From: a virus
Virus record (IMG/VR): IMGVR_UViG_3300032050_000289
Coordinates: 1 to 41,737 of that record
Reading direction: 5' to 3' (one strand)
Length of the DNA stretch: 41,737 bases
In this document: positions 1 through 41,737 of the stretch, in pieces
Layout of the letters: each line of letters begins with the position of its first letter
How positions within the stretch are numbered: the stretch's first letter is position 1
The notes under the pieces: generated by a model
Database searches by the model: none
The model's input: the letters and a program-made list of their open reading frames with translations, nothing else
Told to the model about the DNA's origin: nothing
Position numbers and translations under genes: made by a program

Positions 1-223
1 ATTCGGCGAACGTTCTGTCACCAGCTAACTTCATTTGACGACCGAAGTAAAATACTGGAATGACACCAAGGTCAGAGCCAGGCAGCTGAGCTGCCTGACA
101 CATGAATCTTGTTTTTGCATCTCCAGCACTGTTCGCAGGATTTGAAATATCCACTTGGAACAGGTTTTGTCTTGCGCCGCCAAACTGTAGCTGGCTTCTC
201 ATTTCATTGATATTAAAAGCCAT
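1..223 (-). CDS. gp19: Tail tube protein gp19, 5' part only
   Basis: This is the start of the tail tube monomer, which polymerises into the inner tube through which DNA passes. Only about 74 codons are in the window; the rest lies off the left edge. The N-terminus reads MAFNINEMRSQ, followed by an RQNLFQVDIS segment and a GDRTF motif that matches the GDRTF of T4 gp19. The ATG at 223 has a strong ribosome site (AGGAGG about 7 bases upstream). It lies just downstream of the sheath gene, as in T4, and has its own late-type promoter box at 247-254 overlapping the sheath stop codon, which suits a highly expressed protein. Identification rests on motif and synteny. Confidence 0.88.
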   Translation of the reverse strand, partial: MAFNINEMRSQLQFGGARQNLFQVDISNPANSAGDAKTRFMCQAAQLPGSDLGVIPVFYFGRQMKLAGDRTFAE

Positions 224-246
224 TTACTTTCCTCCTAGGTTTATCT

Positions 247-254
247 TATTTATT
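247..254 (-). promoter_or_regulatory. Late promoter box for gp19
   Basis: AATAAATA on the minus strand, overlapping the sheath stop codon and about 24 bases upstream of the gp19 start. It fits the T4-type late -10 box (TATAAATA, with the first base often relaxed in marine T4-like phages). No -35 is expected for this promoter class. Confidence 0.5.
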
Positions 255-2862
255 AGAACTGGCCAGCGATTTCGTTGAACTCGACACCAGATCTTACGGC
301 GACGAAGTTTAGCTGGATGAAGTTGATCGACTTAGCAGGCTTGATGTAGATGTCTCCAACAAAGCGATTGCTGTCGATTACTTCAGCAGTGTTATTCGTC
401 TCGTCACAAACCACGCGGAAGTCAAAGATTCCACGACGACCTTGAACGTCGCGAAGATATGGCTCAACCAGATTAACAAACTGTGATCTTGTGAAATCGT
501 CGTTGAATTCAAACAGAGTAGAGTTTGAAGCTGTAGCGATTGCTTTTTCAAGAACGATGAACAGACGACGTACGTTAATACGATCGAATGCACTTGCACG
601 GCCTAGGAGAGTCTTATCTCCGTAGAGCACTGTGCCTTGACCTGGGAATGTTACCACTGGGTTGACGTCGTTCTTGTATAGAAGATCTCTGTCATTTTTG
701 CCAGGGCTGAATGCCAGTTTAACAAGATTTCTGATTTGACCGCGAGTGAATCCAGCTGGAGAGAACCAAGGATCTCTGAGGCTATCACTGCGAGCTGTAA
801 GACCAGCAATGTCACCGTTCAGTGGAACGTAGCGATATACGTCTGCATACTTGTCGTACTGATACTTGTAACCAGAATCCATGAAAGCGTATGAAGTGTT
901 ACGTAGAAGACGTCTGAAATCTACGACATTCTGTGCTTGAGCATTTTCTGTATTCACTCCTACAACATCAGAGTATGCTGGAGAAACGAACACTACGCAG
1001 TCTTTACGAACTTCTGCAATATTGTCGATCAGATAGTTAGCTAGCTGAACGTCGTTAGTACCAGTTGCCTTACCTTGAAGAAGCAGAGAAATATCTACTG
1101 TGCTTGCATCTGCAAAGAGATCATATGCAGCACCAAGAGCGGCCATCGATGCGGTGCCTTCTGTCGCGCCGTCTACACCGCGAACAAACGACTTTGTATA
1201 TGTCGTTGTGTTGGTCGATTCAGCAAGATCTGCAAGAATAGCTGAAGCAGCTCCTGCTCTATCCTTTGTTGCCCAAACCCAACGTGAGAAGTCATTGATA
1301 GCAGTCTTATAGTAGTTGGTCGTACCGTCATCTTTCTTGGCATCTGTTGCACGTGAAAGGTTTTGGTAGATTTCAAGAACTTGACCAGGTGTTCCGCTGA
1401 TCAGACCGTCTTCGTCAACCACAACAACTGAAACTTCGTCAGTAACAGTGCGACCCGCATTTGTCATCGATGAAGATACACCTGGAGCAGATTCTACAAC
1501 GTTGAAGTATTCCCATTGACGCTTCAGCGAAGTACCGCTGAAGTTAGTCGACTTGTTCCAAGTGGTATCGAAACTGATATTGAAGAAGATGTTCGTACCG
1601 TCGTCGGCCTGATTACCCTTCGAAGTAACCTTCATGTTCTGCTTACCAACGTCAGTATTACCAACTTCTACGTAGTCGCCCACCGAAATCTTATCGCGAA
1701 CTGCTGTAACCGCAAGACGTGCTTGTGCAAGCGTAAGACCAAGGTCTGTTGCAGTTTGCTTAGTGAAGTATACGTCTGCGTTGGCAGCGCCGTTCGAGAT
1801 AGCAACCGCTGAACCGCCAGAAGTGAGTGACAGTGAAAGACCGGTAGTATTAGCTGCAATAACGTAGTAAGTTGTGCCTTCAGATAGACCCTGAATACTG
1901 TTTACACTATTTGCTGCGCCTCTTGCATACCATACTGCATCACCATTTGTGAACAGCGTATTTGCGGTTGCAAGCGAGATGAAGTTAGTTGATACACCGT
2001 TTGATCCAACTACTCGAGCACCGGCGGAAGCAGCTACACGATCAGCGAAGTCATCGCCAGACCATACGAAGACAACGTTAGCAGTGTTGCTACCCACAGC
2101 GATCGACATCGTAGCGCTTGTAAGATCTGCAAGAGCGTATGTGTTTGCTGTTGTTGAACCGTAAGTGGTGTTAGTTTCAAATGTAACTGTCTCAGCATAC
2201 TGAGCTGCGCTGTCGCACATCGAAACCTTCAGCGAGTTGCCGAGTGCACCAGGATAACGAGCGATGAACTCGGTTCCTGTGAAGTTGCTAGCGTTTGCAT
2301 TTAGGGTTTCGAAATCTTCTGAATTCTTTACTACTACGCTTGATGTCACTACTGTGGCTGTATTACCAGCATAAGCAGATAGAACGCGATTGTTTGCAAT
2401 GAATGAAACCAGCGATGAACCGCTTGTAGTAGCTGCTTTCGAGATAGTGATCGAGCTGTTAGTTACTGCTGTTACAAAGGTGTTATCAGCAATGCCGTCA
2501 CCTTGTACGAGAACACCCGCAGTAAGACCAAGAGCATTACCGTTGGAAGCAATCGTTGTGTCTGCGTCAAGAGTAAGGCTTGCGCTGTTAGCAAAACCTG
2601 TTGTAGTTCCTGCACGCGACACATACAGTGCGTTTCCGTATGAAAGGAAGTTGGCTGCTGTGAAGAACGTTTCGTAGTTATCCGAAGTCGGTTTACCAAA
2701 ACGATTTGTGAGTGTATTTTCTGAATCTACAAGAACAAACTTTCCTACTGGTCCCCAACGAAATACTCCGCCGAAACCACCGACCGTAGTCGCAAGTGCC
2801 GGAACAGATGTTGTAAGATCAATTTCAGAAACGTTAATTCCCGGGCTGACTTGAAACGCCAT
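253..2862 (-). CDS. gp18: Contractile tail sheath protein gp18
   Basis: Tail sheath subunit, which forms the contractile outer tail. At 869 residues it is longer than T4 gp18 (659). The N-terminus (FQVSPGINVSEIDLT, then GGFGGVFRWGPVG) and the C-terminus (YLRDVQGRRGIFDFRVVCDE, then NRFVGDIYIKP) are the conserved sheath core that forms the interlocking arms. The middle carries extra domains, including a small module near residues 295-365 with NGDAVWY and TTYYVIAANTTGL that recurs in two other structural proteins here. Start ATG at 2862 is preceded by AAAGGGAGA. A TATAAATA box lies 45-52 bases upstream. It sits between the Coq4-like gene and gp19. Confidence 0.97.
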   Translation of the reverse strand: MAFQVSPGINVSEIDLTTSVPALATTVGGFGGVFRWGPVGKFVLVDSENTLTNRFGKPTSDNYETFFTAANFLSYGNALYVSRAGTTTGFANSASLTLDADTTIASNGNALGLTAGVLVQGDGIADNTFVTAVTNSSITISKAATTSGSSLVSFIANNRVLSAYAGNTATVVTSSVVVKNSEDFETLNANASNFTGTEFIARYPGALGNSLKVSMCDSAAQYAETVTFETNTTYGSTTANTYALADLTSATMSIAVGSNTANVVFVWSGDDFADRVAASAGARVVGSNGVSTNFISLATANTLFTNGDAVWYARGAANSVNSIQGLSEGTTYYVIAANTTGLSLSLTSGGSAVAISNGAANADVYFTKQTATDLGLTLAQARLAVTAVRDKISVGDYVEVGNTDVGKQNMKVTSKGNQADDGTNIFFNISFDTTWNKSTNFSGTSLKRQWEYFNVVESAPGVSSSMTNAGRTVTDEVSVVVVDEDGLISGTPGQVLEIYQNLSRATDAKKDDGTTNYYKTAINDFSRWVWATKDRAGAASAILADLAESTNTTTYTKSFVRGVDGATEGTASMAALGAAYDLFADASTVDISLLLQGKATGTNDVQLANYLIDNIAEVRKDCVVFVSPAYSDVVGVNTENAQAQNVVDFRRLLRNTSYAFMDSGYKYQYDKYADVYRYVPLNGDIAGLTARSDSLRDPWFSPAGFTRGQIRNLVKLAFSPGKNDRDLLYKNDVNPVVTFPGQGTVLYGDKTLLGRASAFDRINVRRLFIVLEKAIATASNSTLFEFNDDFTRSQFVNLVEPYLRDVQGRRGIFDFRVVCDETNNTAEVIDSNRFVGDIYIKPAKSINFIQLNFVAVRSGVEFNEIAGQF

Positions 2863-2906
2863 TGTTATCTCCCTTTAAAGGTTAGTCATATAAGTTGCAT
2901 TTGCTT

Positions 2907-2914
2907 TATTTATA
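2907..2914 (-). promoter_or_regulatory. Late promoter TATAAATA for gp18
   Basis: An exact T4 late consensus on the minus strand. It overlaps the stop codon of the Coq4-like gene and lies about 45 bases upstream of the sheath start, so gp18 can be transcribed independently of gp17 and the Coq4-like gene. Confidence 0.75.
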
Positions 2915-3623
2915 ACTTCAAAAAATTAGGAGATCTGTTAACAAAGGCTTTCGGTAAGCGGATGTTTAGTCTTTCCCTAGCAGAATCTAAATTTTCAGAT
3001 AGTAGTTTATCATAATCTTCGGCCAACAAAAACTTGGCTTTTTTACCATTTCGATATGCTTCGTATGCCATTCGAATCACGGTAAAATATTCTGAAGGCT
3101 TCTTCAAATGATTTATAATTGCGAACATGGCACTTAGACTGATTACTAACCAAGCGAGTGATCGAGTCTGTGCATAAGAAAACATGACCATGCACATCTC
3201 ACCTTCTGTACTCGTAGGATAACCTGATAGAATGTGCCATATGTCATGAGTATCACGATATCTTCTCGCCATCCAGCTATATGGATGCTTAGCCTCGATC
3301 CACTCATCATTAGTCTTTTTTCTTCGACTTACTTTTTGTACATTCTCTTGATGATGTCCAAAATAATTGTACGATTCTCTTCCGACAGATCCTTCTGGTC
3401 GCTCTGAAAGGAATGGCAAATATTCAGATATCTCTTCATTTTTATATGCCAGCTCTCCACCAGTTTTGGTTTCAAGCATCTTTTTGTATGTGTACTTCAG
3501 AGAAGGACCACTGCCATGCCTTACGACTTGTGCAATAAAAGGTAAAGCTTTGCCAGGATGCTGCAATGCAACCTTCATAGGCTTTATCATTTTTCTAATA
3601 TTTAAATCATATTCGTGCTTCAT
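2910..3623 (-). CDS. coq4: Coq4-like ubiquinone biosynthesis protein
   Basis: A 237-residue protein with the hallmarks of the Coq4 family. H126-D127-x-x-H130 followed after 11 residues by E142 is the HDxxHx11E metal-binding signature. The neighbouring YRDTHDIWHILSGY and SYAQT segments, and the tail GKKAKFLLAEDYDKLL...LNIRLP, are also Coq4-like. In eukaryotes Coq4 is needed for ubiquinone synthesis, holds the CoQ complex together, and has been linked to oxidative decarboxylation at ring C1; homologues occur in bacteria. The start chosen is ATG at 3623, one base after the terminase stop, with AAGGAA 9 bases upstream; a longer reading frame reaching 3725 would overlap terminase by about 100 bases. 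The gene sits between gp17 and gp18, which are adjacent in T4, so it is an insertion into the core late operon. Family assignment is strong; function in infection is inference. Confidence 0.88.
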   Translation of the reverse strand: MKHEYDLNIRKMIKPMKVALQHPGKALPFIAQVVRHGSGPSLKYTYKKMLETKTGGELAYKNEEISEYLPFLSERPEGSVGRESYNYFGHHQENVQKVSRRKKTNDEWIEAKHPYSWMARRYRDTHDIWHILSGYPTSTEGEMCMVMFSYAQTRSLAWLVISLSAMFAIINHLKKPSEYFTVIRMAYEAYRNGKKAKFLLAEDYDKLLSENLDSARERLNIRLPKAFVNRSPNFLKL

Positions 3624-3624
3624 A

Positions 3625-5298
3625 TCAAAAGTTTCCTTCGAAGAATCCCATCTTCTTGCTAACCCAGAAATCATCTTTCGGTCCACCTTCGAAGAGAGGT
3701 TCATTAACTTCTTCGTCATGTTCATCGTCTCCTGTACTCATCAGTCCAAATGGAAGCATCTGCTGCTCGAGCATCTTCTCATTCTGTTCGTAAATTTGCA
3801 TACGAATATCAACATTCGTAATTTCTTTGAGATAAGGCTGCGTAGTCAACCAAGCAAAGAGAACACAGCACATGGCCATGTCATCATTACCGTCTTCTGC
3901 TTCATATGACTGGTTGCCTTTCAAACTGTTCTTGAGTGAGAAGCGAGTCAACTCATAGATAGTGTCATAATCATAGATCAAAAACTTATCAGATTCGACG
4001 AGAGTCTTGAGTGTGGCACAACCGACTCGTTTCACCTGCTTCGTAGTCTTGACACCATAGTGAGTCGTCGTAGCAAAGCCACCTGATAGGCTTTGCCCTG
4101 TTCTGCCGTTATTTGCGGTGACGAGAACTCCATCATATTCAAGATCGTAGTGTAGGATATCGGCTACTTGCTGACCAATATCGTTCGTTTCGACAAGAAC
4201 AAGCGCATCGTTATATTTGATAGCCGCGTTATAGATGATGTTCGGATAGATCATTGGAGATATCAAGTTATTTCGATATGTGGCCACTTGTCGATAAGGC
4301 ATCGTAGATACATTGACGACAATGAAGGCAGAATAGTCAGCTCCAGCCCCTCGAGATGTATCAACTACGATAGCATAGATTGTATCTGGTTCTGGCTCTT
4401 CATAGATCTTAAGTCCACCGTCTGCTTGTGCAATCGGATGCTTATAGACCATGTTACGAAGTTTGGTAGGATGGATCAGAGTGTTCGAAGATCCAAGGAA
4501 CTCACACTCATATTCTTGTCTGAACTGTTCTTCAGACGTATTGCTGATCGTCTGTTCTTTCCATGCTTCGTCGCGGCCAGGAATCTGTGACCAGTGAACA
4601 TCGACACGAGCATAAGCATTTCTACCCTCTTCAGACTCTGTCCAAATGCGGTAAAACATGTTCATACCGTTCGGCGTCGAAGTCACGAGAACCTTCGAAC
4701 TTTGACCAGATGAAATGGTAGGATATACCGAAGCGAAGAACTCGTCTTGAATGTTGGTCGGAACGAAGGCAAACTCGTCGAGGTAAACCATGTTCTGAGA
4801 AGTACCACGAATAGCAGATGATGAGGTAGCCGAAGCAAGGATTTCAGATCCATTCTCGAGCTTAATGTTACCCTTATTCCATTCGGTAACACCCATTTGA
4901 AGCCACTTCGGAAGATGCTCGAACATCAACTGAATACGGCCAAGAATCTCTCGAGCCTGTCTGTCTTTGTTGGCCAGAATAGCGATAGAATACTCTTCGT
5001 TGAATACGATCTTCCAAAGCAAGTAAGCGGCAACCGTGGTTGTCTTACCAACCTGACGAGGCATCTTACAGATAACAAATCGATTGGCTTCGAAGGCGAG
5101 GATCATTTCCTTCTGGAATTCCCAGAGCGGAAACATGATCAGACCCCTATCGATGTTAACGATCTTACAATAAGTTAAGATAAAGTAGATCGGATCCTCA
5201 GAGCACTTAATGTACTCTGCGACTTGCTCGGGAGTATACTCGACCTTTGTATCTGCTCTCTTAAGTCTCGGATTACCGAGATAGTTTTCACTCGCCAT
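3625..5298 (-). CDS. gp17: Terminase large subunit gp17
   Basis: DNA-packaging motor: an N-terminal ATPase translocates DNA into the prohead and a C-terminal RNase H-fold nuclease cuts the concatemer. At 557 residues it is slightly shorter than T4 gp17 (610). Visible motifs are Walker A MPRQVGKTT (79-87), Walker B VYLDEFAF (171-178) with D174/E175, the coupling motif VTSTPNG (205-211), and nuclease acidic residues at D313 (VVDTSRGAGADYSAF), E370 (LVETNDIG) and D472/D473 (GNDDMAM). The start ATG at 5298 overlaps the end of gp16 by 11 bases, indicating translational coupling. Its stop is followed one base later by the Coq4-like start. Confidence 0.98.
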   Translation of the reverse strand: MASENYLGNPRLKRADTKVEYTPEQVAEYIKCSEDPIYFILTYCKIVNIDRGLIMFPLWEFQKEMILAFEANRFVICKMPRQVGKTTTVAAYLLWKIVFNEEYSIAILANKDRQAREILGRIQLMFEHLPKWLQMGVTEWNKGNIKLENGSEILASATSSSAIRGTSQNMVYLDEFAFVPTNIQDEFFASVYPTISSGQSSKVLVTSTPNGMNMFYRIWTESEEGRNAYARVDVHWSQIPGRDEAWKEQTISNTSEEQFRQEYECEFLGSSNTLIHPTKLRNMVYKHPIAQADGGLKIYEEPEPDTIYAIVVDTSRGAGADYSAFIVVNVSTMPYRQVATYRNNLISPMIYPNIIYNAAIKYNDALVLVETNDIGQQVADILHYDLEYDGVLVTANNGRTGQSLSGGFATTTHYGVKTTKQVKRVGCATLKTLVESDKFLIYDYDTIYELTRFSLKNSLKGNQSYEAEDGNDDMAMCCVLFAWLTTQPYLKEITNVDIRMQIYEQNEKMLEQQMLPFGLMSTGDDEHDEEVNEPLFEGGPKDDFWVSKKMGFFEGNF

Positions 5299-5677
5299 CT
5301 TTGTGCTGCTTCAGATATTTCTGTAATTCGGCCGTCGAACCTACGAAAAGATTGTTTGTGACTTGCTGAGGAGAAGCAGAAGGATCATCTTCCATGATCT
5401 TCTTCTTTTTGGCCTGAAGATCAACTAAGTCCTTGCTTGCTGCCACCATCGTATTCATCATGGTTGCCAAGACTTCATATGCTCGAGGGTGCTGGCTTTG
5501 TTTGGCCACATCCATCAAATCAAAGAGTGCTTCTTGACCCTTATTGATGACTTCCATCATGTTCTCGCGTGCATACTCAAAGTCAGCTGAGACTTGCGTA
5601 CTCATCTTCTTTTCGATCACAGTCGGTAAGTTATCGCCAGAGGCGATGTTTAAAAATTTATCAAGTTCATTGCTCAT
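5288..5677 (-). CDS. gp16: Terminase small subunit gp16
   Basis: A 129-residue small terminase, which forms a ring that recognises DNA and regulates gp17. It is a little shorter than T4 gp16 (164). The central helical region (ADFEYARENMMEVINKGQ, then LMDVAKQSQHPRAYEVLATM) matches the coiled-coil oligomerisation core of T4-type gp16; the AKQSQHPRA.EVL stretch is characteristic. The start ATG at 5677 overlaps the gp15 stop (TAATG) and the end overlaps gp17, so gp15-gp16-gp17 are translationally linked. Confidence 0.95.
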   Translation of the reverse strand: MSNELDKFLNIASGDNLPTVIEKKMSTQVSADFEYARENMMEVINKGQEALFDLMDVAKQSQHPRAYEVLATMMNTMVAASKDLVDLQAKKKKIMEDDPSASPQQVTNNLFVGSTAELQKYLKQHKDGE

Positions 5678-6507
5678 TAGATATTCTCAGTAATTGTATT
5701 AATAAAGCCATAGTCATCTGTACTTATAATTTCATCGTACGGAATGCTTGCTGCGGCATTACTTGTTGGTTGTCCGTTAGCAGTTAATCCTGGGCGAGCA
5801 GCCACAGTTACCGTGCTAGTAGTGTTAGTAGTGTTACCTGTCGTAACATCTTCAGGAAGTCTGAACGTTGTTTCTGCGAGTTTAATTAGTTTTGATTTCT
5901 TCGTAGGACCATATAACCAGCCCTTCATTGTAAAGCTGAGTGTCCAAATCAACGCTCTTCTTTGTTCGAAGCTGCCTTCGTATTGATCTTGAGAAGTAAT
6001 ACTATTCAGAATGATAGGAATATCACGTGCACTGTCTATCTCAGGAACAAGGTTGACACTGACTGTAAAGTCAGGAGTAAAGTAGGGCACGATTTGTTCT
6101 ACGATGCGTGTGCCATCTTCTGCGTTCTTAACTAAGATGTTCATCTCGAATTGCATGTCATATGGAACAGGCATATACTGATACTTGACTTCGTCGTCTG
6201 TGCCTGCAGTGGCAGATTGCTTTGTCAGCTTGTTGAGAGTATTCAGCTTACGAGTAGGATCATATTCTAAGGACGTCATCTCGAATGAGATGCGAGGCAA
6301 AACAACACCGGCCTGATTATCCATTTGAGGATTTTGCTCAAGTCTCGCTAAAACCTTATCCTTTGGACCATAAGTCAAAGGAACTTTCAGAGTCTGTCTT
6401 ATTTCTTCATTGTTATCGAGGCGATTGATATAGATGTCATTGAACACCGTACCAAATACGATGATATACTTTCTTAAGCTATCATGATTCCATGTTCTTC
6501 CAAACAT
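5677..6507 (-). CDS. gp15: Tail sheath stabiliser / tail completion gp15
   Basis: A 276-residue protein, close to T4 gp15 (272), which caps the tail tube and sheath and joins the tail to the neck. The N-terminus MFGRTWNHDSLRKYIIVFGT with following FNDIYINRL, KVPLTYGPKDK and LARLEQNP is the typical gp15 opening. A region around residue 150 (PDFTVSVN, then DIPIILNSI) is also conserved in the family. Both ends overlap neighbours by TAATG (gp14 stop/gp15 start; gp15 stop/gp16 start). Ala/Thr/Asn-rich sequence near the C-terminus (TTGNTTNTTSTVTVAARPG) is probably a flexible tail. Confidence 0.95.
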   Translation of the reverse strand: MFGRTWNHDSLRKYIIVFGTVFNDIYINRLDNNEEIRQTLKVPLTYGPKDKVLARLEQNPQMDNQAGVVLPRISFEMTSLEYDPTRKLNTLNKLTKQSATAGTDDEVKYQYMPVPYDMQFEMNILVKNAEDGTRIVEQIVPYFTPDFTVSVNLVPEIDSARDIPIILNSITSQDQYEGSFEQRRALIWTLSFTMKGWLYGPTKKSKLIKLAETTFRLPEDVTTGNTTNTTSTVTVAARPGLTANGQPTSNAAASIPYDEIISTDDYGFINTITENI

Positions 6508-7235
6508 TATACGTTACCTTCACTAAAAGGATCTATCTGCGTCCAGTCGAGAATACTGTCGCCTTCGACTTCGAACTCGGTATTGTCTTCGAATGGATCA
6601 CCAGCTTGTGTTTCGAAACTATAACCGCTTTGAATAATAGGAGTTCCATCTTGAGTGATAAGAATGAGTCCGTCAGAAGTGGTAATGTTGTATAGATCGA
6701 GGCTAAGGCTGAGATCTCTCTCGATGTTATCAATGGCAGCAATTCCAGTATTCAGTTCCTCGCCGCCATATTCGAACATTTCGCAGACAAGATCATACAT
6801 CTGAATCGATCCCATCTGATAGAAGACAGGAGTCTTATTGACATACTTGATGTACATCAGACGGTCGGCCATCGGAAGATAGATAAGATCGCCTTCTTGA
6901 GGACGATCGATCATCTCAAGGTTGCCGATTTCGTCCATAAAGTTACGAACAGATACTGTAAACGTTACCTGATCTCTGATTTCAAGACCGAATTTCGATA
7001 AGAACTGGCCGTCACCTTCATAGCTCTCATAGCTACGAATATACATGTCAATTAAATAATTATTGTTGTACTGTGATAATGAATCTTCTTCGTATACATC
7101 ATCTTTTGCAATCAGAGTTCGAGGACAATAATATACGTCGTGACCATACATCTTAATAGACTCAAGAACCAGATTCTCAATTAAGATCTGCTCTTGGCTA
7201 TTTGTAAAATTGTTGAAATAAAAGTTGGTCGACAT
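6507..7235 (-). CDS. gp14: Neck protein gp14
   Basis: A 242-residue head-completion/neck protein that, with gp13, closes the filled head and makes the tail docking site. T4 gp14 is 256 residues. Characteristic stretches are the N-terminal NFYFNNFTNSQEQILIENLV, then MYGHDVYYCPRT and the central RPQEGDLIYLPMADRLMYIK. Start ATG at 7235 is four bases downstream of the gp13 stop, and its own stop overlaps the gp15 start. Position and order match T4 exactly. Confidence 0.95.
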   Translation of the reverse strand: MSTNFYFNNFTNSQEQILIENLVLESIKMYGHDVYYCPRTLIAKDDVYEEDSLSQYNNNYLIDMYIRSYESYEGDGQFLSKFGLEIRDQVTFTVSVRNFMDEIGNLEMIDRPQEGDLIYLPMADRLMYIKYVNKTPVFYQMGSIQMYDLVCEMFEYGGEELNTGIAAIDNIERDLSLSLDLYNITTSDGLILITQDGTPIIQSGYSFETQAGDPFEDNTEFEVEGDSILDWTQIDPFSEGNV

Positions 7236-7238
7236 GTA

Positions 7239-7982
7239 TTATCCAATCATATCGAGAACCGGCAGAGAATAAGAAGAAATCATCTCGTCTTCGAGCTTTC
7301 TTCTTTCGGCTACGGCATCGTCGTAGATTTTCTCACCGTTAAATTGAACTCCTCCAGGTAAAGTCATGCCTGTAAACTTTGTAAGGTTGGAACCCCACTG
7401 TTCTTTGATCAGAGTTGTAGCATAGTTCTGAAGCCAACGATCGTTATAAGCATCTGTCCATGTTTCTGGATCGACTACTTCGTAGGCTTCAACGAGTAAG
7501 AATTCGCCGACAGCAACAGTGTTCCAGTCCATATCAACATAAAGACGATCTTTGTGACGAGAATAACGAATAGGCTGTTTACCGACAAGGAGTTCGTTCA
7601 TCAGAGCAAGGTGTTCCATGACCATATAGTATGGAACAAGCGACACGTTAGTCAGAGTGTAGAGGTCGTTCAAAGCGATCTGATAGCGAATGTTAAAGAG
7701 GTCGTCAGAGCGGATCGAAGGATCACCCATCGAGAAGATGCTGACCGCGCCGATGATATTTTCTGGAAGAGTGATATACTTGTTTGTTACGTCAGTTGAC
7801 GTGATAGCATGCTTGTAGTATACTCTTTCAGAACCATCAAAGTGATAGTCATACCAGTAACGAAGCGCTTCGTCAACACGATCATCGACTTGATCGTCGT
7901 CTACGTTGATTTCAATTACTGGCTTGCCTAACTTACGGAGACAGTATTCTTTGAACTCGGCTTTTGTAGTAGGAGTGGCCAT
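7239..7982 (-). CDS. gp13: Neck protein gp13
   Basis: A 247-residue head-completion protein. The N-terminal KAEFKEYCLRKLGKPVIEIN and DRVDEALRYWYDYHFDGSE segments are typical of T4-like gp13 (309 residues in T4). Together with gp14 it forms the neck ring between portal and tail. It is the first gene of the leftward gp13-gp19 run. Two late boxes (8001-8008 and 8016-8023) lie just upstream of the ATG at 7982, which has a GAGGGATTACATG context. Confidence 0.94.
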   Translation of the reverse strand: MATPTTKAEFKEYCLRKLGKPVIEINVDDDQVDDRVDEALRYWYDYHFDGSERVYYKHAITSTDVTNKYITLPENIIGAVSIFSMGDPSIRSDDLFNIRYQIALNDLYTLTNVSLVPYYMVMEHLALMNELLVGKQPIRYSRHKDRLYVDMDWNTVAVGEFLLVEAYEVVDPETWTDAYNDRWLQNYATTLIKEQWGSNLTKFTGMTLPGGVQFNGEKIYDDAVAERRKLEDEMISSYSLPVLDMIG

Positions 7983-8000
7983 GTAATCCCTCTTTTATTA

Positions 8001-8008
8001 TATTTATT
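8001..8008 (-). promoter_or_regulatory. Late promoter-like box, proximal to gp13
   Basis: AATAAATA on the minus strand, 19 bases upstream of the gp13 start. It is a variant of the late box; the exact consensus copy at 8016-8023 is the stronger candidate, so this one may be secondary. Confidence 0.4.
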
Positions 8009-8015
8009 CTCAAGC

Positions 8016-8023
8016 TATTTATA
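8016..8023 (-). promoter_or_regulatory. Late promoter TATAAATA for the gp13-gp17 operon
   Basis: Exact late consensus on the minus strand, about 34 bases upstream of gp13. It forms one arm of a perfect inverted repeat with the plus-strand box at 8029-8036 (8-base arms, 5-base spacer AGCCG), so two promoters fire in opposite directions from one palindrome. Confidence 0.75.
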
Positions 8024-8028
8024 AGCCG

Positions 8029-8036
8029 TATAAATA
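8029..8036 (+). promoter_or_regulatory. Late promoter TATAAATA for the rightward gene pair
   Basis: Exact late consensus on the plus strand, 31 bases before the start of the gene at 8068. It is the only plus-strand late box I found and serves the only two plus-strand genes. Confidence 0.75.
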
Positions 8037-8067
8037 CAACCAGTACAATATGAGGACTTGAAATATT

Positions 8068-8619
8068 ATGAATTTAGACTTGATGATTATAGATAACTTC
8101 TATATCAATCCCGACGCAGTCAGAGCCTTTGCTCTTACACAAGACTTTAGCGTCACAGGTAACTACCCAGGAAAACGAACGCCTTCATTCTTGACACAAG
8201 ATGTCAAGGACTGCATTCAACATTGGATGAATCCAATTGGAAAGATTACCAATTGGCATGAAGATTCGGGTTACACTGGAGCCTTTCAATACGCAACATC
8301 TATGGATAGAACGTGGATCCACTGCGATCACACGAGTATGTGGGCTGGTGTATGCTATCTCACGCCTGATGCGCCGCATACTGCAGGCACAGGAATGTTT
8401 CGACACAAGGAAACTGGAGAGTATCGAGCTCCGAAAAACGAGCACGAGGCATACGACTATACCAAGTGGGATAAGATCGACATCGTAGGCAACAAATACA
8501 ATCGACTAGTTCTTTATAGCGGTGACCTCTTCCATGCCAGCTTAGATTACTTTGGTAAAGATTTATATGATGGTCGTCTGTTTCAGACATTCTTCTTTGA
8601 CACGGAGTATGCGCAATGA
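8068..8619 (+). CDS. 2OG-Fe(II) oxygenase-like protein
   Basis: A 183-residue protein with a plausible double-stranded beta-helix oxygenase layout: H85-x-D87 (IHCDH), a distal H156 in GDLFHASL, and R170 in YDGRLFQTFFF. This spacing matches the metal-binding His-x-Asp...His and the 2-oxoglutarate-binding Arg of Fe(II)/2OG dioxygenases; it also resembles a DUF6445-type family, but I am less sure of that name. Substrate unknown. ATG at 8068 follows a TGAGGACTTG stretch. Its stop overlaps the next start (ATGA), coupling it to the glycosyltransferase. It is one of three such oxygenases in 8-15.5 kb; the three are not obviously close to each other. Confidence 0.7.
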   Translation: MNLDLMIIDNFYINPDAVRAFALTQDFSVTGNYPGKRTPSFLTQDVKDCIQHWMNPIGKITNWHEDSGYTGAFQYATSMDRTWIHCDHTSMWAGVCYLTPDAPHTAGTGMFRHKETGEYRAPKNEHEAYDYTKWDKIDIVGNKYNRLVLYSGDLFHASLDYFGKDLYDGRLFQTFFFDTEYAQ

Positions 8620-9368
8620 AAGTTTGTAAGATTATATGGTCGACGAACCGTCTCGAGTATTTGATTCCTACGCTTAAATCTCAGCGTGATATGTTAAACT
8701 TCGAAGGTTGTCAAGTCGAAGGCATCTTTATCGATGATATGCCAAAAGGCCGGCATGACGGCACGATGTTCGAGCTAGCCAAGAATTTTGGCTTTACTGA
8801 GATCTACTTGCATCAGCAGAACATGGGTTTGCCATACGTATGGAATAGAACCTTCGAACTACTGAGAGAACGAGATTATGATTACGTGTATCTGTCAGAA
8901 GATGACGTGACATTCAATCATCCGATTCGAATGCTTGACATGACTCAGATCTTACATGACTATCGTAACGTTTCTCAGGTGTGTTTGACACGTCAGAAAT
9001 GGTATGACTTTGAAGAGGAAACACAGGCTTATGAAACAGACATTACACTTGGAAAATACCGCGGTGAACTTTCTGAGGCATATTTTTGGAGCTTGGCAAG
9101 TGTTTTTCCTCGCGCCATAGTAGATCTTCCTCATGCCGAATCAGTAGGCGAGAAGAACTTAAGCGAGTATGTCGTAGCAAAATCATTGCAGCAACTTGGT
9201 ATGCAGACATGTAAACTGAAGACCGAAGAAGGCCATAACATCGTTAATCATATTGGTGAGTATAGCATCGGTAAGAGAGCCGAGCCAGGAGATCCTCGCT
9301 ACGAAGACTTTGCAGCATACGATCCTGAAACCAAGTATAGCTCTCGTCATGGAACTAAGTGGACTTAA
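8616..9368 (+). CDS. Glycosyltransferase, family 2-like
   Basis: A 250-residue protein with a GT-A style nucleotide-sugar fold. The N-terminal KVCKIIWSTNRLEYLIPTL strand-helix is followed by IFIDD (residues 37-41), the QNMGLPYVWNRTF segment common in GT2 enzymes, and YDYVYLSEDDVTF with a DxD-like acidic cluster (E95-D96-D97) for metal and sugar-nucleotide binding. No membrane segment is seen, so it is likely cytoplasmic. The acceptor is unknown: host glycan, phage protein or DNA are all possible. It is translationally coupled to the upstream oxygenase-like gene and its 3' end overlaps the converging gene by 14 bases. Confidence 0.75.
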   Translation: MKVCKIIWSTNRLEYLIPTLKSQRDMLNFEGCQVEGIFIDDMPKGRHDGTMFELAKNFGFTEIYLHQQNMGLPYVWNRTFELLRERDYDYVYLSEDDVTFNHPIRMLDMTQILHDYRNVSQVCLTRQKWYDFEEETQAYETDITLGKYRGELSEAYFWSLASVFPRAIVDLPHAESVGEKNLSEYVVAKSLQQLGMQTCKLKTEEGHNIVNHIGEYSIGKRAEPGDPRYEDFAAYDPETKYSSRHGTKWT

Positions 9369-9948
9369 GGCTACAGTCGTCCCAGAAATTGATTAATATA
9401 CTCTTACGAGATCCTCGTTTGACTTCGTTGATCCAATGGTAGTATCTGCTGCCTTCAAAGTATAACACTGCGCCTTCGAAGGGTTGAAAAGATTCGTACG
9501 TATATTTGAGCAAATCTTCTTTTAAATCTACTGGATCGTTGAGTTCTTTTTCATAGTCTAACCAACTTCTTTCAGAGATGCAGAATTCTCCGCCTTCAAG
9601 GTCGGTTGCCTCTAAATAACAGGCGATGGTAATTGGAGACATCAGTTCTTCTGGCTCTAATTGTTCCCCAGCATTAATTCTATCTCGAAGTTTCTCATTA
9701 AAATCTACGTGCGGCCACAAATGCTCTGAAAATTCTTTAGACTGAAACCAATATTCGATGTGAGTTTTATTACATCCAAATTGTTCTCTGTCGAGAAACT
9801 CAAGCACAGCTTCGTCTGTTGCGTTCGTAGCTTCGTTACGATCAAAGTAGTGCATGTGTACTGGATTTTTTAAACCCTCAAGCAATTTTAAGCGAAGATC
9901 TTCATCGAGAGTAGATCTACGGATAATCTTCGAGTTTCCATGGTACAT
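9355..9948 (-). CDS. 2OG-Fe(II) oxygenase (prolyl-hydroxylase-like)
   Basis: A 197-residue putative dioxygenase. H80-x-D82 (WPHVDF), distal H171 (RYYHWINEV) and R181 (GSRKSILINFW) give the full Fe(II) and 2-oxoglutarate set. The line ITIACYLEATDLEGGEFCI is the typical core strand with GGE of prolyl-hydroxylase-like enzymes. I start at ATG 9948; the frame is open further to 10005, but that would deepen the overlap with the sulfotransferase from 32 to 89 bases. The ribosome site is weak (GAAAGATTTGAAA). It is the last gene of the leftward cassette and meets the plus-strand glycosyltransferase tail to tail with no room for a terminator. Substrate unknown. Confidence 0.75.
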   Translation of the reverse strand: MYHGNSKIIRRSTLDEDLRLKLLEGLKNPVHMHYFDRNEATNATDEAVLEFLDREQFGCNKTHIEYWFQSKEFSEHLWPHVDFNEKLRDRINAGEQLEPEELMSPITIACYLEATDLEGGEFCISERSWLDYEKELNDPVDLKEDLLKYTYESFQPFEGAVLYFEGSRYYHWINEVKRGSRKSILINFWDDCSLKST

Positions 9949-10621
9949 TTTCAAATCTTTCAAAAATATATTTAGCAGTTGTTTTATTCTTCGGAGATTT
10001 ACCAAAAGTTTTCAAGAAGATGTTTGGTATTTTCTTATACGGAGAAGCGTTGATTCTGGTGTCACATTCTGCAGGATGATGAGAAATCTGTAACTCATCG
10101 CATATCTTATTGATATTGTCTTGAGTAAAAAAATCCTCATAGAAGAAATATAACGGATTTGGGAAAACACCGTCTAAAGCTTCTATCGTTTCTCTATATT
10201 TGCATGACATAAAATTAGTCATCACAAATTGTGAAGCCGGGGATTTAATTGCAATCTTTCCTCCTCCGAGAGAATTCCAAGAAGACCAAGCCCTTTGAAT
10301 AGGATCTCGCATAATATAGACTGGCACTACTTCGATATCGTACTTTAGCAAGCCATTCTTTATAAGTCGAAAGACGTTCTCGCTTGAGCCTTCGTAGTGT
10401 GTGAAGTCACCTGTCACCTGATTTATATTTGAAACTGCTCGAAAGAAAGACTCTATGTCTTTTCTATATTCGTCTACGTCTTCTAAGATAGGCACCAAAT
10501 CATCTCTCTGAATGATATTGAGTTCTTTCCCCATATCATAGAATTCTGGATGGTTTCGAAAATAATCATATAACCAAGTAGTGCCAGCTTTCTCGGCTCC
10601 TACATTCAATAAAAATTTCAT
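9917..10621 (-). CDS. PAPS-dependent sulfotransferase
   Basis: A 234-residue enzyme that should move sulfate from PAPS to a hydroxyl or amine, often on a glycan. The N-terminal VGAEKAGTTWLYDYF (7-21) is the 5'-phosphosulfate-binding loop with K11 and T14/T15, and YIMRDPIQRAWSSW (102-115) is the 3'-phosphate-binding motif with R105 and S113. KELN (32-35) resembles the segment that follows in many sulfotransferases. No signal peptide or membrane segment. TAATG overlap with the upstream gene and a 32-base overlap with the downstream oxygenase. Acceptor unknown; a second, shorter sulfotransferase-like gene lies at 11863-12396. Confidence 0.85.
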   Translation of the reverse strand: MKFLLNVGAEKAGTTWLYDYFRNHPEFYDMGKELNIIQRDDLVPILEDVDEYRKDIESFFRAVSNINQVTGDFTHYEGSSENVFRLIKNGLLKYDIEVVPVYIMRDPIQRAWSSWNSLGGGKIAIKSPASQFVMTNFMSCKYRETIEALDGVFPNPLYFFYEDFFTQDNINKICDELQISHHPAECDTRINASPYKKIPNIFLKTFGKSPKNKTTAKYIFERFENVPWKLEDYP

Positions 10622-11169
10622 TACTTATATTCTACTGTGACATTTCTAAAACGCGGGCCATAAGTTGGAGATTCTATATCTTCTATGATTTCAAAATGTA
10701 ATCCTGCTCGCATTTTAATGTGGCGATAATGCATAGAATCGGCAACAATATTTCTATATAAAGTTTTAGTTGCTCCAATACTTGCATACCAATCGCTTCG
10801 AGCTTGTCTAAATTGTTCAGAAAACACCCAGTTTCGAGAACCGCTTGCATCGCGAGAACTCATAGAATGTCTACCATCAAAAATCCCGTCTGGAAGAACA
10901 AATCCTGCGACTAATCCTAGTTCGGTTCCTGTATCAAGGTCTACTTGTTTGGCGACAACATATCTGTCGTTTGGTCCGTGTGGATTTAAACCTGGCCATT
11001 CGTTGTTTAATCCACTAGTTATAGCAGCCACATATCCGGCCTTTTTTTCTTCATCTGTCATTATAGATGTAGATGGCCAATTTGCGTCGATTGCATCTTT
11101 GGATCTTTCATACAGATCATCAAAATCAACTTCTGATAAATCATTTATAGTGATTGTAACAAGATTCAT
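10621..11169 (-). CDS. Unrecognised protein, possibly acyltransferase-like
   Basis: A 182-residue protein I do not recognise with confidence. It has no membrane segment. The layout (a charged N-terminal helix, a central GLVAGFVLPDG strand, an aromatic WVFSEQFRQARSDWYASIG helix, then a YRHIKMRAGLHFEIIED segment) is weakly reminiscent of a GNAT-like fold, but the acetyl-CoA loop is not clear. It overlaps the desaturase stop (ATGA) upstream and the sulfotransferase start (TAATG) downstream, so it is an integral member of the enzyme cassette. A GATAAATA box lies about 38 bases upstream, inside the desaturase gene. Confidence 0.6.
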   Translation of the reverse strand: MNLVTITINDLSEVDFDDLYERSKDAIDANWPSTSIMTDEEKKAGYVAAITSGLNNEWPGLNPHGPNDRYVVAKQVDLDTGTELGLVAGFVLPDGIFDGRHSMSSRDASGSRNWVFSEQFRQARSDWYASIGATKTLYRNIVADSMHYRHIKMRAGLHFEIIEDIESPTYGPRFRNVTVEYK

Positions 11170-11879
11170 GTTTTAACTCTCTTTTTGGCTATTATATTTG
11201 CTACGGTATTTATCCAACCTTCATCTGATATATCATCGTGATGATTCTTATGCTTGTGCTCGGCGCCACTTACGATTCCATACCAGAATCCCATGTTCTT
11301 TGCTCCATTCTCATCGTGATTCATTGTAGATATTGCCGCCGACCATATCGATAGAGTACACGGAATAAGAAACAAAAACAAGAATGCTTCAGGCGATATG
11401 AGTAGCAATAGAAGTGGCAAAGATGCCACCAGCCAATACTTCTCAGAAAATAGATTGACTGTCTTATTTTTTCGAAGACGAATTACGGTTCGAAAATCTA
11501 CCCGATTGGTAATATTCCATAAAATAGGGAACATCGTTCTCCAGCCTTGCGTGCTGTGGCAATGAGGATCTTGCTCAGTGTCAGCATACTTATGATGATT
11601 GAAGTGTGTTATGCAAAAGTCTGCAGGTGGCATAAAGGATCCATAGAATCCGAGTGCGGTGCCGATAAACTCTACTGTTGGATGCACATCATGAGTGTGA
11701 TGACAAAGAATGCGATGATAGAATATCGAACCGCCTACGATTCTCATCAGAAAAAGCATGATCATAGCAACGGCTACCCATGCGAGTGTAGCATATTGCA
11801 AGAGTGCCCATAATACGATAAATGGACCTATCAGTTGGATAGTAGTAAGAACGTATCTTTTATCAAACTGTTGATCCAT
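11166..11879 (-). CDS. Fatty acid desaturase (membrane di-iron)
   Basis: A 237-residue membrane desaturase, which introduces a double bond into an acyl chain. The three histidine boxes are present: H55-x4-H60-H61 (HRILCHH), H92-x2-H95-H96 (HFNHHKY, followed by ADTEQDPH as in Delta9-type enzymes) and H210-x2-H213-H214 (HKNHH). Hydrophobic segments at about 11-47 and 148-180 would place it in the host inner membrane. It is shorter than most cellular Delta9 desaturases. I use ATG at 11879; an in-frame TTG at 11891 would add four residues. The start overlaps the end of the sulfotransferase-like gene, and ATGA joins it to the next gene. Redox partner not seen in this window. Confidence 0.9.
   Translation of the reverse strand: MDQQFDKRYVLTTIQLIGPFIVLWALLQYATLAWVAVAMIMLFLMRIVGGSIFYHRILCHHTHDVHPTVEFIGTALGFYGSFMPPADFCITHFNHHKYADTEQDPHCHSTQGWRTMFPILWNITNRVDFRTVIRLRKNKTVNLFSEKYWLVASLPLLLLLISPEAFLFLFLIPCTLSIWSAAISTMNHDENGAKNMGFWYGIVSGAEHKHKNHHDDISDEGWINTVANIIAKKRVKT
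11207..11214 (-). promoter_or_regulatory. Possible late promoter inside the desaturase gene
   Basis: GATAAATA on the minus strand, 38 bases before the gene starting at 11169. A variant box inside coding sequence, so it could be chance. Confidence 0.3.
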
Positions 11880-12396
11880 AATAGTCGTCAATCTCTTTTA
11901 TGATAGAATCTCTTCCGATATACGAATCGAGCAAGGGGGTTTTTGTTCCAGAGATGCCGTAGTAGTCTTCATACCATACCACTTCTTTCTCATATTTATT
12001 TAAATATGCTGTCAGAGCCTTATGATCATGGTGCATCAGAGCTAGATTAAACTTCAGTGCGGCTACTTTAATTCCTGGATATGCCTTCAACATATAGTTT
12101 GCCAAGCTAAGAGATGCATCTCTCATATTTTTACGGAGCATGAAAACACTTGCTTGATTAGCCAAAAGATATGAGTGCTGATTTACAAGTGCAATGTGTT
12201 CGCTATGATCATGTAAAAGTTCTGCGAAAGAATCCGAAGTAAAGTTAGTTTGATACTCTGTTTCGTGCGTCAAAGCTTTTCTATCACTTTGAATATGAAC
12301 AGGATGTAACTCTCCCACAAACTTAAGTTTTGTTTTTTCTTGAAAGTCTAAACAAAACTTTGTAGCTCCGCAGCGTGGGAGAGAACATACGATCAT
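11863..12396 (-). CDS. Short sulfotransferase-like P-loop protein
   Basis: A 177-residue protein. The N-terminal MIVCSLPRCGATKF resembles the phosphosulfate-binding loop of sulfotransferases (PRSGTT-like, here PRCGATK), and LRKNMRDASLSLANYM near residues 82-97 resembles the 3'-phosphate-binding arginine/serine helix. It is shorter than the sulfotransferase at 9917-10621 and lacks a clear catalytic-base motif, so it may be a reduced or diverged member. ATGA overlap with the GlcNAc-transferase-like gene upstream and a 17-base overlap with the desaturase downstream. Function beyond fold class is inference. Confidence 0.55.
   Translation of the reverse strand: MIVCSLPRCGATKFCLDFQEKTKLKFVGELHPVHIQSDRKALTHETEYQTNFTSDSFAELLHDHSEHIALVNQHSYLLANQASVFMLRKNMRDASLSLANYMLKAYPGIKVAALKFNLALMHHDHKALTAYLNKYEKEVVWYEDYYGISGTKTPLLDSYIGRDSIIKEIDDYYGSTV
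11993..12000 (-). promoter_or_regulatory. Possible late promoter upstream of desaturase
   Basis: AATAAATA on the minus strand, about 114 bases before the desaturase start and inside the upstream gene. Weak candidate because of the long leader and coding context. Confidence 0.22.
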
Positions 12397-13412
12397 TCTT
12401 CGTCTTCACTCATGAAAAGAGTTTTAGGCAGCTTTACTTTCTTCTTTGGTTTCTTCGAAATAGCGAGGATATCAACTCCACCGATAGCATCGAGACTATA
12501 AGTCTTTGCGCGCTCTTCAATTTCTAAGTTAATAAAGTCTACACCGAATTCTTTATGGAACTCGGAAAGGAGATCTTCTCTGCAAGTTTCGAGATACTGC
12601 TTCCATCTCCATATACCAATTTCAGCCAAGATTTCTCTTCTTCGGGCAGCTTTTACATTTTCTGGTGGAGTCTTCGTATGCCAGTTTCGAGTGTTCTCAA
12701 GATGATATGATACCATCTTACTATGATGGAACATCTTATATCCAGCCGCATATGACATCATCGTCATCATTATTTCTTCTCCGCGGAAGAATATCTTTGG
12801 ATCTAAACCAACTTCATCGAGCCAATCGGTGTGTGTGAAGAAGTTGCCAGCCATAATATGGAATGCAGGTCTCGGCATATCAGTCGAAGGAATATTATCG
12901 CCGTGAACGTCTGGAATAAAATTATGAGGATCGATAGTGTAGTACTTTACTTGACATGCATCGTTGACTTCATGCTGAGGATACGTTTTAATTTCCCCAT
13001 CTTTTTCTTCAATCGTAAATGATTTACACGAACCAGTAATGATTACTTTGTTCGTTCCAGCCATATCCATTGCTCTCTTATAATCTTCAACAAGAGAGCG
13101 ATCCCAGTTCATGTCATGTAGCATGTGAGAGTCGACTTGATAGATAAAGTCGTACTCATTTGTTACGTTTAACAAGTTAAGGTATCTTGCCCAAACACAG
13201 CCATCAGAATATTCTGGATCAATTCTTTTATAGATGACATCATCTCTATTTACAAGCACAGGCTCTGTGCAAGCCAAAGAATCCTCGAACCGCGTCTGCT
13301 CGAAGATCGAATAGACTACGTTGTTTCTATTTGATTTGGTCTGCATCATACTCTTGATAGTATGAGGAAGTAAAGGATCTTGGTACGAGCATACTGAAAC
13401 AAAAATGTTCAT
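12393..13412 (-). CDS. GlcNAc-transferase-like glycosyltransferase (PF11397/GT60 type)
   Basis: A 339-residue glycosyltransferase. The opening IFVSVCSYQDPLLPHTI, the GCVWARYLNLL block (71-81), the YQVDSHMLHDMNWD block with DxD-like D94 (91-104) and the later MAGNFFTHTDWLDEVGLDPK and FFRGEEIMMT segments are the pattern of the PF11397 GlcNAc-transferase family. That family includes the Dictyostelium Skp1 enzyme, which adds GlcNAc to a hydroxyproline made by a prolyl 4-hydroxylase. The C-terminal 60 residues are lysine/glutamate-rich and may be a separate extension. ATGA overlaps at both ends tie it into the cassette. Acceptor here unknown; the link to hydroxyproline is inference. Confidence 0.78.
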   Translation of the reverse strand: MNIFVSVCSYQDPLLPHTIKSMMQTKSNRNNVVYSIFEQTRFEDSLACTEPVLVNRDDVIYKRIDPEYSDGCVWARYLNLLNVTNEYDFIYQVDSHMLHDMNWDRSLVEDYKRAMDMAGTNKVIITGSCKSFTIEEKDGEIKTYPQHEVNDACQVKYYTIDPHNFIPDVHGDNIPSTDMPRPAFHIMAGNFFTHTDWLDEVGLDPKIFFRGEEIMMTMMSYAAGYKMFHHSKMVSYHLENTRNWHTKTPPENVKAARRREILAEIGIWRWKQYLETCREDLLSEFHKEFGVDFINLEIEERAKTYSLDAIGGVDILAISKKPKKKVKLPKTLFMSEDEE

Positions 13413-14149
13413 TGTTTAATCTCTTCTTTTTGCATATTAAATTTCTTTTTAATTCCCATAAACTTCCGATAGTATTGCTTATCATCTCCAGGAATTAGAT
13501 TTGCAGTTTTATCTATCATCTCATCTGTAGCAGGACCAACTGAAGCACTAATATCTTTATTAAGGAAAGGAATGACATGTAGTAAAGGTTCGCCTGCTTT
13601 GATATGAACGTTACATTCTCTCTTCGGCATACAGATGAAGTTTGTGATATGAAAGTTTTTATAATCTACCAAACCTGGCGTCACGTATAGATCATCGAGA
13701 AAGGTAGAGTGGTAGAATGCTGGCATTAACAATGCGCTGATGTTTTTTTGTGTAAAGATTTTCCAAGGCGATGGAAACAAGATTGCAGTAGGATTAATTC
13801 CAATAGGAGTAAATGCACCTTCTACAAACTTTTCATCCATCTTCACGCCGTTGTCAAAACCACGATCTCCTCTAGCACCTTTATCTCCAAGATACCATGA
13901 AGTGCCAGCTTTGTTTGCCATAATATGAATGTCTACCCAAGCTGGAATGATATACCCGAATTGGGCATAATCTAAAATTCCGGGACAGTATGGCATCAGA
14001 TGTTTACCATACTTGTCTTGTTGGACTTTACGAGTGTTTGTTGGAACATCAACAGCTCGTTCGACAGAAAAGTTATGATAAGATAATTTCTTCGTATCTA
14101 CGAATTCGATATCTTTTTTCGGTTTTAAAAAAGAAAACAGATCTTTCAT
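13409..14149 (-). CDS. Conserved phage protein, paralogue A
   Basis: A 246-residue protein of unknown function, related to the next gene upstream. Shared features are a central (F/L)GY(I/V)IPxxxD strand, a PW(K/I) segment, a GLVD motif (TPGLVDYKNF) and a C-terminal (K/P)AGxPLxxxIP strand, suggesting a beta-sandwich or cupin-like fold. It may belong to the family called DUF6065, but I cannot confirm this. No signal peptide or membrane segment. ATGA overlaps on both sides. Compared with paralogue B it lacks the N-terminal HIPEWYKRIP segment and has a long Lys-rich C-terminus. Confidence 0.6.
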   Translation of the reverse strand: MKDLFSFLKPKKDIEFVDTKKLSYHNFSVERAVDVPTNTRKVQQDKYGKHLMPYCPGILDYAQFGYIIPAWVDIHIMANKAGTSWYLGDKGARGDRGFDNGVKMDEKFVEGAFTPIGINPTAILFPSPWKIFTQKNISALLMPAFYHSTFLDDLYVTPGLVDYKNFHITNFICMPKRECNVHIKAGEPLLHVIPFLNKDISASVGPATDEMIDKTANLIPGDDKQYYRKFMGIKKKFNMQKEEIKQ

Positions 14150-14883
14150 TTTCTGGGTGCTCTCAGTTCTTTTGTATATACACTTCTGCGCGTGTTTTGC
14201 ATCTTCGATATGAGATTGATCAAGTGTTGTTCTGGTTCTTTCATATCTCTTATCGTAGGCTTTGATGGGACTGCATCGCGCTTAATTGGGATAGCGATGA
14301 CCAATGGAGTTCCAGCAGGCAGAAGCACGTCAGCATTTGGAGTATGCCAGATTGCAGGGAAATTGACTTCCTTTGGATATGTATCAGTATCGACCAATCC
14401 AGATAAGCAAGTAAAATGACTTTCAAAGTTGTTAATCGGCGCTATAAAAAGTGTAGACCAACCTGGAGCAGTCTTTACGATCCATGGATTAACGAACTTT
14501 AAAGGTGGAGCAGGAAATCCTGGAGCAGATCTTTCTCCGAGTTGCCGAATGTCATGAAACTCACATACAGTGATGTGAGGAGAAGATGTCACTTCGATCG
14601 TACTACAGTCATGATTTGATCTGACTGTCATGTCGGCGATAAGAGGAATGACATAACCCAACGACATGGCGTCTATCATTGGCATGCATTTTTTTGCAGT
14701 AAAACTATGTGATCCTGACCAATCACGATCGTCTCGGCCGTCTGTAATGAGCGGAGGAATTCTTTTATACCATTCAGGTATATGTTTAGCTGCAGGCTTT
14801 GGATGCGGCAAACTGGCTACGTCATCTCGATGACAATAAAACTCAATGATAGGTTTCTTCTTAAAAGGATTCCAACTCAACAT
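14146..14883 (-). CDS. Conserved phage protein, paralogue B
   Basis: A 245-residue paralogue of the following gene. The N-terminus has KPAAKHIPEWYKRIPP, then KKCMPMIDAMSLGYVIPLIAD, a FVNPWIVKTAPGWSTLFI strand pair, CLSGLVDTDTYP and LPAGTPLVIAIPIKR. The order and spacing of these blocks match paralogue A, so this is a tandem duplication that has diverged widely. Function unknown. It overlaps the upstream prolyl-hydroxylase-like gene by seven bases and the next gene by ATGA. Confidence 0.6.
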   Translation of the reverse strand: MLSWNPFKKKPIIEFYCHRDDVASLPHPKPAAKHIPEWYKRIPPLITDGRDDRDWSGSHSFTAKKCMPMIDAMSLGYVIPLIADMTVRSNHDCSTIEVTSSPHITVCEFHDIRQLGERSAPGFPAPPLKFVNPWIVKTAPGWSTLFIAPINNFESHFTCLSGLVDTDTYPKEVNFPAIWHTPNADVLLPAGTPLVIAIPIKRDAVPSKPTIRDMKEPEQHLINLISKMQNTRRSVYTKELRAPRK

Positions 14884-15470
14884 TCTCTTTCACCCATTAC
14901 CCATGCTACAAGACTCTTACGCGTTCCTGATGTGATTGGCTTCACTCGATGTGGCATCCATGAAGCGAAGAATACGATATCACCTTTATTCGGTTTAAAC
15001 GAGACTTTATCTTCAAAGTTTCCATTGTTTACAATCTCTAGCTCTCCGCCTTCATACTCATCAGGATCTGAGAGAAGAAGAGATGCCGATATCTTTCTTA
15101 TATATTTCTGCCAGCCGAACTCAACATCCCAGTGCCAAGTGTAGTGTTGATTTGGTCCGTATTTTGTATATTGAAAAGCCTCGACTCCTTCGATGTCATA
15201 CATAAAGTGATCGTAGTTGACAGTCGATACAATTCCAGACATTCTATTAAAGAGCCAATCGCTGTGATGATCATGATGGATCCATGAGATATCAGAATCA
15301 CGCGTATGTGCAGGAGCCGCAGCATTTTGCTCGAGCCCAACTTTACCCTTTTCAAATTCTTGGAGCTTTTCTAAGTCGATGATCATATCGACTTCTTCAG
15401 GAGTAAATCCTCCTGTCCACACCGCGAAACAATTTAATTGCTTCCCATATTTAGGAATAATATATGGCAT
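14877..15470 (-). CDS. 2OG-Fe(II) oxygenase, prolyl 4-hydroxylase/PKHD type
   Basis: A 197-residue dioxygenase and the clearest of the three. YTWHWDVEFG gives H113-x-D115, WMPHRVKPI gives H174, and SGTRKSLVAW gives R184, the residues that bind Fe(II) and 2-oxoglutarate. The core strands ISASLLLSDPDEYEGGELEI and KPNKGDIVFFASWMPHRV are typical of PKHD/P4H-type hydroxylases. It is the first gene of the enzyme cassette and starts 22 bases after the stop of the Pro-Gly-Asn repeat protein at 15493-17541. That makes prolyl residues of phage fibres a possible substrate (inference); a small molecule or host protein is equally allowed by sequence. Confidence 0.85.
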   Translation of the reverse strand: MPYIIPKYGKQLNCFAVWTGGFTPEEVDMIIDLEKLQEFEKGKVGLEQNAAAPAHTRDSDISWIHHDHHSDWLFNRMSGIVSTVNYDHFMYDIEGVEAFQYTKYGPNQHYTWHWDVEFGWQKYIRKISASLLLSDPDEYEGGELEIVNNGNFEDKVSFKPNKGDIVFFASWMPHRVKPITSGTRKSLVAWVMGEREC

Positions 15471-15492
15471 AGTAAATCCTTCTTCAAATCAC

Positions 15493-17541
15493 TTATTCAA
15501 TAGTAATATCTATATATCCTCCAGGAGCCACAGTTACCGAATGCGATTGGCCATCAGGATAAGCATAGTAGCTCGCTATCTGGTTATTTATCACAGGTGC
15601 AGCCGTTCCTCCAGCATTTGAACCAGGGAAAGTAATACCAAGTGTATTTGACGGATTTCCTGGAACGGCTGGAGTTGGAGTATTAAAGTTCTGAGGTCCG
15701 CTGGTAGCAGGGTTAAAGTTCTGAGGTCCATTCGTTGCCGGATTAAAGTTTTGTGGACCATTAGTTGCAGGGTTAAAGTTCTGAGGACCATTGGTTGCAG
15801 GATTAAAGTTAGCAGGTCCATTCGCTACGTTAAAGTTCTGAGGACCATTCGCTACGTTAAAGTTCTGAGGACCGTTTGTAGCTGGGTTAAAGTTCTGAGG
15901 TCCATTAGTCGCTGGATTGAAATTCTGAGGGCCACCGACAGCTGGATTAAAGTTTTGTGGACCATTAGTAGCTGGATTGAAATTCTGCGGACCGCTAGTG
16001 GCAGGATTGAAATTCTGAGGCCCGTTAGTGGCAGGGTTAAAGTTTGCAGGACCATTGGCTACGTTGAAGTTTTGTGGACCGTTCGTTGGTGCATTAAAGT
16101 TTGCAGGACCATTGGCAACGTTAAAGTTCTGAGGTCCACCGGTTGGCGCATTGAAGTTTGCAGGGCCATTCGCAACGTTGAAGTTTTGTGGGCCATTTGT
16201 CGGTGCATTGAAGTTCGCAGGGCCATTGGCAACGTTGAAGTTTTGTGGACCGTTGGTAGCTGGGTTAAAGTTTTGTGGGCCATTTGTCGGTGCATTGAAG
16301 TTTGCAGGGCCATTAGTTGGCGCATTGAAGTTTGCAGGACCATTGGTTGCTGCATTGAAGTTTGCAGGACCATTGCTCGCTGCATTGAAGTTTGCAGGAC
16401 CATTAGTAGGCGAGTTAAAGTTAGAAGGACCTGCTGATGGAGAGTTAAAGTTCTGAGGACCACCAGACGGTGCATTGAAGCTTCCTGCAAAATATCCAAA
16501 TTTCGGATTAATAACCGCCGGATTAATTCGATTTCCGGGAACAGAGTTGTATGTGCCGGTGGCATTTCCAGGAATAACATTGCTTCCAGATACGTTGCCT
16601 GGATTTACGTTATAGCCTGACACGTTGCCTGGATTTACGTTATAGCCTGAAACGTTGCCTGGATTTACGTTATAGCCTGACACTGGACCCGGATTGATAT
16701 TGTAACTAGATATATTACCTGGAATTTTGTTAAAAGTTCCTGTACCATTACCTGGAACAATGTTAAATGCTCCTGTACCCGGAAAAACGATGTTATAGCC
16801 AGAGATGTTTCCAGGAACTTTGTTGAATGACCCTGTGCCTGGGAAAATGATGTTGTAGTTTGCCACAGGACCAGGGATGATATTGAAAGTACCTGTTCCA
16901 GGGAAAATGATGTTATAACCAGCTATGTTCCCTGGAACTTTGTTGAATGTACCAGTTCCTGGGAAAATGATATTGTAGCTGGCAATATTACCAGGAATAA
17001 TGTTAAATGTACCCGTGGCATTTCCTGGAACAATGTTGAAAGTGCCAGTAGCATTACCAGGAACGATGTTAAAGTTGCCAGTTGCATTGCCAGGAATGAT
17101 ATTAAAGTTGCCAGTTGCATTTCCTGGAACAATGTTGAAAGTGCCAGTAGCATTTCCTGGAACGATGTTGAATCCTCCGGTCTGCGGGAATATGATATTG
17201 AAATTGCCGGTCTGAGGAAAGATAATATTATAGTTGGCTATATTTCCAGGAACAATATTAAAAGTGCCAGTCGCATTGCCAGGAACGATATTAAAGTTTC
17301 CAGTCGCATTTCCTGGAATGATGTTGAATGTGCCAGTCGCATTGCCAGGAATGATGTTGAATGTGCCGGTTCCAGGACCAGGGATCAAAGCTGTGCCTGT
17401 GCCACCTCTACCAGAAACAAGAACACTATTTCTACCATAAGGAATCGTGATGTTACCAGGACTGTTGAACTTAGTTGTTCCAGTCCCGGCACCACGCCAT
17501 GTTTTCTCTAATGTAAACTTCGAACCACCACCAATACTCAT
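15493..17541 (-). CDS. Pro-Gly-Asn repeat fibre/adhesin-like protein
   Basis: A 682-residue protein made almost wholly of two tandem repeat families. After the N-terminal MSIGGGSKFTLEKTWRG, residues about 50-335 are about 11-residue units of the type NI(I/V)PGNATGTF, alternating with NIIFPGTGTF and YNVNPGNVSG forms, with more than 25 Pro-Gly dipeptides and many Asn-Ala-Thr triplets. Residues about 360-625 are about 27 copies of GP(Q/A)NFN(P/A/V)AT(N). A short non-repeat C-terminus follows. The composition suggests an extended beta-rich or polyproline-like surface fibre. The start ATG at 17541 overlaps the stop of the preceding fibre gene by one base (TAATG); a further in-frame extension to 17577 is unlikely. 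I do not recognise a named family. Confidence 0.72.
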   Translation of the reverse strand: MSIGGGSKFTLEKTWRGAGTGTTKFNSPGNITIPYGRNSVLVSGRGGTGTALIPGPGTGTFNIIPGNATGTFNIIPGNATGNFNIVPGNATGTFNIVPGNIANYNIIFPQTGNFNIIFPQTGGFNIVPGNATGTFNIVPGNATGNFNIIPGNATGNFNIVPGNATGTFNIVPGNATGTFNIIPGNIASYNIIFPGTGTFNKVPGNIAGYNIIFPGTGTFNIIPGPVANYNIIFPGTGSFNKVPGNISGYNIVFPGTGAFNIVPGNGTGTFNKIPGNISSYNINPGPVSGYNVNPGNVSGYNVNPGNVSGYNVNPGNVSGSNVIPGNATGTYNSVPGNRINPAVINPKFGYFAGSFNAPSGGPQNFNSPSAGPSNFNSPTNGPANFNAASNGPANFNAATNGPANFNAPTNGPANFNAPTNGPQNFNPATNGPQNFNVANGPANFNAPTNGPQNFNVANGPANFNAPTGGPQNFNVANGPANFNAPTNGPQNFNVANGPANFNPATNGPQNFNPATSGPQNFNPATNGPQNFNPAVGGPQNFNPATNGPQNFNPATNGPQNFNVANGPQNFNVANGPANFNPATNGPQNFNPATNGPQNFNPATNGPQNFNPATSGPQNFNTPTPAVPGNPSNTLGITFPGSNAGGTAAPVINNQIASYYAYPDGQSHSVTVAPGGYIDITIE
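15585..15592 (-). promoter_or_regulatory. Possible late promoter for the enzyme cassette
   Basis: GATAAATA on the minus strand, 115 bases before the oxygenase start at 15470 and inside the C-terminal coding part of the repeat protein. It would uncouple the enzymes from fibre transcription; weak evidence. Confidence 0.25.
15670..16465 (-). repeat. About 27 tandem 27-30 base coding repeats
   Basis: Encodes the GP(Q/A)NFN decapeptide family. Units are 10 residues, or 9 in the GPQNFNVAN form. Synonymous positions vary between copies, so the protein sequence is conserved more than the DNA. Confidence 0.9.
16535..17385 (-). repeat. Tandem Pro-Gly-Asn coding repeats
   Basis: Encodes units of about 11 residues (N-I/V-x-P-G-N-x-x-G-x-F/Y). 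A local triplication of YNVNPGNVSG at about 16580-16680 is nearly identical at DNA level, pointing to recent expansion. Confidence 0.85.
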
Positions 17542-20500
17542 TATGCGGCGCCCTTCACCGTCAGAGAAACAATCCAAGAAGTACCGCCGTCATAAGTCAT
17601 GAGTGACCATACGTCGATGGCGTTTGCGGTTGTTGTTGCAGGAGGAGCTACACCGCCAGGATATTTACTTCCTGTCGGCCAAGTGATCGTGCGACCACCG
17701 GTAGCATCTTGTTTTGCTACGATAGTTCCAGCCCACATTCTTGTGCTCGGAGGAACTCCTGTTGGAGAGATCGTTGTATTTCCAGTAAGCGTAAGATCCC
17801 AGAAGTTAGAAGCAACACAGTTAAGAGTATATGTTCCTGTGACAGCTGTATTTGAAACTTCAGATTCGGTATAACCTGTCAGCGTTGGATTCGTGATGTT
17901 GTTGTTGGCCATCACAAGGTTTGCTGACAGAGTAGTTAGTCCGCCAGTAACACTGAATGCTCCGTTCCATGTAAGAGCACCAGTTCCAGAACGTCCCAAT
18001 TTGATGTCATTGTTAGCATTGCCGAAAACAATGTATCCGTTGTTGGCACTCTGTTGACCCATGATGCGAACAGTATCGGCCTGATTAATATCGCCGAACC
18101 ATGCATCATCACCGATACCAATATTTGTTCCACCGCCATTATTGGCAGTAGTTACTCGATCGAAGCTACCGACGCTCGAAACACTAAGGTTTCCGGTAAT
18201 CGTAGTATTACCTGCGGCAAGCGTAGTGATACCAGAAGCGGCACCTGCAATTGTAAGCGATGATCCACCTTGAATTGCTCCAGATACGTTAGCATATCCA
18301 GATATCTTAAAGTTACCAGTACCACTCAGAGAAGCAACTTCTATGTCAGCTCCATACCATTTAAATTTAAAGCTATCTTCGTTAGTAGGAACAGTAGACC
18401 ACATTGTTGCCGGGCTAATACCCATAGCATAATCAGTTTGACTCACAGACAGAGCTGGATATAGTAATAGCTTAGTACCCGGGCTTCGTGTATTAATAGA
18501 AGGACCGTCAACACCGGCTGTCGACCAAGTGATGAAGTTTGATGTACCATTAGAAAGTGATAATCCACTTATAACGTTAGCAAAACCTGAGATGGTAGTA
18601 TTACCAGCCGCAAGAGTTGTGATACCGCTTACAGCTTGAGCAGCACTCGTCGATTGAATAGCAGTCGTGCCAAGATACAACGATGGGAGTCTAGCGAAAG
18701 GTAGAGTTCCAGTACTAATATTAGTCGCATTAGTATAGTATGCTGCATCTTGACCGCCAAGATTCGTCGAGTTGTTTGCAGTCAGAGCAGAGTTAGCATT
18801 GATCGCGCCTTCTGTCTTACCGAAAGCATTCGTGGCATTATTTGCTGTACCGGTAAACGACGTAGCATTAATACTTGAGAATACCGTAGAGTTGCCAGCC
18901 TTTAATAGATTAACCGTTAAATTGGCATATGAGAACGATGCATCAGCAATGTTGATCGTGTTGTTATTAGCAACAGCAGTCTCATCACCAAACGTCGACA
19001 TAAGAAGGAATTCTTTTGATGTCGGACTACGTACAAGACCAGCATGGTTTGTAGTATTACCAGATCCGTTATAGTGGAATGTAAATCCACCCCAATAAGT
19101 ATCACCGGGGTTATTCACACCTAGCTTGATCAGAGGATCCGACACAGAGAAAGATTCGATGTTAGTCGAAATCAGATTACCAGTTACGGTTAAGTTTCCA
19201 CCTACTGTAACAGAACCAGTAAACGAGCCGTTTGCAAAAGTCGGAGAATCAGAAGTTCTGAGATCCTGATTCATACGGTATGGAAGACGAGCTTCAGCAA
19301 GAGTACCATTGTTTGCATTCGAAGCATTCGCAGCAAAGATAGTCGCATTGGTATAAGCGGCTCCGGCATTGGCTACCATCGCAGTATTTGCAGTGCCGAT
19401 CTTCGTATCAGTGTAACTTACCGCATTGGTATAAGCTGCAGCTGCGTTAGCAGCCATTGCAGTGTTCGCGGTGCCAATTTTTGTATCAGTATAGCTGACT
19501 GCATTCGTATAAGCTGCTGCCGCGTTAGCAGCCATTGCGGTATTAGCTGTGCCGATCTTCGTGTCGGTATAAGATACAGCATTTGTGTAAGCAGCGCCAG
19601 CATTTGCTACCATCGCTGTATTAGCTGTGCCGATCTTCGTGTCGGTATAAGATACAGCATTTGTGTAAGCAGCGCCAGCATTTGCTACCATTGCTGTATT
19701 GGCAGTACCAATCTTTGTATCTACATAAGACACAGCATTACTATAAGCGGTAGCCGCATTTCCTGTAATAGCAGAATTGGCAGTACTGATTTTACCGTCT
19801 GTGTAAGAGACTGCGTTAGTGTAAGCTGCAGCGGCATTTGCAACCATGGCAGTATTTGCAGTACCGATCTTTGTGTCGGTATAAGATACGGCATTGGTAT
19901 AAGCCGAGCCAGCGGCAGTCAATGCAGTGTTAGCATTTGTGTTTGCCGTAATCGCTGCGTCATAAGCAGATTTGACTGAAGCGGCAGATGCAGCTGCAGT
20001 TGTCGATGTATTCGAGACCGAGTCGACAAGAACTACCGCACCGGCAACAGTTGAGTTGCCAGATGGAAGACGAGCTGAGTTAACTGTACCAGATGTCAGA
20101 TTAGTTGCATTGGAAGCGATCGCGATTGCATTCGTATAAGCAGCATCTGCGTTAGCGGCCATGGCAGTATTAGCAGTTGCAATCTTCGTATCTGTATATG
20201 ATACAGCATTCGAATATGCGGTCGCCGCATTGCCAGTGATAGCAGTGTTTGCAGTTCCAATTTTGGTGTCTGTATATGACACTGCGTTCGTGTATGCAGA
20301 TCCAGCGGCTGTTAACGCAGTGTTTGCATTTGTGTTAGCAACGATGGCAGCATCATAGGCGGTTTTTACAGCTGCAGCAGAAGCGGCTGCAGTTGTTGAA
20401 GTGTTCGCTATCGAATCGACAAGAATCACTGCGCCTGCAGTTGTCGAGTTACCAGATGGAAGTCTTGCTGCGTTGACAGTACCAGATGTGAGGTTGGTAG

Positions 20501-21569
20501 CATTCGCTGCGATAGCAATGGCATTCGAGTATGCATTTGCAGCTTTATTATCAGTATACGTTACAGCATTCGAATATGCATTCGCAGAAAGATTGGTCGC
20601 ATTCGTGTTTGCAGTAATGGCTGCGTCATATGCAGTTTTAACAGAAGCTGCTGAAGCGGCTGCTGTCGTCGAAGTATTCGATACTGAATCGACAAGAAGA
20701 GTTGCACCTGCTACGGTAGCATTTGCTGATGGGAGGCGAGCAGAGTTGACTGTACCTGAAGTCAGATTCGTGGCATTTGATGCATACGTTTCTGTATATG
20801 TTCGAAGGTCAGAAGCAGAGTTACCGCCAACTGTCGCAGCATTGACAGAAGTAAGTGATGCGCCGTTACCAGAAAATGCCGTCGAGTTGATGGAACTGAA
20901 TACTGAAGTATTTCCGATCGCAATCACCGAGGTATTGACTGTGACACCTCGAACATAGATTGAAGTGTTAGACGTATCGATACCTACACCTGCAAACATT
21001 CCTGTGCGCGAGAGTTCGCCGTAATCTGCATAGATTACGTTGGCAACAGTATAAGTTTTTTCTGTAATCAGTTTATCATGAGAGATTGCTGCATAATAAG
21101 TATTACCAGTTTCTGTTAAACTGTCTGTTAATGAAATTGTGGTTCCTGTGATCTTCGCGACATCATTCGCTTGTGAAACAGTTACGTTACTCGTTGAAAT
21201 GTTAACAGTATTTGTAACATTCAGAGCGAGAGATACGTTCACTGTCGCAGGAAGGCGATTGAGAGAAAGTGTTCCAGTTGTGAGATTATCGGCATTGGCC
21301 GCAAAAGCAACAGCGTTATTATATGCATTGGTCGAGGAACCAGTAGCTACAGCTACAGCATTCGTATAAGCATCAGCAGCTTTACCGTCTGCATAGTTCA
21401 CGCCGTTAGCGTATGCATTGTCAGCCGATTGGCTGAGTGAAGTTGAGTTGATCGCAGTAGCACCGATCACGAGTTGACCGCTCGAAATTACAACGTTTCC
21501 GGCTGTTACTGCTATTCCGTTCGCTACGGTTAACCCGTTCTTAACGCGAAAATTAACTGGTGTAGTCAT
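17541..21569 (-). CDS. Large repeat tail fibre protein (1342 residues)
   Basis: A fibre protein of low sequence complexity. The N-terminal TPVNFRVKNGLTVANGIAV segment resembles the virion-attachment start of marine phage fibres. Residues about 200-640 hold three longer units of the type ATNLTSGTVNxARLPSxN plus a DSxxNTSTTAAASAAxVKxAYDA helix. Overlapping these is a block of seven consecutive 26-residue repeats beginning AYTNAVSYTDTKIGTANTAM, probably a trimeric shaft. After residue 750 come beta-rich segments (SFTGSVTVGGNLTVTGNLI, then LIKLGVNNPGDTYWGGF) and a C-terminal domain ending GGTSWIVSLTVKGAA, a likely receptor-facing tip. ATG at 21569 has AGGGA upstream, and a TATAAATA box lies at 21598-21605. 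The exact fibre identity relative to T4 is unknown. Confidence 0.82.
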   Translation of the reverse strand: MTTPVNFRVKNGLTVANGIAVTAGNVVISSGQLVIGATAINSTSLSQSADNAYANGVNYADGKAADAYTNAVAVATGSSTNAYNNAVAFAANADNLTTGTLSLNRLPATVNVSLALNVTNTVNISTSNVTVSQANDVAKITGTTISLTDSLTETGNTYYAAISHDKLITEKTYTVANVIYADYGELSRTGMFAGVGIDTSNTSIYVRGVTVNTSVIAIGNTSVFSSINSTAFSGNGASLTSVNAATVGGNSASDLRTYTETYASNATNLTSGTVNSARLPSANATVAGATLLVDSVSNTSTTAAASAASVKTAYDAAITANTNATNLSANAYSNAVTYTDNKAANAYSNAIAIAANATNLTSGTVNAARLPSGNSTTAGAVILVDSIANTSTTAAASAAAVKTAYDAAIVANTNANTALTAAGSAYTNAVSYTDTKIGTANTAITGNAATAYSNAVSYTDTKIATANTAMAANADAAYTNAIAIASNATNLTSGTVNSARLPSGNSTVAGAVVLVDSVSNTSTTAAASAASVKSAYDAAITANTNANTALTAAGSAYTNAVSYTDTKIGTANTAMVANAAAAYTNAVSYTDGKISTANSAITGNAATAYSNAVSYVDTKIGTANTAMVANAGAAYTNAVSYTDTKIGTANTAMVANAGAAYTNAVSYTDTKIGTANTAMAANAAAAYTNAVSYTDTKIGTANTAMAANAAAAYTNAVSYTDTKIGTANTAMVANAGAAYTNATIFAANASNANNGTLAEARLPYRMNQDLRTSDSPTFANGSFTGSVTVGGNLTVTGNLISTNIESFSVSDPLIKLGVNNPGDTYWGGFTFHYNGSGNTTNHAGLVRSPTSKEFLLMSTFGDETAVANNNTINIADASFSYANLTVNLLKAGNSTVFSSINATSFTGTANNATNAFGKTEGAINANSALTANNSTNLGGQDAAYYTNATNISTGTLPFARLPSLYLGTTAIQSTSAAQAVSGITTLAAGNTTISGFANVISGLSLSNGTSNFITWSTAGVDGPSINTRSPGTKLLLYPALSVSQTDYAMGISPATMWSTVPTNEDSFKFKWYGADIEVASLSGTGNFKISGYANVSGAIQGGSSLTIAGAASGITTLAAGNTTITGNLSVSSVGSFDRVTTANNGGGTNIGIGDDAWFGDINQADTVRIMGQQSANNGYIVFGNANNDIKLGRSGTGALTWNGAFSVTGGLTTLSANLVMANNNITNPTLTGYTESEVSNTAVTGTYTLNCVASNFWDLTLTGNTTISPTGVPPSTRMWAGTIVAKQDATGGRTITWPTGSKYPGGVAPPATTTANAIDVWSLMTYDGGTSWIVSLTVKGAA
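19320..19900 (-). repeat. 78-base tandem repeat array in the fibre gene
   Basis: Seven consecutive copies of a 26-codon unit. The copies starting near 19543 and 19621 are identical over about 70 bases, indicating recent duplication or gene conversion. Confidence 0.85.
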
Positions 21570-21597
21570 CTGGTTCCCTATCCCTCAGATTTTATTC

Positions 21598-21605
21598 TAT
21601 TTATA
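21598..21605 (-). promoter_or_regulatory. Late promoter TATAAATA for the large fibre gene
   Basis: Exact late consensus on the minus strand. It overlaps the stop codon of the upstream collagen-like fibre gene and is 29 bases from the start at 21569. Confidence 0.72.
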
Positions 21606-23499
21606 CGTCAAGAGTAATTCTCTTCGTCTTTACTACGCTCGAAGAGTTTGTAGGAGCAACCAGCAGATTTACGTTACTGGAATTAATATTAGCACTAACA
21701 TTACCAAGTGATGTGTTTGAATATACTGTACCATACTCGGTTACATAGACCTGAGAGCCATCATGAAGAAGTAATGCTTCTGTGATGTGATAGTCTGATC
21801 CAGATGTAATCTGTATGTAATACTTAGCTGATCTGTATGCTGCTTTCGCGAAAGAGTCTACGATGGTATTTGCAGTTGTCGAAGTTGTCTGTGAGTTCGA
21901 TGCGCCTTCGATTACGCTAAGCGCAGGAATCTGAGCGACGATCTGAACGACGTCACCTGCAATGACATTCGAAGTAAACGTAATCGCCGCAGAGTTCGGA
22001 GTGGTATAATCTGTGGTCGAGATCTGCTTCGAACCGTTGAGGAACACGCTCTCGAGGCCAGCAGTGTATGAAAGAATTTGCGTATTGGCATCTGCGCCTG
22101 TAATAACAGTCGTGTTAGACGAGATCGAGTATGTATACGTTACTATGCTTGTGTATACGTTCGAAGCGACCGCAGCTGGACCCCAGTAAACTGAAGTTCC
22201 ATTCGACGTCAGTACTTCTCCGTTGGCACCAATCGAACTGTTAGCGATGACACCAGCATTGAATGTAACGTTGGCATTGAAGATCTGTGTGTTAGCCCAT
22301 GTAACACTTAAGTTGGCATCAACACCTGGACCTTGTGGTCCTTGCACACCTTGAGGTCCTGTTGCGCCTTGTGGACCAGTCGCACCTTGAGGTCCTGTAA
22401 ATCCTGTCGAACCCGAAAGATCTGATACGTATGAATATGCAGATCCATTCCAAAGGTAGAGTCTTGAGTTTTCTGCGTCGTTTACATTACCAGTTTCAAC
22501 GATAGCAAATTCACCAGCCAAGATACCAGTCGGTGAGGTATCGGCTGTGAGTGCTGCTACAGAAACATATGACTTTGCGATCTTGAATCCGAGACCAGTT
22601 GCACCTTGTGCACCTTGTGGTCCCTGTGCGCCTTGAACGCCCTGAGCTCCAGTCTCACCTTGTGGTCCTTGAGCTCCAGTTGCTCCTTGTGCTCCTTGAA
22701 GTCCTTGAGCTCCCTGTGCACCTTGAGCACCAGTTGCACCTTGCGAACCTTGTGCCCCAGTGGCGCCTTGTGCGCCCGTAATTCCTTGCGCACCTTGGGC
22801 TCCAGTTGCTCCCTGTGCACCTTGAGCACCCTGTGCACCTACAACGTTTTGAAGTTCTACGACAGAAATTACTGGTCCATCAGTTTCACCGTACTGAGTG
22901 TTACCAGTAACAGAGTTAGATTTAATAGAATACGTGTAGGTTCCTGCAGGAGGAGTATCAATGAATTGAAGTGAATACGGAACGTTTTCGTTTCCGTTAG
23001 AAGACTCAAAGTGAGTCTGAGCACCGATCGGCGTTGAACCTCGATAAAGCTGTAATCTACCCCAACCGCCAGCAGTGAGAGGATTGGCATCGCCGTGTGC
23101 AATGATTTGAATCGGGCTACCTGAAGAGGTAAGACTAATCTGCGCAATGACTGTTGGAGTGCCAGCGCTAATGTATACTGATGGAGCAGCGTTTTGCGCC
23201 CAGTTAACAGAGCCGAGAGTAGCAGTAGCAGATGTCCAATATACACCCGTGCCATTCGAGGCTAGAACTTGTGTATTGGAACCCGAAGAACCGTTAGCAA
23301 CAAGAGTTGTAACTGCGAGACTTGAGAGGTTGGATCCGACTTCGAAGATATTATTCGACGCGTCTGAAGAAAAGACTTTGCGATCGGCTAAGTTAATAGC
23401 CAACTCGCCCTTGTCAATAAAGGCCGCGTTTGCTGCGTTCGTAGTATTAGCTGTACGACCTGAGACTGTCGTACGCTTAAATTGAAATTTATTCGGCAT
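21601..23499 (-). CDS. Tail fibre with collagen-like region
   Basis: A 632-residue fibre. The N-terminus (PNKFQFKRTTVSG, then FIDKGELAINLADRKVFS) resembles the head domain found at the start of many phage receptor-binding proteins (Mtd_N-like). Residues about 220-310 and 360-395 are collagen-like Gly-x-y triplets dominated by GAQ, GAT and GPQ, interrupted by a globular insert (SYVSVAALTADTSPTG). The rest is Asn/Ser/Thr-rich beta sequence. Collagen-like stretches in phage fibres form trimeric rods. I start at ATG 23499 (GAGGTTGGGA upstream); an in-frame TTG at 23505 is less likely. A late TATAAATA lies at 23546-23553. Receptor unknown. Confidence 0.85.
   Translation of the reverse strand: MPNKFQFKRTTVSGRTANTTNAANAAFIDKGELAINLADRKVFSSDASNNIFEVGSNLSSLAVTTLVANGSSGSNTQVLASNGTGVYWTSATATLGSVNWAQNAAPSVYISAGTPTVIAQISLTSSGSPIQIIAHGDANPLTAGGWGRLQLYRGSTPIGAQTHFESSNGNENVPYSLQFIDTPPAGTYTYSIKSNSVTGNTQYGETDGPVISVVELQNVVGAQGAQGAQGATGAQGAQGITGAQGATGAQGSQGATGAQGAQGAQGLQGAQGATGAQGPQGETGAQGVQGAQGPQGAQGATGLGFKIAKSYVSVAALTADTSPTGILAGEFAIVETGNVNDAENSRLYLWNGSAYSYVSDLSGSTGFTGPQGATGPQGATGPQGVQGPQGPGVDANLSVTWANTQIFNANVTFNAGVIANSSIGANGEVLTSNGTSVYWGPAAVASNVYTSIVTYTYSISSNTTVITGADANTQILSYTAGLESVFLNGSKQISTTDYTTPNSAAITFTSNVIAGDVVQIVAQIPALSVIEGASNSQTTSTTANTIVDSFAKAAYRSAKYYIQITSGSDYHITEALLLHDGSQVYVTEYGTVYSNTSLGNVSANINSSNVNLLVAPTNSSSVVKTKRITLDV
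22325..22845 (-). repeat. Collagen-like Gly-x-y coding repeats (fibre 1)
   Basis: Nine-base periodic sequence encoding Gly-Ala-Gln and related triplets at 22590-22845 and 22325-22420, separated by a non-collagen insert. Confidence 0.88.
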
Positions 23500-23524
23500 T
23501 CCCAACCTCTATATAGAGTATGAT

Positions 23525-23540
23525 AGGATTATATAATCCT
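23525..23540. repeat. 16-base perfect palindrome in fibre leader
   Basis: AGGATTATATAATCCT reads the same on both strands and lies between the late box (23546-23553) and the ribosome site of the collagen-like fibre gene. It could be an operator or an RNA hairpin near the 5' end of the transcript, or chance AT-rich symmetry. Confidence 0.45.
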
Positions 23541-23545
23541 CATGA

Positions 23546-23553
23546 TATTTATA
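23546..23553 (-). promoter_or_regulatory. Late promoter TATAAATA for the collagen-like fibre gene
   Basis: Exact late consensus on the minus strand, 47 bases before ATG 23499. It overlaps the stop codon of the 63-residue gene, the same arrangement as at gp18 and gp19. Confidence 0.72.
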
Positions 23554-23740
23554 CAGAGGAATCTTCTACCTGTTTTTTCTTTTCGTTCTTTTGCTTAAGA
23601 GCTTGCAGTTCTACGTTAGACTCGCTCAGCGCCCGATCGAGGAGCGCCAAGCGAGTTTCCAACATTAAGTTTTGATTTGTAAGATCGTGTACTTTTGCAA
23701 CCAATTTACTGATATATTCATTAACAAATTCAACTTCCAT
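23549..23740 (-). CDS. Small coiled-coil protein (63 residues)
   Basis: Unrecognised. Residues about 5-50 (VNEYISKLVAKVHDLTNQ, then LETRLALLDRALSESNVEL) have hydrophobic heptad spacing typical of a coiled coil, followed by a Lys-rich tail. ATG at 23740 is two bases after the upstream stop, so it is co-translated with the fibre-like gene. A small virion protein or fibre-assembly chaperone is plausible from context only. Confidence 0.6.
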   Translation of the reverse strand: MEVEFVNEYISKLVAKVHDLTNQNLMLETRLALLDRALSESNVELQALKQKNEKKKQVEDSSV

Positions 23741-23742
23741 GA

Positions 23743-24963
23743 TTAGAATGTGCCTCCATCAAGTGTACCATATACGACCGAAGTACCGTTCGACTGTAGA
23801 ACGTAACCGTCTGTAGCAGCAGAAAGAACAGCTGCTGTTCCAGATCCGTTACCAACAAGAATTGCACCAGTTGCAATACTGCTCAGTCCAAGACCGCCTG
23901 ATGTCACTGCGAGTGGAGTCGAGAGTGACAGAGAGTTGGCAGTAATGTTAACTGCAAGCGTAGAGTTTGCTGTAAGTGTTACAGCCGTCGAGTTCGAAAC
24001 AAGACCGCCAGAGGTTAAGAATGCTTGTAATGTAGCAGTAGTATAACCAGCTGCAGCAGTGTCTACAGTTGTTGTAGGTTCTGTTTGAGAACCAGTAAAG
24101 AGCTTATAGACGCCGTCTGTAGCATCGCGGAAAAGACCGGTATACTTAGCTCCGCTCGAACCGAATTGCCCATAAAGGCCGATATCAAGAAGGTCGGATG
24201 AAGCGTTGCCGTTTGCAAGTTCAATCAGCGAATCTTTGACTGTTAAGTTGGTAGTATCGATTGTCGAAAGCGTACCGAGAACAGTCAGATTTCCTGAAAG
24301 AGAAAGATCTGTAATTGACAGTGCTGAATTAACATGCACACCAGTCGAGTTAACTGTAAGTGTCGAACCAGTTGTAAGTCCGACCGTATCAGCCTGAACG
24401 TTGATACCGTTTGCAGAACCAACGTGTACACCCGTGCTATTCGTAACGAGACCAGAACCTGCAACAACAAATAATCCAGTCGCATTAGATGCAAGACCGC
24501 CGTCTGTGCCTGCTGTGGCATCAATAGTAATTTGGTTGTTTGAAACGGTAGTAGTTAAACCATTACCGCCAACAAATGTCAGAGTTTCCCCTGTATTGAA
24601 CGTGTCACTTGTTCCAGAATCAGCAGCAAGTGTAAATGAGCTCGATGCAGGATCTGCCCAATAGGCAACTGTTCCGTTTGAATTTAGCACTTGCCCTGCG
24701 GTACCGGTCGAACCGTTGGCAGTCAGTGTAGTTACAACAGCGTTAGCCGTAATAATCTTGTCGATACCAGAAGTACCGTTAGCTACGAGAGCTTGGTTAG
24801 CAGTGAGCACACCGGGATTGAACTTACCAGCAATGGTGATTGATGCACCATTGGAACCGATGAACAGATGATCACCGTTTGCTGTAAAGGCCAATTCACC
24901 ATTAGCTAATGACGGAGCGGTGGCAGTCGTTAACGATCTTTTGATCTGAATTAAGTTAGCCAT
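23743..24963 (-). CDS. Tail fibre-like protein
   Basis: A 406-residue protein. The first 45 residues (LIQIKRSLTTATAPSLANGE, then LAFTANGDHLFIGSNG) have the KRS...P.L..GELA.....LFIG pattern of the Mtd_N-like head domain at the start of phage receptor-binding proteins. The rest is Asn/Thr/Ser/Gly-rich beta sequence, with a segment around residues 225-300 (SLSGNLTVLGTLSTIDTTNL, then VKDSLIELANGNASSD) that also occurs, diverged, in the 1342-residue fibre. Good ribosome site (AAGGAAACAAG ATG). It ends two bases before the 63-residue gene. Confidence 0.75.
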   Translation of the reverse strand: MANLIQIKRSLTTATAPSLANGELAFTANGDHLFIGSNGASITIAGKFNPGVLTANQALVANGTSGIDKIITANAVVTTLTANGSTGTAGQVLNSNGTVAYWADPASSSFTLAADSGTSDTFNTGETLTFVGGNGLTTTVSNNQITIDATAGTDGGLASNATGLFVVAGSGLVTNSTGVHVGSANGINVQADTVGLTTGSTLTVNSTGVHVNSALSITDLSLSGNLTVLGTLSTIDTTNLTVKDSLIELANGNASSDLLDIGLYGQFGSSGAKYTGLFRDATDGVYKLFTGSQTEPTTTVDTAAAGYTTATLQAFLTSGGLVSNSTAVTLTANSTLAVNITANSLSLSTPLAVTSGGLGLSSIATGAILVGNGSGTAAVLSAATDGYVLQSNGTSVVYGTLDGGTF

Positions 24964-24975
24964 CTTGTTTCCTTA

Positions 24976-25218
24976 TTAAAAAGAACCGCCGTCTATGGCG
25001 CCGAGGTCCTCGATTTGTAGTTGTCGTACTTCATATTTATCTGTTTCAGAATTATAAACTAGTGTAGCTCCGTCTGTCACATCAGTCTCGACAACATCTG
25101 CGATGTCTTCAATACTGCGGATTTCTTGAATTTGATTCTTCAGAGTAATAGGTGCGGCAGAAGACAATCTGCCGTTATTGTTTGTAATCTTGGCAACTAG
25201 ACGAGATGTGCCTGCCAT
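24976..25218 (-). CDS. Small virion-associated protein (80 residues)
   Basis: No family recognised with certainty. The sequence is soluble and acidic in the middle (IQEIRSIEDIADVVETDV), ending with DKYEVRQLQIEDLGAIDGGSF. The GAIDGGSF tail resembles the end of the 406-residue protein next to it (GTLDGGTF), which suggests a common assembly role. TAATG overlap with the upstream gene. Confidence 0.55.
   Translation of the reverse strand: MAGTSRLVAKITNNNGRLSSAAPITLKNQIQEIRSIEDIADVVETDVTDGATLVYNSETDKYEVRQLQIEDLGAIDGGSF
25034..25041 (-). promoter_or_regulatory. Possible late promoter for the 406-residue fibre gene
   Basis: GATAAATA on the minus strand inside the 80-residue gene, 71 bases before ATG 24963. 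A variant box in coding sequence; moderate to low support. Confidence 0.28.
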
Positions 25219-25547
25219 TACCTTGTAACTCCTGGTGTGACGGTGACTATACCTTCAACAAGACGAGAAATCGTTCCGGATCCGTCATTCAATTCACAAT
25301 CATATACATATCTTCCTGCAGCCACGTTATTTGTAGCGTTAGCAGTCATCGAAAGAGTAACTTCACCTGTTACAGCAGTGATAGCAACATTGAAAGAATA
25401 GTAAGTTGATGACGTGTAATGCTTACGCATCTGTGCGGCACCTGTAAATCCTGTTAGATTTACGATGTTACCTTCTTCATCGGTGACATCAATCGTGGTT
25501 GCGAAAGATGTGCCTTGATCAATTGTAATGTTAGCTTTCAGTGCCAT
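25218..25547 (-). CDS. Ig-like/BppU-type small structural protein
   Basis: A 109-residue beta-rich protein. The pattern KANITIDQGTSFATTIDVTD, NLTGFTGAAQMRKHY, then GEVTLSMTANATNNVAAGRY and a closing VEGIVTVTPGVTR is a compact Ig-like sandwich frequently found in marine T4-like phage baseplate or fibre regions, similar to baseplate upper-protein N-terminal domains. Ribosome site GCGGAAGA upstream of ATG 25547. TAATG overlap with the next gene. Confidence 0.6.
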   Translation of the reverse strand: MALKANITIDQGTSFATTIDVTDEEGNIVNLTGFTGAAQMRKHYTSSTYYSFNVAITAVTGEVTLSMTANATNNVAAGRYVYDCELNDGSGTISRLVEGIVTVTPGVTR

Positions 25548-25565
25548 TTAATTCTTCCGCTATGT

Positions 25566-26006
25566 TTAATCAAAAGTTAGAGATTCTAAGTAAACTTCCC
25601 AATATTTAGTTTCCGCGCCGTTCGAAGCATTAACAAGAAAGGAAGTATCATAAGAGTAACCGGCATAAGAAAGAGTAAATGTAATACTTGATGCGCTTCC
25701 TCCATTTACAACAGACGCTCCGCCGTTAGAATTATCCGCGCTCCAATTCCAAACTACACTTGCTGAAGCATTAATAGTAATCGAAGCTCCAGTATTATAT
25801 TGACTGTCAGAGAGATATGTTCCCGGATATGATGCCCCACCGTCAGGAGAAAAAGTAGTTAAGGCCACATCTGCATAGGGACGTATGCCGACAACTTGCC
25901 ATGTAGATCCATTCCACATTTTAACAGCACCAAAATCTTGACTGCCTACCCACGACGAGCCATTCCAATATTTAACAGCTTTAGCAGATAAAAACGTTAG
26001 AGGCAC
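25566..26006 (-). CDS. Small adhesin-like virion protein, GTG start
   Basis: A 146-residue protein with two N-terminal repeats of the form VKYWNGSSWV / VKMWNGSTWQVV, a tryptophan-rich strand motif seen in phage fibre tips, then an Ig-like domain (PYADVALTTFSPDG to the end) with SITFTLSYAGYSYD. The start is GTG at 26006, supported by AGGAG eight bases upstream; no ATG fits. Three bases separate it from the upstream stop. Probably a surface-exposed virion component; family not recognised. Confidence 0.6.
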   Translation of the reverse strand: MPLTFLSAKAVKYWNGSSWVGSQDFGAVKMWNGSTWQVVGIRPYADVALTTFSPDGGASYPGTYLSDSQYNTGASITINASASVVWNWSADNSNGGASVVNGGSASSITFTLSYAGYSYDTSFLVNASNGAETKYWEVYLESLTFD

Positions 26007-26009
26007 TTA

Positions 26010-26381
26010 TTATGCTCCTGGTGCAGTCGGCCAAATAACATCAGCGGCATTTGTATAAGTTTGAGGAAGATCTCTGAGTGCTTGACGATACGTAGCCCAA
26101 GAAACTTTGTCTCCAGGCCAATCTGCCATTTGAGTATAGTCAGATAAAGCCAGAAGATTATTTCTTTTCGATCTAATTTGTTCCCAAGTAATTACCACGA
26201 CTCGATCTTGTAAAACAAGATTTCCTTGTGATAAAACCAATTCTTTATTTTGCATATTCATACCATGGAGAAACTGTTGGTGTTGCTCTGCGGTAATTTC
26301 AATAATATCTTGAGGCAATGACGGATACCCAAAATCAGTATCGTAAAAACCTTTTGTTGTTGGGCTGTAGTAAATTGTCAT
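26010..26381 (-). CDS. Tail fibre assembly chaperone (Phage_tail_APC-like)
   Basis: A 123-residue protein. The C-terminal half (WEQIRSKRNNLLALSDYTQM, ADWPGDKVSWATYRQALRDL, then PQTYTNAADVIWPTAPGA) is the signature of tail-assembly chaperones that sit next to fibre genes. The N-terminal half (IYYSPTTKGFYDTDFGYPSLPQ) is the variable part likely to bind the cognate fibre. It follows the collagen-like fibre gene ending in a receptor-tip domain by four bases, so that fibre is the likely client. Cytoplasmic, not necessarily in the virion. Confidence 0.82.
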   Translation of the reverse strand: MTIYYSPTTKGFYDTDFGYPSLPQDIIEITAEQHQQFLHGMNMQNKELVLSQGNLVLQDRVVVITWEQIRSKRNNLLALSDYTQMADWPGDKVSWATYRQALRDLPQTYTNAADVIWPTAPGA

Positions 26382-26385
26382 TTTA

Positions 26386-28101
26386 TTAATATCCCATTGC
26401 TAACCAGTAACCAGTGTGAGAATTTTCATCTCCGTTAAACCAACTAAAACCAGTTGTGCTAACACTAAAGATTGTTGCAGCTTTAGAAGCTTGTCCAAAT
26501 ACACTTGTATCTCCTACGCCATTCATCACAGCTCGGGCAACCGCGGTGAACGATGTTGGAAATGATCCAGATCCTGTGGTATTTGGAGTAACAGTTACTG
26601 TTCCCCATTGGAGAATCACGCCGTTCGGCAATCGAGTCCATCCATTTGATGAGAGACTTTGTGTATATCCCGTAGTTCCTGCTGTATCGATCCAGATATC
26701 ACCAGCGGCAGAAGCAGTAGGAGTAGAACCGGTTACAAAGACTTGACCACCACTTGTAAATCCAGCTGTAACGTGTCTGAGAATAGGAGCTACGGCACCA
26801 GATGCACTTCCTTGTGCACCTTGTGGTCCTTGAGGACCCGTTATACTTGAACCTGCTGGTCCTTGAGCACCAGTAGCACCTTGTGCACCATTCAAACCTC
26901 CAGGTCCCTGCGCACCTGTTGCACCTTGAGCTCCTTGTAAACCTTGAGCTCCTTGAGGCCCAGGAACTGTTGATGCTGCACCTTGTGCACCTGTAATTCC
27001 TTGCGCCCCTTGCGGACCTTGGGCTCCTTGTAAACCTTGAGCACCTTGTGGACCAGGAACTGTCGATGCTGCGCCTTGAGCTCCAGTTGTTCCTTGTGGT
27101 CCTTGTGGTCCTTGAATACCTTGAGCACCTTGTGGTCCAGTCGGTCCTTGAACTGAAGGTCCTTGTGGACCTTGAGAACCAGTTGTTCCTTGGGCGCCTT
27201 GAGCTCCAGTTATACCTTGAGCTCCTTGTGGACCAGGAACAGTAGATGCTGAACCTTGCACACCGATAGGTCCTTGCGAACCAGTTGCACCTTGAGCGCC
27301 TTGAGCACCAGTTGCACCTTGAGCGCCTTGAGGTCCAGCAAGTGCAGACCAATAAAGAACACCATCAGCACCGTTTGATGAGAGTACGTAACCCTTTACA
27401 CCAGCAGATTGCGTAGGTAGAAGGTTATTAATGTTGCCGCCTGTTCCACCACGAGTTGTAGGAAGTGTACCTACAGTAATAGCTGAAGCGTTAACCCATA
27501 CACCCGCAGTATTCGTAAAGAGTCCAGCATTTGCAACGAAGCTAATCGTTGGATTACCAGCTACACCATTTCCATTAAGAACACTCAGCCCGTCAGTAGA
27601 AGCAATCGATACAGTTGTTCCTGTTCCTGTGCCAGTTCGAACTACGATACCATTTGCCGAGATATTGTATACTGTGTTAGCATTGCTTGCTGTACCAGTA
27701 TAAAGAGTCGAGTTAACACCTGCTCCACTTGGGAAGTTAACAGTGTTCGTAACAGTGATGTTATTTGCAAAGACGTCGAATCTTGCCGTGGTAGTACCGA
27801 GAGCACCACCATTTGCATTCGGGCGAAGTGTACTATACGAGATAGTATCATATAAGAATGCATTGAAACGATTTGAAGTATTACCGAGTGGCTGCTGATC
27901 TGCAATCAGAAGAACACCACCTTGACCGATGGTAACGTTAGCATAAACAAGAGATCCGTTAACAACAAGGTTACCAGATACAACGAACAAGTCGTTTTTA
28001 AAGTGCGCGTTGGCTTCTACGTCGACACGATCATAGAAGATCGCGTTGCCAGAAGCAACTAGACCGTTATCAACCTTAAATCTATTATTTGCGCCTGACA
28101 T
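26386..28101 (-). CDS. Tail fibre with collagen-like shaft and gp53-like tip
   Basis: A 571-residue fibre. The N-terminus (GANNRFKVDNGLVASGN, then NLVVNGSLVYANVTI) is the common fibre attachment start. Residues about 255-430 are Gly-x-y collagen-like triplets (GAQ, GPQ, GAT) broken by ASTVPGPQG units. The C-terminal 140 residues include SNGWTRLPNGVILQWGTVTV and end GFSWFNGDENSHTGYWLAMGY, the layout of the gp53-like C-terminal tip domain of phage fibres, which meets the host receptor. AAGGTAATAT before ATG 28101. The assembly chaperone follows directly. This is the best candidate for the host-range determinant here. Confidence 0.87.
   Translation of the reverse strand: MSGANNRFKVDNGLVASGNAIFYDRVDVEANAHFKNDLFVVSGNLVVNGSLVYANVTIGQGGVLLIADQQPLGNTSNRFNAFLYDTISYSTLRPNANGGALGTTTARFDVFANNITVTNTVNFPSGAGVNSTLYTGTASNANTVYNISANGIVVRTGTGTGTTVSIASTDGLSVLNGNGVAGNPTISFVANAGLFTNTAGVWVNASAITVGTLPTTRGGTGGNINNLLPTQSAGVKGYVLSSNGADGVLYWSALAGPQGAQGATGAQGAQGATGSQGPIGVQGSASTVPGPQGAQGITGAQGAQGTTGSQGPQGPSVQGPTGPQGAQGIQGPQGPQGTTGAQGAASTVPGPQGAQGLQGAQGPQGAQGITGAQGAASTVPGPQGAQGLQGAQGATGAQGPGGLNGAQGATGAQGPAGSSITGPQGPQGAQGSASGAVAPILRHVTAGFTSGGQVFVTGSTPTASAAGDIWIDTAGTTGYTQSLSSNGWTRLPNGVILQWGTVTVTPNTTGSGSFPTSFTAVARAVMNGVGDTSVFGQASKAATIFSVSTTGFSWFNGDENSHTGYWLAMGY
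26800..27335 (-). repeat. Collagen-like Gly-x-y coding repeats (fibre 2)
   Basis: Nine-base periodic sequence encoding GAQ/GPQ/GAT triplets, with three ASTVPGPQGAQG interruptions of near-identical sequence. Confidence 0.88.
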
Positions 28102-28109
28102 ATATTACC

Positions 28110-30164
28110 TTACTTAATGAATTGAGCAACAACTTTTGCAGCCGTGCTAGATCTTGTTTGATTGACATACACTCTTACGTTTGCCGTAGCCACGTTCGCA
28201 GAGAAAGTACCAAGTAAGCTAACTCCGGAATTAGCTGCAACAGGTGAAGAAACCGTACCGTATGTTGTAAGCTGCGCAGTCGAATTATCATGAGCAAGTA
28301 GTACTTCAGAGATCTGTGTATTACCGGCATTTTTCAATTGAATGAGAAGTTTAGCTGTGCTATAGTCTGCCTTTGGATATTCGAAGACAAGAAGATCTGA
28401 GCCAGTCGTAGCTCCAAGATTTCCGTTTGCAAAGACATCAACTACGTGCTCAGTCTTGAAAGTCACGATGTTTGCATGTGTAGCAGGACCAGTGACTGCG
28501 AGCGTATTTGAAAGAGTGGCTCCACCTGTCACCGCCAATGTATTTGAAAGTACAGTAGCTCCTGTTACCGAGAGCGTATTCGAAAGATTTGTATTTCCTG
28601 TAACTGCCAGCGTGTTTGCAAGAGCAACGTTCGAACTGACTGTTGCAGCACCTACAACAACAAGATGGCTTGTTGGCGTGATGGTAAGATTAGCAGATGC
28701 AGTGATCGATCCATTACCAATCGCCGTATTAAACGTCGCGTTGCCGACAAGTACAGTAGTTGCATTTGCAAAGACATTCGCACCGACTGCAACAACTGTT
28801 TGGTTGGCAGTGACGATACCAGCAAAGAATCCTGTCGGAGTAACGTTAGATGTTGATGTTGAGTTGGCAATACTGATGATTCGAGTATTTGCAAGAGTGG
28901 TATTCGAACCTTCAACAGCATAGACTCTGACAGCAGAGTGTTCAACAGAGTTGAGGCTGTTGCCTACAAAGACTCCGCTGCTGTTAGCGACTACGTTACC
29001 AACAGTGGCAGATCCAGTTACTTGAACTGTACCGCCGTTGGTAGCATTCGCAGTTACATTGGCACCTAGAGAAATCTGAATAGTATTGGCAGTAAAGATG
29101 CCAGTCTTAAATGCATTTGGCTCGATGTTTGCAGTGGCACTCGAGTTAGCGATGCTAATGATTCGAGTATTTGCAAGAGTGGTATTTGAACCTTCAGATG
29201 CAAGGAATCTAACTGCAGTCACTTGCGAAGAGTTTAAAGTATTACCTACATGTAGACCGCTGCTATTTGCAACCGTATTACCGACTGTGCCAGTTCCTGT
29301 GACTTGGATCGTGCCACCATTAGTAGCATTTGCAGTCACGTTGGCGCCAAGAGAAACTTGAATTGTGTTAGCTGTAAAGATACCAGTCGTGAAACTGATA
29401 GGATCCATGTTAGCAGATGAAGTGCTATTTGCAATGCTGATGAGCTGATTGTTTGCGAGTACGGTATTGCTACCTTCTGATGCAAAGAATCGAACGCTCG
29501 TCATTTGACTGTTCGTAACAGTGTTGCCTACATATAGACCGCTGCTATTTGATACACTGTTACCTACTGCACCTGATCCTGTGACTTGGATCGTACCGCC
29601 GTTTGTAGCATTGGCAGTGACGTTAGCACCAAGAGAGATCTGAATCGTGTTCGCGACGAAGAGTCCAGTGCTAAAGCTAATTGGATTCATAGTAGCAGTG
29701 TTAGTGCTATTCGCGGCAACAACTGCGAATGCAGTTGCTGTTGTATTCGTGGTAGAGTTAGACTGAATCGTCAGCTTGGTCGTATTGGCTACGAGGTTTG
29801 CACCGGTCAAACCAGCATGTAGACCATACTGCCACATGAATGTGTTCGAAGAACCATTGGCAACTTCCAGACGAATTTCGGTCGATGTCACATTGCTCAG
29901 AACCGTGTTCGTACTGATCATCAGATTCGCAAACGAACCGTTGACGTTACCGCCCTTCATCCAGTTTGTTACGACTAGATTGTTAGCACCAAACGTTCCA
30001 TACAGTTGAGCTGTTCTTGGAAACGCAGTGTTACCTGTATTTGCATATGTGCTGTTTGCAGTGATGATTTCTGTCGAGAGCGCATGAAGAAGTTCATTGG
30101 TCTCTAAGAGCCAAATCTCGAATGAGTCGGTAATTACATCAACATTAGCTACTGGTCTTGACAT
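28110..30164 (-). CDS. Virion structural protein with tandem repeats (684 residues)
   Basis: The N-terminal 60 residues (SRPVANVDVITDSFEIWLLE, then TNELLHALSTEIITANSTYA) are typical of a T4-like marine phage fibre or baseplate protein. From residue about 150 there are three repeats of roughly 75 residues, each containing GTIQVTGSGAVGN, NSSGLYVGNT and VRFxASEGSNTxLAN, forming a beta-rich shaft. The C-terminal domain (DVFANGNLGATTGSDLLVFE onward) resembles the end of the collagen-like fibre at 21601-23499, sharing the AKLLIQ/AKYYIQ, LLxHD and YGTV(S/Y)S pattern. It overlaps the upstream 69-residue gene by TAATG. Confidence 0.72.
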   Translation of the reverse strand: MSRPVANVDVITDSFEIWLLETNELLHALSTEIITANSTYANTGNTAFPRTAQLYGTFGANNLVVTNWMKGGNVNGSFANLMISTNTVLSNVTSTEIRLEVANGSSNTFMWQYGLHAGLTGANLVANTTKLTIQSNSTTNTTATAFAVVAANSTNTATMNPISFSTGLFVANTIQISLGANVTANATNGGTIQVTGSGAVGNSVSNSSGLYVGNTVTNSQMTSVRFFASEGSNTVLANNQLISIANSTSSANMDPISFTTGIFTANTIQVSLGANVTANATNGGTIQVTGTGTVGNTVANSSGLHVGNTLNSSQVTAVRFLASEGSNTTLANTRIISIANSSATANIEPNAFKTGIFTANTIQISLGANVTANATNGGTVQVTGSATVGNVVANSSGVFVGNSLNSVEHSAVRVYAVEGSNTTLANTRIISIANSTSTSNVTPTGFFAGIVTANQTVVAVGANVFANATTVLVGNATFNTAIGNGSITASANLTITPTSHLVVVGAATVSSNVALANTLAVTGNTNLSNTLSVTGATVLSNTLAVTGGATLSNTLAVTGPATHANIVTFKTEHVVDVFANGNLGATTGSDLLVFEYPKADYSTAKLLIQLKNAGNTQISEVLLAHDNSTAQLTTYGTVSSPVAANSGVSLLGTFSANVATANVRVYVNQTRSSTAAKVVAQFIK

Positions 30165-30373
30165 TAATTTCTTCCATTCACTACTTGTAAGAGTAGAGTT
30201 TTAATTTCTTTGAGATCATCTTCGACTGCACTTATTCTATTTGATAGATCTTTGCTATTCTTCACTTTCGATCTTTCTGCTACAAACTTTGCATAAGATG
30301 CATCATCTGTATTTATGAAAGCTCCAGTAGAAGTATCTTTCATGAACCCGTCAGTTTCAGTTTTCATCAACAT
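30164..30373 (-). CDS. Small virion protein (69 residues)
   Basis: Two visible parts: an N-terminal KTETDGFMKDTSTGAFINTD followed by an ASYAKFVAERSK segment, and a C-terminal coiled-coil-like helix (DLSNRISAVEDDLKEIKTLL). The first part resembles small proteins that occur beside baseplate genes in marine T4-like phages. TAATG overlaps at both ends place it firmly in the baseplate operon. A CATAAATA box at 30310-30317 inside it could serve the next gene, but this is weak. Confidence 0.6.
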   Translation of the reverse strand: MLMKTETDGFMKDTSTGAFINTDDASYAKFVAERSKVKNSKDLSNRISAVEDDLKEIKTLLLQVVNGRN

Positions 30374-32484
30374 TATGCCGATACTCCGACTACACTGACA
30401 GTTTCTACCTTTGGAACAATATGAGATTGAGTTGCAAGAAGAACGATCTTGATTTGCATCGATGTATAGAGATCAAACTCAACATATTCAGAGTTGACAT
30501 ATCTTACAGTGTTATCATTTTCAGCATTGTTCCATGCGACGTTTCTATACTTCAGTTTATCGATAACAATATCTGATCTTGTTGGTCGGCCAGGAGAAGA
30601 CACGAGAGTTGATGTTGTAATGTTTCGATATGTTTCGATGGCAGTGGTATTTGCTGCCGAAACTACAAACACTTCATGATTACCAAAGTCTTGATCTCTG
30701 ATTCGAATCAAATCACCCGCGGTAACTGTAGCAGAATGATTGCTTGTTGTAGCGATGCTATTCGAACCATAAGTAATCGTGCCTGTTCCTGGAAGAGCGG
30801 CTTGAAGTTCAGGGGCTGTATCGAATCCATATGTAAACTCGTACATATCATTTGGATCTGTCGAGCTAAAGCGATCGATATTATCTTTCAATACAAGAGG
30901 AGTCCATGCTTTACTTTGGAATGATTCTCTGTCTGCAGCGTTATGAATTTTCGCATAGACTTTGATTTCTGTTCCAGCCGGACGATAACCTGTCAGATAT
31001 ACTACGATATCTTCTGCATATTTGTCTTGAGCAAATTTAATAACCTTTGAGACATACTTCGATTTAGCAAGACCGTTTGCACCAGTTTCTGTGTCATAGT
31101 TAGCAATGCTGCTAAGTCCTACTGTTCTTGTCTCTGTGTAAACGTTGTTGATGTCGTTCTGATAGAAGTAGAAGTCAAGTTCGCGGGTAGTTGCATAAGG
31201 AACACTAAAGCGATCGATCTCAGCTGTGCTCACAGCAATATTCAGATTTGCAACAACCGACTTTTTTCTGTCTCCGAAAAGATTTGAGCCATCAACTTCA
31301 ACCGAGCGAGATAAGATATATCCTGTGGTTGCCGAATCATTCATTTGCAGAAGATTGATATTTGTCGATGTAGAAGATAACTGATTCGCAGAGTTGGCAA
31401 TCCTATAATTCAGCGTAAACGTAGAGCCAGAAGGATTGCCAATGAGAAACGAAGGTTTAAAGTTATCAACTGGATAGCGATCGATAGAAGCAATATTTGC
31501 AGTCGCTCCCGATCTTTCTCCTATAATTCTGCCACCACTGACGGCAAATTTATTTGTAGTATTTGCAGTTGAGTCGACCAAAATCAGTTTATTTTTTGGA
31601 TAATCTATGTTATATGCCAAACCTACGGGTGGAACTTTATAACCGATTCCAGAAGCAGAGAAAGCTGGTAAGCTTGCAATTGTCATGTGTGTGGCATTCG
31701 TAATAGCATTCACAGATAGAATCTGTTTAGATCCACCGCTTTGAACTAAAATTTTAGCGCCGCCAAGAAGATTAGTAAAAGTTGTTGCAACACCAACTAC
31801 GTTTAAGCTGTTCGTAGAAACCGTAACAGTACCAGAGGCATTGGCGATATCTTGATAGATATATTCTCCACCGATAAATGCACCTGTGTTGGTGTTATCG
31901 ATCGTGAAGAATTCATAATCTTTATTTACAAGGCTGATTGTAATGTTATTAGCAGTGTATCTGGCAACCTTTACTTTAAACTTCAGATCTCTATCGCTTA
32001 GCGAACGGTGAGAAGAAGTATTCGTAGGAACATATAGCTTGCCGCCGTGTGTTCCTCTTGAACCTACAGACAACGTATTAGTAATCTGACCGTCGGTTAC
32101 GAGTCTATCACCGAGTACGTTTTGCCATACATCAAATCCTGGATCATTAAATTTAAGAACTAATCCGTAATGCTTTCCAGTGGCCAAACGAACAGGATCT
32201 TTAAATCCGATTACTGTTGCCGCCGAAGCATCTTGAGAAGTATTAATCAAATCATATGGAATAAGAGTCATGGAGTTGCGAAGCTGACGAGTTTCAAAAG
32301 GAGAATCGTTTTCTACTTCGCAAATCCAAGCGTTTACTGTAGGAGCCACTGCGCCTGAAACGGTGGCTCCACGCACAGGCTTAGCCTTAAAGAAGACGTC
32401 GATGGATGTGAGCATGACTTCAGGAGCGTTAGCCACTGTTTGCGGATTCACGTAAAAGGTTTGAATATAGTTAAAGGCAGACAT
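30373..32484 (-). CDS. Baseplate-associated structural protein (703 residues)
   Basis: Unnamed but clearly a structural protein. The start MSAFNYIQTFYVNPQTVANA and the blocks EVMLTSIDVFFKAKPVRG, RLATGKHYGLVLKFNDPGFD and FKVKVARYTANN are beta-rich. The C-terminal part (VVYLTGYRPAGTEIKVYAKI, then MQIKIVLLATQSHIVPKVET) resembles marine phage proteins that neighbour DUF4815. It probably forms part of the baseplate periphery or fibre network in place of T4 gp9-gp12. A late-type GATAAATA box lies 23 bases upstream. Confidence 0.7.
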   Translation of the reverse strand: MSAFNYIQTFYVNPQTVANAPEVMLTSIDVFFKAKPVRGATVSGAVAPTVNAWICEVENDSPFETRQLRNSMTLIPYDLINTSQDASAATVIGFKDPVRLATGKHYGLVLKFNDPGFDVWQNVLGDRLVTDGQITNTLSVGSRGTHGGKLYVPTNTSSHRSLSDRDLKFKVKVARYTANNITISLVNKDYEFFTIDNTNTGAFIGGEYIYQDIANASGTVTVSTNSLNVVGVATTFTNLLGGAKILVQSGGSKQILSVNAITNATHMTIASLPAFSASGIGYKVPPVGLAYNIDYPKNKLILVDSTANTTNKFAVSGGRIIGERSGATANIASIDRYPVDNFKPSFLIGNPSGSTFTLNYRIANSANQLSSTSTNINLLQMNDSATTGYILSRSVEVDGSNLFGDRKKSVVANLNIAVSTAEIDRFSVPYATTRELDFYFYQNDINNVYTETRTVGLSSIANYDTETGANGLAKSKYVSKVIKFAQDKYAEDIVVYLTGYRPAGTEIKVYAKIHNAADRESFQSKAWTPLVLKDNIDRFSSTDPNDMYEFTYGFDTAPELQAALPGTGTITYGSNSIATTSNHSATVTAGDLIRIRDQDFGNHEVFVVSAANTTAIETYRNITTSTLVSSPGRPTRSDIVIDKLKYRNVAWNNAENDNTVRYVNSEYVEFDLYTSMQIKIVLLATQSHIVPKVETVSVVGVSA

Positions 32485-32506
32485 GCATTTCCTCGTTTAT
32501 TTTTAT

Positions 32507-32514
32507 TATTTATC
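32507..32514 (-). promoter_or_regulatory. Late promoter box for the 703-residue gene
   Basis: GATAAATA on the minus strand in the intergenic gap, 23 bases before ATG 32484. Its intergenic position supports it even though the first base departs from consensus. Confidence 0.5.
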
Positions 32515-32530
32515 TACTACTCTATCGATC

Positions 32531-35500
32531 TTATGGTAGATTGAAATTTATCTGTGATTCAAAGTTTCGAAGATCGAGTCTGATCACGTTGTAAGTACCA
32601 CTCGGATCAATAAATGTATCAACCGCGGTTTCAGTCGCATTTCCACCACCCTGAGTGTTCGTTCTGGCGTCAGCTTGTGCAACAGAAGTAGAAGTGGTCG
32701 AAGCAGTAACATTCAGATTATTAGTGTTTGTAGCAGGAAGATTAGAGTAGTAGGCAAGAGTAATTGCGCCTGCTGCTCTCGAAGTTCCATCAGTATTTTC
32801 AATTACAAATCGTTTTTGTCCAGCAATATTAGAGATGATACGATTTTGTGCCGCTGCATCAGTTGCTGCTTCATCGAGACCGGCGTCATAATAAAAATCG
32901 AATGTCATGACACCGTTTTCGTCGCTTCGGAGGCCAGTAGTATTCGTCGTAGATGTTCTTACTTGTGAACACTTCGAAGTTCTGTTTTCTCCATCAAACG
33001 TAAACGTATGATTCGTATTCGGCTTCAAGCCAGATACAGAAATTATAAACTTCTGAGAATCAGCAATGTAAGATAGATCTGATCCTCTGTCGAAGTTAAA
33101 ATAACTAAACATCGAATTGGTAATTGTGAATGAACTTGGATTTATGTTATGTACAGCGCCCGTATATTCAAACGTATTTGGATTCGCTACCGTAATTGTC
33201 GAAGTTGTTACAGAATCTGTCGGATATTGCAGAAGGTAACCATAAGTTCCTGTTCTGCCTTGTCCACCAAATAGACCTCCGCGTTTCTTACCCTTGTATA
33301 TTCTCACCTTTGCATATTGGCCTGCAGCAGGATCATGCGTCCATGTGATCTTAAATTGATCTTCAAGGAAAGTACCAGAATCGATACCGGTTGGATATGA
33401 CTTGCGCTCAATGCTTCCAACATGCTCGACTCCACGACCATCGTTAAGCTGGTTTATTTGATAGAGTCTGGCAATATCAGCGCTGGTAATTCCAGTCGCA
33501 GACGCAGAAGTTTGAGTGGCTGTCCATGGACCATTTTCTGAAGCTCCTTGATAGACAGTTGCCGAAATGGCATTGTCGCGAGAAACTACATAAAGTTCGG
33601 CTGGTCCAGAAAGACTGCTGAATCGATAAACAAATTCTTCGAACACTGTGCCAGAATCCGAAACGCTGGTGCTTCTTTCTCTTGCTACTGTTGATTCTAT
33701 TCTTTGAGTAACAGTAGTAACAACAACATTTCCAGTTGTATTCGCGGCAGTATTTGCAGCAGTATTTGCAACTGGAAGAGGTCCTGCAGTTGCGACGCTC
33801 TGTTCTCCAATCACAAACTCGTTATATGGAAGTGTCAGAATGCCATCTTCTTGTCCTGTGCCATCTGGCTTAAACTGAAGATTTAACTCTCTCAGATATG
33901 GTCCAAGCTGGTCGTTTTTAATAGTAGCATAAAATTCTGGATTTCCAACATCTGCATAAACATAATCGGTGAAAGGATCTACGAAGAATCCAAACTTAAA
34001 TCTATCAAGAGCCGCATCTAAACTACTCGGAATAAATCTTGATTTTGCTAATGCTTCTGCAAGAGTAAACGATACGTAATATTCCAGATCCTTAATTCTC
34101 TTATCGAGGCTACCGATATCAGCCATCGTATAACGACGCTGTTGAATGCGAGTTCTTTGAGCAGCGCTGATTGAAGGCTTGATAGTATAGGTGCTCTTTC
34201 TTTTTCCAGAAATGGCGCTCATTACTTTCGTATCTGTAATAGCAATCATCTCAGCAGAAAGTACTTCTGGAAGAGAAGGATACGGAGGAATATTGTATAT
34301 TTGCAAAGTAAGCGAATTGTCTTGTGCGGGTGGCAGAACAGGAGAAATACCTGGTTCGCCGTTTCTTATTTCAAATCCGCCGTTCGAATTGATAATAACT
34401 CGATCAACTCTTCCAAGATAGGAACTTACATTTGCAGACAATGTAGAGTTAGGCACTGGGAAAAATGCGCTAGCCGAAGAGAAGTAGTTTGCATTTGAAG
34501 GAAGCGTAGGATTGATAATCGATGCGGCGTTTGCACCAGCAGCAACCGAAGAAATATCAGTCACATAGTTGATTGTATTTGCCGCCGATGGACGAAGATC
34601 TACGCAATCTCTTACATCATAATAAATTCCAGTTTTTCCTTCGAACTCGGCGAGTTCCATGGTATTAATACTTACGTCGCTCACTAGAGAAGCAAGATTT
34701 GCACTATCGTTAATCGTATAAGAAGAAATTGTCTTGACGCCTGATGCAGATTGGAAAGCATCAAACTTTACAAGAAGGACGTCATTCGCCGCAAGCGTAT
34801 CATATCTCGGTTTTCTTACAAGCTTAGAAATATCAAGGAAATCTTCATTTTGACCGCTGTCAATATAAAACTGATTCGTGACGTCTGTTACACCGTACGT
34901 GTTCTCAGTGAAGTACATGGTATTACCAGTAAACTTATGAGTAGAAGAACTATTCGATGTAAGAGTGAGGTTTGCACCCCCGCGAGTAGCAGAGAGTGCG
35001 AATCCGCTTGTGTTGGCGTATACTGCGTAGTATGTAGTGCCGTTAGTTAAGCCGCCGAGTACACCTACACCTGCAGCATTCGAATATACGAGTGAATCGC
35101 CGTTAGCAAATGGGTTGTTTGTTACGGTAATAAACGCATTCGCAGTTCCGGAATTTGCAATGTTTGTCGATACGTCAAACGTGATATCTTGAACAGTGGC
35201 GTCTTTTCTCCATACTCCGCGCAGACGATATGCGTCTGATACGCCGAGAGGCCATGGTCCACGAATGCCTGCGCTGTTGTTATTTGCGATACGAATTCTG
35301 GCGTAGTTGCCGCGATTTGACGTCTTGGCAGCAGAGCTTACGTTGTTTCTTTGCGCATTATACACCACTGAAACTGGCATCGAAGCGGCAGCATTTGAAG
35401 TGGCATTAGCGACATTGTTACCGAAGTAGATCGTCATGACTTGACTGTTCGAGCTGTCGACATTTGCCCACTTCGATGCCTTATTTGTCAGCGAGATCGG

Positions 35501-37921
35501 AATATTTTGAGGGTAATAAAGAGTAATACTACCGCCAGAATAAGTTTTTCCTGCATTTGTGGCAAGAGTCAACGAAGTACTGTTTGCAATCGATGCGATC
35601 TGTGCATAAGTCGTGTTAGCGTTATATCCGCTCGAGTTAGAAATTTGAACCCAATCACCGGGTGAAAATTGAGTATTGAACAATGTTCCAGTACCATTCA
35701 CTGTAGCATTTGCTCCGAACACTTCGATTGAACCAGTAGCCACAATTTGCGACTTATAATTTCCGTTAGGAATTACAATCAGATCACGCTTCTCAGAAGT
35801 ATTCAGCTCTTCTGTATATGGGAAATATTCATTCGATGGAAGATTTAGAACGACATAGCCGGCAGAATTAGAAGTTTCAGATGCATTAATGGTTCTATAT
35901 TGATACGTAATGTTCGACACATTTGACGTAGCATTCTTCAGCTTGAAAAGAAGCGAAGAGTCGACTGTATCATAAAGCACCGCTCCGAGTGTAGCACTAA
36001 CTACTGTGTCAGCAATTGCTTTATTTCCTGAGCTAGAATAAATGCTTCTTACATCTTTGACATTCTTACCAGCATTCATCTTAATGTCGAAGAGATACAT
36101 TCTGTAAACGGCATTTGCGTTGCCTACATCTCCACTTTGCCAAGCAAAGGTGCGAATTCTTGCAGTACCGATCTTTGCGCCAGGGCTAGTGATAGTAGTC
36201 GAGCCTGTGCTAAGATAATTAGCAGCTGTACTATGCAGTTCGACTTCTCCGCCGATGTCAAAGTTGAACGAACCAGCAAGTTCGTCGACTTCGAAGTAGT
36301 TGCCGTAGCCAAGACGAGTCTGTGAAGCAGGATCATTCAGCTTCGTCGTACCCTTGTTCATGTTTTGCTTATAGTTGTCGATAGTTTCAATACGAATACC
36401 GTTGATATAAGCTTTACCTGGATCAATGTTCATGTTCACAAGGCTTGCAGTATCTGAGAATGTACCAGAATCTTTTGTCAATGTAAGGAATTGATCGATG
36501 ACATAGTTGCCAGATTCTTCGTAGGTTCTTGCTGCTAGTTGACGACCAATGACATTGTAAACAGTATCTTGATTTACACGATACGGACGACCATCAGTGA
36601 ACTCGATGATTGGAAGGAATTCTGAGTTTGCATCTGCTTCTGCTTTTGTCAGTACGCTGATGACTGGTGTCAGCTTCAGACGATCTGCACCAGGAGCTGA
36701 AAAGTTGAAAGTTCCAGTGGCATTATCAAGAAGCGACTGATCTTGATTTGAATTGACGATGCTTTCGTTTGTATAGAAACCGACAGACTTATCAAAGCCA
36801 GTGTTTGAATACTTGTTTACAACCTCAAACTGAGAAGCGACTCTCGAGAAGAATCCCTTTTGATAGATCGTGCCTTCTCCGATCGTAACACCGTAACCAG
36901 TTCCGATAGGAACAGATGTGGCATTTGCGACCTGAATTGTAGCAAGGAATGTTTCAGCTGCAAGCTCAAGCTCGCCCAATTCAGTGGCAGTAAATGTAGA
37001 AGTAGTTGAGTTGTTTGCGATGGTAACATGCGGTTCTACGTAATAACCTGAACCTTGGCCAACAACCTGAACTGCAGTAACTTTACCTAGACTGTCTGTT
37101 GTAATAGAACCAACTGCACCTGAACCGACAATTGCAACTACGTTAGCAGATACTCCAGATGTAGCGTTACGAATAGATTCTCCAGCTGCGAATCTAAACT
37201 TAATTGTATTTGCAGAAATAAGATCAGGATATTCTGGTCTCACCTTCAAGATAAGAGCAGAGCTATTTGCAGTTGTGTTAGCTTCAATAATCACGGCATT
37301 TGCAACGCCGTTCTGAATTACAGATCCAGCCGCAAAGCTTGCAGCTGCTGCTGCACCGCCGGTACTATTTTGTACAGCAAGCGCCGACATCACTACAACC
37401 GTGTCGCTATTACTAAACTTAGAAGCGCCATCGTTTACTTTGATATTGAAGATAGGGTAAGATTTGTCGAAGACTGTGAGCGTCTCATCTGCAGCAAAAG
37501 AATCTGTCGCGAAGTTATTTCCAGAGTTAATGTAGTTTACAAACAGAGTATTAAGATCAGGCGCGCGAGATTGTAGACCAGAAACCGTCTTCTTGATGTG
37601 GGCTTCTAAGTTGCTTGCGTTTCTTACATACAGATTGTTATAAAGACTGACATCGACTTGTAGACCATCTGTCGTCAAATCGTTGATCTTGATATAAGGA
37701 ACTTTATCATGCTTAGTAATCGTACAACCATCGATGATTGTTCCGCGCTTGAACACGTTGTCACCAAACTTCTCAATTTGATTTTGCAAGATTGACTGGA
37801 GCTGGTTAAGCTCACGTGCTTGGACTGCGACACCAGGCTGGAACAGGACTTTATAGAAGTCCTTCTTGACGTCGAAGTCATCAAAATAAGGAGATACGTT
37901 TAGGTTGGTTTCCAGAGCCAT
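32531..37921 (-). CDS. DUF4815-type giant structural protein (1796 residues)
   Basis: The largest gene in the window. The N-terminal NVSPYFDDFDVKKDFYKVLF, QPGVAVQARELNQLQSILQN and KRGTIIDGC segments are the DUF4815 signature, found in baseplate/fibre-network proteins of many marine myoviruses. After about 600 residues there is a segment with NPFANGDSLVYSNAAGVGVL and NGTTYYAVYANTSGFALS that recurs in the sheath and the wedge-like protein. The last 400 residues hold further beta domains (GGLFGGQGRTGTYGYLLQYP, then SYIADSQKFIISVSGLKPNT). ATG at 37921, four bases after gp8. Likely attached at the baseplate periphery; precise role unknown. Confidence 0.85.
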   Translation of the reverse strand: MALETNLNVSPYFDDFDVKKDFYKVLFQPGVAVQARELNQLQSILQNQIEKFGDNVFKRGTIIDGCTITKHDKVPYIKINDLTTDGLQVDVSLYNNLYVRNASNLEAHIKKTVSGLQSRAPDLNTLFVNYINSGNNFATDSFAADETLTVFDKSYPIFNIKVNDGASKFSNSDTVVVMSALAVQNSTGGAAAAASFAAGSVIQNGVANAVIIEANTTANSSALILKVRPEYPDLISANTIKFRFAAGESIRNATSGVSANVVAIVGSGAVGSITTDSLGKVTAVQVVGQGSGYYVEPHVTIANNSTTSTFTATELGELELAAETFLATIQVANATSVPIGTGYGVTIGEGTIYQKGFFSRVASQFEVVNKYSNTGFDKSVGFYTNESIVNSNQDQSLLDNATGTFNFSAPGADRLKLTPVISVLTKAEADANSEFLPIIEFTDGRPYRVNQDTVYNVIGRQLAARTYEESGNYVIDQFLTLTKDSGTFSDTASLVNMNIDPGKAYINGIRIETIDNYKQNMNKGTTKLNDPASQTRLGYGNYFEVDELAGSFNFDIGGEVELHSTAANYLSTGSTTITSPGAKIGTARIRTFAWQSGDVGNANAVYRMYLFDIKMNAGKNVKDVRSIYSSSGNKAIADTVVSATLGAVLYDTVDSSLLFKLKNATSNVSNITYQYRTINASETSNSAGYVVLNLPSNEYFPYTEELNTSEKRDLIVIPNGNYKSQIVATGSIEVFGANATVNGTGTLFNTQFSPGDWVQISNSSGYNANTTYAQIASIANSTSLTLATNAGKTYSGGSITLYYPQNIPISLTNKASKWANVDSSNSQVMTIYFGNNVANATSNAAASMPVSVVYNAQRNNVSSAAKTSNRGNYARIRIANNNSAGIRGPWPLGVSDAYRLRGVWRKDATVQDITFDVSTNIANSGTANAFITVTNNPFANGDSLVYSNAAGVGVLGGLTNGTTYYAVYANTSGFALSATRGGANLTLTSNSSSTHKFTGNTMYFTENTYGVTDVTNQFYIDSGQNEDFLDISKLVRKPRYDTLAANDVLLVKFDAFQSASGVKTISSYTINDSANLASLVSDVSINTMELAEFEGKTGIYYDVRDCVDLRPSAANTINYVTDISSVAAGANAASIINPTLPSNANYFSSASAFFPVPNSTLSANVSSYLGRVDRVIINSNGGFEIRNGEPGISPVLPPAQDNSLTLQIYNIPPYPSLPEVLSAEMIAITDTKVMSAISGKRKSTYTIKPSISAAQRTRIQQRRYTMADIGSLDKRIKDLEYYVSFTLAEALAKSRFIPSSLDAALDRFKFGFFVDPFTDYVYADVGNPEFYATIKNDQLGPYLRELNLQFKPDGTGQEDGILTLPYNEFVIGEQSVATAGPLPVANTAANTAANTTGNVVVTTVTQRIESTVARERSTSVSDSGTVFEEFVYRFSSLSGPAELYVVSRDNAISATVYQGASENGPWTATQTSASATGITSADIARLYQINQLNDGRGVEHVGSIERKSYPTGIDSGTFLEDQFKITWTHDPAAGQYAKVRIYKGKKRGGLFGGQGRTGTYGYLLQYPTDSVTTSTITVANPNTFEYTGAVHNINPSSFTITNSMFSYFNFDRGSDLSYIADSQKFIISVSGLKPNTNHTFTFDGENRTSKCSQVRTSTTNTTGLRSDENGVMTFDFYYDAGLDEAATDAAAQNRIISNIAGQKRFVIENTDGTSRAAGAITLAYYSNLPATNTNNLNVTASTTSTSVAQADARTNTQGGGNATETAVDTFIDPSGTYNVIRLDLRNFESQINFNLP

Positions 37922-37925
37922 TTAA

Positions 37926-40355
37926 TTAAAACTCCAATACTATCTTTATAATTTCTGATTTGTTATCGTTACGAGCGATAGGATCAAGATTCTCTAAGTA
38001 AAGAACCTCTCCGCTACCGACTACAAAGTCTCCAGGGTATTTATTCAATAATGGGGAAAGCTCTGCAGAAGATATTGTGCCCGCGATATCTCTTACTCCG
38101 CGAGGATCAAGATTGAAGATGCCTGACTTGTTACTGATCCATAATATATCAGAACCTTCGATCTCATCGAGATGGTGTACTCTGCCGCGAGGTTGTGCAT
38201 ATGAAATCAGACTCTCTTGCTTAATCTCTTCATCTTCGAGGAACGGTACACCACCAGAGCTAAATGTACCAATGAGGCGAGTTAGCTGGCGAGAATAGTT
38301 GAAAGCACTCGCATTTCTATCATTAATTTCAATCGTTCCAGTAATAGTTGCTGTCGTACCCGATACAGGAACGACCGTGTCTCCTGACATGCCACCGACT
38401 CCGATGATACGACTTCCAGAAGTAAATACGCCTGCGACATTTGACAATTCAATTTGACTTGATCCAGAGAACGATACGATACCGCTCGCTTCTACGACGA
38501 TAGCTGACACTTCGCAATCTTCTGCTGTAAACGAGCTATTTGTATTCGCAGTCGTAATACGATAGTCTTGCGGAACATTGGCTACAGTCGAGATGTAGTT
38601 GTTCGAACCATCTGTGACAAGAACATAGTCGCCAACTTCAAAGGCATCTTTGTAAGTAGGAGCATCTGGATTTCTAAGAGCTACAGTAATAACTCCATTC
38701 GATCCTGATACACTTGCATCTCCATTGATCGTAACGAGAGGAGCTGAAGTATATCCAGAACCAGCATTAGTAATTGTAACAGATGTAATAACTCCTGAAC
38801 CGTTATTTGCAAATGTGCCTGCTGCACCTGTTCCATCAGTTCCAGAATTGTTAAAGACGAGTTGATTATTCGCAGTGCTATTGTATCCAGTTCCTGGGCT
38901 TACGATAGTAGCAGTAGTCGAAAGAAGTCCGAAGTCTGTCTTTTCAATCGTCGTGCTAGCTGCTGTAATTGAAACGTTGCCGTGCAGCTTTAACTTTCTA
39001 TATTGATAGACTTTCTCACCAACAGAAAAACCTGGGCCAATTACATTGTTGATATTCATATCAACTTCAGTAAACAATGGATTCTTAATTACGCCGACTT
39101 GCCTAAAATCATTTTCTGTGGAAACGATACCGCTCTCGCTATTATTAAACTTAGCGCTGATGCATATTCTTTTTGCAAAGAGTTCGTTGTAAGGATCTGA
39201 GCCATGTCCATTCTTTGGAGAAATGATTGGACGCAACGATGCTGGCGCGAAGTACGTAGAACTTGACACAACCGGCGGAAGCTGAATAAACGTTTCATCA
39301 AAAATAGATGGTGGAATAGTAACAGGCTGTTCAGAAATATATGATTCAGCCTTTCGATAGTTTTCTCCTACCGCTAGCAACTCGACTCTATTCACGGAAT
39401 TTGTAGATGCCGCATCGATATATACAATTCCTTCTGCAGGAGTCGATTCTTCGCCGTCTCCCCAAACGAATGCATATGGATATACTTCGTAAGTGTCTCC
39501 CGCTGAAGGAGTAATAAGGAACGATGCGTCGAGAATGAATTTCTTCTGAGCAGCAGTACCTTCGTAGTTAACGATTCTACGATATTCCCCGATAGCGGCT
39601 CCAGAAGTCATCTTCATGACGCAACCTTGGTAATAGTCATCGATCGATACAGCGGTTGCAGGTGCACCGTAGAATGTCGGAATACCCTGAACAGTAATAT
39701 CTGAAGTTAAGAGCGTGCCTTCGGCAATGTAGTTGTCATAGCCTGCGCCAGGATCTTCTACCTTAATGACTTCGATCGTTCCTCGAGTAGCTCCATCGAT
39801 GACCGCAGTGTTGGCAATGATAGGAACGTACTGCGAAGTAGCAAACTTTTCATACTGGGATTTTGTGATGGTGTACATGTATTTCCATACATACCCGTCA
39901 CCTGTCTCAACAGGATTGAGATCAGCGGCACTGCCTACACGAGAAGGAGCAACAGTAGAATTTACATTGATAGTGCCAGTGCTTTTGTTGAACAAGCACT
40001 TCCAAACGTTGTATTCTGTATCGTCGTCGACCGTGATAAAGAAGTTTTTATTTTCAAGATCTCCGTCAAGATGATCATACATCGCATAATGTGTGTTTGA
40101 TTCCCATAGATTCTTTTTCGCCATATGAACTACATCATCCGAAGAAATTCTCTTCGCGAAGATCATATTGTCATAGACATTCGTATCTGTATCACGAATG
40201 CTATTATTCGGAACAGGAATAATCGTGTCGCTGTTAGCATAAGGAATATGACGAGCAGCATACACAAAGTAATCATTGTTAGCAAAGCTATTCATGAAGT
40301 TTGCAGCTGCCGCTACATTAAAACTACTCGTAATGAGTTTTTGTGTTACTGCCAT
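37926..40355 (-). CDS. gp8: Baseplate wedge subunit gp8
   Basis: An 809-residue wedge protein, more than twice T4 gp8 (334). The match to T4 lies in GDGYVWKYMYTI (near residue 150), FRQVGVIKNPL (near 415) and the extreme C-terminus GEVLYLENLDPIARNDNKSE followed by IIKIVLEF, which aligns with the T4 gp8 tail GEMIYMENRPPI...INILFTF. The extra length is mostly between FRQVGVIKNP and the C-terminus, as Ser/Gly/Asn-rich beta segments with the repeated (S/T)PGTGYNS and NAGSGYTSAPLV motif. A TATAAATA box lies 72 bases upstream inside the preceding gene. Gene order 7-8 is as in T4. Confidence 0.9.
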   Translation of the reverse strand: MAVTQKLITSSFNVAAAANFMNSFANNDYFVYAARHIPYANSDTIIPVPNNSIRDTDTNVYDNMIFAKRISSDDVVHMAKKNLWESNTHYAMYDHLDGDLENKNFFITVDDDTEYNVWKCLFNKSTGTINVNSTVAPSRVGSAADLNPVETGDGYVWKYMYTITKSQYEKFATSQYVPIIANTAVIDGATRGTIEVIKVEDPGAGYDNYIAEGTLLTSDITVQGIPTFYGAPATAVSIDDYYQGCVMKMTSGAAIGEYRRIVNYEGTAAQKKFILDASFLITPSAGDTYEVYPYAFVWGDGEESTPAEGIVYIDAASTNSVNRVELLAVGENYRKAESYISEQPVTIPPSIFDETFIQLPPVVSSSTYFAPASLRPIISPKNGHGSDPYNELFAKRICISAKFNNSESGIVSTENDFRQVGVIKNPLFTEVDMNINNVIGPGFSVGEKVYQYRKLKLHGNVSITAASTTIEKTDFGLLSTTATIVSPGTGYNSTANNQLVFNNSGTDGTGAAGTFANNGSGVITSVTITNAGSGYTSAPLVTINGDASVSGSNGVITVALRNPDAPTYKDAFEVGDYVLVTDGSNNYISTVANVPQDYRITTANTNSSFTAEDCEVSAIVVEASGIVSFSGSSQIELSNVAGVFTSGSRIIGVGGMSGDTVVPVSGTTATITGTIEINDRNASAFNYSRQLTRLIGTFSSGGVPFLEDEEIKQESLISYAQPRGRVHHLDEIEGSDILWISNKSGIFNLDPRGVRDIAGTISSAELSPLLNKYPGDFVVGSGEVLYLENLDPIARNDNKSEIIKIVLEF

Positions 40356-41737
40356 TTATTCCTCTATCGTCTTTGTCAAGAAGTGACCAGCGTTGATGTC
40401 TCCGCTAGTGCTGCCATTCGCTGTTATATTTATAGGACTTCCATTCGCGGTTAACGATAGTTTCACCGTATTTGGAGTAGTATTTACAACATAATATGAT
40501 TGTGCATTCGTCAACTTATTCTGTGAAAGATTCAGCGTAAGTCCTGTATTTGAGCTCTTAAAGTTTATGATATTAGTTCTTGAAGCGTTTGTAGAAAGCT
40601 TGAAGCCAGAAGTGTTTGCATCCATCACGTAATAAGAAGCTGCATTTGTAATACCACTAAATCCTCTTAGAATATAGTGACCAGTTTCACTAATAGCAGA
40701 AGCAGCAATATTAGCAATCGAATCTGTGTTTCCGGACTGTACAGCAAGTTTAAATGTATTAGCAGTTGTTTCAATTACATAATAGATTTGATTGTTAGTC
40801 AATCCATAAATTGCAGTGTTTCCTGCATCTGTATAATACAATACAGATTGCCCGTTTGTGAATGGATGTGAAGTGATCGTGATGAAGGAATTTGCAGTAT
40901 TAGCAGCAGTGTTAGCAGCAGTGTTAGCACGCTGATAGTCAATGCCAGTATTTGCATTAAAGCTTTGTGTATTACACGTTGCGGAATCAAATGTTACATT
41001 GACATAATCGCTGTTTCTAAACTTATTATTTGCAACTCGAATGAATGAATCTACCGCTGCGCCAGTATTCGTAGTAAACGTGCCCGTAATGCTTGCTTCA
41101 ACAGCTGTATTCGATGTAGTGTAAAGCACCAAGTCACCATTTGCAAACGGATTAATAACTTTCGTTAGCGTATGAAGCTCGAGCGTATTACTGATTGCAA
41201 CAGTATTCAGATTCAGAGCATCTCCGCCTCTTGTTTCAGAGATCTTGATGCCTGTCGTATTTGCGAACACTACGTAATAGTACTCGTTATTCGATAGACT
41301 CGAAGAAGTTCCTACACCAAGTGTTTGTGCTTCTGACGTCGTATATTGTAAATAATCATGTACATTTAATGGGAGTGTGGTATAATAAGGATTAGTCCCT
41401 AACGATATCAGATCAGTATCATTGTTGACATCCATTACCTTAAACTTGAAACTGACATCTTCGATGTCTGTCTGAATAGTATCATTCACAGTCGAAACGT
41501 CGTCATTCGAATTAAACTGTACTTCTTGGCCTGTAGAAATGCTCGACAGCGCGAGCGCCGCATTTGCTTCTTCTATGATCAATGCAGATCCAAAGAACTT
41601 CGTTCCAGCTGTGTGCATGACCTTCTTAAACATGTCAGCATATCTATCTACCGAGATTTTTGATAGAATCTCATATGAATATTCTTGGTAATAGTCTCCG
41701 TCGTGCACGTAGATATCGTCAGACAAGAATCCTTTCG
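40356..41737 (-). CDS. C-terminal part of a large baseplate wedge protein, probably gp7
   Basis: The reading frame stays open to the right edge (…KGFLSDDIYV), so the start lies outside the window; the first in-frame ATG-like codon is not the real start. The visible 460 residues begin with VHDGDYYQEYSYEILSKISV and HTAGTKFFGSALI, a pattern seen near the ends of very large marine phage baseplate proteins. Four or more copies of a small module follow (INPFANGDLVLY, LTNNQIYYVIETTANTFKL, ITNAASYYVMDANTSGFKLS). The position directly before gp8 suggests gp7; this rests on synteny, not on a motif I can name. Confidence 0.7.
   Translation of the reverse strand, partial: KGFLSDDIYVHDGDYYQEYSYEILSKISVDRYADMFKKVMHTAGTKFFGSALIIEEANAALALSSISTGQEVQFNSNDDVSTVNDTIQTDIEDVSFKFKVMDVNNDTDLISLGTNPYYTTLPLNVHDYLQYTTSEAQTLGVGTSSSLSNNEYYYVVFANTTGIKISETRGGDALNLNTVAISNTLELHTLTKVINPFANGDLVLYTTSNTAVEASITGTFTTNTGAAVDSFIRVANNKFRNSDYVNVTFDSATCNTQSFNANTGIDYQRANTAANTAANTANSFITITSHPFTNGQSVLYYTDAGNTAIYGLTNNQIYYVIETTANTFKLAVQSGNTDSIANIAASAISETGHYILRGFSGITNAASYYVMDANTSGFKLSTNASRTNIINFKSSNTGLTLNLSQNKLTNAQSYYVVNTTPNTVKLSLTANGSPINITANGSTSGDINAGHFLTKTIEE
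40427..40434 (-). promoter_or_regulatory. Late promoter TATAAATA for gp8
   Basis: Exact late consensus on the minus strand, about 72 bases before ATG 40355, within the 3' end of the wedge-like gene. Confidence 0.5.

Follow-up and report, generated by a model that had tools for sequence, protein, structure and literature searches.

T4-type phages carry an authentic, selected and accessory Coq4, encoded between the large terminase gene gp17 and the tail sheath gene gp18. In the window, which is the whole 41,737-nucleotide stretch of viral DNA analyzed here (IMG/VR record IMGVR_UViG_3300032050_000289), the open reading frame at 2910–3623 on the minus strand is a real coq4-family gene of 237 amino acids, as seen from a PF05019 match, an AlphaFold model, and more than 40 IMG/VR loci. 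Chance is excluded by how well the protein scores against the family, by the invariance of its site, and by the way selection has acted on it. The sequence evidence inclines us, with slightly better than even confidence, to regard the product as a functional Coq4-type metalloenzyme, expressed late as an auxiliary metabolic gene and acting at the C1 step of ubiquinone synthesis.

Gene boundaries and late promoters

The coq4 gene begins at an ATG (3623–3621) one base past the gp17 stop codon TGA (3627–3625). An AAGGA Shine-Dalgarno motif (3634–3638, minus strand), read from the sequence, lies within the last gp17 codons and is kept in relatives. A mechanical list of open reading frames gives a longer frame of 271 amino acids that begins at 3725 within gp17; this start was rejected because relatives retain the 3623 start together with its Shine-Dalgarno motif.

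The neighbors of coq4, all on the minus strand, are structural and packaging genes. Upstream lie gp13 (head-tail adaptor; 7239–7982, phrog_211, E 7.6e-43), gp14 (head closure; 6507–7235, phrog_460, E 1.6e-69), gp15 (tail sheath stabilizer; 5677–6507, phrog_227, E 8e-86), gp16 (small terminase, TerS; 5288–5677, phrog_445, E 7.2e-37), and gp17 (large terminase, TerL; 3625–5298, phrog_2, E 1.6e-68). Gp18 (tail sheath; 253–2862, phrog_23, E 5.7e-113) follows, and its T4-type late promoter motif TATAAATA (2914–2907, minus strand) overlaps the coq4 stop codon, 45 nt before gp18. In syn9, a named phage, only 58 nt separate the adjacent genes gp17 and gp18. The initial annotation had described coq4 as coupled to the terminase stop, as carrying the gp18 late promoter at its own stop codon, and as lying between two genes that are adjacent in T4, and each of these placements holds.

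The motif TATAAATA occurs six times in the window against 2.0 expected. In the 128.8-kb contig G003, an open reading frame starts no more than 120 nt downstream of 11 of the 16 sites, against 7% expected (binomial p 6e-10), and by these counts TATAAATA is a true late-promoter-like signal here. Coq4 lacks an exact TATAAATA site of its own; the first one met upstream on the same strand (8016–8023, minus strand) precedes gp13, so we place coq4 as the last gene of a gp13-14-15-16-17-coq4 unit, in which it would be transcribed late. By position, coq4 thus lies downstream of TATAAATA and within the late cluster, like a T4-type late gene. A divergent late unit on the plus strand (8029–9368) has its own TATAAATA at 8029–8036; it contains a DUF6445/2OG-oxygenase-like gene and a weakly GT2-like gene and is conserved with the gp13–gp18 block.

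Family membership, metal site, and predicted fold

The sole Pfam family matched by the window protein is PF05019 (Coq4), with an E-value of 9.2e-21 and 74.6 bits against a cut-off of 22.9, and the alignment places residues 20–223 on profile positions 24–219 of 221. All 64 aligned phage and bacterial homologues match the same profile. The putative metal site, H126-D127-(x2)-H130-(x11)-E142, is encoded at 3198–3248 (minus strand). Its four residues are invariant in 17 diverse phage copies and in the 64 phage and bacterial proteins, though distant members of that alignment are only 30–52% identical overall. The window protein and its bacterial homologues also have in common the AEDYDKLL...RLNI block. 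A non-catalytic Coq4 that stabilizes or organizes the host's ubiquinone biosynthesis complex would follow the role proposed for yeast Coq4, which may help organize the biosynthetic complex (PMC11495197); such strict conservation of four metal ligands is not required of a pure scaffold, and we consider this role improbable.

An AlphaFold model built from the alignment of 64 phage and bacterial proteins is confident (pLDDT 87.3, pTM 0.86) and has the all-helical Coq4 fold; a model from the 17 phage sequences alone reached a pLDDT of 54.6 and was discarded. A Foldseek search of the PDB returned three significant chains (E below 0.001), all from Coq4-family proteins (3msq and 6e12 chains A and B), at moderate TM-scores (0.62–0.67 on the query). 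Both solved relatives are Nostoc Coq4-family proteins that phmmer also detects (3msq, 6e-8; 6e12, 1e-6). In 6e12 the protein is bound to oleic acid and magnesium, ligands in line with a lipid-binding and metal-binding fold. The profile and structure comparisons thus bear out the family assignment in the initial annotation, including the four ligands and the C-terminal AEDYDKLL block that it had named.

Searches of other collections returned little. OmpL37, the only match in NCBIfam and below threshold, was rejected as the identity of the window protein. PHROGs contains no family matching the window Coq4, the BFVD structure library gave no significant fold match, and the named phages of INPHARED include no Coq4 relative of the window protein; a weak INPHARED match (E 0.6) to the Coq4 of the second lineage described below was dismissed. 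No report of a phage Coq4 was found in the literature searched.

Relatives at the same locus and selection

Bases 80087–121823 of G003 (locus L001) match the window at 99.99% identity. A scan of IMG/VR yielded 43 loci in which coq4 comes immediately after gp17 in all cases and immediately before gp18 wherever the contig reaches it, so that the gp16-gp17-coq4-gp18 order, which includes the gp17-coq4-gp18 arrangement put forward as a check, is found in every spanning relative at this locus. Even a copy only 52% identical (L155) occupies the same position.

In pairs with dS below 1, coq4 has a median dN/dS of 0.14 and a maximum of 0.22; TerL has 0.017 over a comparable dS range. On these ratios coq4 is under purifying selection, looser than that on the terminase, and with its intact metal site it is not a relic, as had been argued from the window protein. 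In many pairs the coq4 dS exceeds that of TerL (for example, 1.98 versus 0.40 between L001 and L027), and this excess indicates that coq4 alleles are exchanged among phages.

Other open reading frames of these phages deserve mention. The window encodes a fatty acid desaturase-like protein (11166–11891, minus strand; PF00487, E 4.5e-8), whose gene may likewise concern membrane lipids. Elsewhere in G003, a complete beta-ketoacyl synthase gene with N- and C-terminal domains (L240:18656–19762) is unusual in phages. The open reading frame at L240:1353–3413, also in G003, is by its sequence the probable source of CHASE2 and adenylate/guanylate cyclase matches in a pooled Pfam scan, which suggests a phage-encoded membrane cyclase. 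Long tail-region open reading frames of the window contain internal direct repeats of 74–87% identity, offset by ~80–120 nt (15712–16431, 16987–17172, and 19344–19904).

Gain and loss of coq4

A TerL search found near relatives (TerL 92–96% identical) that lack an intact coq4 and keep gp17 and gp18. Their gp17–gp18 gap of 94–116 nt retains the final coq4 codons just before TATAAATA. Such scars are present in the gaps of L188–L201, L203, L205, L206, and L208, and at L210 both ends of a deleted coq4 copy remain, 150 bases after the gp17 stop. In the TerL tree the coq4-less loci fall among coq4-bearing ones, with L205 separate from the others, and coq4 was likely lost at least twice; the number is stated only as a lower bound because the tree is weakly supported in its interior, probably owing to recombination.

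Remoter relatives (TerL 81–87%) have neither coq4 nor a scar, and their TerL ends ...AEQKRNFLNL with its stop codon within the late promoter. In the coq4-bearing phages, TerL ends ...KRGFFEGNF or similar, and it is coq4 that ends ...SPNFLKL with its stop codon within the same late promoter. From these ends we infer that coq4 was inserted right at the 3′ terminus of gp17, capturing the old TerL tail and the gp18 promoter.

Because it was deleted repeatedly and left scars, coq4 is accessory and not an essential part of the virion. A virion component or head/tail assembly factor, a role that the initial annotation had entertained, would fit a late-operon gene flanked by gp17 and gp18; yet close relatives (TerL 94–96%) delete coq4 cleanly and retain both genes, coq4 is missing in other T4-type phages (INPHARED; syn9), in a second lineage it is located elsewhere, and the catalytic residues are conserved. 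We regard such a role as highly improbable. The repeated loss shows that any benefit is conditional at best. That the gene was gained once and lost repeatedly, and that its synonymous divergence, often above that of TerL, points to swapped alleles, would fit selfish or neutral cargo in an intergenic site that tolerates insertions, but a dN/dS near 0.14 and a site intact in every complete copy make cargo very unlikely.

Origin of the gene and probable hosts

The best cellular matches of the phage Coq4 proteins are from Sphingomonadales and Caulobacterales, at 35–42% identity. Phylogenetic analysis of 92 Coq4 proteins groups the phage sequences in one clade (support 100/99), nested in Sphingomonadales/Caulobacterales Coq4 on a long stem of 1.03 changes per site, whose exact sister the tree does not separate. 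In genome scans, patterns drawn from the phage proteins alone found nothing; a mixed alignment found 261 matches.

Three long contigs of coq4 phages (G003, G004, and G005) encode a permuted tmRNA of alphaproteobacterial type with the tags ANDNDSFADIRLAA, ANDNVAFALAA, and ANDNSTMDIALAA; in G003, where the tag is ANDNDSFADIRLAA, it lies at 56325–56690 (L242:16325–16690). ARAGORN detected no tRNA gene in G003. The nesting of Coq4 and the type of tmRNA together make Alphaproteobacteria the probable hosts, and the best explanation of the gene is capture from an alphaproteobacterium by T4-like, uncultured phages.

A second phage setting

Coq4 proteins of ~50% and ~39% identity occur at L065–L072 and L156–L163 in a cassette of a GT2 gene, coq4, and an unknown gene of ~207 codons (207 aa; L072:5265–10194, L065:5015–9923, and L163:4998–7201). 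These loci include a 150-kb and a 360-kb contig, and the cassette often has radical SAM (B12-type), QueC-like, and sulfotransferase-like genes as neighbors, possibly forming an uncharacterized biosynthetic pathway. G004, a T4-like phage by its TerL (51%), has its Coq4 far from gp17.

It is mainly this setting that keeps a substrate other than a quinone in serious consideration. A Coq4-fold metalloenzyme could act on another carboxylated aromatic compound or lipid, for example in modification of the envelope or of a small molecule, and not on ubiquinone precursors. Besides the conserved cassette of the sister lineage and its neighbors, the long stem of the phage clade, the occurrence of PF05019 proteins in catabolic clusters and in cyanobacteria, and, in our reading, a flavin monooxygenase-like gene adjoining the Cupriavidus relatives argue for it; against it, no cassette accompanies the window coq4, whose direct neighbors are just gp17 and gp18, and in the nearest cellular group, which has COQ7, UbiD is missing from many genomes, a combination that favors the ubiquinone pathway. 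We see in it a real but minor chance. A related and somewhat more doubtful proposal is that phages have evolved a Coq4 clade of their own that T4-like phages and larger ones have exchanged and that serves in two settings, by itself in the packaging/tail operon and within the GT2 cassette; its members would be a phage-specific, metal-dependent decarboxylase or hydroxylase acting on a lipid or aromatic compound other than a ubiquinone precursor.

A candidate role in ubiquinone synthesis

A COQ4 with the HDxxHx11E motif is the Zn-dependent C1 decarboxylase of the reconstituted animal pathway (PMC7615680), and in human cells COQ4 is reported to be an oxidative decarboxylase, according to a review (PMC11495197). 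Alphaproteobacteria can also perform the C1 step via UbiN, and Zymomonas has neither UbiD nor UbiN (PMC10626278).

Genomes with Coq4 of the type close to the phage proteins all encode COQ7 (10/10), hence the ubiquinone pathway is present in them. UbiD is missing from 11 of 22 such genomes; within these 22, a typical UbiD is present in most of those identified as Caulobacterales and Cupriavidus. Across the order to which Stakelama marina belongs, we surveyed 101 genomes and found both Coq4 and UbiD in 12, Coq4 only in 38, UbiD only in 35, and neither in 16, so that over all Coq4 types the two proteins tend not to occur together (p 9e-6, a value that overstates independence, the genomes being related). 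The Coq4 type closest to the phage proteins occurs without UbiD in 6/6 genomes. A distant type, present in 32 genomes, is likewise never accompanied by UbiD, and all 12 genomes with an intermediate type have UbiD. This pattern suits close Coq4 proteins filling the C1 step in sphingomonads, and suggests that the C1 decarboxylase missing from ubiquinone-making Sphingomonadales may be Coq4.

Because the close type joins UbiD in Caulobacterales and Cupriavidus and a further type is always found with UbiD, the presence of Coq4 cannot simply be equated with C1 decarboxylation. The argument that absence of UbiD alone proves the role of Coq4 was rejected, since UbiN exists and Caulobacterales have both proteins. 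PF05019 is functionally mixed, with members in P450/acyl-CoA dehydrogenase catabolic clusters and on cyanobacterial plasmids that are probably not ubiquinone enzymes. As paralogues do other things and UbiN offers an alternative, membership of PF05019 by itself is no proof of a quinone role.

Under the preferred reading of a C1-step enzyme, the gp13 promoter would drive late transcription of coq4 and translation would be coupled to that of gp17. The product would bind a divalent metal (Zn in the COQ4 studied) and, at the membrane, remove the C1 carboxyl of polyprenyl-4-hydroxybenzoate or swap it for a hydroxyl. The phage may lend this single step to the host's own pathway during virion building. 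A point against this reading is that the phages lack COQ7 and that Pfam scans of 48 early-region G003 proteins found no other ubiquinone gene. The gene has phage neighbors at all spanning loci, is intact and selected, nests among bacterial homologues, and is non-essential, as an auxiliary metabolic gene should be. The initial proposal of a late auxiliary metabolic gene is borne out in part: the family, the intact metal site, the fold, the gp17 coupling, and the late-operon placement are upheld, a ubiquinone role is plausible, and late expression is read from position and promoters.

If the enzyme does make ubiquinone, a viral gene would be acting directly on the electron carrier with which an aerobic alphaproteobacterium respires, and one could test whether the supply of quinone sets a limit to virion production. 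Phage Coq4 offers a small, fast-evolving, naturally gained-and-lost model of an enzyme whose reaction was only recently assigned. It also draws attention to Coq4 as a candidate substitute for UbiD in Sphingomonadales.

Comparison with known systems

Virus-borne ubiG, an auxiliary metabolic gene of Baltic Sea viruses (PMC9301287), is by analogy a precedent for quinone genes in phages. Like the candidate described here it belongs to the ubiquinone pathway, but it encodes a methyltransferase for a different step, and Coq4 is not reported there. The Coq4 proteins of Sphingomonadales and Caulobacterales (35–42% identity) resemble the phage proteins in fold, length, and HDxxHx11E site, and the alphaproteobacterial proteins have the RDxHDIWH and AEDY..LL..L..AR.RL blocks in common with them; the phage proteins differ in forming a separate long-stem clade, in lacking part of the N-terminal extension, and in being encoded within a phage structural operon. 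The only significant fold matches, Nostoc 3msq (Npun02000094) and 6e12 (Alr8543), are 18–20% identical cyanobacterial proteins of unproven function. Eukaryotic COQ4 (PMC7615680) is alike at the level of the HD-xx-H-x11-E metal motif and, unlike the putative phage enzyme, acts within a mitochondrial multi-enzyme complex.
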